From Ferrovibrio terrae (GTDB lineage Bacteria; Pseudomonadota; Alphaproteobacteria; Ferrovibrionales; Ferrovibrionaceae), in the NCBI RefSeq assembly GCF_007197755.1, contig NZ_CP041636.1, positions 1,834,001 through 1,898,000 on the forward strand: 64,000 nt of DNA. The letters are read 5' to 3'. This document shows positions 1-64,000 of this stretch, piece after piece (the first letter of the stretch is position 1; every line of letters begins with the position of its first letter). The position numbers were made by a program, and so were the translations under genes. Under the pieces are notes generated by a model that made no database searches, had not been told where the DNA came from, and was given only the letters and a program-made list of their open reading frames with translations.

Positions 1-438
1 TTCGTTCCAGTGCTGACGCAGGGCCTGCTGGATATCCGGTGTGACTGCATTCGGCACGCAGGCGGCGGCCAGTGCGAAATCGAAGGCTGCCCGTTCCGCC
101 GAAGTGAAATGTGGGCTCTTCTGGTATTCCCAGATATCGCGCAGCCGTTCCGGGCTGGCACCGAAGCGTTCGGCGGCCAGAATCGTATGAGCCTCGCAGT
201 AGTGGCAGCCGGCGGCATGCGAGGCGACATAGCCGATCAGGCGCTTCTGCTCGGCGGTCACGCGGCCGCCAGTCTCCATCACGGCCTTGTTCAGGTCGGT
301 GAAGGCGCGGGCGATGGCTGGCCGACGCTGCATGGTCAGCACGCTGTTCGGCACCACACCCAGAGGGCCGCGGAAAAACTGGACCAGGTCGACAAGATCG
401 GGATTGTGGTCTTCAGGCAGCGGCGTAACCAGGGGCAT
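1..438 (-). CDS. AhpD-like / carboxymuconolactone decarboxylase family protein (3' end cut by window)
   Basis: Reading leftward from an ATG at 438, the frame stays open for 146 codons to the window edge, so the C-terminus is missing. The visible protein carries a redox CxxC followed by His (C78-H-Y-C81-E-A-H84), the active-site signature of AhpD-like peroxidases in the CMD family. The surrounding helices, including the RVTAEQKRLIGYVASHAAG stretch, fit the same fold. These proteins reduce peroxides or act as general redox partners; the exact substrate cannot be read. It starts 20 bp after the stop of the upstream CoA ligase gene, with a GAAAGG ribosome site, so the two are probably one transcript. 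A link to aromatic catabolism is inference from neighbours. Confidence 0.85.
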   Translation of the reverse strand, partial: MPLVTPLPEDHNPDLVDLVQFFRGPLGVVPNSVLTMQRRPAIARAFTDLNKAVMETGGRVTAEQKRLIGYVASHAAGCHYCEAHTILAAERFGASPERLRDIWEYQKSPHFTSAERAAFDFALAAACVPNAVTPDIQQALRQHWNE

Positions 439-458
439 GAACGGCCTTTCAAAAAAAC

Positions 459-2141
459 TCAGTCTGCGGCGTCAGGTTTCGCGGCAGCGCGCTCCTCGTC
501 CTGCAATACGCGCCACAGAATCTTTCCTGTGGCGGATTTCGGCAGGCTTTCCGCGAAGGTGATCACGCGCGGCACCTTGTAGGCCGCCATGCGCTCGCGA
601 CACCAGGCCTGCACATCGTCTGGCGTCAGCGTCGCACCCTCATTCGGAATGATCACGGCTTTCACCGTTTCGCCGCGATGCGCATCGGCGGTGGCGATCA
701 CGCAGACTTCGCGGATGCCGGGATGGGCATACATCATCGCCTCGATCTCGCTGGGCCAGACCTTGAAGCCGGAGGCATTGATCATGCGCTTCAGCCGGTC
801 GACCAGGTAGAAGTAGCCCTCGTCGTCGTAATAGCCGAGATCGCCGGAGCGGAAGAAGCGCTTGCCGTCGCGCTCGAAGACCACCTGCGCTGTTTCCTCC
901 GGCCGGTTCCAGTAGCCGAGGAAAATCTGCGGCCCGGCCATCACGATCTCACCGGTCTCGTTCGGGCCGAGTTCCTCCAGGGTGTCGGGATTGACGATGC
1001 GGGAATCGACGTCGAAGACCGGAATGCCCAGGCATTGCGGCTTCGGATTGCTCACCGGGTTGATATGCGTGGCGGCGATGGTCTCCGACAAGCCATAGCC
1101 TTCGATATACTCCAGTCCGGTGAATTCCTTCAGTTTCGCAGCCACCGCTTTCGGCATCGGTGCGCCGCCGCCGCCGATGCCGATCAGCGACGACAGGTCC
1201 CAGTTGGCCGAGTCGGGGTCGGACAGGAAATCGACGCACATGGTGGTGATGTTGCGCCAGTGCGTGACGCGATGGCGGCGGATCAGGTCGGCGGCCACCT
1301 TGCGGTCCCAGCGCGTCATCAGCACCAGCGTGGCGCCGTTGAACAGCGGCGCATTCATCGAATTCTGCATGCCGGTGACATGGAACAGCGGCAGTGTGAC
1401 CAGTTGCACGGATTCGGGCGTTGCCGGATTCCAGGCAATCGAACCGAACAGGGTGGCCGTCACGCCGCGGATGCTGTGCAGGCAGCCCTTCGGCGCCCCA
1501 GTGGTGCCCGAGGAATACGGCAACACGCACCAGTCGTCATGCGTGGCCTTGTGCGGACCGGCGGCATGGTTGGCTGCCAGCGTGTCGTTCCACGCGATGG
1601 CCGGGGCGGGCACCGGCATACGCGGCGCGGCGACGACATCGGGCTGCACGATGTCGTTCGGCCTCAGATGATAGGGTGTGACGTAATCGGCATAGGCCGC
1701 GACGATGGCGTGCTGCAGCTCATGGCCGAGCAGCGGCTGTGCGAAGGCGAAGACATCCTGGCCGCAGAGAATGGTGCTGGCGCCGGTGTCGCGCGCGATA
1801 TGGCGCAGCTCCTCAGTCTTGCTCATCGGATTGACCGGCACGACCACGGCGGTCAGGCGCTGGATGGCGTAATAGGCGATCACGAATTGCGGGCTGTTCT
1901 GCATATACAGCAGCACGCGATCCTGCCGCCGCACGCCGCAGACGTGTTCCAGCCAGCCGGCGAGACGGTCGACATGATCCTTCAGTGCGGCATAGCTCAG
2001 CGCCGAGCCGTAATAGATCAGCGCCGGCTTGGTGGGGTAACGCCGGACGGACAGTTCCAGATTCTCGTACAGGCTGGTGGCCGGCAGGGTCAGGTGCTTG
2101 GGCACGCCCTTGGGCCAGACCGCATAGTGACGGTCGAACAT
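459..2141 (-). CDS. AMP-forming acyl-CoA synthetase (fatty or aromatic acid CoA ligase)
   Basis: A full-length 560-residue ANL-superfamily enzyme that would activate a carboxylic acid to its CoA thioester using ATP. The phosphate-binding loop YSSGTTGAPKG lies at residues 209-219, followed by the GYGLSET adenylate motif, the hinge region around DRLKRMINASGFKVWPSEIE, and the catalytic C-terminal lysine K540 in KSATGKILWR. Length and motif order are normal for FadD-like ligases. A GGAGG ribosome site precedes the ATG. It is divergent from the ring-hydroxylating oxygenase at 2290 and shares its regulatory intergenic region, which suggests activation of an aromatic or alicyclic acid, but a medium/long-chain fatty acid is equally possible from sequence. 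Confidence 0.88.
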   Translation of the reverse strand: MFDRHYAVWPKGVPKHLTLPATSLYENLELSVRRYPTKPALIYYGSALSYAALKDHVDRLAGWLEHVCGVRRQDRVLLYMQNSPQFVIAYYAIQRLTAVVVPVNPMSKTEELRHIARDTGASTILCGQDVFAFAQPLLGHELQHAIVAAYADYVTPYHLRPNDIVQPDVVAAPRMPVPAPAIAWNDTLAANHAAGPHKATHDDWCVLPYSSGTTGAPKGCLHSIRGVTATLFGSIAWNPATPESVQLVTLPLFHVTGMQNSMNAPLFNGATLVLMTRWDRKVAADLIRRHRVTHWRNITTMCVDFLSDPDSANWDLSSLIGIGGGGAPMPKAVAAKLKEFTGLEYIEGYGLSETIAATHINPVSNPKPQCLGIPVFDVDSRIVNPDTLEELGPNETGEIVMAGPQIFLGYWNRPEETAQVVFERDGKRFFRSGDLGYYDDEGYFYLVDRLKRMINASGFKVWPSEIEAMMYAHPGIREVCVIATADAHRGETVKAVIIPNEGATLTPDDVQAWCRERMAAYKVPRVITFAESLPKSATGKILWRVLQDEERAAAKPDAAD

Positions 2142-2221
2142 TCGTTTCCTCCGGTTCTGCCCGGCATGGTCCGGCGTTTTGCGTCGCGATTCAATTATGA
2201 CCTAGCGGAAAGCACGCGCAG

Positions 2222-2250
2222 TTGACGCGGAGCCGGATTGGACGGATAAT
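2222..2250 (+). promoter_or_regulatory. sigma70-type promoter of the ring-hydroxylating oxygenase operon
   Basis: TTGACG at 2222-2227 is separated by exactly 17 bp from GATAAT at 2245-2250, each one mismatch from the sigma70 consensus. The expected start is near 2257, 33 bp before the oxygenase ATG. The -10 element lies inside the left arm of the palindrome at 2242-2275, so a protein bound there would block polymerase. Seen directly; activity is inferred. Confidence 0.6.
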
Positions 2251-2275
2251 ATTTGCAAATGCAAATATTATCCGT
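2242..2275. promoter_or_regulatory. 34-bp near-perfect palindrome, probable repressor operator
   Basis: Two perfectly complementary 16-nt arms, ACGGATAATATTTGCA (2242-2257) and TGCAAATATTATCCGT (2260-2275), are separated by AA. The element is AT-rich in a GC-rich region, covers the -10 and predicted start of the oxygenase promoter and ends four bases before the GGGAG ribosome site. This is the textbook position of a dimeric repressor operator (MarR, TetR or IclR type). It does not resemble the PcaR/PobR-type half-sites found upstream of the second oxygenase, so it may bind a regulator encoded elsewhere. If transcribed it would also be a hairpin next to the ribosome site. Confidence 0.7.
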
Positions 2276-2289
2276 ATCGGGAGTATCGG

Positions 2290-3588
2290 ATGAATTTCGC
2301 GCCCCCCCAGACTGCATCCTCGCCTGAAACCCTGCCCCCCAGCGGCTTGCCTGAATGGGAGGGCGAAGGCTCCAGCCGGATACCCTTCTGGGCCTATACC
2401 GATCCGGCCGTATACCGCCGCGAACTGGACCGCATGTTCTACGGCAACGGCCACTGGTGCTATGTCGCACTGGAGGCCGAGCTGCCGAAATTCGGCGACT
2501 ACAAGATATCTTACGTTGGCGAACGCCAGGTGATCGTGGTGCGCGAGCGCGATGGCAGCCTGAATGTAGTGGAGAACCGTTGCGCCCATCGCGGCGTGCG
2601 TTTCTGCCAGAAGCCACGCGGCAATGCGCGCAGCTTCGTCTGTCCCTATCACCAGTGGACCTACAAGCTGAACGGCGACCTTGCCGGCCTGCCGTTCCGC
2701 CAGGGCGTGAAGAAGGACGATGGCGAAGTGCAGGGCGGCATGCCCGCCGATTTTGACCTCAAGCAGCATGGCCTGACCAAACTGAAAGTCGCGACCTATA
2801 ACGGCCTGGTCTTTGCCACCTTCGATCATGACGCGCCCAGCTTCGAGGACTATATCGGCCCGGATGTCCTGCCCTGGCTCAACCGCATCTTCGACGGCCG
2901 CAAGCTGACCATCCTCGGTACCAACCGCCAGCGCATTCCGGGCAACTGGAAGCTGATGATGGAAAATATCAAAGACCCGTATCACCCGGGTCTGTTGCAC
3001 ACCTGGTTCGTCACCTTCGGCCTGTGGCGCGCCGACCAGCAGTCGCGCATGGTGATGGACAGCGAGGGCCGCCACGCGGTGATGATCTCGCAACGTAATG
3101 CCGGCGGCGAAGCCAGGGCCGTCACCGAAGGCGTTACCAGCTTCAAGAAGGATATGGCGCTTAACGATGCACGCTTGCTCGATGTGGTGCCGGAATACTG
3201 GTGGAAGGGGCCGACCGTCACGATGATTACGCTGTTCCCCAGTGTGATCATCCAGCAGCAGGTCAATTCGCTGTCCACGCGGCATATCGTGCCGTCGGGG
3301 CCGGACTGTTTCGATTTCGTCTGGACGCATTTCGGCTTCGAGGAAGACGACGAGGCGATGACGCGGCGCCGTCTACGGCAGGCCAATCTGTTCGGCCCGG
3401 CCGGCTTTGTCTCGGCCGACGACGGTGAGGTGATTGAATTCTCTCAAGCCGGCTTCCGCCAGAAAGGTGCTGAAGGTTCGACGATCTGCGAACTCGATGG
3501 CCGTGGCGTGGCGCCGACCCCGCATATGGTGACCGAGACGCTGATCCGCGGCATGTACGGCTACTGGCGCAAGGTGATGGAGCTCTGA
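2290..3588 (+). CDS. aromatic ring-hydroxylating oxygenase, large (alpha) subunit, AndAc/NagG-like
   Basis: 432 residues. The N-terminal Rieske domain has C98-x-H100 and C118-x2-H121 for the 2Fe-2S cluster. The catalytic domain has the mononuclear iron motif with bridging D229 and ligands H232 and H237 (NIKDPYHPGLLH). The block after it, HTWFVTFGLWRADQQSRM, resembles large subunits of anthranilate 1,2-dioxygenase (AndAc) and salicylate 5-hydroxylase (NagG). It would hydroxylate an aromatic carboxylate in the cytoplasm with electrons from a ferredoxin and reductase, neither of which is encoded nearby. The ATG is preceded by GGGAG and by a clear promoter/operator. The small subunit follows after 2 bp. 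Substrate cannot be fixed from sequence. Confidence 0.9.
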   Translation: MNFAPPQTASSPETLPPSGLPEWEGEGSSRIPFWAYTDPAVYRRELDRMFYGNGHWCYVALEAELPKFGDYKISYVGERQVIVVRERDGSLNVVENRCAHRGVRFCQKPRGNARSFVCPYHQWTYKLNGDLAGLPFRQGVKKDDGEVQGGMPADFDLKQHGLTKLKVATYNGLVFATFDHDAPSFEDYIGPDVLPWLNRIFDGRKLTILGTNRQRIPGNWKLMMENIKDPYHPGLLHTWFVTFGLWRADQQSRMVMDSEGRHAVMISQRNAGGEARAVTEGVTSFKKDMALNDARLLDVVPEYWWKGPTVTMITLFPSVIIQQQVNSLSTRHIVPSGPDCFDFVWTHFGFEEDDEAMTRRRLRQANLFGPAGFVSADDGEVIEFSQAGFRQKGAEGSTICELDGRGVAPTPHMVTETLIRGMYGYWRKVMEL

Positions 3589-3590
3589 TC

Positions 3591-4091
3591 ATGCAGATGC
3601 GTCCACAGGCATTGCCGCTGTCCGTGCTGGAAGCTCAGTATCGCGTCGACCAGTTCAATGCCGCCTATGGCGATATCCTCGACCGCGGCGACTATGCCGC
3701 CTGGGTCGAGCTGTTCATCGAGGAGTGCCTCTACAAGGTGATCCCGCGCGAAAACCACGATGCGGGCCTGCCGCTGGCGACCATGGCGCTGGAAAGCCAG
3801 GGCATGCTGAAGGATCGCGCCTATGGCATCGTCAATACGCTGTTCCATGCGCCCTATTACCAGCGCCATGTGATCGGCGTGGCGCAGATCCTGAACGACA
3901 ACGGCATCGAAATCCGCGCGACGGCGAATTATTCGGTCTTTCGCACCAAGCCGGGCTCGGTGTCGGAGATCTACAATGTCGGGCGCTATCTCGATATCTT
4001 CATACGGGAAGGCGAAGGCCTGAAACTGAAGGAGCGCGTCTGCGTCTTCGACAGCGAGATGATCCTCAACTCGATGATCTATCCGATCTAG
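3591..4091 (+). CDS. aromatic ring-hydroxylating oxygenase, small (beta) subunit
   Basis: A 166-residue SnoaL/NTF2-like protein of the usual size for oxygenase beta subunits, with typical segments such as FNAAYGDILDRGDYAAWVEL near the N-terminus and the C-terminal LKERVCVFDSEMI. It forms the structural half of the alpha-beta oxygenase with the preceding gene, from which it is separated by 2 bp, so translation is probably coupled. Such alpha3beta3 enzymes belong to the AndA/NagGH class. Its stop codon overlaps the stop of the convergent IclR regulator gene by 4 bp, which leaves no room for a terminator between them. Confidence 0.9.
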   Translation: MQMRPQALPLSVLEAQYRVDQFNAAYGDILDRGDYAAWVELFIEECLYKVIPRENHDAGLPLATMALESQGMLKDRAYGIVNTLFHAPYYQRHVIGVAQILNDNGIEIRATANYSVFRTKPGSVSEIYNVGRYLDIFIREGEGLKLKERVCVFDSEMILNSMIYPI

Positions 4092-4873
4092 ACGACCCGG
4101 TCCTTTAGTTCCTCCGCCGCGCGCAGCAGATGAGGCAGGAACTCGCTACGCATCTGTGCCGCGCCAGCACGTTCGACGCGCACGCCGATGTTCAGCGCAG
4201 CTACAATGCGCCCATCAAATCGCCGCACCGGCACGGCGATCGAGCGGAACCCCAGTTCCGTCTCCTGGTCGGCCAGCGCATAGCCGTCACTTACGACCTT
4301 GGCCAACAGCCTCTGCAGCTCGCTGGCATCCGTCACGGTCTGCGGCGTCAGCTTGCGCATCTGGAGCGTTGCGGCATCGATGCCGGTCTCCGACAGCAGC
4401 ACGCGGCCTAATGCCGAGCAGAAGGCCGGTACGCGGAATCCCAGGCCAGGCGCCGAGGACATGAAGCGCGGTGGCGAGGCATGCGCCACCATGACGGCTT
4501 CCTGGCCATGCAGCACGGCGGCCGAACAGGCCTCATCCAGTTTGCGACAGAGCGCATCGCAGGCAATCTGTAAGGCCATCGCATTTCCCGCGGATCCAAG
4601 ATACGCACCGGCGAGCCCCACCACCCGCGGGGTGAGGCGGAACAGCTTGCCGTCGCTCTCCAGGTAGCTGAGTTCGGTCAGCGTATAGAGCGCACGGCGC
4701 ACCGTGGCGCGCGGCAGGTCGACGGCGCGGGCGACGTCGCTCAGCGTCATCTGCGGTCGGCTGCCGTCAAAAGCGGTCAGCACGCTCAGGCCCCTGGCCA
4801 GTGCCTCGAGGAAATCGGGGCTGCGGCCGGACTGGGCGCGCGTCTTGGCATCGGTATCGCGCAGGCGGGTCAT
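4088..4873 (-). CDS. IclR-family transcriptional regulator (PcaR/PcaU/PobR-like)
   Basis: 261 residues with an N-terminal winged helix (about 20-80; the segment MTLSDVARAVDLPRATVRRAL contains the recognition helix) and a C-terminal IclR effector domain containing FCSALGRVLLSE and DQETELGFRSIAVPV, which usually senses aromatic acids. It is divergent from the phthalate-type oxygenase gene. The 115-bp gap between them contains a PcaR-type operator (4908-4944), so this protein probably controls that oxygenase operon and its own gene. It may also affect the convergent oxygenase genes, but their operator looks unrelated. Effector unknown. Confidence 0.88.
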   Translation of the reverse strand: MTRLRDTDAKTRAQSGRSPDFLEALARGLSVLTAFDGSRPQMTLSDVARAVDLPRATVRRALYTLTELSYLESDGKLFRLTPRVVGLAGAYLGSAGNAMALQIACDALCRKLDEACSAAVLHGQEAVMVAHASPPRFMSSAPGLGFRVPAFCSALGRVLLSETGIDAATLQMRKLTPQTVTDASELQRLLAKVVSDGYALADQETELGFRSIAVPVRRFDGRIVAALNIGVRVERAGAAQMRSEFLPHLLRAAEELKDRVV

Positions 4874-4907
4874 GTTCGGCGTTGCCCTCGGACAAGAAGG
4901 GGTTTAA

Positions 4908-4944
4908 AATCGCACAAATGTTCGCTAGTCGGACATAATCGGAC
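4908..4944. promoter_or_regulatory. IclR (PcaR/PcaU-type) operator repeats
   Basis: The imperfect palindrome ATGTTCG-CTAGT-CGGACAT (4918-4936) is followed by another AATCGGAC half-site (4937-4944) and preceded by AATCGCAC (4908-4915). The core GTTCGCTAGTCGGAC agrees at 12 of 15 positions with the GTTCGATAATCGCAC-type box I recall for PcaR. A CATAAT at 4934-4939 could be the -10 of the rightward oxygenase operon. Its position between the regulator and its divergent target supports the assignment. Confidence 0.6.
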
Positions 4945-4988
4945 CTGTGGGAGGGTCCGTCAAGGCCAGGATTTGAGGGAGCGGCCCC

Positions 4989-6320
4989 ATGACCACGCAC
5001 GAGCAGAATATGCGCATGACCCGGGTCGGCCCGGGCCAGCCGGCCGGCCGGCTACTGCGTCGCTACTGGCAGCCGGTCGCCCTGATCGAGGAACTTGACG
5101 ATCTGCGTCCGGTGCGTCCGGTCAAACTGATGGGCCAGGATTTCGTGCTGTTCCGCGATGAAGCCGGCCACTTCGGCCTGCTGGATCGCGACTGCCCCCA
5201 CAGAGGGGCCGACCTGGCGTTTGGCCGGCCGGAAGACGGCGGCTTGCGCTGTCCCTTCCATGGCTGGCTGTTCGATGTGAAGGGCAACTGCCTGCAGACG
5301 CCGGCCGAGCCGGAAAACAGCAAGCTCTGCCAGCGCATCAAGCAGAAGAGCTATCCGGTGGTGCTGCGCAGCGGGATTCTCTTTGCCTATCTCGGTGAAG
5401 GCGAGCCGCCGGCTTTCCCTGATCTCGACTGTTTCATCGCGCCTGACAGCCATGTCTTCGCCTTCAAGGGGCATATCGCCTGCAACTGGCTGCAGGCGCT
5501 GGAAGTCGGCATCGATCCGGCGCATGCCTCCTTCCTGCATCGCTTCTTCGAGGATGAAGACCCGAATGCCAATTATGGCCGGCAGTTCCGCGCCAATTCG
5601 GCTGATTCCGACATGCCGATGACGCAGGTGCTGCGCGAATTCGAACGCCCCACCATCGAGATCGAGCGCACCGACTACGGCATGCGGCTGATTGCACTGC
5701 GCGAGCTGAACGAGAAGAGCACGCATGTGCGCGTGACCAACCTGCTGTTCCCGCAGGCCTTCAACATTCCGCTCTCGGCCGAGATGACCATCACGCAATG
5801 GCATGTGCCGGTCGATGACGTGAACTGCTACTGGTTTGCCATCTTCACCAGCTTCACCGGCCCGGTCGACAAGCAGCAGATGCGCGCGCAGCGGCTCGAG
5901 CTTTACGAGCTGCCGGACTATATCCCGCGCAAGAACAAGTCGAACAGCTACGGCTTCGACCCCTATGAGCAGAAGACGCGGACGTTTACCGGCATGGGCG
6001 ACGACATCAACGTGCATGACCAGTGGGCGGTGGAAAGCCAGGGCGCGATCCAGGACCGCACCCGCGAGCATCTCGGCAGCACCGACAAGGGCATCATCAA
6101 CTACCGCTCGATGCTGATGAAGGCGATCGACCAGGCCGAAACCGGCAACGAGCCGCCGCTGATGGTGCTGGATGCCGAAGCCGCCAAGGCCATTCGCGGT
6201 CCGGTCACCATCGACGGCATTGCTCCGACCGGCGCATGGCAGGCATACTGGCGCGAGGCCGATGCGCGCAAACGCGCGGCCGCGCCGTGGCGGGCTCCGG
6301 CAGTCCTCGCGGCCGAATAA
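4989..6320 (+). CDS. Rieske non-heme iron oxygenase, phthalate 4,5-dioxygenase-type oxygenase subunit
   Basis: 443 residues. The N-terminal Rieske centre has C69-P-H71 and C88-x2-H91 (CPFHGW). The catalytic iron motif GIDPAHASFLH gives D176, H179 and H184. The overall length and the single-subunit layout match the phthalate dioxygenase group, which works as an alpha-only oligomer with a separate reductase. No ferredoxin or reductase gene is in the window. It starts a rightward group with the glutamine-synthetase-like ligase and the 2OG-Fe(II) oxygenase-like gene, downstream of a PcaR-type operator. It probably demethylates, deaminates or dihydroxylates an aromatic substrate; the true substrate is not readable. 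Confidence 0.88.
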   Translation: MTTHEQNMRMTRVGPGQPAGRLLRRYWQPVALIEELDDLRPVRPVKLMGQDFVLFRDEAGHFGLLDRDCPHRGADLAFGRPEDGGLRCPFHGWLFDVKGNCLQTPAEPENSKLCQRIKQKSYPVVLRSGILFAYLGEGEPPAFPDLDCFIAPDSHVFAFKGHIACNWLQALEVGIDPAHASFLHRFFEDEDPNANYGRQFRANSADSDMPMTQVLREFERPTIEIERTDYGMRLIALRELNEKSTHVRVTNLLFPQAFNIPLSAEMTITQWHVPVDDVNCYWFAIFTSFTGPVDKQQMRAQRLELYELPDYIPRKNKSNSYGFDPYEQKTRTFTGMGDDINVHDQWAVESQGAIQDRTREHLGSTDKGIINYRSMLMKAIDQAETGNEPPLMVLDAEAAKAIRGPVTIDGIAPTGAWQAYWREADARKRAAAPWRAPAVLAAE

Positions 6321-6345
6321 CGCGCTTCGTTTCGGGGGATTTTTC

Positions 6346-7785
6346 GTGGAGTCATTTGTCGACCGGCACGGCCTGTGGACGGCCGAGCAGCAGAAGGCGG
6401 CCAAGGCTGTCGAAAAAGAGGTCGCCGAACGCGGCCTCTCGGTGATCCGCTTCTCCTTCGCCGACCAGCACGGCATCCTGCGCGGCAAAACAGTCGTCGC
6501 CGAGGAACTCGCCGGCGCCATGCGCAGCGGTGTCGGCTTCACCACGACCCTGCTGGCGAAAGACACCTCGCATCGCACGGTGTTTCCGGTCTTCACCAAG
6601 GGCGGCGGTTTCGGCCTGGAGGAGATGCAGGGCGCTGCCGATGTGCTGATGGTGGCGGACCCCACCACGTTCAAGGTGCTGCCGTGGGCGCCGCAGACCG
6701 GCTGGCTGCTCTGCGACCTTTACTTTGCCGATGGCCGCCCGGTGCCGTTCTCGACGCGCCAGCTTTATCGCGATGCGTTGAAACAGGTGAACGATGCGGG
6801 CTACGACTATGTCGCCGGCCTGGAAGTCGAGTTCCATGTCTTCAAGCTGGAAGACCCGAAACTGAAGCCGGAAGATGCCGGCCAGCCCGGCACTCCGCCC
6901 GAGGTCAGTCTGCTGACGCAGGGCTACAACTATCTCACCGAGCTGCGCTACGACCAGTATGACGCGGTCTATGAAATCCTGCGCAAGGACATCCAGGCGC
7001 TCGGCCTGCCGTTGCGCTCGATGGAAGTGGAATTCGGCCCGAGCCAGGCCGAATTCACCTTCCGCCCCGGCACCAATATGGACTCGGCCGATACCATGAT
7101 CCTGTTCCGCTCGGCGGCGAAACAGATCGCGCGCCGGCATGGCTATCACGTCACCTTCATGTGCCGGCCGAAGCTGCCCAATATTTTCTCGTCGGGCTGG
7201 CACCTGCATCAGTCGCTCAATGATCGCAAGACCGGCAAGAATGCCTTCATGCCCACGGAGGACGGCCAGCCGCTATCAATACTCGGCCGGCATTTCCTCG
7301 CCGGGTTGCTCGAGCATGCGCCGGCAAGTGCAGCCTTCGCTGCGCCGACCATTAATGCCTATCGACGGTATCGGCCGTATTCGCTGGCGCCCGACCGCGC
7401 CATCTGGGGCCGCGACAATCGCGGCGTGATGTGCCGCGTGCTGGGCGCGAAGGACGATCCGTCCAGCCGCATCGAGAACCGGCTGGGCGAACCGGCGGCC
7501 AATCCCTATCTCTATATGGGCTCGCAACTGCTCGCAGGCCTGGACGGCATGGCGAAGGGCAAGGAGCCGCCACCGTCGGCTGATACACCTTACGAGACAC
7601 CGGCACCGGCGCTCCCTCGTTCTTTAGAGGGCGCGCTCGCTGCCTTGAAGGACAGTGCCTGCTACCGCGCCGGTTTTGGCGACCGTTTCGTCGATTACTT
7701 CCTGCATATCAAGCAGGCCGAGATCGCCCGCTTCCAGCTCGAAGTGAGCGAGTGGGAACATCGCGAATATTTCGAGCTGTTCTGA
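6346..7785 (+). CDS. glutamine synthetase family ligase (gamma-glutamylamide synthetase-like)
   Basis: 479 residues from a GTG preceded by GGGGGAT at the right distance; an upstream in-frame extension overlaps the previous gene and has no ribosome site. Recognisable GS elements are GLEVEFHVF (E160, E162, metal/ATP ligands), the MEVEFGPSQAEFTF segment with two more glutamates, SGWHLHQSL (the conserved His), and the RIENRLGEPAANPY arginine region. The N-terminal beta-grasp half is present. The protein diverges from assimilatory GlnA, and its place behind a Rieske oxygenase resembles clusters where GS-like enzymes attach glutamate to an amine before oxidation (AtdA1 in aniline catabolism, IpuC). 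Amine specificity is inference. Confidence 0.8.
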   Translation: MESFVDRHGLWTAEQQKAAKAVEKEVAERGLSVIRFSFADQHGILRGKTVVAEELAGAMRSGVGFTTTLLAKDTSHRTVFPVFTKGGGFGLEEMQGAADVLMVADPTTFKVLPWAPQTGWLLCDLYFADGRPVPFSTRQLYRDALKQVNDAGYDYVAGLEVEFHVFKLEDPKLKPEDAGQPGTPPEVSLLTQGYNYLTELRYDQYDAVYEILRKDIQALGLPLRSMEVEFGPSQAEFTFRPGTNMDSADTMILFRSAAKQIARRHGYHVTFMCRPKLPNIFSSGWHLHQSLNDRKTGKNAFMPTEDGQPLSILGRHFLAGLLEHAPASAAFAAPTINAYRRYRPYSLAPDRAIWGRDNRGVMCRVLGAKDDPSSRIENRLGEPAANPYLYMGSQLLAGLDGMAKGKEPPPSADTPYETPAPALPRSLEGALAALKDSACYRAGFGDRFVDYFLHIKQAEIARFQLEVSEWEHREYFELF

Positions 7786-8408
7786 TGCCGCTGCTCAGCC
7801 TGTTTCCCACCCGCATAGAAGTCGCGCCCCTGAAAAAGCGCGGCATGGACGCGTTCAACCAGGACATCATCAATGTCTGCGAGTCCCTGCGTCTGGCCGA
7901 CAGGACCGGACAGCGCTGGAGTGCCAGGCATTATCCCGGCGGCTATACGTCCTACGGCAGCCACGACCAGATGCATCGCATTTCGTCAGTCTTCGCCACG
8001 CTGGAAAAGGCGCTCAATCCGCAGGTGAAAGCCTATGCCCTGGCGCTGGGCTACGATCTGCGCGGACGCAGGCTCAGCATGACCGACTGCTGGGTCAACA
8101 TGATGGCCGGCGCGGTGACTCATAACCTGCATCTGCACCCGCTCAGCTTCATCAGCGGCACATACTATGTGCAGGTGCCGCGTGGCGCGGCGCCGATCAA
8201 GTTCGAGGATCCGCGGCTCGACCGCCTCATGGCGGTGCCGCCGAAACGCGACGACCTCAGCCCGCGCGAACGCCTGCATTTCAGCGTGAAGCCGAAAGCA
8301 GGCCAGGTGGTGCTGTTCGAAAGCTGGCTGCGCCATGAAGTGCCGCCCAGTTTCACGGTGCGGGAGCGTATTTCGGTCAGCTTCAATTACGCCTGGTCGC
8401 CGGCGTAA
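7785..8408 (+). CDS. putative 2OG-Fe(II) oxygenase, TIGR02466 type
   Basis: 207 residues, starting at the ATG that overlaps the stop of the GS-like gene (TGATG), so translation is coupled. The double-stranded beta-helix hallmarks of the TIGR02466 family are present: an HNLHLHPLSFISGTYYVQVP stretch supplying an iron His, and the C-terminal RHEVPPSFTVRERISVSFNY block supplying the distal His and the 2-oxoglutarate arginine. The reaction is unknown for the family; by fold it would hydroxylate or dealkylate a substrate with O2 and 2-oxoglutarate. Tight coupling to an amidoligase and a Rieske oxygenase points to a shared catabolic pathway. Confidence 0.75.
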   Translation: MPLLSLFPTRIEVAPLKKRGMDAFNQDIINVCESLRLADRTGQRWSARHYPGGYTSYGSHDQMHRISSVFATLEKALNPQVKAYALALGYDLRGRRLSMTDCWVNMMAGAVTHNLHLHPLSFISGTYYVQVPRGAAPIKFEDPRLDRLMAVPPKRDDLSPRERLHFSVKPKAGQVVLFESWLRHEVPPSFTVRERISVSFNYAWSPA

Positions 8409-8511
8409 CAGGCGGCTGAACCACCCGCACCAATCTGGCAGGACTTGACCGCAGGCGTCGCTGCGTCATCCTTCCGGGCAGTCGTTTCCTAAAGCCCGGG
8501 ATGCCCGCCCC

Positions 8512-9624
8512 ATGTCCGCCCTGTTCGAACCTCTGCAACTGCGTTCCGTCACCCTGCCGAACCGCATCGTGCTGTCGCCGATGTGCCAGTACAGTGCCGT
8601 GGATGGCGTACCGAACAACTGGCATCGCATTCATCTCGGCCGCTACGCCACTGCCGGCCTTGGCCTGATCATTGCGGAAGCCACGCATGTGAATGCGAAG
8701 GCACGCATCACGCCGGGCTGCCTCGGCCTCTACAATGCCGTGCAGGAAGCCGCCTTCGCGGAGATTGCCGCCGATGTGAAGCAGTTCGGCCCGACGCCGT
8801 TCGGCATCCAGCTGGCGCATGCCGGGCGCAAGGCGTCGGCCGACCTGCCCTGGCGCGGCGGCCAGTCGCTGCAGGGCCCGCTGGCCTGGCCCACGGTCGC
8901 GCCCAGCCCGATTCCGCATGACACCGGCTGGCACACGCCGGCCGAACTTGATGACGAGGGCCTGAACGAAATCAAACGCGATTTCGTCTCGGCTGCCGGG
9001 CGTGCCGACCGCGCCGGCGTCGATCTGATCGAGTTGCATGGCGCGCATGGCTACCTGATGCACCAGTTCCTCTCGCCGATTTCCAACAAACGCCAGGATG
9101 GCTATGGCGGCAGTCTCGACAACCGCATGCGTTTTCCGTTGGAAGTGTTTGAGGCTGTGCGCTCCACATGGCCGGCGCATAAACCGCTCGGCATGCGCAT
9201 GACCGGCAGCGACTGGATGGGCAGCGAAGGCTTAAACATCGAGGATGCGATCATATTCGCCGCGAAGCTGAAAGAACGCGGCGCCGACTTCGTCGATGTC
9301 AGTTCCGGCGGCGTGTCGATGCAGCAGAAGATCACCACCGGTCCGGGGTATCAGGTTCATTTCGCCGAAGCGGTGAAGAAGGCCACCGGCATTGTGACGA
9401 TGGCGGTCGGCATGATCACCGAGCCCGTGCAGGCCGAGGCCATCGTGAAAGAGGGCAAGGCCGATCTGGTGGCGATGGCGCGCGGCCTGCTCAACGATCC
9501 CTACTGGGCCTGGCGCGCCGCCGATGCGCTGCACGGCGAGGTGCATGTCGCGCCGCAGTATCTGCGCGGTCGCCAGCGTGGCGTCGATACGCCGCGCGAG
9601 GTGGTGCTGAAACCTGCCCGCTGA
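8512..9624 (+). CDS. NADH:flavin oxidoreductase, Old Yellow Enzyme family (YqjM/XenA-like)
   Basis: 370 residues forming a complete FMN-binding TIM barrel. The N-terminal LPNRIVLSPMCQYSA places the redox-tuning cysteine at C25, the mark of the YqjM/XenA (thermophilic-like) subclass. HGAHGYLMHQFLSPISNKR carries the substrate-binding residues and DGYGGSLDNRMRFPLEV is the family signature. LVAMARGLLNDPYWAWRAA is the C-terminal phosphate-binding region. Such enzymes reduce activated C=C bonds or nitro groups with NAD(P)H. It follows the oxygenase operon after a 103-bp gap and may act on an unsaturated ring-derived intermediate, but OYEs are also general detoxification enzymes. Confidence 0.92.
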   Translation: MSALFEPLQLRSVTLPNRIVLSPMCQYSAVDGVPNNWHRIHLGRYATAGLGLIIAEATHVNAKARITPGCLGLYNAVQEAAFAEIAADVKQFGPTPFGIQLAHAGRKASADLPWRGGQSLQGPLAWPTVAPSPIPHDTGWHTPAELDDEGLNEIKRDFVSAAGRADRAGVDLIELHGAHGYLMHQFLSPISNKRQDGYGGSLDNRMRFPLEVFEAVRSTWPAHKPLGMRMTGSDWMGSEGLNIEDAIIFAAKLKERGADFVDVSSGGVSMQQKITTGPGYQVHFAEAVKKATGIVTMAVGMITEPVQAEAIVKEGKADLVAMARGLLNDPYWAWRAADALHGEVHVAPQYLRGRQRGVDTPREVVLKPAR

Positions 9625-9730
9625 CGTAACGGCCATCACGCAGAATTTGTATCGCTGCAATCGCGGACTTGCCGGCTGTGCGACTTCGTCCTATTCCTGA
9701 ACACAGGTCGCCGGATGGTCCGGCGGCCAC

Positions 9731-9881
9731 GTTCTCAGGGCGGGGTGAAAGTCCCCACCGGCGGTAAGTGTCGCAAGGCACGAGCCCGCGAGCGCCTCAC
9801 GGCTTTCATTCGGCCATGAGGGTCCAGCAGATCCGGTTTAATGCCGGAGCCGACGGTCATAGTCCGGATGGAAGAGAGCGG
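9731..9881 (+). promoter_or_regulatory. FMN riboswitch (RFN element)
   Basis: All conserved parts of the RFN aptamer are present in order: TTCTCAGGGCGGGGTGAAAG at the 5' side, CCCCACCGGCGGTAA, AGCCCGCGAGCG, then CAGCAGATCCGGTTTAATGC, CGGAGCCGACGGTCATAGTC and CCGGATGGAAGAGAGC closing the P1 region. It lies about 95 nt upstream of the ribH2 start, and no other gene intervenes, so FMN binding would reduce lumazine synthase expression. I could not identify a U-tract terminator in 9882-9975, so control is probably at translation initiation. This element fills most of the 350-bp gap between the OYE and ribH2 genes. Confidence 0.96.
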
Positions 9882-9975
9882 TTAACCGACCATGCTGATG
9901 GCGTGCGACCTGTCGCGCGTCTGCGGCAATGTCGGCGCCGTGCGCCCTGATTCAATGGCTGAAAGGATATGCCAG

Positions 9976-10485
9976 ATGAATCAGCGCCTAGAACCCAGTT
10001 TTCCCGAAATCCGTCTCGACACGACAGGCAAGGATGCAAAGCGCGTCGCTTTCATCCAGGCCTGCTGGCATCGCGATATCGTCGATGAGTCCTGGGAAGC
10101 GTTCCTTCCCGAAATGGCCAAGGCCGGGCTGCGCCAGGGCAGCATCGAGCGTTTCGAACTGCCCGGCGTGTTTGAAATCCCGCTGCAGGCCAAGCTGCTG
10201 GCCAAGACTGGCCGCTATCATGCCATCGTCGCCGCCGGCTTCGTGGTCAATGGCGGCATCTACCGCCATGACTTCGTGTCGTCGGCGGTGATCGACGGCC
10301 TGATGCAGGTGCAGCTCGAAACCGAAGTGCCGGTGCTGAGCTGCGTGCTGACGCCGCATCACTTCCATGAGCATGACGAGCATCGCCAGTTCTTCCGCGA
10401 CCATTTCAAGGTCAAGGGCCGGGAGGTAGCGGTGGCCTGCGCCGCGACGCTGAAGAATATTGGCGCGCTGCAGAAGGCGGCGTAA
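9976..10485 (+). CDS. ribH2: 6,7-dimethyl-8-ribityllumazine synthase, RibH2 type
   Basis: 169 residues; the ATG at 9976 follows GAAAGGA at good distance, and the upstream in-frame codons lie in the riboswitch leader. The protein condenses 5-amino-6-ribitylaminouracil with dihydroxybutanone phosphate in riboflavin synthesis. The segments FELPGVFEIPLQAK, GGIYRHDFVSSAVIDGLMQV and LSCVLTPHHFHEHDEHRQFF match type II lumazine synthases known from Brucella and Mesorhizobium (decameric RibH2), not the icosahedral RibH1 of rib operons. As in those organisms the gene stands alone behind an FMN riboswitch. A second, constitutive ribH1 is expected elsewhere in the genome. Confidence 0.93.
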   Translation: MNQRLEPSFPEIRLDTTGKDAKRVAFIQACWHRDIVDESWEAFLPEMAKAGLRQGSIERFELPGVFEIPLQAKLLAKTGRYHAIVAAGFVVNGGIYRHDFVSSAVIDGLMQVQLETEVPVLSCVLTPHHFHEHDEHRQFFRDHFKVKGREVAVACAATLKNIGALQKAA

Positions 10486-10505
10486 CTCTGCAGCCTAAGC
10501 CACTG

Positions 10506-10536
10506 TGTCATGGCCGGGTCAAGTCCGGCCATGACA
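10506..10536. repeat. intergenic palindrome, GTCATGGCCGG-type dispersed repeat
   Basis: A perfect 12-bp inverted repeat, TGTCATGGCCGG and its complement, flanks a 7-nt loop. It sits between two convergent genes and has no T-tract. Related GTCATGCC-centred hairpins occur at 38888-38916 and 41093-41121, so this is a member of a REP-like family that may also act as a bidirectional transcription barrier. Confidence 0.7.
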
Positions 10537-10550
10537 ATCGGGGTGGCTTC

Positions 10551-11492
10551 TTAAACCGCCAGCCGCTTGACCAGCGCGGGCACTGCATCCATCGCCAGCG
10601 CGACCAGGCGGATCAGCAGCAGGATCAGTATCACGCGGAAGACCAGGATCACCCAGATGTCGGCGCCGACGGCCAGCATCAGCCCTGTGTCTTCGATCAG
10701 CGAATGGCCGAGCGAGATCCAGCACAGCGCCAGCACGCGCATCTTCGGCTCGAAATTCTTTTCCTGCGCTTCCTTGATGATCAGGCCGCCGCCATAGGTC
10801 AGGCCGAGCAGCACGCCCACGGTGGTGACCGGCGCGAGATCCCGGCTCAGTCCGGAGAGGCGCAGCAGCGGCATGATGGCGGCGGTGAACCGGCGCGTGG
10901 TGCCGCTGCGCTCGAACAGGTCGAGCAGCAGGATCAGCGCCACGATGATGACAAATGTCGCTGCCAGCGAGATCAGCGACGACACCAGCCAGTCGCTCCA
11001 GCCCGCGGTCGGCGAAGCCATGCGATGCAGCAGTCCGGCATCGGCGGGTTCGGACAGCCAGCCGGTGGCCCGGCAGATCGCCGCGATCAGCGCCGCATAG
11101 AGCAGGGCGGCGACCAGGCGCAGGCCAGCGGTGAACCAGAAGCTGGCGCCGGCCTTGCGCACGATGGCCTGCTCCATCGGCAGGGCGTGGCAGAACAGCA
11201 TCATTGAGCAGACGATGGAGAGCTGGGCGACGGTGACACCGGCATCGGCCAGCAGCGGCAGCGCGCCCAGCCCGCCATAGATGCCGATGGTGAAGGCGGC
11301 GACCAGTACGAGGCCGGCTTCGGCCGGCAGGCCGAGCAGCGCCATCATCGGCGCCAGCAGCGGGCCTAATGCTGCGATCAGCCCGAGTTCAGCGGCGATC
11401 TTCACCGCCAGCATCACCGGCACCATGATCTTGATCAGCTGCCAGAACACCCTCAGGCTGGTCTGCAGCCTGGAATTCAAGTAAGCGCGCAT
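10551..11492 (-). CDS. nucleoside-recognition (Gate) domain membrane protein
   Basis: A 313-residue integral membrane protein with about eight hydrophobic helices arranged as two similar halves. The first half contains GLPAEAGLVLVAAFTIGIYG and MMLFCHALPMEQAIVRKAG, and the second GVLLGLTYGGGLIIKEA and WISLGHSLIEDTGLMLAVG, the polar-in-helix signature of the Gate (nucleoside_tran/YjiH/SpmA-like) family. These are proposed transporters, possibly for nucleosides or polar metabolites; the substrate is not established. It ends convergently with ribH2 and starts 10 bp before the stop of the aminotransferase gene, and both are transcribed leftward, so an operon is likely. Confidence 0.82.
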   Translation of the reverse strand: MRAYLNSRLQTSLRVFWQLIKIMVPVMLAVKIAAELGLIAALGPLLAPMMALLGLPAEAGLVLVAAFTIGIYGGLGALPLLADAGVTVAQLSIVCSMMLFCHALPMEQAIVRKAGASFWFTAGLRLVAALLYAALIAAICRATGWLSEPADAGLLHRMASPTAGWSDWLVSSLISLAATFVIIVALILLLDLFERSGTTRRFTAAIMPLLRLSGLSRDLAPVTTVGVLLGLTYGGGLIIKEAQEKNFEPKMRVLALCWISLGHSLIEDTGLMLAVGADIWVILVFRVILILLLIRLVALAMDAVPALVKRLAV

Positions 11493-11502
11493 TCTGTGGC
11501 GG

Positions 11503-12657
11503 TCAGCCGCGCTTGATATGGGCGGCGATGCGTTCGATCGCGCCGTCCAGCTTGTCGTAGGTCTTGGCGAAGCAGAAGCGGATCACGGTCTTCACCTGGT
11601 CTTCCGAATAGAAGGCGCTGACCGGAATTGCCGCCACCTTGGCCTGTTCCACCATATTCTGGCAGAAGGCGGCGTCATCGACGTCATTCGAAATGGGCGA
11701 GAGATCGACATTGAGGAAATAGGTCGCCTGGCTCGGCAGCACGGTCAGCCCGGCTTCGGTCAGGCCTTTGGCGAAACGGTCGCGCGCGGTCTGCAGGGTC
11801 TGGCGCATGCCGGTGAAATACGCGTCGTCCTTGTCGAGGCCATAGGCGACGGCGGCCTGCAGGTTCGGCGGCGTGGTGAAGGTGACATATTGATGTGCCT
11901 TGGCCAGCACCTTCATGATCGCAGGTGCCGCGCAGACAAAGCCGACCTTCCAGCCGGTCAGCGAGAAGATCTTGCCGGCCGAGCCGATCTTGATGCAGCG
12001 TTCGCGCAAACCGGGCAACGAAATCAGCGGCGTGTGCGACAGCCCGTCGAACAGCACATGTTCCCAGACCTCGTCGCAGATCGCGATGGCGTCGTATTTC
12101 ACCAGATAACGGCCCAGCAGTTCGAGGTCTTCGCGCGGAAATACGCTGGCGGTGGGATTGAGCGGGTTGTTGAAGATGACGGCCTTGGTCTTGGGCGAGA
12201 AGGCGGCCTGCAGGGCGGCCTCGTCGATGCGCCAGTGCGGCGGGCGGAGCGTGACGAATTTCGGCACGCCGCCGGCGCGTTTCACCAGTGGCAGATAGGC
12301 ATCATACATCGGCTGGAACAGCACGACCTCGTCGCCCGGCTGCAGGATGGCGAGCAGGCTGTCGGCCAGCGCTTCGGTGGCGCCCGAGGTGATCATCACT
12401 TCGCTCTGCCAGTCGAGGTCGAGCTTGTGGAAGCGCTTGTAATGTGTCGCCACCGCCTGGCGCAGGTCTGGAATCCCCATCATCGGCGGATACTGGTTCC
12501 AGCCCGACAGCAGGGCGGCGGCGGCCTTGGCGCGTACATCCTCGGGGCCGGGATCGTCGGGGAAGCCCTGGCCCAGGTTGATCGCGTCATGCTGCATGGC
12601 CAGCCGCGACATGGTTTCAAAGATAGTGGTCGGCGCGTCGGCGAAGATCGGGTTCAT
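11503..12657 (-). CDS. PLP-dependent class I/II aminotransferase (methionine/kynurenine aminotransferase-like)
   Basis: 384 residues from the ATG giving MNPIFADAPTTIFETMSRLA; an in-frame extension to 12720 exists but does not resemble the family. Fold-type I motifs are LGQGFPDDPGP (substrate entry), TSGATEALADSLLAIL, FNNPLNPTASVF and DEVWEHVLFDG (PLP ring Asp). The Schiff-base lysine lies in SAGKIFSLTGWKVG. The sequence resembles YbdL/KAT-type enzymes that transaminate methionine, glutamine or kynurenine. It probably shares a transcript with the downstream Gate protein gene. The exact amino donor is not determinable. Confidence 0.9.
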   Translation of the reverse strand: MNPIFADAPTTIFETMSRLAMQHDAINLGQGFPDDPGPEDVRAKAAAALLSGWNQYPPMMGIPDLRQAVATHYKRFHKLDLDWQSEVMITSGATEALADSLLAILQPGDEVVLFQPMYDAYLPLVKRAGGVPKFVTLRPPHWRIDEAALQAAFSPKTKAVIFNNPLNPTASVFPREDLELLGRYLVKYDAIAICDEVWEHVLFDGLSHTPLISLPGLRERCIKIGSAGKIFSLTGWKVGFVCAAPAIMKVLAKAHQYVTFTTPPNLQAAVAYGLDKDDAYFTGMRQTLQTARDRFAKGLTEAGLTVLPSQATYFLNVDLSPISNDVDDAAFCQNMVEQAKVAAIPVSAFYSEDQVKTVIRFCFAKTYDKLDGAIERIAAHIKRG

Positions 12658-12750
12658 AGCCAGAAAGTCCAATGAAATCGCGTGAATTGCGCAGTCCTGT
12701 GCGCGTCGCTCATGTAGCATGATGGCCGCGAAGGCAACAGGGCCGGATTG

Positions 12751-13557
12751 TTAACGGGCCGCGCTCCGCAGGTGGCGGCGGCGCAGGACACCCAGCGCCA
12801 CCGCGATGCCGAGCGAACCGACCACGCCCAGGGTGAAAGCCGGCCAGGTCCCGAGCTTGGGGCCGAGCAGGGCGATGGCCGTGAAGAAGGGGATGTGGCT
12901 CGCCATGCCGATCTGGGCCGCGCGGAGCGCTGCGCGGATGCCCGCGCTTTCCAACCGGCGTGGCAGGAACCAGCAGACCGTCATCAGCGCCACCGGGAAG
13001 GAGGCAAAGATGCCGGCCACCGTCGGCCCCAGCAGATGCGCCAGGCCACTCACGACCGCAACCAGTATACCGGCGGCGCAGCCGCGCAGCGCAATCTCGT
13101 AAAGCGGCGAACGTCCGCTTGCCGCAGGTGCCGTCATCGGCACGCGCCGGCCGCTCCACCACGCGATCAGGCCGGCGACGGCGATCACGCCGAAGGAGAC
13201 CGGCAGCGCGGCGGGCAGGGCGCGGATGATCAAGCCTGTCGCGAGCCAGGCGCCGAGTGCGCCCGCCAGCACGACCGCCATCGGCAGGCGGCCGACCAGC
13301 GCGATGGCGGTGACCAGGAAGAGCAGCACCGACCCGACGGTGGCAAGGCTGCCGAGAGCGGCCTGCGCCACGAAGCCGGCATCCTGGTGCAGGATGATGA
13401 AGACGTAAGCCGGCGCGGTGACGATCGGCAAGGCCAGCACGATCCCGCCGATGAAGGGCGAGGCGCGTTCCATCAGCGCCACCACGCCGCCGACGAAGCC
13501 GGCAGCGGCGATGCCGCGCGCCGCCACGGCGAGAATTGCGAAGGCGGTTGCATCCAT
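12751..13557 (-). CDS. multi-pass membrane protein of unknown function
   Basis: 268 residues, mostly hydrophobic, with roughly nine membrane segments. Two halves show similar helix pairs: FVGGVVALMERASPFIGGIVLALP near the N-terminus and HLLGPTVAGIFASFPVALMTV in the second half, indicating an internal duplication joined by a polar loop at about residues 135-150. I do not recognise a named family with certainty; GlpM-like or DUF-type small permease duplicates look similar. It begins 2 bp after the stop of the MFS gene on the same strand, so it is likely cotranscribed with that exporter. Confidence 0.75.
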   Translation of the reverse strand: MDATAFAILAVAARGIAAAGFVGGVVALMERASPFIGGIVLALPIVTAPAYVFIILHQDAGFVAQAALGSLATVGSVLLFLVTAIALVGRLPMAVVLAGALGAWLATGLIIRALPAALPVSFGVIAVAGLIAWWSGRRVPMTAPAASGRSPLYEIALRGCAAGILVAVVSGLAHLLGPTVAGIFASFPVALMTVCWFLPRRLESAGIRAALRAAQIGMASHIPFFTAIALLGPKLGTWPAFTLGVVGSLGIAVALGVLRRRHLRSAAR

Positions 13558-13559
13558 GG

Positions 13560-15107
13560 TCAGCGGGGCCCGGTGTCGCCCGGGCGCGGCGGTGTGCCCT
13601 GGCTCAGGCGCTGGGTCGGCGCCACCAGGCGATGGCCGCTGACTTCGGCACCGGCATCTTTCGGCAGTCGCAGGAAAACGAAGACCGACAGGGTCGCGAT
13701 GGCACCGACGGTGAAGAAGGCCGGCATGAAACTGTCGGCGCGGATCTGGTCGACGCCGCCGCCATAGCTGACGGTGGCATGCAGCACCATGGCGCCGACC
13801 GCCACGCCGGCCGACAGCGACAGTTGCTGCATCATCGAGGTGAAGCTGGTGGCGCGGCTCATCTGGTTATTCGGGATATCCGAGATGGTCAGCGTGTTGG
13901 TACTGGTGAACTGCAGTGAGCGGAAGAACCCGCCCATCAGCAGGAGGCCCATGATCAGGGCATGCGACAGATCGGGCCGGAACAGGCCGCAGACCGCGAT
14001 GAAGCCGCCGCTGATCAGCGCATTGGCGATCAGCACGCGTCGGAAGCCGAGATGGCGCAGGATCGGGCCGGCGGTCACTTTCATGGTCATCGCGCCGGCC
14101 GCCGAGACGAAGGTGATCATGCCGGACTCGAATGCCGAGAGGCCGAAGCCGAGTTGCAGCATCAGCGGCAGCAGGAAGGGCATGGCGCCGACGCCGATGC
14201 GGAACAGGAAGGCGCCAGCCATGCCGGCGCGGAAGGTCGGCACTTTCAGGAGCGACAGATCGATCAGCGGATGCGGATGCCGTCTGGCATGGCGCAGGTA
14301 AAGTCCGATGCCGATGGCGCCGACCACCAGCAGGCCGGCGACGGCAGCATCTGGAAGCAGCCCGCGGCCGATAGTCTCGAAGCCGAAGACCAGGCCGCAG
14401 AGGCCGAAGGCCGACATCAGGAATCCACGCCAGTCGAGCGGTGGTGCCTTCTCTTCGCGGATATTCGGGATATAGAGCGACACCAGCACAATGCCGAGCA
14501 GGCCGATCGGCAGGTTGATCCAGAAGATCCAGCGCCACGACAGGTAGGTGGTCAGGAAACCGCCCAGCGGCGGACCTATCACGGGGCCGATCATCGCAGG
14601 CACGGTGAGCCAGGTCATCGCGCGCAGCAATTCGGATTTGGGGGTCGAACGCAGAATCACCATGCGGCCCACCGGTACCATCAGCGCGCCGCCGAAGCCC
14701 TGCAGTACGCGCGCGCCGACCAGGGTCCAGAAACTGTCGGCCAGACCGCAGAGCAATGAGCCGATAGTGAAGATGATGATGGCGGTGCGGAACACGGTGC
14801 GCGCGCCGAAACGGTCGGCGACCCATCCGCTGACCGGGATGAACACCGCCAGGCTGAACAGATAGGAGGTGATCGCGAGGTTGAGCTTGAGCGGGCTCTC
14901 GCCCAAGGAGGCGGCAATGCTGGGCAGCGCGGTGGCCAGCACGCTGGAGTCGATATTCTCCATGAACAGCGCGCAGGCAACGATCAGGGGAATCAGCATG
15001 GCGGTGGGCGGAACTGGAAAACCGGAGGGGCGGGGCGGCGGCAGCTTGGGCGGCACTATAGTGCCTTGCCGGCGGTTATAGCCTTGCGAAGGCTGCAAGT
15101 CTCGCAT
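13560..15107 (-). CDS. MFS drug/metabolite exporter, DHA2 (EmrB/QacA-like) family
   Basis: Up to 515 residues with about 14 transmembrane helices, as in the DHA2 proton-antiporter group. Signatures are the helix-1 acidic MENIDSSVLATALPSIA, motif A as GWVADRFGARTVFR, and motif C as GPVIGPPLGGFLTTYLSWRW. The ATG at 14999 (MLIPLIVACALFMENIDSS) begins directly before helix 1 and is a plausible start; the 36 extra proline-rich residues from 15107 are less certain, and neither start has a clear ribosome site. It probably exports toxic compounds or an endogenous metabolite. The membrane protein gene downstream is separated by 2 bp. Confidence 0.88.
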   Translation of the reverse strand: MRDLQPSQGYNRRQGTIVPPKLPPPRPSGFPVPPTAMLIPLIVACALFMENIDSSVLATALPSIAASLGESPLKLNLAITSYLFSLAVFIPVSGWVADRFGARTVFRTAIIIFTIGSLLCGLADSFWTLVGARVLQGFGGALMVPVGRMVILRSTPKSELLRAMTWLTVPAMIGPVIGPPLGGFLTTYLSWRWIFWINLPIGLLGIVLVSLYIPNIREEKAPPLDWRGFLMSAFGLCGLVFGFETIGRGLLPDAAVAGLLVVGAIGIGLYLRHARRHPHPLIDLSLLKVPTFRAGMAGAFLFRIGVGAMPFLLPLMLQLGFGLSAFESGMITFVSAAGAMTMKVTAGPILRHLGFRRVLIANALISGGFIAVCGLFRPDLSHALIMGLLLMGGFFRSLQFTSTNTLTISDIPNNQMSRATSFTSMMQQLSLSAGVAVGAMVLHATVSYGGGVDQIRADSFMPAFFTVGAIATLSVFVFLRLPKDAGAEVSGHRLVAPTQRLSQGTPPRPGDTGPR

Positions 15108-15250
15108 GACGGGGCGGCAGACGCCCTGCGGCGCTTTGCCTCAATGTGGCAATTCGCGCCTGCAGCATCGCGTTGACCCCAGCGCAGCGGTGCGGTTTTC
15201 TTTGGGCGCGACCGGCAAACGGTTTACCATGCCGGCACGGAGGTCCGCCG

Positions 15251-16654
15251 ATGCAAGCGCTGCTCGATCCCGTCTTTCTGGCCAGGCTGCAGTTCGCCTT
15301 CACGGTCTCGTTCCATATCGTTTTCCCGGCCTTCACCATCGGACTCGCCAGCTATCTGGCGGTGCTTGAGGCGCTGTGGCTGTGGACCAAACGCGAGGTC
15401 TACATCCAGGTCTTTCGCTACTGGATCAAGATCTTCGCCGTCACCTTCGGCATGGGCGTCGTGTCGGGGCTGGTGATGAGCTACCAGTTCGGCACCAACT
15501 GGGCGGTGTTTTCCGACAGGGCCGGGCCCGTGATTGGTCCGCTCATGGGTTACGAAGTGCTGTCGGCCTTCTTCCTCGAAGCCGGCTTCCTCGGCGTGAT
15601 GCTGTTCGGCATGCAGCGTGTGGGCAAGGGTCTGCATTTCTTCGCCACCGCCATGGTCGCTTTCGGCACGTTCATCTCCGCCTTCTGGATTCTCGCGGTG
15701 AACAGCTGGATGCAGACGCCAGCCGGCTATGCCATCGCGCCGAACGGCCAGTTCGTGCCGGAAGACTGGTTCGCCGTGATCTTCAATCCGTCCTTCCCCT
15801 ATCGCCTGGTGCATATGGTGCTGGCGGCCTATCTCACCACCGCCTTCGTGGTTGGCGCAGTCGGCGCGTGGCATCTTTTGCGCGACAAGACCAATGCCGG
15901 CGCGCGCGTGATGTTCTCGATGGCGATGTGGATGGCGGCCATCGTGGCGCCGATCCAGATCTTTGCCGGCGACCTGCACGGCCTGAACACGCTGCAGCAC
16001 CAGCCGGCCAAGATCGCCGCGATGGAAGGCCATTACGAGGAAAGCATCAAGGGCGCGCCGCTCTACCTGTTCGGCCTGCCCGACAACGAGGCCGGCGAAA
16101 CGAAATACGCCATCGGCATCCCCAAGCTGGGCAGCCTGATCCTGACGCATGACTGGGATGGCGAAATGAAGGGGCTGAAGGCCTTCCCGCGCGAAGACTG
16201 GCCGCCGACCCCGGTGGTGTTCTGGAGCTTCCGCATCATGGTGGGGCTGGGCATGCTGATGGCGCTGGTCGGACTGGTCAGCCTGGTCATGCGCCTCGGC
16301 GGCCGCATCTACAGCAACAGCCTGCTGCATCGCGCCGCACTCGTGATGGGGCCGAGCGGCTTCGTTGCCGTGCTGGCCGGCTGGGTCACTACCGAGGTCG
16401 GCCGCCAGCCTTATACAATCTATGGCCTGCTGCGCACGGCCGACTCCGTCTCGCCGATCGGCCTGCCCGGTGTGGCGACCTCGCTGATCGCCTTCATCAT
16501 CGTCTACTTCATCGTGTTTGGCGCCGGCATCTTCTACCTGCTGCGCCTGATGGCCAAGACGCCCGGCGCCATCGGCAAGGCCGAACCTGAAACGCCGATG
16601 CGGGCCGCCGGCATCATGCCTGGTCCGGCTCAGCAAATCGCGAAAGGGGAGTAG
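15251..16654 (+). CDS. cioA: cyanide-insensitive cytochrome bd-type quinol oxidase subunit I
   Basis: 467 residues from the ATG preceded by GGAGG; further upstream codons are not conserved-looking. The N-terminal LARLQFAFTVSFHIVFPAFTIG gives the high-spin heme ligand region. YEVLSAFFLEAGFLGVMLFG contains the conserved acidic residues near heme d, and GRQPYTIYGLLRTADSVSP is the C-terminal signature. The quinol loop after GLNTLQHQPAKIAAMEGHY is short, as in the CIO branch rather than E. coli CydA. The enzyme oxidises ubiquinol and reduces O2 to water at the inner membrane. Subunit II follows after 4 bp and a DUF2474 peptide closes the operon. Confidence 0.94.
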   Translation: MQALLDPVFLARLQFAFTVSFHIVFPAFTIGLASYLAVLEALWLWTKREVYIQVFRYWIKIFAVTFGMGVVSGLVMSYQFGTNWAVFSDRAGPVIGPLMGYEVLSAFFLEAGFLGVMLFGMQRVGKGLHFFATAMVAFGTFISAFWILAVNSWMQTPAGYAIAPNGQFVPEDWFAVIFNPSFPYRLVHMVLAAYLTTAFVVGAVGAWHLLRDKTNAGARVMFSMAMWMAAIVAPIQIFAGDLHGLNTLQHQPAKIAAMEGHYEESIKGAPLYLFGLPDNEAGETKYAIGIPKLGSLILTHDWDGEMKGLKAFPREDWPPTPVVFWSFRIMVGLGMLMALVGLVSLVMRLGGRIYSNSLLHRAALVMGPSGFVAVLAGWVTTEVGRQPYTIYGLLRTADSVSPIGLPGVATSLIAFIIVYFIVFGAGIFYLLRLMAKTPGAIGKAEPETPMRAAGIMPGPAQQIAKGE

Positions 16655-16658
16655 GGCC

Positions 16659-17666
16659 ATGACACTCGATCTTCCGCTGATCTGGGCCGGCCTGATCGCC
16701 TTTGCGGTGCTGGCCTATGTGGTGCTGGACGGTTTCGATCTCGGCATTGGCATCCTGTTCCCGCTGTTCAAGAAAGAACGCGAGCGCGACGTGCTGATGA
16801 ATTCGGTAGCCCCCGTCTGGGACGGCAACGAGACCTGGCTGGTGCTGGGCGGCGGCGGATTGCTCGCCGCCTTCCCGCTCGCCTACGCCACCATCCTGCC
16901 GGCGCTCTATGCCCCGCTGACCGTGATGCTGCTTGGGCTGGTCTTCCGCGGCGTCGCCTTTGAATTCCGCTGGCGCACCGTGCGCTGGAAACGGGTGTGG
17001 GACTGGAGCTTCACGCTCGGCTCGCTGCTTGCCACGTTTATGCAGGGGATCGCGCTTGGCGGCCTGATCCAGGGCATCAAGGTGGCGAACCGGGCCTATG
17101 CTGGCGGCTGGTGGGACTGGCTGACACCGTTCAGCCTCCTCACGGGGCTCTCGCTGGTGGTGGGTTACGCACTGCTCGGCGCCTGCTGGCTGGTGATCAA
17201 GACCGAGGGCGAGATCCAGAATCGCTGCTACGATCTTGGCCGCAAGCTCAGCGTCGGCCTCGTGCTGCTGATTGGCCTGGTCAGCCTGTGGACGCCATTC
17301 CTGGGTGAGCAGTTCCTGCAGCGCTGGTTCACCTGGCCGAATATCCTGCTGACCGCGCCGATGCCGCTGCTGGTACTGCTGGCGGCCGGATCGCTGTGGC
17401 GCGGGCTGCATGATTACAAGCGGCCGCTGCAGCCTTTCCTCTCGGCGCTGGCGCTGTTCGTGCTGTCGTATATCGGTCTGGGGATCAGCTTCTGGCCGTT
17501 GATGGTGCCGCCTTCGCTCACCTTCTACGACGCGGCGGCACCAGATGTCTCGCTCGGCTTCCTGCTGGTCGGTGCGGTGATCCTGCTGCCGATCATCCTC
17601 GCCTATACCGCCTATTCCTATTACGTGTTCCGCGGCAAGGTCGATCCCGATGCCCATTATCACTGA
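16659..17666 (+). CDS. cioB: cyanide-insensitive cytochrome bd-type quinol oxidase subunit II
   Basis: 335 residues with about eight transmembrane helices. Typical subunit II features are the N-terminal LIWAGLIAFAVLAYVVLDGFDLG, the VWDGNETWLVLGGGGLLAAFP motif and LVFRGVAFEFRWR. It pairs with CioA to scaffold the oxidase. Start follows the CioA stop by 4 bp with a GTAGGG-like site. Its last 17 bases overlap the start of the DUF2474 gene, so the three are translated from one transcript. Length is normal for the family. Confidence 0.95.
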   Translation: MTLDLPLIWAGLIAFAVLAYVVLDGFDLGIGILFPLFKKERERDVLMNSVAPVWDGNETWLVLGGGGLLAAFPLAYATILPALYAPLTVMLLGLVFRGVAFEFRWRTVRWKRVWDWSFTLGSLLATFMQGIALGGLIQGIKVANRAYAGGWWDWLTPFSLLTGLSLVVGYALLGACWLVIKTEGEIQNRCYDLGRKLSVGLVLLIGLVSLWTPFLGEQFLQRWFTWPNILLTAPMPLLVLLAAGSLWRGLHDYKRPLQPFLSALALFVLSYIGLGISFWPLMVPPSLTFYDAAAPDVSLGFLLVGAVILLPIILAYTAYSYYVFRGKVDPDAHYH

Positions 17667-17784
17667 CAGCGAAGCGCAGAAGCCGATCTGGCAGCGACTT
17701 TTATGGTTTGTCGCGCTGTGGGCCGGCAGCGTCGCGGCGCTCGGCGTGGTCGGCTATGCGATCAAGCTGGTGCTGAAACCGTAG
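17650..17784 (+). CDS. DUF2474 small membrane protein, bd-oxidase accessory peptide
   Basis: A 44-residue ORF that starts inside the cioB 3' end (17-bp overlap, +1 frame) and encodes one hydrophobic helix, about residues 16-42, with WQRLLWFVALWAGSVAALG at its centre. DUF2474 peptides are found directly after cioAB in many proteobacteria and are considered analogues of CydX, the small subunit that stabilises E. coli bd oxidase. Its 3' end overlaps the convergent pseudouridine synthase gene by 23 bp. Function in assembly is inference from position and size. Confidence 0.85.
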   Translation: MPIITDSEAQKPIWQRLLWFVALWAGSVAALGVVGYAIKLVLKP

Positions 17785-18472
17785 CCGCCTTGACCCAGCC
17801 GCAGGCGGTCAGTGCCACCTGCATATGCGGCGGCGGCTCGGCGCTCACTGTAATTGGCTCGCGTGAGGGATAGAGCGGCAGCGTGATCGCATGACTCTGC
17901 AGATGCAGGGTCAGCGGCTTTTCCAGCGCGGCATCGCCGTATTGCGCATCGCCCAGCAAGGGCGCGCCCAGGGATGCCAGATGCACACGGATCTGGTGCG
18001 TGCGGCCGGTGCGCGGATGGCATTCGATCCAGCAGAGTCCGTCAGGAGATGTGCCCAGCACACGCCAGTCGGTGACGGCATGCTGGCCGTCCTCGGCAAT
18101 CGCCATATGCCAGCCGCCGCTTTTGGTGCTCAGCTTTTTCAGCGGCGCATCGACGCGGCCTTGTGCCTCGGCCGGCGCATGACGCGTCACCGCCCAGTAG
18201 GTCTTGTCGACCTTGCCGTCCTGGAACAGCTTGCCCAGCTTGCGCAACGCTTTCGGATGCCGGCCCAGTACCAGGCAACCCGACGTGTCGCGATCCAGCC
18301 GGTGCGCCAGCGATGGCGGCTTGGGCAGGCCGAAGCGCAGCCAGTTCAGGTGGCGTTCCAGATTGTCGCCGCCGCCGGGGCCGGCATGCACCGGCAGGCC
18401 GGGCGGCTTGTCGACCACCAGCATCAGCCCGTCGCGATACAGCAGGCGTTTTTCCAGTTCGGCGGCATTCAT
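17762..18472 (-). CDS. RluA-family RNA pseudouridine synthase
   Basis: 236 residues forming a single catalytic domain without an S4 RNA-binding extension. The catalytic aspartate is D60 in AHRLDRDTSGCLVLGR; other motifs are VVDKPPGLPVHAGPG, KTYWAVTRHAP and HPRTGRTHQIRVHLASLGAPLLGD. It isomerises uridine to pseudouridine in rRNA or tRNA; the target site cannot be told from sequence, though short S4-less members include TruC/RluA-like enzymes. The gene is convergent with cioAB-DUF2474 and overlaps the latter's 3' end by 23 bp. Confidence 0.92.
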   Translation of the reverse strand: MNAAELEKRLLYRDGLMLVVDKPPGLPVHAGPGGGDNLERHLNWLRFGLPKPPSLAHRLDRDTSGCLVLGRHPKALRKLGKLFQDGKVDKTYWAVTRHAPAEAQGRVDAPLKKLSTKSGGWHMAIAEDGQHAVTDWRVLGTSPDGLCWIECHPRTGRTHQIRVHLASLGAPLLGDAQYGDAALEKPLTLHLQSHAITLPLYPSREPITVSAEPPPHMQVALTACGWVKAATVSAPA

Positions 18473-18514
18473 GCCGCAGGGGTGACGCAGATGTGGGCGC
18501 CGGTCAAGGCTTGC

Positions 18515-19288
18515 TTACGGAATGGCGGCGGTCTTCTCGGCGCAGCCACGATAGGTGCGGCCCTCAAAGCGCAGTTCCGCCGTATAGGGATAGCTGCGCC
18601 TCATACTGTCGCCGCAGGCGGCTTCGGTGATGCTGACCTGCAGCTGCGAGCCGTCGTTGTTGAGCGACCAGGTCTGGCGGTTACCCTCGCTGACCGGCCG
18701 CTTCGCGCTGTAATTCTGCGGCAGTTCGCCCAGCCGGTCGAACACCACGTCATTGCCGCTGATCCGCAGGCTCCAGTAGGGTTCATTGCCAAAACCGCGC
18801 CAGCCGCTTTCGGCGGCCACGCTGCGCGGCGGGCAATCGGGATTGAAATAGGTGAGCCAGCCGAGCAACCGGCCGGTGCCGCTCAGCACCGGCTCGGGCG
18901 TGCCGCAGCGCATATAGGGCTCTGGCATGCTGGCCGGCGTGAAAGCTGGGCCAGCCACGCGCTGACGTTCCGTGACCGCAATCTGCGGCGCCGGGCTGCC
19001 GGTCGTACCGGTGCTGCATTCATACAGGCTGCGGTCGGCGCCGCGCAGGCGCACCTGCATCATGCCGTGATTCTGCAAGGTCACATGGGTGGCATAGGCC
19101 GGCTGGACCGGATGCGCCGCGAGACAGGCCTGCAGCCCGCCCCAGACATCCGGCAGGTGGCGGCCCCAGTCAGGCGCTTCCTTGCTCTGTTTGGTCAGCA
19201 CGATGCCGTCATGCGGACGGCTGTCCGTCCCGCCCGAACAGGCGGCGAGCGTGGTGAGGGCGGCGAAGATCAAGATTACACGTTTCAT
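18515..19288 (-). CDS. outer-membrane-type lipoprotein of unknown function (COG3650-like C-terminus)
   Basis: 257 residues from the ATG giving MKRVILIFAALTTLAACSGG. The hydrophobic segment ends in the lipobox LAAC, so the mature protein is lipid-anchored at C17 with a Gly after it. The C-terminal ~110 residues (GWRGFGNEPYWSLRISGNDVVFDRLG ... RTYRGCAEK) resemble the COG3650 heat-shock-HslJ-associated periplasmic domain; the N-terminal part has several cysteines and is not recognised. A longer frame to 19405 lacks a signal sequence. The divergent region toward the GNAT gene holds a perfect palindrome at 19313-19332. Confidence 0.75.
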   Translation of the reverse strand: MKRVILIFAALTTLAACSGGTDSRPHDGIVLTKQSKEAPDWGRHLPDVWGGLQACLAAHPVQPAYATHVTLQNHGMMQVRLRGADRSLYECSTGTTGSPAPQIAVTERQRVAGPAFTPASMPEPYMRCGTPEPVLSGTGRLLGWLTYFNPDCPPRSVAAESGWRGFGNEPYWSLRISGNDVVFDRLGELPQNYSAKRPVSEGNRQTWSLNNDGSQLQVSITEAACGDSMRRSYPYTAELRFEGRTYRGCAEKTAAIP

Positions 19289-19312
19289 ACAGGCATCCAG
19301 ACAAAGCATCGC

Positions 19313-19332
19313 GGTGTCACGTCTGTGACACC
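19313..19332. promoter_or_regulatory. perfect 20-bp palindrome between divergent genes
   Basis: GGTGTCAC and GTGACACC flank GTCT, a perfect 8-bp inverted repeat with a TGTCA-N6-TGACA core. It lies 25 bp upstream of the lipoprotein start and 65 bp upstream of the GNAT start, a position suited to an operator for either gene. It is not a CRP site (TGTGA-N6-TCACA). The binding factor is unknown; a GntR- or LuxR-type regulator would fit the half-site. Confidence 0.45.
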
Positions 19333-19397
19333 AATGGCGGGCTATAGGGAAAAACGCAGTTTTCCATGCCCGGTTCCCGAAAGAGTCCCGAACGACC

Positions 19398-19904
19398 ATG
19401 GCCATATCTTTACCCGATGCCGTCAGCCTGCAGGCCTATACCTCCGCTGACCTGCCCGCGGTGCGGGCGTTGCATGCCCTGGCCTTCCGCCAGCTGGCCG
19501 CCAGCCATCACGATGCAGCGCAGATCGCGGCGCATGAGGCGCTGATCGCAGCCGACGACTATGCGGTGGATGTGGCGCGCTCCAACCTGATCCTCGCCCG
19601 CGATCAGGCGGGCAGCCTGATCGCCACCGCCGGCTGGCTGCCGATGCCCGAGCGGCCGAACACGGCCCGCATCCGCAAGGTCTTCGTGCATCCCGGCTGG
19701 GCGCGGCGCGGCCTGGCCACCGCGCTGGTGCAGGCGGCCGAACAGGCTGCAGCCGCCGCCGGTTATCCGCAGCTCTATGTGCGGGCCAATATCAATGCCG
19801 TGCCGCTGTACCTGAAAATGGGATATCGCGCGGAAGCCGAGGGGCTGATGCCGGCCGGCGGCGCCGAGCTGCCGGTCGTCTATATGACGCGCCCGGCCCG
19901 CTGA
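19398..19904 (+). CDS. GNAT-family N-acetyltransferase
   Basis: 168 residues with a complete Gcn5-related fold. The acetyl-CoA pyrophosphate loop is VHPGWARRGLATALVQAAEQ (motif A, R/Q-x-x-G-x-A/G variant RRGLA), preceded by the ARIRKVFV strand and followed by PQLYVRANINAVPLYLKMGY (motif B). The acceptor substrate is unknown. It begins 110 bp from the divergent lipoprotein gene and may share its palindromic control site. Confidence 0.88.
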   Translation: MAISLPDAVSLQAYTSADLPAVRALHALAFRQLAASHHDAAQIAAHEALIAADDYAVDVARSNLILARDQAGSLIATAGWLPMPERPNTARIRKVFVHPGWARRGLATALVQAAEQAAAAAGYPQLYVRANINAVPLYLKMGYRAEAEGLMPAGGAELPVVYMTRPAR

Positions 19905-20037
19905 CAGCTTCCACCAAAGGTTTACGCAGATTTTGCACCCGGCGGCGCGGTGCTTCCGCTATCCTGCCCCGATGCGGCGACCATCCGGATAAGGGCGGCG
20001 CCGCATTCGGGGGAAACAGTTACGGATTGCCAAAGCC

Positions 20038-20724
20038 ATGAACACGGCTGTGATGGATGGTGGTGTGCGGCGTTCGCAGACGCGCCGCGCCTATGACGAA
20101 CTGAAGCGCCGCATTCTCGACAATGAATTGCCGCCGGGCACCCAGGCGCTGGAACAGCAGGCTGCCGAGTGGCTCGGCATGAGCCGCACGCCGGTGCGCG
20201 AGGCGCTGATCCGGCTGGCGCAGGAGGGTATGGTGGAAGTGCGGCCGCGCCATGGCATGCGCGTGCTCCCCATCGCGATTGCCGACCTGCGCGATATTTA
20301 CGATCTGCTGGCCGGACTGGAAGCCACCGCCGTCGACATCATCGCGCGGCGCGGGCTGCAGCCGCAGGAGAATGCCGAGCTCGACCGGCTGCTGGCTGAC
20401 ATGACCGAGGCGTTGGCGCTGGATGACCGCACGGTCTGGGCCGAAGGCGATGCGCGTTTCCATCGCCGGCTGGTCGAGATGTCGGGGAACCAGCGGCTGA
20501 TCGTGATGGTGGAAACCATCCGCGAGCAGTCGCATCGCGCCCGCATGGCCACGCTGCAGCTGCGGCCCAAGCCGACGACCTCGAATGACGACCATGCCGC
20601 CGTGGTCGCGGCGTTGCGGCGGCGCGATGCCGAGGCCGCCACCCGGCTGATCCGCACGCATCGCCTGCGCGCGGCCCGGCTGCTGATCGACCTGCTGGAA
20701 CATCACGGCCTCAATCACCTCTGA
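20038..20724 (+). CDS. GntR-family transcriptional regulator, FadR/FCD subfamily
   Basis: 228 residues. The N-terminal winged helix (about 10-80) includes QAAEWLGMSRTPVREALIRLAQEGMVEVRPRHG, the standard GntR signature. The C-terminal all-helical FCD domain has the metal/effector residues around D97, WAEGDARFHRRLVEMSGN and the DDHAAVVAALRRRD histidine. FCD regulators typically bind organic acids. The gene sits directly upstream of the TRAP transporter operon on the same strand and is its likely local regulator, perhaps via TGTATAC (20870-20876) and TGCATAC (20893-20899), two similar sites 23 bp apart. Confidence 0.9.
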   Translation: MNTAVMDGGVRRSQTRRAYDELKRRILDNELPPGTQALEQQAAEWLGMSRTPVREALIRLAQEGMVEVRPRHGMRVLPIAIADLRDIYDLLAGLEATAVDIIARRGLQPQENAELDRLLADMTEALALDDRTVWAEGDARFHRRLVEMSGNQRLIVMVETIREQSHRARMATLQLRPKPTTSNDDHAAVVAALRRRDAEAATRLIRTHRLRAARLLIDLLEHHGLNHL

Positions 20725-20880
20725 ATCATCGCGCAGGACGCAGCATTCCGTGCATCTGCCGAGATAAGCAGCAGCGCGCTGCCGGAACCTATTGCGTGCT
20801 GTTGCCGGATTGGTCCGTGCGCAGGCTGCGGGCAGGCGTAAAAACAACGGCGTACCAATTTCCGCGCAATGTATACGCGG

Positions 20881-20897
20881 TGGCATATCGATTGCAT
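20881..20897 (+). promoter_or_regulatory. sigma54-type (-24/-12) promoter candidate of the TRAP operon
   Basis: TGGCATATCGATTGCAT has GG at 20882-20883 and GC at 20894-20895 with the obligatory spacing, TGGCA and TTGCA matching the RpoN consensus. The predicted start is near 20907, 61 bp before dctP. A near-identical sequence, with 15 of 17 bases the same, precedes the transglutaminase operon at 25672. A shared operator rather than a promoter is the main alternative; the -12 half overlaps a possible GntR half-site. Confidence 0.55.
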
Positions 20898-20967
20898 ACA
20901 CCAACAGGTCTTTTGCCGCGAAGCGCGCCAGCGTCACGCGGTGTCACTCGGACCTATGGGGGTTGCC

Positions 20968-22074
20968 ATGAAACGTCGTTTCTTCGTCAAGGCTGGTCTG
21001 CTCGGCGGCGCTGCCGCTGCCACCTTCGCCAAACCGAATATCGCCACCGCGCAGGCCAAGACCTTCCAGTGGAAGATGACCAATGCCTATGGTCCGGGTT
21101 CGCCCTTCTATGTGGCCGGCCCCGGCAGCCCGACCGATTTCTGCGAGATGGTGAAGAAGATGTCGGGCGGTCGCCTGACCATCCAGCATTTCGCCGCCGG
21201 CGAGCTGATCCCGGCGCTGGAAGGCTTCGACGCCGTGTCAAAGGGCATCGTCGAGATGAATGCGGCCAACAGTTACTTCTGGGCCGGCAAGATTCCCGCG
21301 GCGCAGTATTTCACCACCGTGCCCTTCGGCCTGAATTTCCAGGGCATGACCGCCTGGATTTATCACGGCGGCGGTCAGAAGCTGTGGGATGAGCTGTATG
21401 CGCCCTTCGACCTGGTGCCGATGGCGATGGGCAATACCGGCGTGCAGATGACCGGCTGGTACCGCAAGCCGATCACCGGCCTGGACGATTACAAGGGCCT
21501 GAAGATGCGTATCCCCGGCCTGGCCGGCAAGGTCTACGCCACGCTCGGCGTCGATGTGAAGCTGCTGCCCGGCGGTGAAATCTTCCCGGCACTGGAACGC
21601 GGCGTGATCGATGCGGCCGAATTCGTCGGCCCCTACCAGGACCGTCGCCTCGGTCTGCACAAGGCGGCGAAGTTCTACTACACCACCGGCTGGCACGAGC
21701 CCTCCAACGTCACCGAGCTGATCGTCAACAAGAAGGCCTGGGAGTCGCTGCCGCCCGACCTGCAGGAAATCGTTCGTGCCGCGGCCGCCGCCTGCAACAC
21801 GATCAGCCATACCTGGTGCGAAGCCACCAATGCCGAGGCGCTGGACGATCTGGTCAAGAACCAGGGCGTGACGGCGCAGCCGCTGCCGCCGCAGATCGTC
21901 GCCAAGCTGAAGGAAGCCACCGAAGTGGTGCTGAACGACGGCGCCGCCAAGGATCCGGCGATGAAGAAGGTGCATGACGCTTTCCTCGCCTTCAAAGCCA
22001 ACCACGACAAATGGGCCGGCGTTTCGGAATCGGTCTACCAGAGCCAGATCCGCGGTCAGCTCAGCAAGGCGTAA
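20968..22074 (+). CDS. TRAP transporter solute-binding protein (DctP/TakP-like)
   Basis: 368 residues from the ATG giving MKRRFFVKAGLLGGAAAATFA, an N-terminal segment with twin arginines typical of Tat-exported TRAP receptors; longer frames to 20869 lack support. The mature protein has the DctP-family helix and carboxylate-binding region GLDDYKGLKMRIPGLAG with the conserved arginine that clamps a substrate carboxylate, and GVIDAAEFVGPYQD. The closest style is the TakP/TRAP dimeric group for 2-oxo acids. It delivers an organic acid to the DctQM pair encoded immediately downstream (9-bp gap). Ligand unknown. Confidence 0.9.
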   Translation: MKRRFFVKAGLLGGAAAATFAKPNIATAQAKTFQWKMTNAYGPGSPFYVAGPGSPTDFCEMVKKMSGGRLTIQHFAAGELIPALEGFDAVSKGIVEMNAANSYFWAGKIPAAQYFTTVPFGLNFQGMTAWIYHGGGQKLWDELYAPFDLVPMAMGNTGVQMTGWYRKPITGLDDYKGLKMRIPGLAGKVYATLGVDVKLLPGGEIFPALERGVIDAAEFVGPYQDRRLGLHKAAKFYYTTGWHEPSNVTELIVNKKAWESLPPDLQEIVRAAAAACNTISHTWCEATNAEALDDLVKNQGVTAQPLPPQIVAKLKEATEVVLNDGAAKDPAMKKVHDAFLAFKANHDKWAGVSESVYQSQIRGQLSKA

Positions 22075-22083
22075 TCACCGTTC

Positions 22084-22644
22084 ATGTTTGCTTTGCGTCT
22101 GGAGTCGGCGGCCCGTTTTCTCGATGTCATTGTCGAGCATTCGGGCCGCCTCGCATCCTGGACCGGCTTCGCGCTGGTCTGCGTCATGGCCTTCAATGTG
22201 CTGCTGCGCTACCTGTTCCATACCGGATCGGTGGCGATGCAGGAGCTGGAATGGCATCTCATGGCGCCGGTCTCGCTGCTCTGCATTGCCTATGCGATCA
22301 AGCATGAGGGCCATGTCCGCGTCGACATCCTCTACGGCCGTTTCCCGCCGTACATCAGGCAGGTGCTGGAAGTCGTCTCCTGCCTGGTTGCGGTCGCCTT
22401 TTCCGCCATCATCATCAAGCTCAGCATCGGCTATGTGATGCAGTCCTACCTGATCGGTGAGAAATCACCCGATCCGGGAGGGCTGCCCTATCGCTTTATC
22501 CTCAAGGCGATGATACCGGCCGGCTTCCTGCTGTTGCTGGTGCAGAGCCTGGCCGCGACGCTGCGGTCGCTGATTCCCTTTTTCGGTGGCGTGGTTCCGC
22601 CTGCCGCCCAACCAGACAAGCCGTTAGAACATGCCGCTGAATGA
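22084..22644 (+). CDS. TRAP transporter small permease (DctQ)
   Basis: 186 residues with four transmembrane helices, the DctQ layout. The segment QELEWHLMAPVSLLCIAYAIKHEGHVRVDILYGRF is the family signature: a conserved WHL followed by VRVD before the second pair of helices. It partners the large permease whose start overlaps its stop by 14 bp, so translation is coupled. It has no catalytic role of its own and stabilises the sodium-coupled carrier. Confidence 0.92.
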   Translation: MFALRLESAARFLDVIVEHSGRLASWTGFALVCVMAFNVLLRYLFHTGSVAMQELEWHLMAPVSLLCIAYAIKHEGHVRVDILYGRFPPYIRQVLEVVSCLVAVAFSAIIIKLSIGYVMQSYLIGEKSPDPGGLPYRFILKAMIPAGFLLLLVQSLAATLRSLIPFFGGVVPPAAQPDKPLEHAAE

Positions 22645-23956
22645 AATCCTGGCGCTGTCCTGTATCGCGTCCTTCTTCGTCCTGCTCGCGCTCGGCATTC
22701 CGGTCGCGCTGACGCTGGCGATCAGCGGTTTCTTCTTCGGCTGGCTCGGCTTCGGCTCGCTGCTGTTCAACCTGCTGCCGGCGCGCATCTATGGCGTCAC
22801 CGCCAATTATACGCTGATCGCCATTCCGCTATTCGTCTTCATGGGCATGATGCTGGAGAAATCCCGCATCGCCGACGAACTGATGGAAGTGATCGGGCAT
22901 CTGTCTGGCGGTTTGCGTGGTGGTATGGGGATCGGCATCGTGCTGGTCGGCGTGCTGATGGGCGCCACCACCGGCATCGTCGGCGCCACGATCGTAACTT
23001 TGGGCCTGCTCACGCTGCCGACCTTGCTCCGGCGCGGCTACAACAAGAGCATCGCCTGCGGCACCATCTGCGCCTCGGGCACGCTGGGTCAGATCATCCC
23101 GCCCAGCACGCTGATCATCCTGCTGGCCGATATCCTCGGTGAATCGGTCGGCACGCTGTTCGCTGCCGCGCTCCTGCCCGGCATGATGCTGGCCGGCATC
23201 TTCTGCATATATCTGCTTGCGCTCGGCATCTTCAAACCCGATTTGGTGCCGCCGATCCCGGCCGAGGAACGTTTCGCCATGAGCCGGCAGGAACTGCTGC
23301 GCAAGACCTTCAAGGTCGGCCTGCCGCCGATCGCGCTGGTGCTGGCCGTGCTCGGCTCGATCATCGGCGGCATCGCCGCGCCCACCGAGGCCGCCTCGAT
23401 GGGCGCGCTGGGCAGCATTGTTGTGGCCGCCATCGCAGGGCGCTTCAACTGGAAAATGCTGAAGGAAACCGTTTACGCCACCGGGCGGATCACCGCTTCG
23501 ATGATGTTCATCCTGATCTGCGCGCAGGTCTTTGCGCTGGCCTTCCGCGGGTTGCAGGGCGAGCAGCTGGTGCACGACTTCTTCAAGCTGGTGCCCGGCG
23601 GCATCGAGGGCGTGCTGTGGTTCATGATGTTCCTGATCTTCATCCTCGGCTTCTTCATCGAGTGGATCGAGATCAGCTACATCGTCGTGCCGCTGTTCCT
23701 GCCGGTGCTGCAGGCCGCTAATGTCGACATGGTCTGGGTCGCCACGCTGATCGCGCTCAACATGCAAACCTCCTTCCTGACGCCGCCGTTTGGCTGGGCG
23801 CTGTTCTACCTGCGCGGCGTGGCGCCGCCGCAGGTGACGACCATGGATATCTATAAGGGCGTGGTGCCGTTCATCGGCCTGCAGGTTTCCGCCGTGGTGA
23901 TCCTGTTCTACACGCCGTCCATCGCCACCTGGCTGCCGCGGGCCATCGGTTGGTAA
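22631..23956 (+). CDS. TRAP transporter large permease (DctM)
   Basis: 441 residues and about 12 transmembrane segments, normal for DctM. Signature elements are FVFMGMMLEKSRIADELM, GGLRGGMGIGIVLVGVLMGATTGIVGATIVTLG and ASGTLGQIIPPSTLIILLAD with the helix-break IIPPS motif, and NMQTSFLTPPFGWALFYLRG near the C-terminus. It moves the ligand through the inner membrane with Na+. The gamma-glutamyltransferase-like gene follows after 44 bp and is likely in the same operon. Confidence 0.94.
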   Translation: MPLNEILALSCIASFFVLLALGIPVALTLAISGFFFGWLGFGSLLFNLLPARIYGVTANYTLIAIPLFVFMGMMLEKSRIADELMEVIGHLSGGLRGGMGIGIVLVGVLMGATTGIVGATIVTLGLLTLPTLLRRGYNKSIACGTICASGTLGQIIPPSTLIILLADILGESVGTLFAAALLPGMMLAGIFCIYLLALGIFKPDLVPPIPAEERFAMSRQELLRKTFKVGLPPIALVLAVLGSIIGGIAAPTEAASMGALGSIVVAAIAGRFNWKMLKETVYATGRITASMMFILICAQVFALAFRGLQGEQLVHDFFKLVPGGIEGVLWFMMFLIFILGFFIEWIEISYIVVPLFLPVLQAANVDMVWVATLIALNMQTSFLTPPFGWALFYLRGVAPPQVTTMDIYKGVVPFIGLQVSAVVILFYTPSIATWLPRAIGW

Positions 23957-24000
23957 GAGATCGGCTGGTAAAGCGCACAGGCCTGTCGTAAGAAACCACC

Positions 24001-25590
24001 ATGCTGAACACACCACGCGCCCGCCGGGGCATGGTCACCGCGCCCCATCATCTGGCTGCCGAAGCCGGCCTTGCCGTTTTGCGCGAGGGCGGCAACGCCA
24101 TCGAGGCGACGGTGGCGATGGCCGCGGCGCTCACCGTGGTCTATCCGCATATGACCGGCATCGGCGGCGACGGCTTCTGGCTGATCGCGGCACCCGGCAA
24201 GGACCCTGTCGCGGTCGAAGCCTGCGGTCGCGCAGCAATCGCCGCCACGCCGGAGCTTTATAAATCCAGAGGTCTCGCTAGCATCCCGTGGCGCGGACCA
24301 TTGGCGGCCAATACCGTGGCGGCGACCGTCAGCGGCTGGGGCGAGGCGCTGAAAGTCAGCGCCGAACTCGGCGGCCGGCTGCCGCTGTCGCGCCTGGTGC
24401 AGGATGCCGTCTGGCATGCCGAGAATGGTTTTGCCGTCACGCAGAGCCAGCACGATCTGACCACCGAGAAAATGCCGGAACTTAGGGACGCGCCGGGTTT
24501 CGCCGCGCGCTTCCTGCCCGACGGTGCGCCGCCGGCCGAACGCAGCCTGATGACGCTGCCGGCGCTGGGCGCGACGCTGAAAACCATCGGCGCACATGGC
24601 ACGGAAGATTTCTATCGCGGCGCGCTGGCCAAACAGATCGCCGCCGATCTGGCCCGCGCCGGCAGTCCGGTGACGGGCGAAGATCTGGCGCGCCATCAGG
24701 CCCGCCGCGTCGCACCGCTCTCCGTGGCGCTGAAAGCCGCAAGGCTGTTCAATTTCCCGCCGCCGACCCAAGGGCTGTCGTCGCTGATGATCCTGGCGTT
24801 GTTCGAACGGCTGGGTGTGACGCAGGCTGAAGGTTTCGATCACATCCACGGCCTGGTCGAGGCCACCAAGCAGGCCTTCATCATCCGTGACCGCATCGTC
24901 GGCGATCCCGAGGCGATGCCCGAACCGCCGGAGAAATATCTCGAAGCCACCATCCTGGATGCGCTGGCCGCGACGATCGACCGCAAGACCGCGCTGCCCT
25001 GGCCGCAACCGGCCTCCGGCGGCGACACCACCTGGATGGGCGCGATTGATGCCAATGGCGTGGCGGTCAGCTTCATTCAGTCGATCTACTTTGAGTTTGG
25101 TTCGGGCTGCGTGCTGGACGAGACCGGCATCAACTGGCAGAACCGCGGCTCCAGCTTCCTCTTGGAAGGCAGCAGTCCGCGCCTGCTCACGCCCGGCCGC
25201 ATGCCGTTCCACACCCTCAACCCCGCCATGGCGCGCTTTGCCGATGGCCGCGTGATGGTCTACGGCACCATGGGCGGCGAGGGGCAGCCGCAGACCCAGT
25301 CGGCCATCTTCACGCGCTACGGTCTGTACGGCCAGGGGCTGCAGCAGGCCGTCACCGCGCCGCGCTGGCTGCTGGGCAAGACCTGGGGCGAGAACAGCGT
25401 GACGCTGAAGCTGGAAAGCCGCTTCGATCCGGGGCTGGTCGCCGCCCTGAAGGCCGCCGGCCATGACGTGGAAATGCTCGGCGCCTTCACCGGCACCATG
25501 GGCCATGCCGGCGCCATCGTCCGGCATGCCGATGGCGTGCTGGAAGGCGCCACCGATCCGCGCAGCGACGGTGCGGCGGCGGGATTCTGA
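24001..25590 (+). CDS. gamma-glutamyltransferase-like Ntn-hydrolase
   Basis: 529 residues. The autoprocessing/nucleophile threonine is T343 in GGDTTWMGAIDANG, and GIGGDGFW and VEATKQAF are GGT-family motifs. No signal peptide is seen, so unlike classical periplasmic GGT it is probably cytoplasmic. The double-serine motif that stabilises the oxyanion in E. coli GGT (PLSSM) is replaced by PFHTLNPAMA, as in GGT-like hydrolases such as YwrD or oxamate amidohydrolase HpxW, so the substrate may be an amide other than glutathione. Position behind the TRAP genes suggests it hydrolyses the imported compound or a derivative. Confidence 0.85.
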   Translation: MLNTPRARRGMVTAPHHLAAEAGLAVLREGGNAIEATVAMAAALTVVYPHMTGIGGDGFWLIAAPGKDPVAVEACGRAAIAATPELYKSRGLASIPWRGPLAANTVAATVSGWGEALKVSAELGGRLPLSRLVQDAVWHAENGFAVTQSQHDLTTEKMPELRDAPGFAARFLPDGAPPAERSLMTLPALGATLKTIGAHGTEDFYRGALAKQIAADLARAGSPVTGEDLARHQARRVAPLSVALKAARLFNFPPPTQGLSSLMILALFERLGVTQAEGFDHIHGLVEATKQAFIIRDRIVGDPEAMPEPPEKYLEATILDALAATIDRKTALPWPQPASGGDTTWMGAIDANGVAVSFIQSIYFEFGSGCVLDETGINWQNRGSSFLLEGSSPRLLTPGRMPFHTLNPAMARFADGRVMVYGTMGGEGQPQTQSAIFTRYGLYGQGLQQAVTAPRWLLGKTWGENSVTLKLESRFDPGLVAALKAAGHDVEMLGAFTGTMGHAGAIVRHADGVLEGATDPRSDGAAAGF

Positions 25591-25671
25591 CATCCCTGCC
25601 TAAAATTCGCCCCGACCGCCCCGAGCAAGGCAACTCCCGGCGGCCTTTGTCGTTTTCGCTGGACAGCCGGG

Positions 25672-25688
25672 CGGCATGTCGATTGCAT
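25672..25688 (+). promoter_or_regulatory. sigma54-type (-24/-12) promoter candidate of the transglutaminase operon
   Basis: CGGCATGTCGATTGCAT has GG at 25673-25674 and GC at 25685-25686 at the exact -24/-12 distance and a perfect TTGCA. The predicted start, near 25698, is 21 bp before the first ATG. It differs at only two positions from the element before dctP, implying co-regulation of the two operons. This 128-bp gap after the GGT-like gene shows no other feature. Confidence 0.5.
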
Positions 25689-25718
25689 CGTCTGGAGTAA
25701 ATCCCGCCGAGAGAGCGC

Positions 25719-28700
25719 ATGAGCATCCAGGTCGCCCTGCACCACCGTACCACCTACCGCTATGACAGGCTGATCAGCCTCGGGCCCCAGGTGGTGCGTT
25801 TGCGGCCAGCCCCGCATTGCCGCACGCCGATCGTCAGCTATTCGCTGAAAATCTCGCCCAAGGACCATTTCATCAACTGGCAGCAGGACCCGCAGGGCAA
25901 CTATCTCGCCCGCCTGGTCTTCCCCGAACGCACAGATCATTTCGAGGTCACGGTCGATCTCGTTGCCGATATGGCGGTGATCAATCCGTTCGATTTCTTC
26001 CTCGAGCCGCAGGCCGAGGAGTTTCCCTTCGACTACGACCCCGACCTGAAGGAAGACCTCGCACCTTTCCGGCGCGTCGACGCCCCCGGCGCGCTGCTCA
26101 GCCGCTGGCTCGCCGCCGTGCCGCGCGAGAAAAAGCGCACCATCGATTTCCTCGTCGGGCTCAACCAGCGCCTGTCGAACGAGATCAAGTATCTCATCCG
26201 CCTGGAGCCCGGCGTGCAGACTGCCGAGCAGACCCTGCAGCTCGGCAGCGGTTCCTGCCGTGATACTTCATGGCTGCTGGTGCAGGCGCTGCGGCACCTG
26301 GGGTTCGCCGCGCGTTTCGTCTCAGGATATCTGATCCAGCTGGTCGCCGATGTGAAGGCGCTGGATGGTCCCTCGGGTCCGACGGCGGATTTCACCGATC
26401 TGCATGCCTGGGTCGAAGTCTATCTACCGGGTGCGGGCTGGATCGGCTTCGATCCGACATCGGGGCTGATGGCGGGCGAGGGGCATATTCCGCTGGCGGC
26501 CACACCGGAACCGCAATCGGCGGCGGCAATCAGCGGCGCCATCGAAAAGGCCGAGGTCGAATTCGACTACGACATGAAGGTGACGCGCTTCGCCGAAACG
26601 CCGCGCGTGACCAAGCCGATCCCGGATGAAGACTGGGAGAAAATGCTGCGCCTCGGCGATGCGGTGGATGCCCGGCTCAATGCCGGCGACATGCGTCTCA
26701 CCATGGGCGGCGAGCCGACCTTCGTGTCGATCGACGACATGGAAGGGACGGAATGGAACACCGCAGCATTGGGCCCTGACAAACGCGAACTGGCCGGCAA
26801 GCTGCTGCGCCGGCTGGCGGATCGCTTCGCGCCGTCGCCGCTGCTGCATTACGGCCAGGGTAAATGGTATCCGGGCGAACAGCTGCCGCGCTGGGCGCTG
26901 AGCTGCCATTGGCGCAAGGATGGCGAACCGGTCTGGCGCGACCGCGCGCTGCTGGCGGCCGATGAAGATGCCGGAGATGGCTGCACCGTGCATGACGCCG
27001 ATATCTTCGCGGCTACGCTGGCCGACAGGCTCGGCATCGATCCGGCGCATCGCGTGCCGGGCTTCGAGGATATCTGGTACTACCTGTGGCGCGAGCGCCG
27101 CCTGCCGGTGAATGTCGATCCGTTCAAGTCGCATCTGAAAGACGAGCAGGAACGCGCCCGCCTCAGCCGCATCTTCGAGCAGGGGCTCGACAAGGTGGTG
27201 GGCTACGCCATCCCGCTGACGCGCGAATGGACAGCGAACGGTGGCGCCAAGCGCTGGCGGTCGGGCGTGTGGTTCCTGCGGCCGCAGGCGATGTATCTGC
27301 TGCCCGGCGATTCTCCGATGGGCCTGCGCCTGCCGCTGGATTCACTGCCCTGGGTGGTAGCCAAGGATTATCCCGGCCGTCATCTGCCCGACACGATGGT
27401 AGCGCGTCCGCCGCTGCCGCCACTCGACAGGCCCTTGCAAAGCGCGCCGGCCGCAGCGATCGCGACAACGGCGCCGTTGCCGATGGATCGCAGCCTGATG
27501 CAGCGCCTGCAGGAGTGGTTCTCCGGTGGCGGTCGGGGCATGGCACCCGCTGCGGCGCCGCTGCAGCCGCTGGGGCCGCAGACACCGGCGCCGGCGATCC
27601 GCGAACAGGAGCCGCTGGCCACCCGGCCAGCCAACCAGCAGTCCGATCCCACCGTGGTGCGCACCGCGATGTGCATCGAGCCGCGTGGCGGCCTGCTGCA
27701 TGTGTTCATGCCACCTTTCGATATGGCGGAAGACTATCTCGATCTGCTTGTCGCCGTGGAGGATACGGCCGCCCGGCTGGGCCGCAAGGTGGTGATCGAA
27801 GGCTATCCGCCGCCGCGCGATCCGCGCCTGATGAATTTCAGCGTCACGCCCGATCCCGGTGTCATCGAGGTCAACATCCATCCGTCGTCGAGCTGGCGCG
27901 AGCTCGCCGAGAAGACGTCGATCCTTTACGAGGAGGCGCGGCAGACACGGCTCGGCACCGAGAAGTTCATGCTCGATGGCCGCCATGTCGGCACCGGCGG
28001 CGGCAACCATGTCGTCATGGGCGCGGCGCAGCCGTTCGACAGTCCCTTCCTGCGCCGGCCCGATCTGCTCAAGAGCCTGGTCGGTTACTGGCAGAACCAT
28101 CCCTCGCTGTCGTATCTGTTCTCCGGCCAGTTTATCGGCCCGACCTCGCAGCATCCGCGCGCCGATGAGGGCCGCGACGATGCGCTGATCAACCTGCGCA
28201 TCGCGTTTGACGAAGTGGCGAAACATCCCGATCCGTCGCCCTGGCTGGTCGACCGCATTTTCCGCAACGTGCTGGTCGATATCACCGGCAATACCCATCG
28301 CACTGAATTCTGCATCGACAAGCTCTATTCGCCTGATGGCCCGACCGGCCGCCTCGGCCTGGTCGAGCTGCGCGCCTTCGAGATGCCGCCCGATCTGCGC
28401 ATGAGCCTGGCGCAGCAGTTGCTGCTGCGCGGCCTGCTGGCCTGCTTCTGGGAACAGCCCTACCAGCGCAAGCCGATCTTCTGGAGCACGCGCCTGCATG
28501 ACGAATTCCTGCTGCCGCATTTCTGCATGCAGGATTTCCATGATGTGCTGGACGACCTGAACCAGCAGGGCCTTGGCTTCGATCCGGCCTGGTTCGCGGC
28601 CCATGCCGAATTCCGTTTCCCGCAGATCGGCCAGCTGGCGGTGCGCGGCATGGAACTGGAACTGCGCCATGCGCTGGAGCCCTGGCATGTGCTGGGCGAG

Positions 28701-29156
28701 GAAGCTACGGCCGGCGGCACCGCGCGCTATGTCGACTCTTCGGTCGAGCGCCTGCAGGTGAAGATCAAGGGCCTGGTCGATGGCCGGCATGTCCTGGCCT
28801 GCAACGGCCGCGCCGTGCCGCTGCGCGCCACCGGCGTGGCGGGCGAATATGTGGCCGGCATCCGCTACAAGGCCTGGGGCCCGCCGAGCGCCATGCATCC
28901 CAGCATCGGCGTGCATACGCCGCTGGTGTTCGATCTGTTCGACAGCTGGTCGGGCCGCTCGCTGGGCGGGAGCACATATCACGTTGCGCATCCCGGCGGA
29001 CGCAACTACGACACCTTCCCGGTCAATGCCAACGAGGCCGAGGCGCGCCGTCGTGCCCGCTTTTTCGCCATGGGCCACACGCCGGGCAGCATGCCGCCGC
29101 CGCAACCCGCCTCGTCGCGTGAACAGCCGCTTACCCTCGACCTGCGAACGGGTTAA
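25719..29156 (+). CDS. large transglutaminase-like protein with DUF2126 region
   Basis: 1145 residues. The first ~300 contain a bacterial transglutaminase N-domain and the cysteine protease-like core with triad C180 (GSGSCRDTSW), H229 (DLHAWVEV) and D245 (GFDPTSG). The remainder is the DUF2126 region, with ITGNTHRTEFCIDKLYSPDG and LRLPLDSLPW as recognisable conserved blocks, fused by a proline/alanine-rich linker at about residues 560-640. No signal peptide, so cytoplasmic. It is the first gene of the conserved transglutaminase / ATP-grasp-alpha-E / transglutaminase module, proposed from comparative genomics to make and process peptide or isopeptide tags. The biochemical role is not established. 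Confidence 0.9.
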   Translation: MSIQVALHHRTTYRYDRLISLGPQVVRLRPAPHCRTPIVSYSLKISPKDHFINWQQDPQGNYLARLVFPERTDHFEVTVDLVADMAVINPFDFFLEPQAEEFPFDYDPDLKEDLAPFRRVDAPGALLSRWLAAVPREKKRTIDFLVGLNQRLSNEIKYLIRLEPGVQTAEQTLQLGSGSCRDTSWLLVQALRHLGFAARFVSGYLIQLVADVKALDGPSGPTADFTDLHAWVEVYLPGAGWIGFDPTSGLMAGEGHIPLAATPEPQSAAAISGAIEKAEVEFDYDMKVTRFAETPRVTKPIPDEDWEKMLRLGDAVDARLNAGDMRLTMGGEPTFVSIDDMEGTEWNTAALGPDKRELAGKLLRRLADRFAPSPLLHYGQGKWYPGEQLPRWALSCHWRKDGEPVWRDRALLAADEDAGDGCTVHDADIFAATLADRLGIDPAHRVPGFEDIWYYLWRERRLPVNVDPFKSHLKDEQERARLSRIFEQGLDKVVGYAIPLTREWTANGGAKRWRSGVWFLRPQAMYLLPGDSPMGLRLPLDSLPWVVAKDYPGRHLPDTMVARPPLPPLDRPLQSAPAAAIATTAPLPMDRSLMQRLQEWFSGGGRGMAPAAAPLQPLGPQTPAPAIREQEPLATRPANQQSDPTVVRTAMCIEPRGGLLHVFMPPFDMAEDYLDLLVAVEDTAARLGRKVVIEGYPPPRDPRLMNFSVTPDPGVIEVNIHPSSSWRELAEKTSILYEEARQTRLGTEKFMLDGRHVGTGGGNHVVMGAAQPFDSPFLRRPDLLKSLVGYWQNHPSLSYLFSGQFIGPTSQHPRADEGRDDALINLRIAFDEVAKHPDPSPWLVDRIFRNVLVDITGNTHRTEFCIDKLYSPDGPTGRLGLVELRAFEMPPDLRMSLAQQLLLRGLLACFWEQPYQRKPIFWSTRLHDEFLLPHFCMQDFHDVLDDLNQQGLGFDPAWFAAHAEFRFPQIGQLAVRGMELELRHALEPWHVLGEEATAGGTARYVDSSVERLQVKIKGLVDGRHVLACNGRAVPLRATGVAGEYVAGIRYKAWGPPSAMHPSIGVHTPLVFDLFDSWSGRSLGGSTYHVAHPGGRNYDTFPVNANEAEARRRARFFAMGHTPGSMPPPQPASSREQPLTLDLRTG

Positions 29157-29192
29157 ACTTCCGGTCCGATTCGGACCGCGAAGGGTAGCCTT

Positions 29193-31766
29193 GTGAATTC
29201 GCCCCTGAAGGCCCCGGTTTCCCAACTGCCGCCAGCTCCGGGAACTCCGGCTGAGGCCTATGATGAGATGGTGACCGGCCAGGGCTTCATTCGTGGCCAC
29301 TGGCAGCCGCTGCTCGCGACCTTGAGCGAACTCGGGCCGGCCGGTCTGCTGGAGCGCGCCGAACGCGGCCGCCAGTATCTCGAAGACGAAGGCGTCACCT
29401 ACAATCTCTACGAACTGCCCGATGGCGCCGGCGGCGTGATCGCCCCGCCGCTGCCGGAACAGCGGCCATGGCAGCTCGATCCGGTGCCGGTGCTGCTCTC
29501 GGCCGAGGAATGGGAAACCATCGAGGCCGGCCTGGTGCAGCGCGCCCGGCTGCTCGATGCGGTGCTGCGCGATGTCTATGGTCCGATGGATCTGCTGCGC
29601 GATCACCGCATTCCGCCGGCGCTGGTCTATGGCCATCGTGACTTCCTGCGCGCCGGCCGCCGCACCGATGGCCAGACTCATGGCCGCATGCTGCAGCATT
29701 ACGCCGCCGAACTGGTGCGCGGGCCCGATGGCGTCTGGCGCGTGATCGCCGACCGCACGCAGGCCCCTGCAGGGGCCGGGTACGCTTTACAAAATCGCCG
29801 CGTGATGTCGCGCCTGCTGGGCCAGGCGCTGCGGCAATGCCGCGTGCGGCCGCTGAATGCCTATTTCGAATACTGGCAGGCCGACCTCGCCAATCGCGCA
29901 CCAAAGCTGCCCAGCGGCGCGGCACCTGACAATCCACGCCTCGTGCTGCTCACGCCGGGGCCATATAATGAAGCCTATTTCGAGCATATCTATCTGGCGC
30001 GCGAACTCGGCGCCACGCTGGTCGAGGGCGCCGACCTCACCATGCGCGAGGGCCGCATCTTCCTGAAGACGCTGGCGGGTCTTGAACTGGTCGACGTGAT
30101 CGTGCGCCGGCTGGATGGCGAATGGTGCGATCCGCTCGAACTGCGCGCCGATTCCACGCTGGGTGTCGTCGGCCTGTTGCAGGCGGCGCGCGATGGCCAG
30201 GTGGCGGTGTACAACGCCATCGGCAGCGGACTGGCCGGTGCGCCGGCCCTGCATGCGTTTTTGCCGAACCTGTCGCAGCATCTGCTCGGCGAAGAGCTGG
30301 CGATGCCGTCGATCGCCACCTGGTGGTGCGGCCAGTCCTATGCGCTGAGCACCGTCGAGCAGAATTTCGAGAAGATGGTGGTGCGCGGCGCCTACGGCCT
30401 GAACGACCGGCCGGTCGTGGTGTCGACGTTGCCCGAAGCCGAACGCGCCAGCCTGCTGGCGCAGATCAAGGCGCATCCGGCCGATTATGTGGCGCAGGAA
30501 TGCATCGTGCCGTCTGTGTCGCCCGGTCTCGGTCCGAACGGGCTGGAGCCGCAGCCGATCCTGCTGCGCGTGCAGCTGGTGGCTGATGGCGACGATTATG
30601 TGGTGATGCCGGGCGGGCTTGCCCGCGTGCCGGCGCGCAACGATCCTTTCGGTGCCACCCTGCAGCGCGGCGGCATCAACAAGGATGTCTGGGTCGTCGC
30701 CCGCGACCAGTCGCCCACGGTGATCCGCGGCAGCAGCACGCGGCAGCGGCTGACCCTGCGCCGCTCGTCCGGCACGCTGCAGAGCCGCGTGGCTGATGAT
30801 CTGTTCTGGCTCGGCCGCAGCGTCGAGCGGCTCGATGACGGCGCCCGCCTGCTGCGGGCCGTGCTGTCGCGGCTGGTCGGCGAATTTGCCTCTGCGCGCG
30901 ACATGGTGGAAATGGCCGTGCTGGCGCGCGCACTGGCGCGCTGCGGCATTCTTGACCAGCGTGCCGCCGGTGCGCCGCCCGATTCCGCGCTGTTTGCCAG
31001 TGCGATCACGCGCGCCTGCACCTCCGGGCAGCTTCTGGGCCAGACGCTGGATGGCATCGAGCGGCTGGCCGCCGTGTCGCGCCATCGCTACTCGGCCGAT
31101 ATGTGGCGCATGTTCAACCACCTGCTGGGCGAGCTGCGCCAGAGCCGGCCGGGCGCGGCGGGCGATGCCGATGCCATGCTGGAATTCTGCGACCAGATGA
31201 TCCGCGCCACGGCGGCGATCGCCGGCATGCTGTCCGAACATATGACGCGCGGTTCGGGCTGGCGCTTCATCGATTTCGGCCGTCGGCTGGAACGCGCCGT
31301 CTTCATCACCCGCAGCGTCTCGGCCGCCACCACGGTGCTGGGCGCCAACAGCGACAGTGCCTTCCGCATCGCGCTGGAAGTCAGCGATTCCACGCTGACC
31401 TATCGCCGCCGCTATCGCGCCTCTCTGCAGGCCGCGGCCGTATTCGATCTGCTGCTGCTGGATGGCAGCAATCCGCATGCGCTGGCCTTCCAGCTCAATG
31501 CGATGGCGCAGCATCTCGATACCCTGCCGAACTCCGAAGCGCCACCGCGTGGCGCCGACTGCCTGGCGCTGACGCGGCCGTTCACCGATCTGGTCGGGCT
31601 GTTCGACCGCGACGAGATCAATCGCGAGGAGATGATCCAGCTGGCGGCGCGTCTGCGCGGCAGCCTGGATGCCGCCGGCGATGCGCTGATGGATATTTCC
31701 GACCAGCTGTCGCGCACCTATTTCAGCCACGTTCAGGTCGCCCGTGCATTCGGCTTTGGTTCCTGA
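29193..31766 (+). CDS. circularly permuted ATP-grasp amidoligase fused to alpha-E domain
   Basis: 857 residues. The N-terminal ~480 form a CP-ATP-grasp type 2 module (DUF404/DUF407), with GVWRVIADRTQAPAGAGYAL, AYFEHIYLARELGATLVEG, RRLDGEWCDPLELRADSTLG and PGGLARVPA as typical blocks. From about 530, ADDLFWLGRSVERLDDGARLL begins the all-helical alpha-E domain (DUF403). In many genomes these are two genes; here they are one polypeptide. The ATP-grasp part is expected to form an amide bond between a carboxylate and an amine. It starts 36 bp after the first transglutaminase gene, and its stop overlaps the next start (TGATG). Confidence 0.92.
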   Translation: MNSPLKAPVSQLPPAPGTPAEAYDEMVTGQGFIRGHWQPLLATLSELGPAGLLERAERGRQYLEDEGVTYNLYELPDGAGGVIAPPLPEQRPWQLDPVPVLLSAEEWETIEAGLVQRARLLDAVLRDVYGPMDLLRDHRIPPALVYGHRDFLRAGRRTDGQTHGRMLQHYAAELVRGPDGVWRVIADRTQAPAGAGYALQNRRVMSRLLGQALRQCRVRPLNAYFEYWQADLANRAPKLPSGAAPDNPRLVLLTPGPYNEAYFEHIYLARELGATLVEGADLTMREGRIFLKTLAGLELVDVIVRRLDGEWCDPLELRADSTLGVVGLLQAARDGQVAVYNAIGSGLAGAPALHAFLPNLSQHLLGEELAMPSIATWWCGQSYALSTVEQNFEKMVVRGAYGLNDRPVVVSTLPEAERASLLAQIKAHPADYVAQECIVPSVSPGLGPNGLEPQPILLRVQLVADGDDYVVMPGGLARVPARNDPFGATLQRGGINKDVWVVARDQSPTVIRGSSTRQRLTLRRSSGTLQSRVADDLFWLGRSVERLDDGARLLRAVLSRLVGEFASARDMVEMAVLARALARCGILDQRAAGAPPDSALFASAITRACTSGQLLGQTLDGIERLAAVSRHRYSADMWRMFNHLLGELRQSRPGAAGDADAMLEFCDQMIRATAAIAGMLSEHMTRGSGWRFIDFGRRLERAVFITRSVSAATTVLGANSDSAFRIALEVSDSTLTYRRRYRASLQAAAVFDLLLLDGSNPHALAFQLNAMAQHLDTLPNSEAPPRGADCLALTRPFTDLVGLFDRDEINREEMIQLAARLRGSLDAAGDALMDISDQLSRTYFSHVQVARAFGFGS

Positions 31767-32650
31767 TGAAATACCGTCTGCGCCATACCACCTCGTACAG
31801 CTACTCCTGGGCGGTCGATATCTCGCACCACATGCTGCATCTCGCACTGCCGGACCTGCCGCGCCAGCGCGTGAAAAGCAGTGCCGTCAGCACGAGCCCT
31901 ACCGCGGGCCGCGTGATCGAGCAGCGCGACCATTTCGGCAACCGCGTCACCTGCCTGACACTGGAAGAGTCGCATACGCGCTTCGATGTCGAGCTGCGCG
32001 CCGAGATCGAGGTCGATGCCTTCCTGCCGCCCGATCCATCAGCGACGCCGGCCTGGGAAGAGATTCGCGACGCGCTGGCCGGCGACGGCTTTCCCGAAAT
32101 GGTGCTGGAAAGCGAATTCGTGCATGACTCGCCGCTGGCCCTGCCGAGCGACGACGCGATCCAGTATGCCCTGCAGAGTTTCACCGCCGGCCGGCCGGTG
32201 CTGGCTGCGGCACGCGACCTCACGCAACGCATCTTCACGGATTTCCGCTACGATCCGGCGGCCACCGAAATCTTCACGCCGGTCGCCGCCGTGATGCAAA
32301 AGCGCGCCGGCGTCTGCCAGGATTTCGCACATCTGCAGATTGCCATGCTGCGCGGCCTCGGCCTCGCCGCGCGCTATGTGTCAGGTTACATCCGCACGCA
32401 GAAGACGGGCGACGATCCCGAGACGGGCTTGCGCGGCGCCGATGCCAGCCATGCCTGGCTCAGCGTCTGGTGTGGGCCGGATCATGGCTGGATCGACCTC
32501 GATCCGACCAACAACCTGATCTGCTCGGATGAGCATGTGGTGGCCGCCATCGGCCGCGATTACGGCGATATCAGCCCGGTGCGCGGCGTGGTGCTGGGCG
32601 GCGGACCGCACCGGATCGGCGTCGCGGTCGAGTTGCTGCCGCTGTCTTAA
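31766..32650 (+). CDS. transglutaminase family protein (short)
   Basis: 294 residues starting at the ATG overlapping the previous stop; a longer open frame upstream is only a shadow of the ATP-grasp gene. The N-domain MKYRLRHTTSYSYSWAV is typical. The catalytic triad is C184 (AGVCQDFAHL), H229 (ASHAWLSVW) and D246 (LDPTNN), followed by RDYGDISPVRGV, the family's conserved C-terminal box. It may cleave or transfer amide bonds in the same pathway as the two preceding proteins. In related loci an Anbu (proteasome-like) peptidase gene often follows; none is present here. Confidence 0.93.
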   Translation: MKYRLRHTTSYSYSWAVDISHHMLHLALPDLPRQRVKSSAVSTSPTAGRVIEQRDHFGNRVTCLTLEESHTRFDVELRAEIEVDAFLPPDPSATPAWEEIRDALAGDGFPEMVLESEFVHDSPLALPSDDAIQYALQSFTAGRPVLAAARDLTQRIFTDFRYDPAATEIFTPVAAVMQKRAGVCQDFAHLQIAMLRGLGLAARYVSGYIRTQKTGDDPETGLRGADASHAWLSVWCGPDHGWIDLDPTNNLICSDEHVVAAIGRDYGDISPVRGVVLGGGPHRIGVAVELLPLS

Positions 32651-32783
32651 CAACTGAAATCCTCCGGCCCCGGTGCACCACTGGCCTGCCTCGCTGCTGG
32701 GCAGCCGCGCCGCCAGACGCCCGCCTCTTGGGCAGTGAACGCGGCTTTGCCGGAGCAAAAGGGCCCAAACCGCCCTGAAAACG

Positions 32784-32800
32784 CTGGCACGAAATCTGCT
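32784..32800 (+). promoter_or_regulatory. sigma54-type promoter candidate upstream of a probable small RNA
   Basis: CTGGCACGAAATCTGCT matches all eight bases of the -24 half (YTGGCACG), keeps GG (32786-32787) and GC (32798-32799) at the right spacing, and has one mismatch in the -12 half (CTGC for TTGC). Downstream TTA also suits the consensus. Predicted start near 32811. It lies in a 427-bp non-coding gap 134 bp after the transglutaminase stop. Confidence 0.5.
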
Positions 32801-32810
32801 TTATGTAGAA

Positions 32811-32936
32811 CGGCATCCGATGCCGAGGCGCATCGGGCTGCGAGTACCCCGGCTGCTGGGCTTTTGTTCGGCCCCGGGTGGCGAGACGGACACTTTACGC
32901 CGGCTGCGGGGTCTTCCCGCCAGCCGGCGTTTTTTT
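32811..32936 (+). ncRNA. candidate ~125-nt small RNA
   Basis: Bounded by the -24/-12 element at 32784-32800 and a strong intrinsic terminator, this segment has no convincing coding frame. It can fold: CCGATGC (32817-32823) pairs with GCATCGG (32830-32836) around a 6-nt loop, and a GGGC/GCCC or CCCGG/CCGGG hairpin follows around a T-rich loop. It does not match SRP, tmRNA, RNase P or 6S signatures that I know. Alternatively it is the untranslated leader of the GST gene with an attenuator. Existence as a transcript is inference. Confidence 0.4.
32897..32936 (+). terminator. intrinsic terminator
   Basis: ACGCCGGCTG (32897-32906) pairs perfectly with CAGCCGGCGT (32921-32930), with an inner GGG/CCC extension and a TCTT loop, and is followed by seven T residues counting the last stem base. 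It ends transcripts from the transglutaminase operon or the candidate small RNA before the GST gene. Confidence 0.85.
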
Positions 32937-33077
32937 GCCGGACGGGCCCTGAATGCACCCGCCGGCCGCCGAAATTCCGGGAATTGTCCGCATGGCTTTG
33001 GCGGCGGACGAGAGCTAGGCTGGCCGCGCCGACAGAAAATACTCCGCCACGACACTCATCCCGGGGACGCCTCAACA

Positions 33078-33689
33078 ATGAAACTCTACTACTCGCCGAC
33101 CTCGCCCTATGTCCGCAAGGTCACCGTGCTTGCACTGGAAACCGGCCTCGACGCCAAGATCGAGCGCCTGGTCTCGCCGACCACGCCGATCGACCAGAAT
33201 CCCGATGTGGCCAAGGCCAATCCGGTCGCCAAGGTGCCGACGCTGGTCACCGCCGACGGCCTGCATCTCTTCGACAGCCGCGTGATCTGCGAGTATCTCG
33301 ACACGCTGCACGACAAGCCGAAATTCTTCCCGGCCAGTGGCCCCGAGCGCTGGAACGCATTGCGCCAGCAGGCACTGGGCGATGGCCTGCTCGATGCCGC
33401 CCTTCTGGCGCGCTACGAAGGCTTCCTGCGTCCGGAGGACAAGCGCTGGTCCGACTGGTCGGATGGCCAGATGAAAAAGGTGCATGGCGCGCTGGCCGAA
33501 ATCGACGCCATCGCCAACGGGCTGGGTGATCGCGTCGATATCGGCACGGTCACGCTGGCCTGCGCGCTGGGCTACATGGACTTCCGCTATGCCGGCATTG
33601 GCTGGCGCCAGAAATATGCCAAAGCCGCCAGCTTCGCCGACCGCCTGTTCGCGCGGCCGTCCTTCAAGGCTACCATCCCCCCGGCCTGA
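33078..33689 (+). CDS. glutathione S-transferase family protein
   Basis: 203 residues. The thioredoxin-like N-terminal half starts MKLYYSPTSPYVRKVTVLAL, where the serine of SPYVRK is the usual glutathione-activating position in this bacterial group. NPVAKVPTLVTADG holds the cis-proline, and FDSRVICEYLD the glutathione-binding Ser/Arg-like loop. The C-terminal half is helical with GDRVDIGTVTLACALGYMDF. It conjugates glutathione to electrophiles or acts as a glutathione-dependent isomerase; substrate unknown. Longer upstream frames run through the terminator and are not credible. It is followed by a PAS protein gene after 25 bp. Confidence 0.92.
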   Translation: MKLYYSPTSPYVRKVTVLALETGLDAKIERLVSPTTPIDQNPDVAKANPVAKVPTLVTADGLHLFDSRVICEYLDTLHDKPKFFPASGPERWNALRQQALGDGLLDAALLARYEGFLRPEDKRWSDWSDGQMKKVHGALAEIDAIANGLGDRVDIGTVTLACALGYMDFRYAGIGWRQKYAKAASFADRLFARPSFKATIPPA

Positions 33690-33714
33690 CCGGCCCTGCT
33701 TTGAGTCTGACAGC

Positions 33715-34263
33715 ATGAGCGATGCGGCGTCCCCACGGCCCTGGCTGCAGGATCGCCGCGTCGCGCATCTGCTGTCCTTCTGGCGCGCGGCGCGTCCGGC
33801 GGTCGACCGGTTGCCGGCGCGCGCGGCGATGGATCCGGTGCGCCTTGGCCCCGATATCCTGCCCTATCTTGCGCTGGTCGAGGTCACGCATGGCGGGACG
33901 CGCTTTCGCTTCCGCCTGGTCGGCAGCAAGCTGATCGAGCATGCCGCGCTCGATCTCTCGGGTAGCTATATCGACGACCTCAATCCCAACACGGACTATG
34001 CCGAATACATCAACGGCCTGTACCGGCTTGGCCGCGATGCGCGACTGCCGGTGTATTCCGAAACGCGCTATCGCGCCGACAGCGGCCGTGTCGGCCTGAC
34101 CCGCCGTCTGCTCTGTCCGCTGGCCGATGACGGCCTCGCGGTCGACCGCTTCGTCGCCGTGCAGGTTTTCGAGACCGATGACCGCATCGGCGATGCACCC
34201 ACCTACACCTATGCCGCACGATTCCTGCCGGGCATCGCCAAGGCGCTGGCCGATGCGGATTAG
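33715..34263 (+). CDS. PAS_5-type PAS domain protein
   Basis: 182 residues, almost entirely one PAS_5 domain, a family common in Rhodospirillales and other alphaproteobacteria. Recognisable parts are the WRAARPAVDRLPARAAMDPVRLGPDILPYL N-terminal block and FRLVGSKLIEHAALDLSGSYIDDLNPN. No output domain is attached, so its signalling partner is unknown. The chosen ATG follows the GST stop by 25 bp. Its last 11 bases overlap the start of the hydrolase gene, which suggests coupled translation. Confidence 0.82.
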   Translation: MSDAASPRPWLQDRRVAHLLSFWRAARPAVDRLPARAAMDPVRLGPDILPYLALVEVTHGGTRFRFRLVGSKLIEHAALDLSGSYIDDLNPNTDYAEYINGLYRLGRDARLPVYSETRYRADSGRVGLTRRLLCPLADDGLAVDRFVAVQVFETDDRIGDAPTYTYAARFLPGIAKALADAD

Positions 34264-35062
34264 TCACAAGATCGCATCCGGACGCGCCACCCTGGCTGCC
34301 GAAGTCAGCGGCAGCGGCAGCCCCGTTGTCTTCCTGCATGCCGCCGTCTGCGACAGCCGGATGTGGCGCGCGCAGCTGGATGCCGCCGCCGCAAGCCATC
34401 TCGCCATCGCTTACGACAGACGCGGCTTTGGCCAGACCGTGGCTGAAACGGAAGATCACTCGGCGGTTGGCGATCTGCTGTCAGTGATCGATACCGTGGC
34501 GCCGGGCGCGCCGGCCATCCTGGTGGCCTGCTCCCAGGGCGGGCGTGTCGCGCTCGATGCAGCATTGCTGCATCCGGCGCGTATCCGTCATCTGGTGCTG
34601 ATTTCGCCCTCGGTATCAGGTGCGCCGGATCCGGTGCTGTCGCCTGAAATCCAGGCGCTGATGGCGGCGCAAAAGACGGCGGAAGATGCCGGCGATCTGG
34701 ATCGCGTGAATGCCCTGAAGGCGCATCTCTGGCTGGATGGCCCGCTGCAGCCCGAGGGCCGTGTCAGCGGTCCCGCGCGCGAGCTCTTCCTCGATATGAA
34801 CGGCATTGCGCTACGCGCGTCGCCGGCCGGGGCAAATATTGATACCGTAACGGCCTTCCGGCGACTGGGCGAGATCACGGCGCCGGCGCTGGTGATCTGC
34901 GGCGAGGCCGATTTCTCACATATCCACGCACGCAGCCGCGACATGGCCGCGGCAATGCCGAATGCGTCGTTCCACTCGCTGCATGGCGCGGCGCATCTGC
35001 CGAGCCTGGAGCGCCCGGCAGACATCGCGCGTCTGCTGATGGCCTATCTCGCCGGAACTTAA
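34253..35062 (+). CDS. alpha/beta hydrolase
   Basis: 269 residues with a complete alpha/beta hydrolase fold. VFLHAAVCDSRMWRAQLD holds the oxyanion region, the nucleophile serine lies in VACSQGGRVALDAAL (a Gly of the usual G-x-S-x-G elbow is replaced by Ala), the acid is in VICGEADFSHI, and the base is in HGAAHLPSLERP. The nearest style is the 3-oxoadipate enol-lactonase/esterase group, but the substrate is not certain. The ATG overlaps the PAS gene end by 11 bp, and the stop overlaps the convergent EF-G-like gene by 4 bp. Confidence 0.88.
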   Translation: MRISHKIASGRATLAAEVSGSGSPVVFLHAAVCDSRMWRAQLDAAAASHLAIAYDRRGFGQTVAETEDHSAVGDLLSVIDTVAPGAPAILVACSQGGRVALDAALLHPARIRHLVLISPSVSGAPDPVLSPEIQALMAAQKTAEDAGDLDRVNALKAHLWLDGPLQPEGRVSGPARELFLDMNGIALRASPAGANIDTVTAFRRLGEITAPALVICGEADFSHIHARSRDMAAAMPNASFHSLHGAAHLPSLERPADIARLLMAYLAGT

Positions 35063-37134
35063 GCGGCCGTCAGCATTCGCCTGCGATCTTCCACCACGCG
35101 GTCGGCCAGCTTTCCCGCCAGCTCCTGCAGATGGTCGAAGCGCGAACTGAAGCCGCCGACGCCCAGCGTCATCGAGCGCAGTTCGACGGCCAGGTCATGC
35201 ATCTCGGCTTCGGGCAGATAGCATTCGATCTCGTCCCAGCCCGGCCAGTCGGCGCGGGCGCTGATGCCGAGAATCTGGCCGCGCCGCGACGACACGATGG
35301 CATGCACCTTCGCCGTATATTCGGTCGGCACCGTGAAGGTGACGGCCTGGATCGGCTCCAGCAGCACCGGCGCGCATTTGCTCAGGCCCTCGGTCATCGC
35401 CAGCCCGCCGCAGGTGCGGAAGGCCTGATCCGATGAATCGACCGAGTGATACTGCCCGTCGGTCAGCGTCACCATCACATCCACCACCGGGAAGCCGAGC
35501 GGGCCTTTGACCAGCGAGTCCCGGACGCCTTCATCCACCGCCGGGATGAAATTCTTCGGGATCGCGCCGCCGACCACGCGGTTGACGAAGTGATAGCCGG
35601 CGCCGCGTGCTTGAGGCGCGATATCCACCTTGATGTCGGCGAACTGGCCATGGCCGCCGGACTGCCGCTTGAAGCGGGCATGCTGATACGCGCCATGGCG
35701 GATCGTCTCGCGGTATTCGGTCTGCGGCGCGCTGCTATGCACGCCGACATTGAAGCGGTGCTGCAGCTTGTCGAGGCTGAGCTTGAGGTGGATTTCACCC
35801 TGGCCCTTCAGCCGCAATTCACCGCCGCCCTGTTCCATGACCAGGCTGGGATCTTCCTCGCACAGCTTGTGCAACGCCGCGGTCAGCTTCACGTCGTCCT
35901 TGCGGTCGGTCGGATGCAGCGCCATGGCATGCACCGGCTGGGCGGGGCGCGGCCAGTCGGCAATCGCGCGGCCGCTGCCGTCGCTGCCCAGATGCTGGCC
36001 GGTGCTGATCTCCTCCAGCCGGCCGAGGCCGACGATATCGCCGGCCCGTGCCTGCGCCATCTTCTCGCTCTGGCCACCCATCATGCGGTACAGACCGCTC
36101 AGGCGCCGGCCGCCGAGCTGCGCATTCTCACTGATGCTGCCGCGCCACAGTCGCGCCAGGCTCAGCTTGCCGGTGTGTGACATGTGCAGCGTCTTGAACA
36201 CGGTGGCGCTGAGGCCGTCGCCCTTGCTGTCGTCGGCATCGACATCCAGCCGCGTCATGGTTTCCTCGTGATGCGGCGCTTCGTGGCGGAGCGCCTTCCA
36301 CAGCCGCAGAACGCCATTGCCATGTTCGGCAGAGCCGAAGAAGACCGGCACGATCAGGTCCTCGGCCAGATCCTTGCGCAGGCGACTGTAGATGTCCTTC
36401 GGCGCCGGCACGCGGTCTTCCAGCAGCTGTTCCAGCAGCGTGTCGTCGAAATCTGCGATGGTTTCCAGCAATTGCTGCCGTGCCTCGGTTTCGCGCGGCC
36501 GCACGCTGTCGGGCATCTCGACCAGGTCGGACACCTTGTTCTCGCGCCACAGATACGCGCGTTCCGACACCAGGTCGACATAGCCGGTGATCGCGTCATT
36601 CTCGCGGATCGGCACCTCGCGCAGCACCAGCGGCTTGGAGGAGACCTGCTGCAGCGCCGAGAGCAGGTCGCGCATGCGGATGCTGGTCTTGTCCAGCTTG
36701 TTGACGAACATCACATGCGGAATGCGGCGCTCATCCAGGAAGCGCAGCAGCGGCGCCAGGGTCACGGCGCGGGCGGGATCGGGTTCGGCTACCACGATGG
36801 CGATATCGGCCACCATCAGCGCGCTCATCGCTTCCTGCGCCAGTTCGACTGATCCGGGACAATCGAGAAAAACCCAGGGCTCGTCGAGGAAACGGCAATG
36901 CGTGACATTCGGCTCGATGGTCATCTGCCGGCTGCGCGCTTCGGCGCTGGCATCGCCCACCGATGTGCCGGCGGCGACGGCGCCTTTGCGCGCAATCGCG
37001 CCGGCCACGAACAGCAGCGCCTCCATCAGGCTGGTCTTGCCTGCCGTGTAAGGCCCCACGATGGCGGCGACGCGGGGACTGCTGAGTACACTGGGCGAGG
37101 ATTCTTTGGGCGAGGATTGAGCGGTGTTGGGCAT
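35059..37134 (-). CDS. elongation factor G-like GTPase (EF-G paralogue)
   Basis: 691 residues with all five EF-G domains. The P-loop is AAIVGPYTAGKTSLMEALL (G27 to T34), DCPG is the switch II aspartate motif and NKLDKTS the base-specificity motif. Compared with canonical EF-G, G1 reads GPYTAGKTS rather than GHVDAGKTT, and the protein begins with a serine-rich tail, both typical of the FusA2-like branch. These paralogues lack an established translocation role and are linked to stress or ribosome rescue. Domain IV/V sequences GHGQFADIKVDIAPQ and SRRGQILGI are intact. The gene stands alone in this orientation. Confidence 0.9.
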   Translation of the reverse strand: MPNTAQSSPKESSPSVLSSPRVAAIVGPYTAGKTSLMEALLFVAGAIARKGAVAAGTSVGDASAEARSRQMTIEPNVTHCRFLDEPWVFLDCPGSVELAQEAMSALMVADIAIVVAEPDPARAVTLAPLLRFLDERRIPHVMFVNKLDKTSIRMRDLLSALQQVSSKPLVLREVPIRENDAITGYVDLVSERAYLWRENKVSDLVEMPDSVRPRETEARQQLLETIADFDDTLLEQLLEDRVPAPKDIYSRLRKDLAEDLIVPVFFGSAEHGNGVLRLWKALRHEAPHHEETMTRLDVDADDSKGDGLSATVFKTLHMSHTGKLSLARLWRGSISENAQLGGRRLSGLYRMMGGQSEKMAQARAGDIVGLGRLEEISTGQHLGSDGSGRAIADWPRPAQPVHAMALHPTDRKDDVKLTAALHKLCEEDPSLVMEQGGGELRLKGQGEIHLKLSLDKLQHRFNVGVHSSAPQTEYRETIRHGAYQHARFKRQSGGHGQFADIKVDIAPQARGAGYHFVNRVVGGAIPKNFIPAVDEGVRDSLVKGPLGFPVVDVMVTLTDGQYHSVDSSDQAFRTCGGLAMTEGLSKCAPVLLEPIQAVTFTVPTEYTAKVHAIVSSRRGQILGISARADWPGWDEIECYLPEAEMHDLAVELRSMTLGVGGFSSRFDHLQELAGKLADRVVEDRRRMLTAA

Positions 37135-37533
37135 GATCGGTCTCCTCTGTGCGGCATGGATATGCGGCAGGCCTGGAAGGCGGTGGGACCGGTCTTGCTG
37201 CCGGTCTCAGACGGACGGAACAGCGTTTAACCCTGCCCCAAGGATTCCATAGAACCCGGCGAGGCGATAGCGGATTCGATCCACAGGGGTGTCGCAGCTT
37301 GGCCGTGGACGGAGGGATCGCCCCGGCGTCGTATGACCGGGCCGGCTATGCCCGCAAGGAGGAGGGCGATCCCGTAACCGCATGACGAGTCGCAAGGATT
37401 CTGTGTTTTACGGTCCGGTTTCATACTAAAGTCGAACGCATGATTCGGCGGGGGCGTGCCGGGGGGCACGCATCGCCACTGCATCGTCAGCAGGGAAAGC
37501 GGATGCAGCCAGACGCACTGGGGGACAACATCC
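37135..37533. other. 399-bp non-coding gap with a leader hairpin before the purine permease
   Basis: No convincing gene is seen between the EF-G-like start and the permease. In the permease leader GCGTGCC (37454-37460) pairs with GGCACGC (37465-37471) around GGGG, extended by GGCG/CGCC, an RNA hairpin about 60 nt before the ATG. I found no purine, guanidine or other known riboswitch core. A GGGGGA ribosome site precedes the ATG. Confidence 0.4.
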
Positions 37534-38823
37534 ATGCTTGATCGCTATTTCAAACTGGCCGAGAACGGCACCACGGTGAAAACCGAGGTGCTGGCCGGTG
37601 TCACCACCTTCCTCACCATGGCCTATATCATCTTCGTCAATCCGGCGATCCTGGGTGATGCCGGCATCGACAAGGGCGCGGCCTTCGTCGCCACCTGCCT
37701 GGCCGCTGCCATCGGCACCGCAATCATGGGCCTTTATGCGAATTACCCGGTCGCCCTGGCGCCGGGCATGGGCCTGAACGCCTATTTCACCTACGGCGTC
37801 GTGCTCGGCATGGGCCATAGCTGGCAGGTCGCGCTCGGCGCGGTCTTCGTCTCCGGCATCCTGTTCCTGATCCTCTCCATCCTGCCGGTGCGCGAGAAGA
37901 TCATCAATTCGATCCCGATGTCGCAGAAATACGCCATCGGTGCCGGTATCGGCCTGTTCCTCGGCCTGATCGGCCTGAAGAATGCCGGCATCGTGGTGGA
38001 TCATGCCGCCACGCTGGTCGGCCTGGGCAAGCTGATGAGCCCCGCCGTCGGCATGGCGATCCTCGGCTTCTTCGTGATCGCCATCCTCGACTATCGCAAG
38101 GTGCCCGGCGCGATCATGATCTCGATCCTCGGCGTCACCGTGCTCGGCATCGCGCTCGGCCTGTCGAAGTTCGGCGGTCTGGTGTCGGCGCCGCCCAGCC
38201 TGGCGCCCACGCTGCTGCAGATGGATGTCAAGGGCGCGCTGTCGCTCGGCCTGCTCACCATCGTCTTCGCCTTCCTGATGGTCGATCTGTTCGACACGGC
38301 GGGCACATTGGTTGCTGTCGCGCCGCGCGCCGGCCTGATGAACAAGGACGGCACGCTGAAGCGGCTCGGCCCCGCGCTGGTGGCCGATGCCACCGCCACG
38401 GTGGCTGGTGCCGCGCTCGGCACCTCCACCACCACCAGCTACATCGAATCGGCAGCCGGCATCCGTGTCGGCGGCCGCACCGGACTGACCGCGGTTGTGG
38501 TGGCGATCCTGTTCCTGCTGGCGCTGTTCTTCGCCCCCCTGGCCGGCTCGATCCCGGTCTATGCCACTGCGCCGGCGCTGATCTTCGTGGCCTGCGTCAT
38601 GGCCAGCAGCCTGGCCAAGATCGATTGGGAAGACATCACCGAATATCTGCCGGCGGTGGTCACCGCAGTGATGATGCCCTTCACCTTCTCGATCGCCACC
38701 GGCATCGGCCTCGGCTTCATCACCTATGTCGTGCTGAAGCTCTTCACCGGCCGTGCCAAGGATATCCATCCGGTAATGGCAGCCGTGTCGCTGGTCTTCC
38801 TGATCAAGTTCATCGTCGCGTAA
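37534..38823 (+). CDS. AzgA-type guanine/hypoxanthine permease (NCS2-related)
   Basis: 429 residues with about 13 membrane segments. Signature blocks are LAGVTTFLTMAYIIFVNPAIL at the N-terminus, ANYPVALAPGMGLNAYFTY, FLMVDLFDTAGTLVAVA and GTSTTTSYIESAAGIRVGGRTGL, matching the AzgA/GhxP family of proton-coupled purine base importers. The start ATG follows GGGGGACAACATCC and gives the family's usual beginning; an upstream in-frame codon at 37456 is not supported. A strong terminator follows the stop by 22 bp. Specificity among guanine, hypoxanthine and adenine is not determinable. Confidence 0.92.
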   Translation: MLDRYFKLAENGTTVKTEVLAGVTTFLTMAYIIFVNPAILGDAGIDKGAAFVATCLAAAIGTAIMGLYANYPVALAPGMGLNAYFTYGVVLGMGHSWQVALGAVFVSGILFLILSILPVREKIINSIPMSQKYAIGAGIGLFLGLIGLKNAGIVVDHAATLVGLGKLMSPAVGMAILGFFVIAILDYRKVPGAIMISILGVTVLGIALGLSKFGGLVSAPPSLAPTLLQMDVKGALSLGLLTIVFAFLMVDLFDTAGTLVAVAPRAGLMNKDGTLKRLGPALVADATATVAGAALGTSTTTSYIESAAGIRVGGRTGLTAVVVAILFLLALFFAPLAGSIPVYATAPALIFVACVMASSLAKIDWEDITEYLPAVVTAVMMPFTFSIATGIGLGFITYVVLKLFTGRAKDIHPVMAAVSLVFLIKFIVA

Positions 38824-38845
38824 TAACGCCACATCTGAAACGACG

Positions 38846-38879
38846 CGGGCGGCCCGAAAGGGCCGCCCGTTTTCGTTTT
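38846..38879 (+). terminator. intrinsic terminator after the purine permease
   Basis: A perfect 10-bp stem, CGGGCGGCCC and GGGCCGCCCG, closes a GAAA tetraloop and is followed by TTTTCGTTTT. The position 22 bp after the stop codon fits termination of the permease transcript. Confidence 0.93.
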
Positions 38880-38887
38880 GCCTTTAT

Positions 38888-38916
38888 CGTCATGCCGGCT
38901 CAAGGCCGGGGTGACG
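38888..38916. repeat. CGTCATGCCGG-type intergenic palindrome
   Basis: CGTCATGCCGG and CCGGGGTGACG form an imperfect hairpin with the outer CGTCA/TGACG pair intact. It resembles the repeats at 10506 and 41093 and lies between convergent genes, right after the permease terminator. Confidence 0.6.
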
Positions 38917-38925
38917 GATATGGAA

Positions 38926-39198
38926 TTACCCCAGAAGATCCGCCGTCTCGGGATGCCGCTTCATCCAGGCCGCCGCGTAGCTGCACAGCGGAACCAGCTT
39001 CTCGTTCTTCTGCCGCGCCAGTTCAACAATGCCCTGCATCAGCCGGCCGGCCGCGCCGGTGCCCCGCAATGCAACGGGTGACTCGACATGCAGCAGCGCG
39101 ACTGTATCCCCGGTCCGGCGATAGCGCGCGAACACGATCTGGCCCTCGACGGGCATCTCATACTGGCTTCTGGCGGTGTTGTCGGTGACGTCGCTCAT
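38926..39198 (-). CDS. small GNAT-like N-acetyltransferase (YjdJ/COG2388 family)
   Basis: 90 residues, the normal size of this minimal acetyltransferase group. FARYRRTGDTVALLHVESPVALRGTGAAGRLMQGIVELAR contains the acetyl-CoA loop RGTGAAGRL, and LVPLCSYAAAWMKRHPETADLL is the family C-terminal signature with the conserved Cys and Tyr. The long open frame continuing toward 40173 is a shadow of the EamA transporter; the MSDVTDN start is chosen because the family begins just before it. The gene is convergent with the purine permease. Confidence 0.85.
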   Translation of the reverse strand: MSDVTDNTARSQYEMPVEGQIVFARYRRTGDTVALLHVESPVALRGTGAAGRLMQGIVELARQKNEKLVPLCSYAAAWMKRHPETADLLG

Positions 39199-39236
39199 AC
39201 CAATAATCTGGTGAGGCGCGCCGCGCTGATCAAGTC

Positions 39237-40148
39237 CTATTTGCGCACAGCGAGGCCAAGCAGGATGCCGCCCAGCAGCACCACCACGCCGATGATCTCG
39301 GTGCGTGAGGGTTTTTCGCGAAACACCAGATACGACATCAGGAAGGTGAAGATCATCTCGCTCATGCCCAGCATGCGCACATAGGCTGCCGTCATCAGCG
39401 CCATGGCGGTGAACCAGCCGGCCGAGCCGGCGGCCGAGGCGAAGCCGACCACCAGGCCGGGCCGCCAGGCGGCGATCACGCGGCTGATCTCGCCCGGCTC
39501 GCGCCACAGCAGATAGACCAGCATCAGCGCGATCTGCAGCACGATGGCATGCACCAGCGTCGTGGCGGCGGCCAGTGGCAGGAAGTCTTCGCCGAGCGAA
39601 AGAGAGGCCGCGCGGAAGCCGATGGCCGAGACGGCGAACAGCGCGCCCGAGCCGATGCCGATCAGTGCGGATTTTTCCATCCAGCCGAACAGGAACGACT
39701 TCAGCGCATTGTCGCTGCCCTTCAGCGAGATCAGCAGCACGCCGACGGTGCCGATCACGATGGCCGCTACACCCGCCGTGCTGACCGGTTCGGCCAGGAT
39801 CAGCATGCCGAAGGCGGCGGCCTGCAGCGCCTCGGTTTTCGAATAGGCGGTCGCGACGACGAAGTTGCGCATCGACAGCGCCAGAATGAGGAGATTGGTG
39901 GCGAGGATCTGCGCCACGCCACCCATGGCAACCCAGGCATAGAATTCGGTATGGCCCTCCGGCAGCGAGCGACCGGTGAAATACAGGCAGGCGGCCAGAT
40001 AGGCAGCCGCCAGCGGCAGGCCATAGGCGAAGCGCACGAAGCTGGCGCCATTGGTGCTCAGCCGGCCCTTCAGCTGTTTCTGCAGGCCGGTGCGCAGCGT
40101 CTGGCAGGCCGCCGCCCAGATGGTGATCGGTATCCAAGCCCATTCCAT
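39237..40148 (-). CDS. EamA/DMT-family transporter
   Basis: 303 residues with ten predicted membrane helices in two EamA repeats (about 5-140 and 150-298). Internal similarity is visible between the ends of each repeat: KTEALQAAAFGMLILAEPVS in the first and GMSEMIFTFLMSYLVFREKPS in the second, the typical end of DMT repeats with glutamate before the last helix. Such carriers export amino acids or other metabolites. The acetyltransferase gene follows downstream by 38 bp, probably in the same transcript. Confidence 0.9.
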   Translation of the reverse strand: MEWAWIPITIWAAACQTLRTGLQKQLKGRLSTNGASFVRFAYGLPLAAAYLAACLYFTGRSLPEGHTEFYAWVAMGGVAQILATNLLILALSMRNFVVATAYSKTEALQAAAFGMLILAEPVSTAGVAAIVIGTVGVLLISLKGSDNALKSFLFGWMEKSALIGIGSGALFAVSAIGFRAASLSLGEDFLPLAAATTLVHAIVLQIALMLVYLLWREPGEISRVIAAWRPGLVVGFASAAGSAGWFTAMALMTAAYVRMLGMSEMIFTFLMSYLVFREKPSRTEIIGVVVLLGGILLGLAVRK

Positions 40149-40292
40149 GCTGCAGAATTAGCCTGTCGCCCATGCAATGGGCAAATGAGAAACGCGCTCA
40201 TGGGCCTTGAGGAATATTCCCGCAGCGCCGGACGTTTGCTGTAGGCTGGCGCGAGTCGGCAGATGTCATTGCCGGCCTGTTCTGGAGCCCTC

Positions 40293-41039
40293 ATGCGCTG
40301 GCGCGTCATCATCGCATCCGTGGCTGCCGGCCTGCTGTTTGCCTGCCAGATCATGTCTGGAGGCGCGGCGGCGGCAGAGGTCTGGCGCATCGCCTGCGAC
40401 GACAATTTCCCGCCCTACAATTTCGTCGATGGCGACAAGGTCGTCGGCCTCGATGCCGAGATCGTCGCCGCCATGGTGAAACAGGCCGGTGCCGAGGTGG
40501 ATTTCGAGCCGCAGCCCTGGAGCCGCGTGCAGGACATGCTGGAACGTGGCGAGGTGGATGCCGCCTTCCAGTTCGTCGGCCGGCCAGACCGGTTTGAAAA
40601 GTATTTCATGATCGGCCCGCATCGCATGGGGCAGACGGTGTTTGCCGCACGCAGCGGCAGCACCATTGCGGTGCGCGATGTCAACGATCTGCGCGGCTAT
40701 CGCATCGGTGCGATCCGCGGCTACACCTACGGGCCGGCCTTCGATGACGCGACCGGTCTGACCAGGGACACGACGGCGGGCGACAACCTGCAGCTGGTGC
40801 GCATGCTGGCGGCCGGTCGTGTCGACCTGATCATCGGCGACCGCGAGGCGCTGAGCCATTTCGCCCGTACCGCCGGGCTGCATGCGCAGTTGCAGATGCT
40901 GCAGCCGGTGCTGTCCGAAGTGCCGCGATTTATTGCCGTGCCGCGCAGCAAGCCGGCGATCGCCGCGCGGCTGGACAAGGCGCTGGTCGATCTGCGCCGC
41001 AATGGCGGACTGGCGGAGATACTGAAGAGGTGGGAGTAA
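40293..41039 (+). CDS. periplasmic amino-acid-type solute-binding protein (SBP_bac_3)
   Basis: 248 residues from the ATG giving MRWRVIIASVAAGLLFACQI, a signal-peptide-like start; an earlier start at 40263 adds ten residues. The mature domain begins VWRIACDDNFPPYNFVDGDKVVGLDAEIVAAM, the usual family-3 binding protein entry, and LRGYRIGAIRGYTYGPAF holds the ligand arginine position. A cysteine in the signal region (FACQ) could make a lipobox, so membrane anchoring is possible. No permease or ATPase gene is adjacent, so it may serve an ABC system elsewhere or act as a sensor. Confidence 0.85.
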   Translation: MRWRVIIASVAAGLLFACQIMSGGAAAAEVWRIACDDNFPPYNFVDGDKVVGLDAEIVAAMVKQAGAEVDFEPQPWSRVQDMLERGEVDAAFQFVGRPDRFEKYFMIGPHRMGQTVFAARSGSTIAVRDVNDLRGYRIGAIRGYTYGPAFDDATGLTRDTTAGDNLQLVRMLAAGRVDLIIGDREALSHFARTAGLHAQLQMLQPVLSEVPRFIAVPRSKPAIAARLDKALVDLRRNGGLAEILKRWE

Positions 41040-41047
41040 AAGTCTGG

Positions 41048-41121
41048 GCTCCCGCCAGGAAGATTTCCCTGGGCGGGAGCGACGAAATTTATCTCGTCAT
41101 GCCCGCGAAGGCGGGATCCAG
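41048..41121. repeat. intergenic hairpin plus GTCATGCCCGC-type repeat
   Basis: GCTCCCGCC (41048-41056) pairs with GGCGGGAGC (41072-41080) without a T-tract. Immediately after it, CTCGTCATGCCCGCGAAGG (from 41093) forms a CCCGC/GCGGG hairpin, a third member of the dispersed GTCATGCC family in this window. Both lie between two convergent genes and may limit read-through. Confidence 0.6.
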
Positions 41122-41131
41122 TCTTTAAATG

Positions 41132-41626
41132 TCACCCCTTCGCCTGCAGCCGCGCCACCACCTCGATCAGCTGATCCGCCACCTGGCCCCAGCCTTCGTG
41201 GAAGCCCATCTGCTCATGCGCCTGCAGGTCTTCATCCGACCAGTGACGCGCGCGCGCCGTGTAGCGCGTCTTGCCGTTGCCGAGGTCCTCGAATGTGGTG
41301 ATCGCCACCATGAAGGCCTTCTCGGTCGGCTGCCAGCCCGGCGTGAAGGCATCGGTGGAGACAATGCGTTCGTTCGGCACCACTTCGAGGAACACGCCGT
41401 CGCAAGGATATTCCGCGCCGTTGGTCGGGTCCTTCATGGTGAACTTGAAGCGGCCGCCGGCGCGGAAGTCGATCTCGGTGTCGGTGATGCTCAGCGGCTT
41501 CGGCGCGAACCATTCGGCCAGATGATGAGTCCAGGCGCGGTAGACCAGCGCCGGGGGCGCATCGATCACGCGGGTCAGCGACAGTTCGCGGGTGGCGGCA
41601 GTCTGAAGATTGGTCATGGCGTTCAT
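41132..41626 (-). CDS. SRPBCC (AHSA1-like) domain protein
   Basis: 164 residues from the ATG preceded by AAAGGA; the open frame upstream to 41809 lies in the sigma gene. The domain shows VIDAPPALVYRAWTHHLAEWFAP and FRAGGRFKFTMKDPTNGAEY, then FTPGWQPTEKAFMVAITTFED and HWSDEDLQAHEQMGFHEGW, standard in AHSA1/SRPBCC proteins that bind hydrophobic ligands. It belongs to the regulon of the neighbouring ECF42 sigma factor: its promoter at 41656-41686 is the same bipartite motif with identical spacing as before the DGPF gene. Biochemical function unknown. Confidence 0.9.
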   Translation of the reverse strand: MNAMTNLQTAATRELSLTRVIDAPPALVYRAWTHHLAEWFAPKPLSITDTEIDFRAGGRFKFTMKDPTNGAEYPCDGVFLEVVPNERIVSTDAFTPGWQPTEKAFMVAITTFEDLGNGKTRYTARARHWSDEDLQAHEQMGFHEGWGQVADQLIEVVARLQAKG

Positions 41627-41655
41627 CTGTTGGGTCCTTTCCGGTGTTGATACCT

Positions 41656-41686
41656 CAAGGACGGGGTGGGACAGGACAATCCGACA
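41656..41686 (-). promoter_or_regulatory. ECF42-type promoter of the SRPBCC gene
   Basis: Read leftward: TGTCGGATTG, 13 bp, CGTCCTTG, 29 bp before the ATG. The identical motif and spacing precede the DGPF-sigma operon at 43362-43392. TGTCGG as -35 and CGTC as -10 with 17 bp between them resembles the TGTCGA-type promoters reported for ECF42 sigma factors in Streptomyces. Confidence 0.8.
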
Positions 41687-41702
41687 CGCGGCCGGATTTT
41701 TT

Positions 41703-42950
41703 TCAGGCAGTTTTCGACAGCTTGTCGAGGTGCTGGCGGATATGGGCGGCCTCGGCCGGGGTGCGGGCCAGCGCAATGGCGCGGTCGAAAGCCACGCGGG
41801 CGTCCTCATTGCGACCGAGCTGCTGCAGCAGCGCGCCTTTCACGCCGAAGAAATAGAAGTAATTCGCCAGTGCCGGGCCCAGCGGCTCGATCAGGTCGAG
41901 CGCGGCTTCCGGGCTGTCGGCTTTCGAGACCGCGACGGCGCGGTTGAGCGCGATCACCGGCGAGGGCTGCATGCGTTCCAGCGTCGTGTAAAGCTGTACG
42001 ATCTGTGCCCAGTCGGTGTCTTCCGCTTGCGCCGCACGCGCATGCAGCGCGGCGATGGCGGCCTGCACCTGCATGGGCCCTGGCTTCGCATGCCGCACCG
42101 CCTTGTCGAGCAGGGCGAGGCCTTCCTGGATCAGGTCGGCATCCCAGCGCGAACGATCCTGGTCGTCCAGCAGGATGATCTGGCCGTCGGCATCCAGCCG
42201 CGCCCCGGCGCGGGCATGCTGCAGCAGCATCAGCGCGGTGAGTCCCATGATCTCGGGTTCGGAGGGGAACAGCCGCAGCAGCAGGCGGGCGAGGCGGATC
42301 GCCTCGGCGCAGAGCGGCTGGCGGATCAGCGCATCGCCGCCGCTGGCGGAATAGCCTTCGTTGAACAGCAGGTAGAGCATCGCCGCCACCACGCCGAGCC
42401 GCTCGACGCGTTCGGCCGCACCCGGCGTGGCGAAAGCGATCTCGGCTTCGCCGATGCGGCGCTTGGCCCGGGTGATGCGCTGCTCCATCGCGCTTTCGCT
42501 GACCAGAAACGCGCTGGCGATCTCGGCCACCGTCAGGCCCGACACGATGCGGAGCGCGAGCGCGATCTGCTGCGTGTTCGGCAGATCGGGATGACAGCAG
42601 ATGAACAGCAGCCGCAGGATGTCGTCGCGATACTGCGCGCCGTCCAGCCGTTCGGCCATGTCGTCCTGCACATCTCCCCCGTCGGTGAGGCTGTCATCCT
42701 CCGGCAACGCGACATGCTTCAGGCTGCGGCGTGCGTCATCGACGCCGGAATTGCGCCCGACAAAAATCAGCCAGGCGGCCGGATCGCGCGGCGGGCCTTT
42801 CCCGGGCCAGTTCTGCAGGGCGCGCAGGCAGGCTTCCTGGAAGGCTTCTTCCGCACGATCCAGATCGCCGCGGAAATAGCGCAGCAATGCGGCCACCGCC
42901 TGTGGCCGGGCGGATTTCAGTGCGGTGTCGATCCAGGTCAGGTCGGTCAC
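41703..42950 (-). CDS. ECF42-family RNA polymerase sigma factor with C-terminal TPR-like extension
   Basis: 415 residues. Region 2 appears as AEEAFQEACLRALQNW ... DPAAWLIFVGRNSGVDDARR, and region 4 as LALRIVSGLTVAEIASAFLVSESAMEQRITRAKRRI (helix-turn-helix). The remaining ~220 residues are helical repeats, for instance LIQEGLALLDKAVRHAKPGPMQVQAAIAALHA, the extension that defines ECF42 and replaces an anti-sigma factor. Its start overlaps the stop of the DGPF gene by 4 bp, the hallmark gene order of this group. It probably transcribes its own operon and the SRPBCC gene from the shared motif. The activating signal is unknown. Confidence 0.93.
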   Translation of the reverse strand: MTDLTWIDTALKSARPQAVAALLRYFRGDLDRAEEAFQEACLRALQNWPGKGPPRDPAAWLIFVGRNSGVDDARRSLKHVALPEDDSLTDGGDVQDDMAERLDGAQYRDDILRLLFICCHPDLPNTQQIALALRIVSGLTVAEIASAFLVSESAMEQRITRAKRRIGEAEIAFATPGAAERVERLGVVAAMLYLLFNEGYSASGGDALIRQPLCAEAIRLARLLLRLFPSEPEIMGLTALMLLQHARAGARLDADGQIILLDDQDRSRWDADLIQEGLALLDKAVRHAKPGPMQVQAAIAALHARAAQAEDTDWAQIVQLYTTLERMQPSPVIALNRAVAVSKADSPEAALDLIEPLGPALANYFYFFGVKGALLQQLGRNEDARVAFDRAIALARTPAEAAHIRQHLDKLSKTA

Positions 42951-43339
42951 GAAATCATGGTCTCCCGTTTCTCAGTGTCAGGAATGAAGGCGCGCAGCGG
43001 ACGAATCTCGAAGGCGCCGCTGCCGCCATCGCCGTTTTTGCCGGCCATGCCGCGCGCGATGTCGACGGCCTCGTCCAGCGAGGCGACGTCGATCACATAC
43101 AGGCCGAGCAGCTGCTCTTTGGTTTCGGCGAACGGCCCGTCGATCACGACGGGTTCGGCGCCATAGCGCACCGTGGTGGCGGCAGTGGTGTTCATCAGGC
43201 GCAGGATGGGCCCAAGCTGGCCCTTTGCGGCCAGCTTGTCGGTGACGGTGCGGCGCTTGGCGATTACCGCGTCGTCCTTGGCCTTGGGCCAGGCTTCCAC
43301 GGCGGCTTCGTCGTTGTAGCAAAGGATGGCGTAAAGCAT
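42947..43339 (-). CDS. YCII-related DGPF-domain protein, ECF42 partner
   Basis: 130 residues; MLYAILCYNDEAAVEAW and VVIDGPFAETKEQLLGLYVIDVASLDEA are the YCII/DGPF signatures (the DGPF motif is intact). These proteins accompany ECF42 sigma factors and are their main transcriptional targets; they share a ferredoxin-like fold with muconolactone isomerases but no activity is proven. The start is the ATG at 43339, 23 bp downstream of an ECF42 promoter. Translation is coupled to the sigma factor gene by a 4-bp overlap. Confidence 0.93.
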   Translation of the reverse strand: MLYAILCYNDEAAVEAWPKAKDDAVIAKRRTVTDKLAAKGQLGPILRLMNTTAATTVRYGAEPVVIDGPFAETKEQLLGLYVIDVASLDEAVDIARGMAGKNGDGGSGAFEIRPLRAFIPDTEKRETMIS

Positions 43340-43361
43340 CGGTGCAGGTTCCTGTTGAATC

Positions 43362-43392
43362 CAAGGACGTGGAAGTATGGCCCAATCCGACA
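43362..43392 (-). promoter_or_regulatory. ECF42-type promoter of the DGPF-sigma operon
   Basis: Read leftward: TGTCGGATTG, 13 bp, CGTCCTTG, identical in both boxes and spacing to the element before the SRPBCC gene, while the 13-bp spacers differ. This indicates autoregulation of the sigma factor operon. It lies 23 bp upstream of the DGPF start. Confidence 0.8.
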
Positions 43393-43597
43393 GGCCGGGC
43401 CGACAGGCGGGATGAAAAATCTCTGCATATAATTCAGTCCATTACCTGAAAGGTCATGGTCGGACCCGCGCTGCGCGTCACGGCGGTAAACACGTCGGCC
43501 GATAGTAAAATTCAATAATTAAGCCGCAGCGCTTGTATTTTATTGCCGGCCAGACCGGCGATTGCTACAAAACGCGGCCCTTTTCAGCCGGTCTTTC

Positions 43598-44782
43598 ATG
43601 TCCTCGCTTCTCGGTTTCTTCAGGCATCAGCTGCCAAATCTCGGCCCGATCACCTATGGCGAAAGCCTGCGGGCCTGCTTCGGTGTGCTGGTTGGCATCC
43701 TGATCACCGGTCTGCTCAGCCGCGCAGCGCTAGGGCCCAGCAACCTGCCGGTGCTGATCGCGCCGCTTGGCGCCTCGGCCGTGCTGCTGTTCGCCATGCC
43801 GTCGAGCCAGATGGCGCAGCCCTGGTCGATCCTCGGCGGCAATATCGTCTCGGCGCTGATCGGCACGGCTGTGTTGCGCCTGCTGCAGCTCGGCCTGCTG
43901 TCGGATCTGCTGCCGGCGGCGGCACTGGCGGCGGCGCTGGCAATCGCAGCGATGTATCTGCTGCGCTGCCTGCATCCGCCGGGTGGCGCGGTGGCGCTCA
44001 CCGCCGTGCTCGGCGGTCCGGCCATCCAGGAGGCTGGCTTCAGCTTCGCCTTCTGGCCGGTGGGCCTGAGCTCGCTGCTCATGCTGGTGGTGGCCTTTGC
44101 CTTCAACAACCTGACCGGCCGCCGCTATCCGCATCTCACGGCTGTCCCGCGCAGCATCCACAACACCAAAGACCCGCTGCCCAGCCGCCGCGTCGGCGTC
44201 ACGCCGGACGATGTCGCGCAGGTGCTGCAGCAGCAGGACGAAATCTACGATGTCAGTCCCGAGGATCTCGGCCGTCTGGTGCAGCAGGCCGAAATGCAGG
44301 CCTGGCATCGCCGCAGCGGCGAGGTGCGCATCGACGACATCATGTCGCGCGACGTGGCGGTGGCGACGCCGGAGATGCCGCTGCGCGCCGCCTGGGCGCG
44401 GATGCGCGGCCATCGCATCAAGGCACTGCCGGTGGTGGACGATGCGAACCGCGTGGTCGGGATCGTCACCCAGACCGATTTCATGGTCCATGCCGGCTGG
44501 TATGCCGAACCGCGCTCGCTGCGGGGTCTTGGCAGCTTCATCCGCCGCGCCAGCTGGCGCAACTGGCCGCTGGCCAAGACGGTCGACCAGGTCATGACCG
44601 CCGATGTGCAATGTGTAAGTCCTGAGCTGCGCGTCACCGAGCTGGTGCCGGTGATGGCTGATCTCGGCCGCCATCATCTGCCGGTGGTGGATGGCGAACG
44701 CCGCCTGGTCGGCATCGTCACGCAGTCGGATCTGATCGCCGCGCTGTTCCGCCGCCGCCTGGTGACATCCTCGGCGGCCTGA
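43598..44782 (+). CDS. HPP-family membrane protein with C-terminal CBS domain pair
   Basis: 394 residues from the ATG giving [23 protein letters not shown]; a TTG 12 codons upstream is possible but without a better ribosome site. The first ~170 residues are the HPP domain of four to five helices, with [24 protein letters not shown] and the name-giving [19 protein letters not shown]. Residues 240-394 hold two CBS motifs ([20 protein letters not shown] and [16 protein letters not shown]), which usually bind adenine nucleotides. Plant and cyanobacterial HPP proteins transport nitrite; whether this one does is unknown. Confidence 0.92.
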
Positions 44783-44846
44783 CCGTCCTGAACTTCTGGC
44801 CTCCGGAACGGTTCTTGACTGTATCGCCCCGCAGTCAGGAGCTGTC

Positions 44847-45503
44847 ATGACCGCCGACCAGACGCCCCATCACGTTCCGCAGGATATCTCCGACCGCATC
44901 GCGCGCGGGCTGGTGAAGGTCATGCGCTTTTTCGCCGATGCCTTCTTTGCCAGACGCTACGGCCATCGCGCCGTGGTGCTGGAAACCGTGGCGGGCGTGC
45001 CGGGCATGGTGGGCGGCATGCTGGTGCATCTGAAAAGCCTGCGCCGCATGGCCGATGATCGCGGCTGGATTCACACCCTGCTGGAAGAAGCCGAAAACGA
45101 GCGCATGCATCTGATGGTGTTTGCCGACATTGCCAAACCCAATGCCGTTGAGCGTTTGCTGGTGCTGCTGGTGCAGGGCGCATTCTTCAACGCCTATTTC
45201 GTGCTCTATCTCGTGGCGCCGAAAACGGCGCATCGCGTGGTTGGCTATCTGGAGGAAGAGGCGGTGGCCAGCTACACCCAGTATCTGGCCGAGATCGACA
45301 GCGGCCGGCAGGACAACATCCCGGCGCCGCGCATCGCCATCGACTACTGGAAGCTGGCCGGGGATGCGCGGCTCCGCGAGGTCGTGCTGGCGACGCGGGC
45401 CGACGAGGCCAAGCATCGCGACGTCAATCACCGCTTCGCCGATGTGCTGGCGGGCGAACGCCCGGGGGCGAAGCCGGCCGAGAAAGGCGGGCCGGCGGAC
45501 TAG
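44847..45503 (+). CDS. alternative oxidase (AOX), ubiquinol:O2 oxidoreductase
   Basis: 218 residues carrying all diiron ligands: E46 in LET, E85 and H88 in NERMHL, E137 in LEEEA and E187 and H190 in [12 protein letters not shown]. The four-helix bundle and two interfacial helices ([17 protein letters not shown] and [18 protein letters not shown]) are present. The mitochondrial N-terminal regulatory cysteine region is absent, as usual for bacterial AOX. It oxidises ubiquinol at the membrane surface without proton pumping and is insensitive to cyanide. Bacterial AOX genes are known but uncommon, mostly in alphaproteobacteria. It stands 64 bp downstream of the HPP gene. Confidence 0.96.
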
Positions 45504-45595
45504 ACCGAATACAAAGTATTCATTGGCCGGTGGGCTTGAAGCCCGAGGAATCGTCTGTCCCCGATTACCCCGCCCCCGATGACGCCCTGCAGCCC

Positions 45596-45625
45596 TTGAA
45601 TTGCCGGAAATGTTCCTTATATGTA
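45596..45625 (+). promoter_or_regulatory. possible sigma70 promoter upstream of cmk
   Basis: TTGAAT (45596-45601) and TATGTA (45620-45625) are 18 bp apart in an AT-richer patch. The start would be near 45632, so the 10-bp repeat at 45649 would lie in the cmk-rpsA leader. Weak by sequence alone. Confidence 0.3.
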
Positions 45626-45648
45626 CTTATACGCGGCGATAAGCCCCG

Positions 45649-45755
45649 CGAAGCTGCACGAACCGCCACGAACCCGTACGAACCGCTGCGAACGCCAGCG
45701 AACCGCCACGAACACCAGCGAAGCGCCGCGAACCTGAACGAAGCAAAACGAAGCC
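45649..45755. repeat. exact 10-bp-period tandem repeat, 11 units beginning CGAA
   Basis: Units beginning CGAA occur at 45649 and every 10 bp to 45749 without a slip; the six other positions vary, although CGAACCGCCA appears twice (45659 and 45699). The AA dinucleotides are thus phased with the DNA helix. The period is not a multiple of three, so it is not a coding repeat. It takes up much of the 305-bp gap between AOX and cmk and ends 53 bp before the cmk ATG. Possible roles are bent DNA, a nucleoid-protein platform, or a C-rich RNA leader bound by S1 or Rho. Confidence 0.9.
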
Positions 45756-45808
45756 ATTCCGGTCCCGGCCCCTTGTTCGGGGCGGGGCGGGCGGTTTACC
45801 AAGTCGGC

Positions 45809-46459
45809 ATGACAAATTCTGTCGTCATCGCCGTCGATGGCCCCGTGGCGGCCGGCAAGGGCACGCTGGCCCGTCGGCTGGCCGACAAATACGGCTACGC
45901 CTATCTCGATACCGGCTCGCTGTACCGCGCTGTGGGCGCCAAGGTGCTGCGCGCCGGCGGCGATCCCGCCGATGCCGGTTTTGCCACCAGGATGGCGGAA
46001 TCGCTGGAAGATTCCGACCTGACGTCGAAAGACCTGCGCAGCGAGGCGGTCGGCCTGGCGGCCTCCAAGGTCGCGGTCGTCCCCGGCGTGCGCGCGGCTT
46101 TGCTGGACTACCAGCAGCGTTTCGCCAGCCAGCCGCCGGGCGGCAAGCCGGGCGCGGTGCTGGATGGCCGCGATATCGGGACTGTTGTCTGCCCGCAGGC
46201 CCAGGTGAAGCTGTTTGTCACCGCCCGGGATGAAGTGCGGGCCGGCCGTCGGCATAAGGAGTTGATGGATAAGGGAGAAAACGTGACCTTCGAGCGCGTG
46301 CTGGACGATCTGCGCCGCCGCGACGAACAGGACCGCGCCCGGAGCGCCGCGCCGCTCAGGCCGGCGGACGATGCGCACTTGCTGGATACCTCGGATTTGG
46401 CTATAGAAGCCGCCGTTGCTGCGGCTGTGGACATCATAGCCCGGAAGCTGAAGCCCTGA
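45809..46459 (+). CDS. cmk: cytidylate kinase
   Basis: 216 residues from the ATG giving MTNSVVIAVDGPVAAGKGTLAR, where GPVAAGKGT is the P-loop; an in-frame extension to 45530 runs through the 10-bp repeat and is not credible. YLDTGSLYRAVG and LDGRDIGTVVCPQA are the CMP-binding motifs, and the segment RHKELMDKGENVTFERVLDDLRRRDEQDRAR the lid/NMP region. It phosphorylates CMP and dCMP in the cytoplasm. The order cmk then rpsA is widely conserved; the S1 gene starts 124 bp downstream. Confidence 0.96.
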   Translation: MTNSVVIAVDGPVAAGKGTLARRLADKYGYAYLDTGSLYRAVGAKVLRAGGDPADAGFATRMAESLEDSDLTSKDLRSEAVGLAASKVAVVPGVRAALLDYQQRFASQPPGGKPGAVLDGRDIGTVVCPQAQVKLFVTARDEVRAGRRHKELMDKGENVTFERVLDDLRRRDEQDRARSAAPLRPADDAHLLDTSDLAIEAAVAAAVDIIARKLKP

Positions 46460-46582
46460 CGCCGGCTCCAGTCCCATAAACCAACCCACCGGTCGTTTGC
46501 GTCGCGCCGGATGCCTGCACTGCCCCGCGGACTTCACATGGTCCGGCAGGCCACCAACCCCCGGGGCTCTCTAGGAGAAAAT

Positions 46583-48313
46583 ATGGCCAAGCGTCCTGCC
46601 GTTAAGGCTGCCGTGGAAGAATATTCCGCGGACAATGAGAATTTTGCCGCCCTGCTCGAAGAGTCCTTCACCTCGTCTTCCGCCATGGAAGGCTCGGTCG
46701 TCAAGGGCATCGTTGTGGCGATCGAGAATGACTTCGCCCTCATCGATGTGGGTCTGAAGTGCGAAGGCCGCGTGCCGGTCAAGGAATTTGCCGGTCCGGG
46801 CCGCGCTGCCGAAATCAAGGTCGGTGACGTGGTCGAGGTCTTCCTCGACCGTATCGAAAATGCCATGGGCGAAGCGGTCATCAGCCGCGACAAGGCCCGC
46901 CGCGAAGAAGCCTGGGAAAAGCTGGAGCAGAGCTTCAACGCCAACCAGCGCGTCGAAGGCGTGATCTTCGGCAAGGTCAAGGGCGGTTTCACCGTCGACC
47001 TGTCGGGTGCCGTCGCCTTCCTGCCGGGCAGCCAGGTCGATGTGCGCCCGGTGCGCGACATCGGCCCGCTCATGGGCCAGCCGACCGCCTTCCAGATCCT
47101 CAAGATGGATCGTCGCCGCGGCAACATCGTTGTCTCGCGTCGCGCCGTGCTCGAAGAGAGCCGCGCCGAAGCCCGCAGCGAGCTGGTGTCCAACCTCAAG
47201 GAAGGCCAGATCCTCGACGGCGTGGTCAAGAACATCACCGATTACGGTGCGTTCGTTGATCTCGGCGGCGTCGACGGCCTGCTGCACGTCACCGACATCG
47301 CCTGGCGTCGCGTGAACCATCCGTCGGAGGTTCTCTCGATCGGCCAGACCGTCAAGGTGCAGGTCATCCGCGTGAACCCGGAAACCCAGCGCATCAGCCT
47401 CGGCATGAAGCAGCTGGAAGCCGATCCGTGGGAGGGCGTGAAGTCCAAGTATCCGGTCACCGCCCGCTTCATGGGCCGCGTCACCAACATCACCGACTAC
47501 GGCGCCTTCGTGGAGCTGGAGCCGGGTGTGGAAGGTCTCGTGCACGTGTCCGAGATGAGCTGGACCAAGAAGAACGTCCATCCGGGCAAGATCGTTTCGA
47601 CCTCGCAGGAAGTCGAAGTGATGGTGCTGGAAGTCGATCCGGCCAAGCGCCGTATCAGCCTCGGCCTGAAGCAGTGCATGTCGAATCCGTGGGATGCCTT
47701 CGCCGAGAAGCATCCGGTCGGCTCGAACATCGAAGGCGAGATCAAGAACATCACCGAATTCGGTCTGTTCATCGGTCTCGATGGCGGCGTCGACGGCATG
47801 GTCCATCTGTCGGATCTCGACTGGAACAAGCCGGGCGAGCAGGCCATTGCCGAATACCAGAAGGGCCAGGTGGTGCAGGCTCAGGTTCTCGACATCGACG
47901 TCGAGAAGGAGCGCATCTCGCTGGGCATCAAGCAGCTGGGCAACGATCCGTTCCAGTCGCTCGGTGACCTGAAGAAGGGCAGCGTCGTCACCTGCACGGT
48001 GACCGCGGTCGATCCGAAGGGCATCACCATCGCCGTCGGCGATGGCGTGCACGGCTATATCCGCCGTACCGAGCTGAGCCGCGATCGCGACGAACAGCGT
48101 CCGGACCGTTTCTCGGTCGGCGACAAGCTGGACGCCAAGATCGTCACCATCGACGGCAAGGCGCGCAAGCTGACCCTGTCGGTGAAGGCGCTGGAAATGG
48201 AAGAAGATCGCAAGGCGATGGAACAGTTCGGTTCCACCGACTCGGGCGCGTCGCTCGGCGACATCCTGGGCGCTGCCATGCGCAAGAAGAAGGACGACGA
48301 AGTCAGCGAATAA
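46583..48313 (+). CDS. rpsA: 30S ribosomal protein S1
   Basis: 576 residues starting at the ATG after TAGGAGAAAAT, a strong ribosome site; the upstream in-frame codons are leader. Six S1 (OB-fold) domains follow one another: the first two, around residues 40-170, bind the ribosome, and domains 3-6 (for example ILDGVVKNITDYGAFVDLGG and RFMGRVTNITDYGAFVELEP) bind mRNA. S1 unfolds and docks mRNA on the 30S subunit. In E. coli S1 represses its own translation; the AT-richer leader here could do likewise. A strong terminator follows 26 bp after the stop. Confidence 0.97.
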   Translation: MAKRPAVKAAVEEYSADNENFAALLEESFTSSSAMEGSVVKGIVVAIENDFALIDVGLKCEGRVPVKEFAGPGRAAEIKVGDVVEVFLDRIENAMGEAVISRDKARREEAWEKLEQSFNANQRVEGVIFGKVKGGFTVDLSGAVAFLPGSQVDVRPVRDIGPLMGQPTAFQILKMDRRRGNIVVSRRAVLEESRAEARSELVSNLKEGQILDGVVKNITDYGAFVDLGGVDGLLHVTDIAWRRVNHPSEVLSIGQTVKVQVIRVNPETQRISLGMKQLEADPWEGVKSKYPVTARFMGRVTNITDYGAFVELEPGVEGLVHVSEMSWTKKNVHPGKIVSTSQEVEVMVLEVDPAKRRISLGLKQCMSNPWDAFAEKHPVGSNIEGEIKNITEFGLFIGLDGGVDGMVHLSDLDWNKPGEQAIAEYQKGQVVQAQVLDIDVEKERISLGIKQLGNDPFQSLGDLKKGSVVTCTVTAVDPKGITIAVGDGVHGYIRRTELSRDRDEQRPDRFSVGDKLDAKIVTIDGKARKLTLSVKALEMEEDRKAMEQFGSTDSGASLGDILGAAMRKKKDDEVSE

Positions 48314-48339
48314 GCTGCTGCGTCAGTCGATCGCAAGAC

Positions 48340-48376
48340 AGACCCCGGCGGAGCGATCCGCCGGGGTCTTTTTCTT
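48340..48376 (+). terminator. intrinsic terminator after rpsA
   Basis: A 13-bp stem, AGACCCCGGCGGA with its complement, closes on GCGA and is followed by TTTTTCTT. Placement 26 bp after rpsA indicates the end of the cmk-rpsA transcript. Confidence 0.95.
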
Positions 48377-48439
48377 GTTTTTATTGCCTTGAATCCAAGG
48401 CTGTGTCCGAATGCATGGATTGGTGTGCAGGGGCGGTTG

Positions 48440-49117
48440 GTGCGGTTTTTCCTTCTTGCGGGTCTGTTGATGCTTCCGGCGCCGGCCCATGCAGCCGAGC
48501 CGCTGCTGTGCCCGCAGAAGATCGCCTTCATCGGCAATGACGCGGCGTTGCGGCGTCAGGCCGACGACATGAAGGCGCTGTATGCGCGCATCGGCTGTCC
48601 CGATGTCGCCTTTGTCGGCCTGCCGGGCCGGCGCGGCGTCGTCGCCTTCAACACCGGCGAGGTGCAGGGTGAGCTGATGCGGTTGCAGGGCGTCGAGCCG
48701 GAATACACCCGGCCCTTCCTGCGCGTGGCGCGCCCGATCGTGAAAATGACGGGGCGGCTCTGGGCGCGCAGCGAGGCGCAGGCCGCTTCCGGCCCGCTCG
48801 GCTTCATCCTCGGCGTGGTCTGGCAGGAGCGGCAGGTCCAGCAGAGCCTGGGCCGGAGCACTGGCTATCCCAGCCAGGTCGAGATGCTGCAGGCCTTCAG
48901 CGCCGGCCTGATCGACCGCTTCCTGGCCGAGGATGCGGTGGTGGTGGCGGCAATGCACGAGGGCCGTCTGGCCGCCCGGCCGGCCCATGCCGGGCAACCG
49001 CTGGTTTCGGCCGGCCTGCATCATTACCTCGGCATTGAATTCGCCGCCGTCGCAGCCGCCGTCACAGCCGAACTGGAACGGCTCGGCCAGGATGACAGCG
49101 GCACGGAGACGCAATGA
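48440..49117 (+). CDS. exported solute-binding-like protein
   Basis: 225 residues from a GTG preceded by GGGGCGG; it gives a signal peptide VRFFLLAGLLMLPAPAHA with cleavage before AEPLL. A TTG at 48389 would place 17 non-hydrophobic residues before it and lies close to the rpsA terminator. The mature part has the look of a type 2 periplasmic binding fold, with NTGEVQGELMRLQGVEPEYTRPFLRVARPI matching the DGE-x-x-R ... V-x-x-P pattern of transporter-like sensors. No transporter genes are adjacent; it leads a row of exported signalling-type genes. Confidence 0.7.
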   Translation: MRFFLLAGLLMLPAPAHAAEPLLCPQKIAFIGNDAALRRQADDMKALYARIGCPDVAFVGLPGRRGVVAFNTGEVQGELMRLQGVEPEYTRPFLRVARPIVKMTGRLWARSEAQAASGPLGFILGVVWQERQVQQSLGRSTGYPSQVEMLQAFSAGLIDRFLAEDAVVVAAMHEGRLAARPAHAGQPLVSAGLHHYLGIEFAAVAAAVTAELERLGQDDSGTETQ

Positions 49118-49193
49118 CAATCCCTGTCGTGGCGGCCATGCTATGCTAGATCGTGCCATGCTAGACTGCCAGCAAGGCAGCCGGGGGGTAGGA

Positions 49194-49868
49194 ATGATTC
49201 GGGTTTTCAAGTCCATGATGCTGCTGGCGGCGATTGTGTTCGCAGCGGGCGCCGCACAGGCCCAGGTGCAGGGCAACCAGGCTGCGGTCGTCGAGGATCT
49301 GTCGGGCACGGTATCCGGCGTCGAGGTGTTCGATTTCCTCAGTCCCGGCAAGACCGTCACGCTGCCGGCCGGCGCCAAGCTGGTGCTCGGCTACATGAAT
49401 TCCTGCACGCGCGAGACCATTACCGGTGCCGGCACGGTCACCATCGGCGAGACCGGCTCGAAGGTGTCAGGCGCCAGACTGCAGACCGAACAGCTGAAAT
49501 GCGCCGCCGCCAACCAGCTGGCGCAGGGCCAGGCCGGCAAGAGCGCTGCCATGGTGTTCCGTGGCCAGCCGGGCAGCGGCCGCAAGCGCGCGGAGGTTCC
49601 GCAGCCCAGCGCCGTGCTGATGTATACCGCACCGGCCTTCCAGGTCCTGAAGCCTGGCCAGCTCACCATCGAGCGGCTCGATGTCGCCGAGACGGTGCAG
49701 GTCTTCCAGGTCACCGGCAAGCTGTTCGATTACGGCAAGACCGGCAAGAAGCTCGATGCCGGCGGCTATTACCGTGTCGAGCTGAACGGCAAGTCGACGG
49801 TGTTCCACATTTCGCTGGATGCCGGCGAAGGCGCCGGACCGTTGCTGCTGCGTCTGGTCCGCTTCTAG
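49194..49868 (+). CDS. small exported beta-rich protein, FecR-like, unknown function
   Basis: 224 residues from the ATG after GGTAGGA. A signal peptide (MIRVFKSMMLLAAIVFAAGAAQAQ) precedes a beta-rich region, VVEDLSGTVSGVEVFDFLSPGKTVTLPAGAKLVLGYMNSCTRETI, that looks like a FecR-type or SH3-like repeat domain, then GAGTVTIGETGSKV. The second half is also beta-rich and not recognised. Two cysteines could form a disulfide. It is 9 bp upstream of the CHASE2-cyclase gene, so the two are probably made together, and it may be a periplasmic partner of that receptor. Confidence 0.7.
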   Translation: MIRVFKSMMLLAAIVFAAGAAQAQVQGNQAAVVEDLSGTVSGVEVFDFLSPGKTVTLPAGAKLVLGYMNSCTRETITGAGTVTIGETGSKVSGARLQTEQLKCAAANQLAQGQAGKSAAMVFRGQPGSGRKRAEVPQPSAVLMYTAPAFQVLKPGQLTIERLDVAETVQVFQVTGKLFDYGKTGKKLDAGGYYRVELNGKSTVFHISLDAGEGAGPLLLRLVRF

Positions 49869-49877
49869 GGTAAGACT

Positions 49878-51815
49878 ATGACGCCGGCGAAACTGCGCGA
49901 TCTCGCGGTCGTCGGCGCCTTTGCGCTTGTTGCTGCGATTGGCTTTACAAGCGGCCCGGCCGCCGAATGGCTGCGCGGCGCCTCGCTCGACCTGCTGGTG
50001 CCGCTGCGCCATGCGGTGTTCGCGCAAACAGCATCGGCCGGCCGTGTCGCCGTGGTGGCGATCGACGAGGAAACCTATCGCCGCCCGCCGTTTGCCGAGA
50101 TGCCGCAGGCCGGCTGGTCGCCGCTGCTCGCCCCGGTGCTGAACGCGGTGGCGGCCGAGGCGGCGGTGGTTGGTTTCGACGTGGTCTATTCCACCTCGCT
50201 GGACAATCTGCAGCGCGGCTACGAGCGCGACTTCCTGATCGCGCTGCGCAACACCGCCCGCGCCGGCAAGCTGGTGCTGGGCAAGGTGCAGCATTCGGCG
50301 CACCCGATCCTGCCGCATGGGTCGCAACAGGTCGCCGTCGGCGGCGCCGCGAATATCCGGCCGCTCAATGCCTTTGAGGATTCCGATGGCGTGATCCGCC
50401 GTCTGCCGCTGTCTTTCGCGACGGCCGATGGAAGGGAAGCCGGTCTGGCAGCGGAACTCGCGCTGCGCGCAGGTGCATCCGCCATGCCGCCGGTGGATGC
50501 CGCTGGCAACCTGCTGCTCGATTTCAATACGGCGCCCGGCGCGGTGCCGACCTATTCCCTTGCGGATCTGCATGCCTGCGCCGCCGCAGGCCGCAGCGAT
50601 TATTTCCGCGATCATTTCGCCGGCCGCGTCGTGATCCTCGCCACCGTGCTCGATGTCGAAGACCGGCGCCTGACGTCGCGGCGCTTCGTGCCGATGACCG
50701 ATGGCGTGGCCGCTCCGCCGCGCTGTGTCCATCCGGCGATGCAACTGGCCGCTGCGCCGCGCGACAGCATTGCCGGCGTCTACATCCATGCCACGGCAGT
50801 GAACAACATCCTCGATGGCCGGCCGCTGCGCGACTGGCCGGCCGCGACCACCGCAACCGTTGCCGTTGCGCTGGCGCTGCTGACGGCGGCGGCGGCGTTT
50901 CTGCTGCAGTTGCGGGTCGGCCTGGCCGGCATCGCTGTCGTGCTTGTTCTCCTGCCCTTTGCGACCGTCCTGCTGCTGCAGGGCGGCAGCGTGATGCCCT
51001 GGCTCAGTCTGGCCGCGGCGATGGCAGTCACGGCCGCTGTCACCGTGGCCTACCGCTTCGCGGTGTCCGATCGCGACCGTCGGCTGATCGCAAGGCTCTT
51101 CTCGCTGTATCTGCCGCCGGTGGTGGTCGAGCGCATGGTGGCTGGTGGCCGCATGCCGGCACTGGGCGGCGAAGAGCGCGAGGTGACGGTGCTGTTCAGC
51201 GACATCGCCGGTTTCACGGCGATCTCGGAAGCCTGCGATCCCGCCACGCTGGTGCAGGGGCTGAATATCTATTTCAGCACCATGACCGATATCATCGAGG
51301 CGCATGGCGGGTTCGTCGACAAGTATATCGGCGATGCCATCGTCGCCGTTTTCGGCGCGCCGCTGGACGCGCCGCGCCATGCCGAGCAGGCGATGCGCGC
51401 GGCGATGCAGATGCGCGATGTGCTGCGTACCGAGCCGGAGCGTTTCTCGCTGGCTGGCCTGCCGCTCAAGACCCGGATCGGGCTCAATACCGGCCGCGTG
51501 CTGATCGGCAATATAGGTTCGCCGCGCCGCTTCAATTACACGGCGATGGGCGATGCGGTGAACCTGGCTGCGCGGCTGGAAGGCGCCAACAAAGCCTATG
51601 GCACATCGATCCTGGTCAGCGAGGACACGATGAAGGCGGCTGGTGAGGCGGTCGTCGCACGCCGCGTCGATATCGTACGCGTGGTCGGCCGGGCGCAGCC
51701 GGTGCGGCTGTATGAACCACTGGCGCCCCGCGAGGCAGCCAGCGCGGAAGACCTGCGCCTTGCCGCCGTGCCGGAAGATCCGGCGCAGGCCATCCGCGAT
51801 CTGAAAGAAAAGTGA
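49878..51815 (+). CDS. CHASE2-domain class III adenylate/guanylate cyclase
   Basis: 645 residues. An N-terminal helix (residues 10-30) leads to a periplasmic CHASE2 sensor (about 35-320; VAVVAIDEETYRRPPF is its usual beginning), three membrane helices at about 325-395, then a cytoplasmic class III cyclase domain. Metal aspartates are D442 in VLFSDIAGFTAISE and D486 in DKYIGDAIVAVFG; FNYTAMGDAVNLAARLE is the purine/transition-state region. The lysine in DKYIGD favours ATP, so cAMP is the likely product. It probably reports an envelope signal, perhaps with the two exported proteins upstream. It is convergent, with a 4-bp gap, to the CHAT gene. Confidence 0.93.
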   Translation: MTPAKLRDLAVVGAFALVAAIGFTSGPAAEWLRGASLDLLVPLRHAVFAQTASAGRVAVVAIDEETYRRPPFAEMPQAGWSPLLAPVLNAVAAEAAVVGFDVVYSTSLDNLQRGYERDFLIALRNTARAGKLVLGKVQHSAHPILPHGSQQVAVGGAANIRPLNAFEDSDGVIRRLPLSFATADGREAGLAAELALRAGASAMPPVDAAGNLLLDFNTAPGAVPTYSLADLHACAAAGRSDYFRDHFAGRVVILATVLDVEDRRLTSRRFVPMTDGVAAPPRCVHPAMQLAAAPRDSIAGVYIHATAVNNILDGRPLRDWPAATTATVAVALALLTAAAAFLLQLRVGLAGIAVVLVLLPFATVLLLQGGSVMPWLSLAAAMAVTAAVTVAYRFAVSDRDRRLIARLFSLYLPPVVVERMVAGGRMPALGGEEREVTVLFSDIAGFTAISEACDPATLVQGLNIYFSTMTDIIEAHGGFVDKYIGDAIVAVFGAPLDAPRHAEQAMRAAMQMRDVLRTEPERFSLAGLPLKTRIGLNTGRVLIGNIGSPRRFNYTAMGDAVNLAARLEGANKAYGTSILVSEDTMKAAGEAVVARRVDIVRVVGRAQPVRLYEPLAPREAASAEDLRLAAVPEDPAQAIRDLKEK

Positions 51816-51819
51816 AGGC

Positions 51820-54800
51820 CTAGCCGCCGTCGCCCATCAGCGTGTAGGGCGCCCAGAAGATAGGGTGGCCGTAGCTGAACAGTGTCTTGCCGTCTTCCTG
51901 ATAGCCCGGACCATCCAGCAGCGCGACCATGGCCTGGCGCAGGGCTTCGGCGCGACCCAGTTTTGCATCGGCGGCCTGGCGGCGGAACAGGTCGGTGACC
52001 AGATCGCGTGCCGAGGCCGAATGCACCGACCAGTTGGTCAGCAGCAGGGCGCGGGTGCCGGCATAGAAGAAGGCGCGGCCCAGGCCCGAGGCGGCTTCGG
52101 CGCCCGCACCCGCACCGGTGCCGGTGTTGCAGGCCGACAGCACCACCCAGTCGGCATCCAGCTTCAGGCCAAGGATTTCATCCATGGTCAGCAGGCCGTC
52201 GCCATCGACATCGGCGACCAGCGGCGCGGAGAGCGCCAGCGCCGGTTGGGTCAGGCCGTTCAGTTCGCCGGGGATCAGGCCATGCGTGGCGAAAGCCACC
52301 ACCCTGTAGCCATCCAGCTTGGCCTGCTTGACGGTCTTTTCGTTGGCGGCCTTGCCAAGATACAGCGATTTCGAAAGATCAGCCTGCATGGCGCCGGCGA
52401 CCGAGCGCAGTTCGTCGGCGGTGTCGGGCAGGCGTGGCAGCATGCCGAGCTCAGCGCTGTTGACGCCCTCGGTCGCCGGCGCGTTGCGGCGCTTCAGCTT
52501 GGCGCCACGCACCGCGACCGGATCGCTCGATGCGATGTGCAGGGGGGCTTCACTGGCGGCTTCGGCGGCCTGTTCGGCATTGAAGAAGGGATCGCCGAAG
52601 CCGATCAGCGGCGCGCGGCTGGCGCTACCGGCCGGCAGGCCGCGGAGCGTCTTGAGCGCCGCTGACGAAGGCAGCTGCGTCACGGCATGCGTGCGTGCGA
52701 GCCATGGCACGGTCTTGTAGCCATCGAATAGCGGCGCGGCTTTCATATCGACCGTCGCGGGTGCCGTGGGCAGCAGCGCCAACGGCAGCAGGCCGAGTGC
52801 GCCGTTGCTGACCACGAACAGGCTTTTTGCCGGCTTCCAGCCGGCTTCCACCGGCTGCAGCAGCGTGCGGTACAGTTCATGCGCCAGGGCAAGATCGAAG
52901 GCAGGGATATCGCCCAGCGTTTCGGCCTGCGGTTCCAGCGCGCGGCGCAGGCGGTTGACCTTCTGCTCGATGGCAGCTGCGCCGACCGGGCTGGCAGCAA
53001 AGCTGACCGGACCGTCTTTCGGCACCACCCAGGTGAAACTGTTGTCCTGCGCCAGATAGAAAGAGACCAGCGCCTCACCCGGGCGCAGCGTTGCGCGCAT
53101 GTCCTCGATGGAAGGCGGCCGTGGGTCGATCAGGCTGGCATATTCGGGGAACTGCTTCTCGATCTGCTGCCGCGTTTTGGCGCGGGAATCGCGCAGCTTG
53201 TCGACCTCCGTGCGCAAGCTGAGGATCGCTTTGTCGTCGCGCTGTCCCGGTGGCAGGGCCAACAGGTTGCTGAGCAGGCCGAACTGGGCCGCGATCTGTT
53301 TCAGGACATCCTGTTCTTCGCGGATCAGGTTGGCCAGCGCCGGATCGCGCACTGCAGCACGTGCTGCCGAGGCCGACAGCGCGCGCTGCACGCTGCGGCC
53401 GCGCGCCGCATCAGCCAGTCGGAAACTTTCGGTACCGGCATCCAGTCCGGCGGCGAGCGGCGAGCCCTGCACCCTGGCCAGCAGCACGATGTAGCTCTCG
53501 ACGATGGTCTGGATATAGAAATCGCGCGCCGCCGATGTGGCCTCTTCGGTATCGGCCTGGCGCGAACTGCTCAGGATCACCGGCAGGGCAGCGCGGAAGG
53601 CGGCGACGGCCTCGGCATCGTTGCCGGCGGCGGCCAGCGCCACGCCGTGCAGGCCGCGGGTCAGCGCGGCGTCGAAATGGCGCTCGCCGAGGCGAGCCGT
53701 CACAGCTTCCAGGATGCGGCCGCCGACCTCGACGGCGCGCGGTCCCTGGCCGGTGCGGGCCAGTGCCAGGATGCGACCATTGCTGATGCGGTTGCCGGCG
53801 CGGGCGAGTTCCTGCTGGCTGCCTCCGGCGGTGGTGCTTTCTTCATAGAGTGCGGCCGCGTCCTGCCAACGGCGCTGCAGGATCAGGATATTGGCCAGCG
53901 CGCGCTTCTGCTGCATGACCTGCGGAGCTGTCTCGTCAACACCGATGCCGCGCGAAATCTCGACGGCAGTGCGTGACAGCGCCTCGGCATCGGTGTAGCG
54001 ACCCTGTTCGACCATCACGGTGGACAGGCTGGCGACGGTCTGTGCGGTCGGACCGAAATACTTGCCACCGCGGCGCAGGATGCTGAGTAACGCCTGCCGT
54101 ACATCCACCTCGGCTTCGACGATGCGGCCTTGCGCCAGCTTGGTTTCGCCCAGCTTGGCCAGGACAATGTCGTTGCCGTTCTCCATGCCGCCGGCTGGCG
54201 GTTTGTCGGCCCAGTGTTTCGACTTTTCGATCGCATCGCGGACATTGGCGATGCTGCTGGCTAAATGCTTCTCGGCCTCGGCATAGCGCCCGCGCGTCTG
54301 GGCAATCTGCGCCTTGCCCAGATCGATGCTGCCCTGCCAGCTGGTGAAGAACATGAAGGCGCCCGCAGCGCTACGCGGGTTGGTGGCCAGTTCGGTGTAA
54401 GTCGTCTGGGCGTAGCCGACATACTTCTCGGCGACATCCAGCTTGCCCATTTCCAGCGCCATCATCGCGGCATTCTGATAGGCATTGATCGCACGGCCGC
54501 GCTGGGCCGGTGCCTTGTCCATCGCCTCGCCGTATTTGGCAAGGATGTTGAATGCTTCCTGCACCTGCCCGGTCTGGCGGGTCATGCTGGCAAGCAGCTG
54601 TGCGATGCGGAAGCTGTCGGCGCCGACCTGCTCGGCCAGCTGCAGTGCCAGTGTCGCATCCTTGAGCGCAGCTTCGGGCCGGCCGATCAGTGCGGCGGCT
54701 TGGGCGCGTTCATAGAGGAAGCGGCTGCGCTGGCGCGCATCCAGACCGGCCGGCTCGGCGGCTTCCGCCTCGGCGATTTGCTTGGCGCGTTTGGCCGGAT

Positions 54801-54957
54801 CGGGCTTTTCCTGGTCGAGGATCGCCAGGATGTCGGCGATGCTGCGTGGCGGTGCCGCCAGTGCCGCGGGAGCGGTCTGCGCTGTCGCCTGCTGCACTGG
54901 CAGGGCGGCACACAGCAAAGCGATTGATAAACCAGCAGCGACAACCCGCATAGCCAT
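51820..54957 (-). CDS. exported TPR-CHAT domain protein (caspase-like protease fold)
   Basis: 1045 residues. A signal peptide (MAMRVVAAGLSIALLCAALPVQQATAQ) directs export. Tetratricopeptide-like helical repeats span roughly 60-500, for example ALKDATLALQLAEQVGADS, then a helical region including LIREEQDVLKQIAAQFG. The CHAT domain occupies about 640-1045, with catalytic dyad H892 (FATHG) and C943 (LSACNTG) and the C-terminal FWAPYTLMGDGG signature. Most studied CHAT proteases are cytoplasmic defence or gasdermin/TPR-CHAT effectors; a secreted version points to a periplasmic role. It lies tail to tail with the CHASE2-cyclase gene. Confidence 0.93.
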   Translation of the reverse strand: MAMRVVAAGLSIALLCAALPVQQATAQTAPAALAAPPRSIADILAILDQEKPDPAKRAKQIAEAEAAEPAGLDARQRSRFLYERAQAAALIGRPEAALKDATLALQLAEQVGADSFRIAQLLASMTRQTGQVQEAFNILAKYGEAMDKAPAQRGRAINAYQNAAMMALEMGKLDVAEKYVGYAQTTYTELATNPRSAAGAFMFFTSWQGSIDLGKAQIAQTRGRYAEAEKHLASSIANVRDAIEKSKHWADKPPAGGMENGNDIVLAKLGETKLAQGRIVEAEVDVRQALLSILRRGGKYFGPTAQTVASLSTVMVEQGRYTDAEALSRTAVEISRGIGVDETAPQVMQQKRALANILILQRRWQDAAALYEESTTAGGSQQELARAGNRISNGRILALARTGQGPRAVEVGGRILEAVTARLGERHFDAALTRGLHGVALAAAGNDAEAVAAFRAALPVILSSSRQADTEEATSAARDFYIQTIVESYIVLLARVQGSPLAAGLDAGTESFRLADAARGRSVQRALSASAARAAVRDPALANLIREEQDVLKQIAAQFGLLSNLLALPPGQRDDKAILSLRTEVDKLRDSRAKTRQQIEKQFPEYASLIDPRPPSIEDMRATLRPGEALVSFYLAQDNSFTWVVPKDGPVSFAASPVGAAAIEQKVNRLRRALEPQAETLGDIPAFDLALAHELYRTLLQPVEAGWKPAKSLFVVSNGALGLLPLALLPTAPATVDMKAAPLFDGYKTVPWLARTHAVTQLPSSAALKTLRGLPAGSASRAPLIGFGDPFFNAEQAAEAASEAPLHIASSDPVAVRGAKLKRRNAPATEGVNSAELGMLPRLPDTADELRSVAGAMQADLSKSLYLGKAANEKTVKQAKLDGYRVVAFATHGLIPGELNGLTQPALALSAPLVADVDGDGLLTMDEILGLKLDADWVVLSACNTGTGAGAGAEAASGLGRAFFYAGTRALLLTNWSVHSASARDLVTDLFRRQAADAKLGRAEALRQAMVALLDGPGYQEDGKTLFSYGHPIFWAPYTLMGDGG

Positions 54958-55045
54958 TCCCCCTAATCCCCTAGGGCGAGCAGCATAGCCCCACTTGGGG
55001 TGGCGTCAACGCAGCTTATACGAGCGGGAAGGGCGGAAGGGCCGT

Positions 55046-56584
55046 TTAGGCGCGGGCGCCGGCCAGCGGATCGAAATACAGCGCCACTTTCTTCGCCGTC
55101 TGGGCATCGAGGCAGCGGTATTTCATCGCCACGAGGCCGTCATCGCTGTAGCGCACGACATCACCTTCCGCATCGAAGGTGATCTGCAGTTTCGGGTTCT
55201 TGATCTTCACGGTCAGCTTGAGCAGCTCGCCTTCCAGGAAGGTGCCGGTGATCGGGCCGAACAGCAGACCGATCGCGCTCCAGTTCTTCAGCGGGATGCG
55301 GTTGCCTTCCAGCACGACATGGTCTTCCGGGCCGCACTGGGTGCGGGTCGCCTTGCGCTGGTCCTGGCCGATGCGCTGGATCAGCGGGTCGAGAATGCCG
55401 ATGAACTGTTCGCGGCGATGGTCCGACAGCCCCGCGCTGATCAGCTTCTTGCGCAGCTCCTGCGCGATCTCGGTCTTTTCCTCGTTGGAATAGGCCGGAT
55501 CGACGAATTCCTTTTCCAGATCGCGATGCTCAAACAGATAGGCGATGTATTTCAGCAGAATCTCTTTCGGCCCTTCACCGATGCTTTCCTCGAACAGCTT
55601 GAGGCCCTGCATCAGTTTTGGCGCGGAGAAATGTCCCGGGATCAGACGGCTCAGCTTTTCCGCCGTCACCAGGCGTACCATGCGTTTCTCGAACAGGTCG
55701 GCGGCGCCGAGCTCGATGGCGAATTCACGGTCCTTGGTCAGCAGCGCATAGACTTCGCGCGTGGCGGGGAATTCCTCGGCCGGCTCTTCCGACAGCAGCG
55801 GCACGGATGACAGCAGCAGGCGGCGCACCAGCAGGATCACGGACTCCCGCACCGCCGGCATCGGATGCTTGGCGGCAATCGTGTGCAGCCGGGTGGCGAA
55901 ATCGGTGGCATAGGCATCGTCGTCGGCGGCGTAACGGCCGTCCAGCAGGGCCATCAGCTGGATGATGCGCAGGCGCGCATCGCGGAACTTGCCGAGCAGT
56001 TCCGGCACGGCGGTTTTGGCCTGCAGGATTTCCGACAGCGCTTCGTCCAGCACGGCGACGGCGGCGGGCTCGATGGCGGCATCGAACAGCGCCAGTACCC
56101 GGCCGGCCTTCTCGCTCCACGACTTCGACATATTGAGGTGATGCGCCAGTGCGCAATAGGCGATGCGCGTGCCATACAGCGGATCGGACCCGTTGAGCTG
56201 GGTCAGCAGCCGGTGCGTCAGCGGCGTGGAGGGCAGGCGTTTCTCGAAGGCTTCGACCTGCGTGATCGCCGCCGTCGTGATGGCGTAAAGCTTCTTCACC
56301 TTGTCGCGCATCGGCGTGTTGGTGGCCTGCGCCTGCGCCACCGCAGCCTTCTGCACCAGGGCGGCGCAGAGGTTCTCGGCGCCGTTGAGCAGCCTGGCAT
56401 GGCCGCTGTGATGCAGCAGTTCGATGGGGGTGAGGATATTCTCGTCGAGGTAGTCCCGGCAGACCCGGCCGATCATCGACAGCGCGCGACGTTCCGACAG
56501 CGAATGCGCGTCCTGGCACAGGACAATACCGCTGCCGACTTCTGTTACGCCCGATGGTGCGCTGCTCACATTCATCTTTGTCAC
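55046..56584 (-). CDS. helical protein with C-terminal PilZ-like c-di-GMP-binding domain
   Basis: 512 residues. Residues 1-400 are largely alpha-helical and not recognised. The last ~100 form a PilZ-like beta barrel with the c-di-GMP motifs RxxxR (R410-K-A-T-R414) and N/D-x-S-x-x-G (N434-W-S-A-I-G439). Start ATG at 56584; an in-frame ATG three codons later is nearly as good. No membrane segment or signal is seen, so it is probably cytoplasmic. A c-di-GMP receptor with a large helical output module would regulate motility, adhesion or envelope functions; the partner is unknown. Gene stands alone after the CHAT gene. Confidence 0.75.
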   Translation of the reverse strand: MTKMNVSSAPSGVTEVGSGIVLCQDAHSLSERRALSMIGRVCRDYLDENILTPIELLHHSGHARLLNGAENLCAALVQKAAVAQAQATNTPMRDKVKKLYAITTAAITQVEAFEKRLPSTPLTHRLLTQLNGSDPLYGTRIAYCALAHHLNMSKSWSEKAGRVLALFDAAIEPAAVAVLDEALSEILQAKTAVPELLGKFRDARLRIIQLMALLDGRYAADDDAYATDFATRLHTIAAKHPMPAVRESVILLVRRLLLSSVPLLSEEPAEEFPATREVYALLTKDREFAIELGAADLFEKRMVRLVTAEKLSRLIPGHFSAPKLMQGLKLFEESIGEGPKEILLKYIAYLFEHRDLEKEFVDPAYSNEEKTEIAQELRKKLISAGLSDHRREQFIGILDPLIQRIGQDQRKATRTQCGPEDHVVLEGNRIPLKNWSAIGLLFGPITGTFLEGELLKLTVKIKNPKLQITFDAEGDVVRYSDDGLVAMKYRCLDAQTAKKVALYFDPLAGARA

Positions 56585-56717
56585 TTCCCCGTCGCGATAC
56601 TATGGCAGGGGCGTGTGGAAAAGTGAATGAGGTGTTTGATTTCGCTTGGAGATTGTTGCGAATCGGAGGTGCAGTGAAACTCCAGATTGCCCGCACCCAG
56701 AGGGGTGATCGGGTGAT

Positions 56718-57242
56718 CTAGAGACTCCGCTTCGGGTGTCGCCCGCCGGGGTTCGCCGGGGCAGTTGCCGCATGGGCGAGCGGCGAGAGCGGACGCTCGG
56801 CAAACTTCCCCAGGGTAATGAGGCGGTCGTACATCACGATGGCGCCGGCCACGCCGACATTGACGCAGAAGCTGGTCGGAATCTTGATCACATGATCGCA
56901 GCGCGCCAGCAGCGCGGGGCTGAGCGAGCCCATCTCGGGGCCCAGCACATAGGCGGCGCGCAGCGGGTGGCGGAAACTCGGCAGTTCGGTCGCGTCGTCC
57001 AGCAGTTCGATGCCGACCAGCTTGCAGCCCTCGGGCAGCGCCAGTTCGGCCGGGGTGTCGTAGAGATACCAGGGCAGACTGTGCGGCGTCTTGCTGGTAT
57101 CCGAACGCGCCGCCTTCACCGAATAGGTGGCGGCAATGGTGAAGACGAAGCTGCCGCCGAAAGCATGCGCCGTACGGAACAGGTTGCCGGCATTCATCGG
57201 CTTGCTCAGGCCTTCAACGCCAATTCCGAAAAAGCCGCGCAT
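56718..57242 (-). CDS. SpoU/TrmH-family RNA 2'-O-methyltransferase
   Basis: 174 residues, a compact SPOUT-fold enzyme. Motif 1 is SKPMNAGNLFRTAHAFGG, motif 2 AAYVLGPEMGSLSPALL and motif 3 HVIKIPTSFCVNVGVAGAIVMYDRL, which builds the deep trefoil knot that binds S-adenosylmethionine. The target nucleotide (tRNA or rRNA 2'-OH) cannot be told. Serine-asparagine variation in motif 3 (TSFCVNVGVA) is seen in short TrmH-like members. It is divergent from the asparaginase gene with a 75-bp gap. A C-terminal PGGRHPKRSL basic tail may help RNA binding. Confidence 0.9.
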   Translation of the reverse strand: MRGFFGIGVEGLSKPMNAGNLFRTAHAFGGSFVFTIAATYSVKAARSDTSKTPHSLPWYLYDTPAELALPEGCKLVGIELLDDATELPSFRHPLRAAYVLGPEMGSLSPALLARCDHVIKIPTSFCVNVGVAGAIVMYDRLITLGKFAERPLSPLAHAATAPANPGGRHPKRSL

Positions 57243-57317
57243 GGTCAGTCTCGTTTCTTATCAGTCTGCAGGGTTGCGTGTATAAACGGCCGGATTTCAC
57301 GGACAGGAGTACAAGCC

Positions 57318-58349
57318 ATGGGTAAGCCCTTCGCCTCCCTGCCTGCGCCCGGCGCGCGGCCCTTTATTGTCGAGGTTCGGCGTGGCGCGCAAGTGGAAAG
57401 CCGGCATCCGGTGGTCGCCACCATCGTGGATGGCGATGGCAAGGCGCTGGCATCGTGGGGCGATCCGCAGGCCTGGATCTTCCCGCGCTCCTCCAACAAG
57501 GCAATCCAGGCCCTGCCGCTGGTGGAAAGCGGCGCGGCCGACGCCTTTTCCTTAAGCCAGAGCGAACTGTCGATGGCCTGCGCCAGCCATGGCGGCGAAA
57601 CGCGCCACACCGAAACCGCGGCGGCCTGGCTCGCCCGCATCGGCCGCAAGCCCGAGGACCTGGAATGCGGCGCGCACTGGCCCTACCACGAAGAGACCGC
57701 GCGCCAGATCGCGCGCGATGGCAGAGCGCCGACCAGCCTGCACAACAACTGCTCGGGCAAGCATTGCGGCATGGTCTCTGTCGCCACGCATCTGGGCGAG
57801 GACGTCCGCGGCTATGTGATGCCGGATCATCCGGTGCAGCGCCGCGTCACCGCCGCCATCGAGGATGTCTGCGGCGTGAAAATCCCGGCTGAGCAGTTCG
57901 CCACCGACGGCTGCTCGATGCCGACCATGGCGATCCCGCTGCACAATCTGGCCTGGGGTTTCGCCCGCTTCGTCACCGGCACAGGCCTCGCGCCCGAGCG
58001 TACAAAAGCCGCGAAGCGCCTCGCCGCCGCGGTGGCTGCCGAGCCTTTCTTCGTGGCTGGCAGCGGTCGTTTCTGCACGGCCGTGATGCAGGCCGGAAAG
58101 GGACGTTTCATCGCCAAGACCGGTGCCGAGGGCATCTACACGGCGGCCTCGGCCGAACTGGGGCTGGGCATTGCGCTCAAGGTGCTGGACGGCACGGCAC
58201 GCGCGGCACAGACCGCGCTCGGCGGCCTGCTCGAACATCTCAAGCTGCTGGATGAGGATGCCCGCGAACAGATCCGTCCGCTGGTCGAGCAACCGCTGAA
58301 CAACTGGCGCGGCATTAACGTGGGCAGCATCGGGTTACCAGCGTTCTGA
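57318..58349 (+). CDS. class 3 (Rhizobium etli ReAV-type) L-asparaginase
   Basis: 343 residues from the ATG after AGGAG; the open frame from 56736 is a shadow of the methyltransferase gene. It belongs to the asparaginase_II Pfam family, unrelated to E. coli-type enzymes. The Ser-Lys pair S58 and K61 (PRSSNK), the ACASHGG serine S90, and the zinc-site residues C143, K146 (NNCSGKHCG) and C197 (TDGCSMP) match those reported for ReAV. It hydrolyses L-asparagine to aspartate and ammonia. The GNAT gene starts on its stop codon (TGATG). Confidence 0.93.
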   Translation: MGKPFASLPAPGARPFIVEVRRGAQVESRHPVVATIVDGDGKALASWGDPQAWIFPRSSNKAIQALPLVESGAADAFSLSQSELSMACASHGGETRHTETAAAWLARIGRKPEDLECGAHWPYHEETARQIARDGRAPTSLHNNCSGKHCGMVSVATHLGEDVRGYVMPDHPVQRRVTAAIEDVCGVKIPAEQFATDGCSMPTMAIPLHNLAWGFARFVTGTGLAPERTKAAKRLAAAVAAEPFFVAGSGRFCTAVMQAGKGRFIAKTGAEGIYTAASAELGLGIALKVLDGTARAAQTALGGLLEHLKLLDEDAREQIRPLVEQPLNNWRGINVGSIGLPAF

Positions 58350-58798
58350 TGGTTTCCATCGCCATCGAAAATCCCGATCAGCCGGATATCGTCGCGCTAC
58401 TGCGGGCCGCCGACGACTGGTATGCCACGCTATATCCGGCCGAGAGCAACCACCTGCTGGATGTCTCGACCCTGCAGCAGCCCGGCATCGCTTTCTTTGT
58501 GGCACGCGACGACGGCGAACTGCTGGGGTTTGGTGCCGTGGCTGACCGCGGCGACTATGCCGAGATCAAGCGCATGTATCTGGCACCAGCGGCGCGCGGA
58601 CGAAAGCTCGGCCGTCGTATCCTGCAGGCACTCGAAAGGCATGCGGCGCAAGGCGGGCAGGATTGCTGCCGTCTTGAAACCGGCATCCATCAGCCCGAGG
58701 CCATCGGGCTGTATCGCAGCGCCGGATATCAGGATGTCGGGCCGTTCGGCAGCTATGGCCCGGATCCGCTCAGCCTGTTCATGGAAAAGCGGCTCTAG
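58349..58798 (+). CDS. GNAT-family N-acetyltransferase
   Basis: 149 residues overlapping the asparaginase stop, so the two are translated together. The fold shows FFVARDDGELLGFGAVADRGDYAEIKRMYLAPAARGRKLGRRILQAL, in which ARGRKLGRRIL is the acetyl-CoA pyrophosphate loop, then QDCCRLETGIHQPEAIGLYRSAGYQ as motif B. Substrate unknown; the type resembles GNATs that acetylate amino acids or small amines. It is convergent with the kinase-like gene and abuts its stop codon directly. Confidence 0.88.
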   Translation: MVSIAIENPDQPDIVALLRAADDWYATLYPAESNHLLDVSTLQQPGIAFFVARDDGELLGFGAVADRGDYAEIKRMYLAPAARGRKLGRRILQALERHAAQGGQDCCRLETGIHQPEAIGLYRSAGYQDVGPFGSYGPDPLSLFMEKRL

Positions 58799-59617
58799 TC
58801 AGTTTTTCAGGGCTGCTGCCAGCGCTGCATCGGCGGCGGCGGCCTGGCGCACATCGCGGCCGGCATGCGGTGCCAGCCAGCGGGCCAGCGCCAGCAGCCA
58901 GGCCATGCGCCGGCGCAGGCGACGGATACAGTCCTGTACATCAGGCGTGGCGTTGCCCAGCAGACTGGCCGCCAGCGCCGGCAGGCGTGGATGGGCTGTG
59001 TCCCGGTCGTAACGCGTCAGCGAATAGACGAACAGCAGCAGGTCGCGGGCCTGTTTCTCGGCCAGCGTCATGCCCGGCAGATCATGGTCCTCGAAATCCA
59101 GCAGGCCCGGTTGATCGCTGCGCCAGCTGAAATTGCGGATCTGCGCGCCGCCATGCCACTGGTTTGCTGCATGCAGTCGGACGAGCAGGATGCCGGCCGC
59201 CGCGATCAGCCGCCAACAGTCGTCCGGCGCGCGGTCGCGCAGCGAGTTCAGTCTGCTTTCCAGCGCCTCACCGGCATCGCCCAGCACCAGCCAGTCCGGC
59301 GTGCAGGCGATCACCGGGGGCACCGGGAATCCGGCCGCCGTCAGGTCGCGCAGGGCCGCCGCTTCATCCGCCAGGCCACGTGCGCCGCCGCGATTGCGCG
59401 CCGGCTGCAGCACCGGCAGGCCGAAGACAAAAGCAATGGTCTTCTGCAGCAGCACCGAAGAGCGCAGGCGCGGTGCCGCGACGGTTTTCACCCACAGCCG
59501 CGCGCCATTATAATGCGCGGAGAAAACGCGATCCGGCGCCGTGCGATGCAGGCTGCGGATCAGCGCCTCCAGTTCGGCATCGAGGCCGGCAAGATCTGGA
59601 CTGGGCAGATTGGTCAT
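58799..59617 (-). CDS. protein-kinase-like (LPS kinase/InaA-type) protein
   Basis: 272 residues from the ATG giving MTNLPSPDLAGLDAELEAL; the longer open frame is a shadow of the neighbouring gene. The kinase-like features are RLWVKTV (ATP lysine), a catalytic-loop variant NQWHGGAQIRNFSWR (H-G-G-x4-N, without the usual D), and LLDFEDHD in place of DFG. These are characteristic of the InaA/LPS heptose kinase group. It may phosphorylate a sugar on the envelope or a small molecule. Its start overlaps the stop of the FlgN-like gene by 4 bp and it ends the leftward set with the CobW gene. Confidence 0.7.
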   Translation of the reverse strand: MTNLPSPDLAGLDAELEALIRSLHRTAPDRVFSAHYNGARLWVKTVAAPRLRSSVLLQKTIAFVFGLPVLQPARNRGGARGLADEAAALRDLTAAGFPVPPVIACTPDWLVLGDAGEALESRLNSLRDRAPDDCWRLIAAAGILLVRLHAANQWHGGAQIRNFSWRSDQPGLLDFEDHDLPGMTLAEKQARDLLLFVYSLTRYDRDTAHPRLPALAASLLGNATPDVQDCIRRLRRRMAWLLALARWLAPHAGRDVRQAAAADAALAAALKN

Positions 59618-60030
59618 ATGCGCGGCTTCAACCTGCCATCCCGGCCATACCCGACGGCACCGGTCTGTCGTTGCCGCGCCTGCTGGCGCAGCATGTCCAT
59701 CATCGCGGCAGCATGCAGCTGCTCGCCGGCGATCAGTTTGGCGTTTTCCTGCAGGGCGGCCTCGCACTCGGCGGCGACTTCCTGCCAGCGCGCGCGGTCC
59801 GCGGCATTCGCCTTGGCGCGGTGCAGCTCCAGCGCGGCCAGGCTCTGCTTCAGGCAATCGAAATACTCGCCCTTGCGCGCCGTCAGCGCCTCGAAGCTGC
59901 TGCGCTCACCCTTGCGCAGCGCGTCGGTTTCGGCGCGCACCACCGTGGTGAAGACGAGGCCCAGCGCGATCAGCCCGGCGAGATCGGTCGCCGGAGCGGC
60001 AGCCGGAAAATCAGGCAAGCCGCTGTTCAT
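59614..60030 (-). CDS. small helical coiled-coil protein, FlgN-like
   Basis: 138 residues, helical throughout, with heptad-like stretches VVRAETDALRKGERSSFEALTARKGEYFDCLKQSLAALE and WQEVAAECEAALQENAKLIAGEQLHAAAMMDML. The pattern E-x-x-A-L-x-x-G-x6-L-x-x-R-K and N at the second helix end resembles FlgN, the flagellar hook-protein chaperone, and the length fits. No flagellar genes are nearby, so this remains a similarity by eye. It is located between the CobW gene (9-bp gap) and the kinase-like gene (4-bp overlap), probably one operon. Confidence 0.5.
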   Translation of the reverse strand: MNSGLPDFPAAAPATDLAGLIALGLVFTTVVRAETDALRKGERSSFEALTARKGEYFDCLKQSLAALELHRAKANAADRARWQEVAAECEAALQENAKLIAGEQLHAAAMMDMLRQQARQRQTGAVGYGRDGRLKPRI

Positions 60031-60039
60031 ATGGGGGGC

Positions 60040-61191
60040 TCACGGATGGCTCTGTTGTGGCGCCGACGGTTCGGCCTGCAGCAGGGCGGTCAGCGTCTGT
60101 TCGATCACCTCGCGGTTGAGGTCGCGGGTGATGAAAACAATGCGGCTCTGCCGGTTGTCATCGGGCCAGGCGGGAATGGTTGCCGGCGGATGGAACAGGT
60201 GCTGCACGCCATGGATCACCACCGGGCGGTCGACGCCGGCGACATTCACCAGGCCCTTCACGCGCAGCAGGTTGTCGCCGCGATAGGCCGCCAGCAGGTC
60301 GAGCCAGGTGGCGAGCGTGTTCCACTCGAAAGGCTGGTCGAAGGTCAGGCAGAAGGACTGGATCGACGCATCGTGCCGGTTGACGTCGACCTTGCCTTCC
60401 GCGGTCTGGAAATGCGCGTGGTCATGGTGTTCATGAGCATGGTCGTGGTGGTCATGACCGTGATCATGATGGTGATCGTCATGATCATGATGATGGTCAT
60501 GATCGTCGCCATAAGCTTCGGCGCGCAGCCAGTTCTGCACGTTGAAGCTCTTGGTCTTTGGATCGTAAAGCCCGGCATTGAACAGCTGGTTTGGTGCGAT
60601 GTCGCCACCGATCGCGGTAAAGACCGGTGCGCCAGGATTGAGATGCTGCAGGCGATGGCGCAGATGCTGCACGGATTTTTGCTCGGCCAGGTCCACCTTG
60701 GTCAGCACCAGGCGGTCGGCCACCGCGGCCTGCTTCACGGCTTCGGTGTGATGATCCAGCGTGCCGCTGCCGTTCACGGCATCCACCAGCGTCACCACGC
60801 TTTCCAGCCGGCAGCGCTCGGCCACCACCGGATCGCTCATCAGCGTGTGCAGCACGGGGGCGGGATCGGCCAGACCGGTGGTCTCGATCACCACGCGCTT
60901 GAATGGCTTGATCTCGCCGGCATCGCGCCGGGCAGTCAGGTCTCGGAAGGTGTTCACCAGATCGCCGCGCACGGTACAGCACAGGCAGCCCGAGCTGAGC
61001 AGGATGGTGTCCTCTTTGCTGGAGGCGATCAGCGCGTGATCAAGCCCGATCTCGCCAAACTCGTTCACGATCACTGCCGTGTCGCCCATGTCGGGGTGAC
61101 GCAGCAGGCGATTGAGCAGGGTGCTCTTGCCAGCCCCGAGGAAGCCGGTGATGACGGATACCGGAATGCGGCGGTCGATCTGTTCGGACAT
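60040..61191 (-). CDS. CobW/COG0523 family GTPase, metallochaperone
   Basis: 383 residues. The GTPase domain has the P-loop GFLGAGKS (16-23), the metal motif C69-L-C71-C72 (SGCLCC), and TKVD for base recognition. A histidine- and aspartate-rich stretch between residues about 230 and 265, containing many HDHH and HDH units, is a metal-binding insertion, and the CobW C-terminal domain follows (about 280-380). COG0523 proteins deliver zinc or cobalt to client enzymes, typically under zinc limitation. No Zur box or client gene is obvious next to it. It heads a leftward operon with the FlgN-like and kinase-like genes. Confidence 0.93.
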   Translation of the reverse strand: MSEQIDRRIPVSVITGFLGAGKSTLLNRLLRHPDMGDTAVIVNEFGEIGLDHALIASSKEDTILLSSGCLCCTVRGDLVNTFRDLTARRDAGEIKPFKRVVIETTGLADPAPVLHTLMSDPVVAERCRLESVVTLVDAVNGSGTLDHHTEAVKQAAVADRLVLTKVDLAEQKSVQHLRHRLQHLNPGAPVFTAIGGDIAPNQLFNAGLYDPKTKSFNVQNWLRAEAYGDDHDHHHDHDDHHHDHGHDHHDHAHEHHDHAHFQTAEGKVDVNRHDASIQSFCLTFDQPFEWNTLATWLDLLAAYRGDNLLRVKGLVNVAGVDRPVVIHGVQHLFHPPATIPAWPDDNRQSRIVFITRDLNREVIEQTLTALLQAEPSAPQQSHP

Positions 61192-61262
61192 CTTGCGCTC
61201 CTGTCGAGCAGGATATTTCGGGCGGGACCGGTACGAAGTCCAGTGCGTTCAGGAAATGGCGG

Positions 61263-62552
61263 CTACAACGTCCAGTATTTCAGGCCGGCCGGCAGCTTGC
61301 GGTCACGCCACATGCCCTTCAGGTCGGCCACCAGGCCGCCGGCTTTCACCAGGCGCGCCAGTTCCGTATCGGCGAAATTGCGGTAGGCGGCATGCGGCAC
61401 GGCGCCCAGCACGGCATCGAAGCCGGCCAGCTGGTCCAGCCGGGGTGCCAGCATCAGGCCATATTCGTGCTGCGCCTCGTTCGGATCGGCCAGCGGGTCG
61501 TGGATCGTGACGGCGTGGCCGAGCCGCTTCAGGTGACCGGCGAGGTCGGAGACCTTGGAATTGCGCAGATCGGGCACGTCTTCCTTGAAGGTAAGGCCGA
61601 GCAGCAGCACGGCGCCGCCCGGCGCGATGCGCGCCGATACGGCTTCAGCGACATAGGCGCTCATGCCGTCATTGATGGCGCGGCCCGACAGGATGATGCG
61701 CGCGTGATGGCCCAGTTCCTCGGCGCGGTGCGCCAGATAATAAGGGTCGACGCCGATACAGTGTCCGCCGACCAGGCCGGGCTGGAATTTCAGGAAATTC
61801 CACTTGGTGCCGGCGGCTTCCAGCACGTCGTAGGTCGAGATGCCCAGCTTGCCGAAGATCATCGAGATCTCGTTGATGAAGGCGATGTTGATGTCGCGCT
61901 GGGCGTTCTCGATCACCTTGGCGGCTTCGGCAGTCTTGATCGTCGGCGCCAGATGAATGCCGCCCGAGGTGATCTTGCCGTAGAGGTCCGCGAGCGTAGC
62001 GGCCACCGCGGGCGTCTGGCCGGCCACCACCTTGGTGATCTTGTCGACGGTGTGGACCTTGTCGCCGGGATTGATGCGCTCAGGCGAATAGCCGAGGAAG
62101 AAATCCTTGCCGCAGGTCAGTCCGGAGATCTGTTCCAGCAGCGGGCCGCAGATATCCTCGGTCACACCGGGATAGACGGTGCTTTCGTAGACCACGATCG
62201 CACCCGGCGCCGTCTTGATTTTCAGGGCCTGGCCGACGGTGCGCGAGGCCGAGCGCACCGGACCGAGATCGGGGACATTCTTGTCATCCACCGGCGTCGG
62301 GACGGTCACGATATAGATGGCATGGCCGGGCAGTTCGGCGGCATCGGCGCTCAGGCGCAGGCTGGAACTGCGCAGGATTTCCGGCTCGATCTCCCGGGTG
62401 CGGTCTTCGCCACGGCCAAGCTCTTCCACCCGGCTGCGGTCGATATCGAAGCCCAGAACGGGGAAATGCCGGGCCAGGGCGACGGCCAGCGGCAGGCCGA
62501 CATAGCCAAGGCCGATGACGGCGATCGAGGGGGAAGGTGCGGAGTCGGGCAA
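61263..62552 (-). CDS. UDP-N-acetylglucosamine/galactosamine-type nucleotide sugar 6-dehydrogenase
   Basis: 429 residues, the standard length. The NAD-binding Rossmann segment is IAVIGLGYVGLPLAVALA (11-28), ESTVYPGVTED and FLGYSPERINPGD follow in the centre, and the catalytic cysteine is C265 in GLVGGHCIGVDPYYL. The YESTVYPG and RINPGD patterns match the TviB/WbpA/WbpO group rather than UDP-glucose dehydrogenase. It oxidises the 6-hydroxyl of a UDP-HexNAc to a uronic acid for capsule, Vi-like or O-antigen sugars. A glycosyltransferase gene is divergent 155 bp away, suggesting a polysaccharide locus at the right edge. Confidence 0.92.
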   Translation of the reverse strand: MPDSAPSPSIAVIGLGYVGLPLAVALARHFPVLGFDIDRSRVEELGRGEDRTREIEPEILRSSSLRLSADAAELPGHAIYIVTVPTPVDDKNVPDLGPVRSASRTVGQALKIKTAPGAIVVYESTVYPGVTEDICGPLLEQISGLTCGKDFFLGYSPERINPGDKVHTVDKITKVVAGQTPAVAATLADLYGKITSGGIHLAPTIKTAEAAKVIENAQRDINIAFINEISMIFGKLGISTYDVLEAAGTKWNFLKFQPGLVGGHCIGVDPYYLAHRAEELGHHARIILSGRAINDGMSAYVAEAVSARIAPGGAVLLLGLTFKEDVPDLRNSKVSDLAGHLKRLGHAVTIHDPLADPNEAQHEYGLMLAPRLDQLAGFDAVLGAVPHAAYRNFADTELARLVKAGGLVADLKGMWRDRKLPAGLKYWTL

Positions 62553-62707
62553 AGGCGGGGACTTTCACTGAAACTGCCCGTAGGGGGTAGCCGCCCGGCC
62601 CGCAACTGTCAATAAAGTCAGGACTTCAACCTTACCGGCGTGGGTTGCCGCCAATTGAGGGATTCCAGCATCTTGACCCGCCCTCCGGCAGCCGGTAGAG
62701 CGCGGGG

Positions 62708-63880
62708 ATGGCCCGTCGGTTACTGATCGTCGTCCAGGAAGCCCTGTTCTTCACCACCCACCGGCTGCCGGTGGGCCGGGCGATGCGACAGCGTGGCTGG
62801 GCGGTGCATGTCGCCGCTCCGGAAGACCCCGCGATTGCCGCCCAGCTGGCGGCCGAGGGTTTCACTTTCCATCCGATCCCGCTGACCCGCAGCCGGCAGA
62901 ACCCGATTGCCGAGTTGCGGTTGCTGCTGGCGCTGAGCGCCCTGTATCTGAAGCTGCGGCCTGACCTGCTGCATCTGGTCTCGGTCAAGCCGGTGGTCTG
63001 GGGCGGGGCGGCCGCGCGGCTGCTCGGCCTGCCGGCCGTGGTGCATGCCATCACCGGGCTGGGCTATGTCTTCATCCGTGCGGGCAATGGCGGGGCGGGC
63101 GGCAGGTCCGGCCTGCTGCGTCGCCTGCTCGAGGTGCTGTACCGGCTCGCACTGGCGCATCGCAACAGCGTGACGATTTTCCAGAATCCCGACGACCGCA
63201 CGGTGTTTGAGACCCTGAACCTGGTGCCGGCCGGCCGTTCGGTGATGATCCGTGGCTGCGGCGTCGACATGCAGGTGTTTGCCGCACAGCCCGAGCCGGT
63301 CATCGATGCCGCGCATCCGCCTGTGGTGATGTTTCCGGCCCGCCTGCTGGGCGACAAGGGCGTGCGCGAATTCGTCGTCGCCGCCGAACGGTTGCGCGCG
63401 GAAGGCGTCAGCGCGCGCTTCGTCCTCGTGGGCCGGCGCGATCCCGACAACAAGACCGATATCGGCGAGGCGGTGCTGCAGGACTGGATCGAGAGCGGTA
63501 CAGTCGAATACTGGGGTTTTGCGCAGGAGATGCCCGCCATGCTGGCGCGCGCGCATATCATCGTCCTGCCGTCGTATCGCGAGGGCCTGCCGCGCGGCCT
63601 GATCGAGGCAGCGGCGATCGGTCGCGCCATCGTCACCACCGATGCACCGGGCTGCCGCGAAGTGGTGCGGCATGAGGAAAACGGCCTGTTGGTGCCGGTC
63701 GGCGACGGTGACGCCGTGGCAGCCGCAATCCGCCGTCTGCTGGAAGACCCAATGCTGCGTCAGCGGCTGGCGACGCGCGGCCGTGCGATTGCCGAGAGCG
63801 AATTCTCTGTCGAGTCTTTCATCGAAGCCAGTCTGGCGGCCTACGACCGCGTGCTGCGCATGCAGGGGGCCGGGCTGTGA
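62708..63880 (+). CDS. glycosyltransferase family 4
   Basis: 390 residues in a GT-B fold. The N-terminal domain has VQEALFFTTHRLPVGRAMRQRGWAVHV and HLVSVKPVVWGGAAARLLGLP, and the C-terminal domain the donor-binding VLPSYREGLPRGLIEAAAIGRAIVTTDAPGCREVV, the E-x7-E motif of family GT4. The order resembles PglA/WbpJ-type enzymes that build O-antigen or glycoprotein repeat units. A TTGACC...TAGAGC promoter puts the predicted start on the ATG itself, so the transcript could be leaderless. Its stop overlaps the next gene start (GTGA). Confidence 0.92.
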   Translation: MARRLLIVVQEALFFTTHRLPVGRAMRQRGWAVHVAAPEDPAIAAQLAAEGFTFHPIPLTRSRQNPIAELRLLLALSALYLKLRPDLLHLVSVKPVVWGGAAARLLGLPAVVHAITGLGYVFIRAGNGGAGGRSGLLRRLLEVLYRLALAHRNSVTIFQNPDDRTVFETLNLVPAGRSVMIRGCGVDMQVFAAQPEPVIDAAHPPVVMFPARLLGDKGVREFVVAAERLRAEGVSARFVLVGRRDPDNKTDIGEAVLQDWIESGTVEYWGFAQEMPAMLARAHIIVLPSYREGLPRGLIEAAAIGRAIVTTDAPGCREVVRHEENGLLVPVGDGDAVAAAIRRLLEDPMLRQRLATRGRAIAESEFSVESFIEASLAAYDRVLRMQGAGL

Positions 63881-64000
63881 GCGGCGCGGACGGCAATTGG
63901 GCCGATAACTGGATGATTGCCGCAGCCGTGGCTGCCGGCACCGGGCTGTTCGTTTATCTGCTGCTGAAGCCGCTGATCGGCTGGCTGCATCGCCGCGCGA
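63877..64000 (+). CDS. membrane protein, probable WecA/MraY-type sugar-phosphate transferase (5' fragment)
   Basis: Only the first 41 codons are inside the window. The GTG start overlaps the glycosyltransferase stop. The visible part encodes one hydrophobic helix, MIAAAVAAGTGLFVYLLL, ending in KPLIGWLHRRA, the kind of N-terminal helix and basic loop found in WecA-like GlcNAc/FucNAc-phosphate undecaprenyl transferases. Context with GT4 and a UDP-sugar dehydrogenase supports an initiating transferase, but other membrane proteins are possible. Confidence 0.5.
   Translation, partial: MSGADGNWADNWMIAAAVAAGTGLFVYLLLKPLIGWLHRRA

Follow-up and report, generated by a model that had tools for sequence, protein, structure and literature searches.

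A predicted ECF42 sigma factor regulon in Ferrovibrio terrae and a possible housekeeping promoter element nested in the promoter of the sigma factor operon

Organization of the locus

The window, a stretch of 64,000 nucleotides from the 4.26 Mb genome of Ferrovibrio terrae, carries three genes encoding a YCII-related protein, an ECF42 sigma factor and an AHSA1/SRPBCC-domain protein (SRPBCC1), identities with which the Pfam search agrees (Table 1). In the ORF reading, the stop codon of the YCII gene overlaps the GTG start of the adjoining sigma gene, and such a YCII/DGPF neighbour is a hallmark of ECF42. The sigma core consists of PF04542 and PF08281, both above the Pfam cut-off, with TIGR02937 above its cut-off as well, and it is followed by the TPR-like C-terminal extension of about 200 residues that defines ECF42. 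PF20239 (DUF6596) was found in this extension with an E value of 5e-37, and TPR_1 and TPR_2 stayed below the Pfam cut-off. In the AlphaFold model (mean pLDDT 75, pTM 0.62), in which the placement of the domains is not to be trusted, extension residues ~178-414 are helical and mostly confident, and Foldseek searches with the model returned TPR superhelices and ECF sigma factors with modest TM-scores. The Pfam domains and the gene layout bear out the assignment of an ECF42 sigma factor with a YCII partner made in the earlier note. This is the one DUF6596 sigma factor in the genome, and its closest named relatives, to which it is 91 and 85% identical, are encoded in MAGs of Ferrovibrio.

The neighbouring ORFs were read as an HPP/CBS membrane protein, a periplasmic binding protein and an EamA-type transporter. 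No anti-sigma-like gene was seen among them beside the YCII-sigma operon, in line with the absence of an anti-sigma factor noted before.

Table 1. Features of the ECF42 locus (window coordinates) and predicted promoter sites elsewhere in the genome (C1 coordinates)
Feature	Position	Strand	Basis
AHSA1/SRPBCC-domain protein, 164 aa, predicted regulon member	41132..41626	-	Pfam PF08327, E 7.7e-28
Predicted ECF42 promoter of SRPBCC gene: TGTCGG-N17-CGTC, then CTTG	41660..41686	-	
A-tract (AAAAAAAT), UP-element-like, just upstream of SRPBCC promoter -35 box	41696..41703	-	
ECF42 sigma factor, 415 aa: regions 2 and 4, DUF6596, TPR-like C-terminal extension	41703..42950	-	Pfam, AlphaFold, Foldseek
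YCII-related (DGPF motif) protein, 130 aa	42947..43339	-	Pfam PF03795, E 2.7e-18
Predicted ECF42 promoter of YCII-sigma operon: TGTCGG (43392-43387), 17-nt spacer, CGTC (43369-43366), then CTTG	43366..43392	-	
CATACT, housekeeping -10-like hexamer, motif positions 13-18 in spacer of YCII-sigma promoter	43374..43379	-	
Site before membrane-anchored SRPBCC gene (SRPBCC2)	C1:1194264		
Site before second YCII gene (YCII2)	C1:3121422		
Site before VOC/3-dmu-9_3-mt gene	C1:4020232		

The bipartite promoter motif

The motif TGTCGGATTG-N13-CGTCCTTG occurs exactly twice in the window, at 41656-41686 and 43362-43392 on the minus strand, upstream of the SRPBCC gene and the YCII-sigma operon, which confirms the two copies first noticed there; none was found in 100 dinucleotide shuffles, and the chance expectation is none. 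Measured from the end of CGTC, the distance to the ATG is 33 nt at the SRPBCC gene and 26 nt at the YCII gene. Across 80 alphaproteobacterial loci around related ECF42 sigma factors (873 kb), TGTCGG-N17-CGTC gave 146 exact matches distributed over 76 loci, with 1-2 matches for scrambled patterns and 7-12 for spacings of 15, 16, 18 or 19, so the 17-nt spacing is strongly preferred. The boxes, described as identical in the earlier note, do match between the two window copies, but only TGTCGG and CGTC(C/T)T are kept in relatives; the ATTG that follows TGTCGG in both copies is not conserved, and an identical 10-mer therefore overstates the box. The conserved core is thus TGTCGG-N17-CGTC(C/T)T.

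In sigma-operon and target promoters alike, the -35 box is preceded by an A/T tract at -18..-11, whose A+T content in the two classes is 0.84 and 0.74, compared with 0.39 further upstream; this tract is like an UP element. The window contains a second TGTCGG at 43400-43405; it precedes the -35 box of the sigma operon by 13 nt, and by 12 nt in another Ferrovibrio genome. It was rejected as a tandem -35 box, since no -10 matches it at a distance of 17 nt and some relatives lack it.

The same boxes have been described for RpoE10 of Sinorhizobium meliloti, an ECF42 factor, where they are backed by 5'-RACE and overexpression (PMC6180224). The sequence CCCTGTCGGCAGGCGGCATCCTCCTTCGTCCTTGGAATg precedes SMc01149 (Table 1 of PMC6180224) and a similar box precedes the YCII gene SMc01151, and in both a 17-nt spacer separates TGTCGG from CGTC. 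Overexpression of RpoE10 raised SMc01149-01148 and SMb20475-20474, whose products have domains of the hydrophobic-ligand and glyoxalase-like types. SMc01151 was not raised, and the start site reported for it overlaps with the motif (PMC6180224).

Extent of the regulon

Scanning the genome for TGTCGG-N17-CGTCCT gave five matches, two of them in the window and the others before YCII2, the VOC gene and SRPBCC2, all three of which sites are also kept within the genus Ferrovibrio. The regulon, initially described as self-contained, is hence larger than the locus, and the sigma factor probably controls at least five promoters, not two, as judged from the distribution of sites. Four matches to the shorter TGTCGG-N17-CGTCC (11312, 1037509, 1775183 and 4262965) were discarded, as they lack CGTCCT and have no expected target downstream.

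Ferrovibrio genomes with the ECF42 sigma factor carry 4-6 motif sites each (n=5), and those without it carry 0 (n=5). For 21 of the 23 sites in the genus, an orthologue of one of five genes follows within ~71 nt; the other two have no plausible target. The motif is thus present and conserved upstream of orthologous genes, and conservation of the box pair before the orthologues of SRPBCC1 agrees with its proposed membership in the regulon. In the sigma-less genomes, a VOC orthologue (G006, 70% identity) and two SRPBCC2 homologues (G003 and G007, 50% and 46%) have no motif; the SRPBCC2 orthologues in the sigma-plus genomes G005 and G008 are also without it. Motif presence tracks sigma presence, an indirect indication that these promoters may depend on the sigma factor. 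The boxes might alternatively be a chance or duplicated repeat with no promoter function, as sequences this short could allow, but the expectation of zero, the conservation in 76 of 80 loci, the co-occurrence with the sigma factor and the position upstream of orthologues in sigma-plus and not in sigma-minus Ferrovibrio genomes make this explanation exceedingly improbable.

Among 67 proteins following boxes other than those of sigma operons, 23 AHSA1, 21 glyoxalase, 10 YCII, 6 polyketide_cyc2 and 5 DUF899 assignments were made, these families overlapping within one protein. The predicted targets have small folds of a ligand-binding or enzyme-like kind, as would suit a stress or small-molecule response.

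The VOC target is adjoined by a divergent cluster (L033:4533-7770; G000:C1:4017532-4020769) of an ArsR-type regulator, an AHSA1/SRPBCC protein, a GFA protein and an MFS gene, with a weaker ECF42-like box, TGTCGG-N17-CGTCTTTA, before the MFS gene at C1:4018840.

A housekeeping-type element in the spacer of sigma-operon promoters

In an alignment of 51 non-redundant YCII-sigma promoters and 74 target promoters, motif positions 13-18 read NNTANT, usually CATACT, CATAGT or GATACT, in 28 of the former and 1 of the latter. This hexamer was not found at other offsets in the 51 promoters, and spacer shuffles yielded it at this position 0.6 times on average and five times at most, against the 28 observed; 23 of the 51 promoters lack it. 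At -11 or -9, a position that precedes the spacer hexamer by 18 or 16 nt, T(T/C)GA(C/T) occurs in 23/51 sigma-operon and 0/74 target promoters. When the sigma factors are clustered at 80% identity, 16 of 28 clusters have the nested element, which is therefore not confined to one lineage.

The pattern resembles that of a housekeeping promoter interlaced with the ECF one. The predicted start of its transcript, at about motif position 25, falls on the ECF -10 box, in which case the two holoenzymes would exclude each other. In the window, as in Ferrovibrio generally, the -35 for CATACT is weak, and scanning the window with the sigma-70 consensus did not pick up the nested site, so that the case for a nested promoter is a comparative one. 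Tentatively, with a chance of being right placed just short of even, the sigma operons of alphaproteobacterial ECF42 factors may be read from an interleaved double promoter, with the housekeeping -10 fixed at positions 13-18 and the -35 just upstream of TGTCGG, the mutually exclusive holoenzymes ensuring a constant low supply of sigma factor and limiting runaway autoactivation, and with targets devoid of the element. No earlier description of a nested -10 in ECF42 sigma-operon promoters was found, and the element is possibly a new feature.

Two other readings of the sigma-operon promoter were weighed. The YCII-sigma boxes could be a true ECF42-dependent promoter providing classical positive feedback, the spacer hexamer being something else: boxes and spacing are the same as at targets and kept in most loci, and 26 nt before the ATG leaves room for a normal start site. 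Set against this are the behaviour of SMc01151, which RpoE10 overexpression left unraised and whose start overlaps the motif (PMC6180224), and the phase-locking of the housekeeping-type -10 in sigma-operon promoters only, and such feedback is regarded as a real possibility that falls somewhat below an even chance. Alternatively, GGCATA(C/G)T could be the site of another regulator, for which the conservation of the two G's before the hexamer and the imperfect match of the latter to the housekeeping consensus can be cited; this is rather unlikely, since T(T/C)GA(C/T) lies 18 or 16 nt upstream with the bias expected of a -35 (23/51 versus 0/74). For the nested housekeeping promoter, the reported overlap of the S. 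meliloti start site with the motif and the missing autoactivation fit, though the S. meliloti spacer is a poor match, its element being poorer than that of Ferrovibrio.

Proposed mechanism and relation to known ECF42 systems

The locus is considered very likely to represent a typical alphaproteobacterial ECF42 regulon, in which the sigma factor acts on TGTCGG-N17-CGTC(C/T)T targets. The fused TPR-like extension would stand in for an anti-sigma factor and may act as the sensor. The sigma factor would direct RNA polymerase to TGTCGG-N17-CGTC(C/T)T, boxes whose recognition is proposed by analogy with RpoE10, the sole relative for which it was demonstrated, and would thereby turn on SRPBCC1 next door and YCII2, VOC and the membrane-anchored SRPBCC2 elsewhere in the genome. 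The sigma operon itself is proposed to be transcribed mainly by housekeeping RNA polymerase from the -10 in the ECF spacer, giving a basal sigma supply, and control would then act on sigma activity rather than through strong autoactivation, which is doubtful.

The system is of a known kind with an already published promoter, and its regulon was underestimated by the earlier note. S. meliloti RpoE10 shares with it the YCII-sigma operon, the identical spacing of TGTCGG-N17-CGTC, the TPR extension and the absence of an anti-sigma factor, as well as glyoxalase-like targets and a hydrophobic-ligand-domain target next to SMc01151-rpoE10, as SRPBCC is here; with the same boxes, layout and target kinds, both promoter and regulon type were known. 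Ferrovibrio differs by two added predicted targets, YCII2 and the membrane-anchored SRPBCC2. A thinly studied but very widespread sigma group thus gains, from a non-rhizobial genus, a well-defined predicted regulon of five promoters, backed by a natural contrast of sigma presence and absence inside Ferrovibrio. The part deserving follow-up is the nested housekeeping element, which, if true, could account for the lack of activation of the SMc01151-rpoE10 operon by RpoE10 itself in S. meliloti.

In other bacterial lineages, Sven_0747, Sven_4377 and Sven_7131 of Streptomyces venezuelae and ECF-10 of Pseudomonas putida likewise combine an ECF core with a TPR extension, essential for activity in these ECF42 relatives, and a conserved YCII neighbour, as here; a role for the YCII protein in ECF42 regulation is also considered possible (reviewed in PMC8999054). 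Among 114 alphaproteobacterial genomes, at least two motif sites were present in 9 of 19 with PF20239 (DUF6596) and in 2 of 95 without, and 9 of the 19 had 0 sites. The sigma factors compared from these motif-free genomes are at most 48% identical to that of the window, which makes the box a feature of a subgroup and not of all alphaproteobacterial ECF42 factors. The claim that the locus gives the alphaproteobacterial ECF42 promoter thus fails on two counts, the motif having been mapped in S. meliloti already (PMC6180224) and being absent from those nine genomes. At loci L052-L056, L058 and L068-L070, whose alphaproteobacterial ECF42 factors share less than about 50% identity with that of the window, TGTCGG-N17-CGTCCT is mostly missing, and some of them carry TGTCGA or TGTCGG with CGTCTA/CGTCGT-type boxes, which suggests ECF42 subgroups with different promoters.
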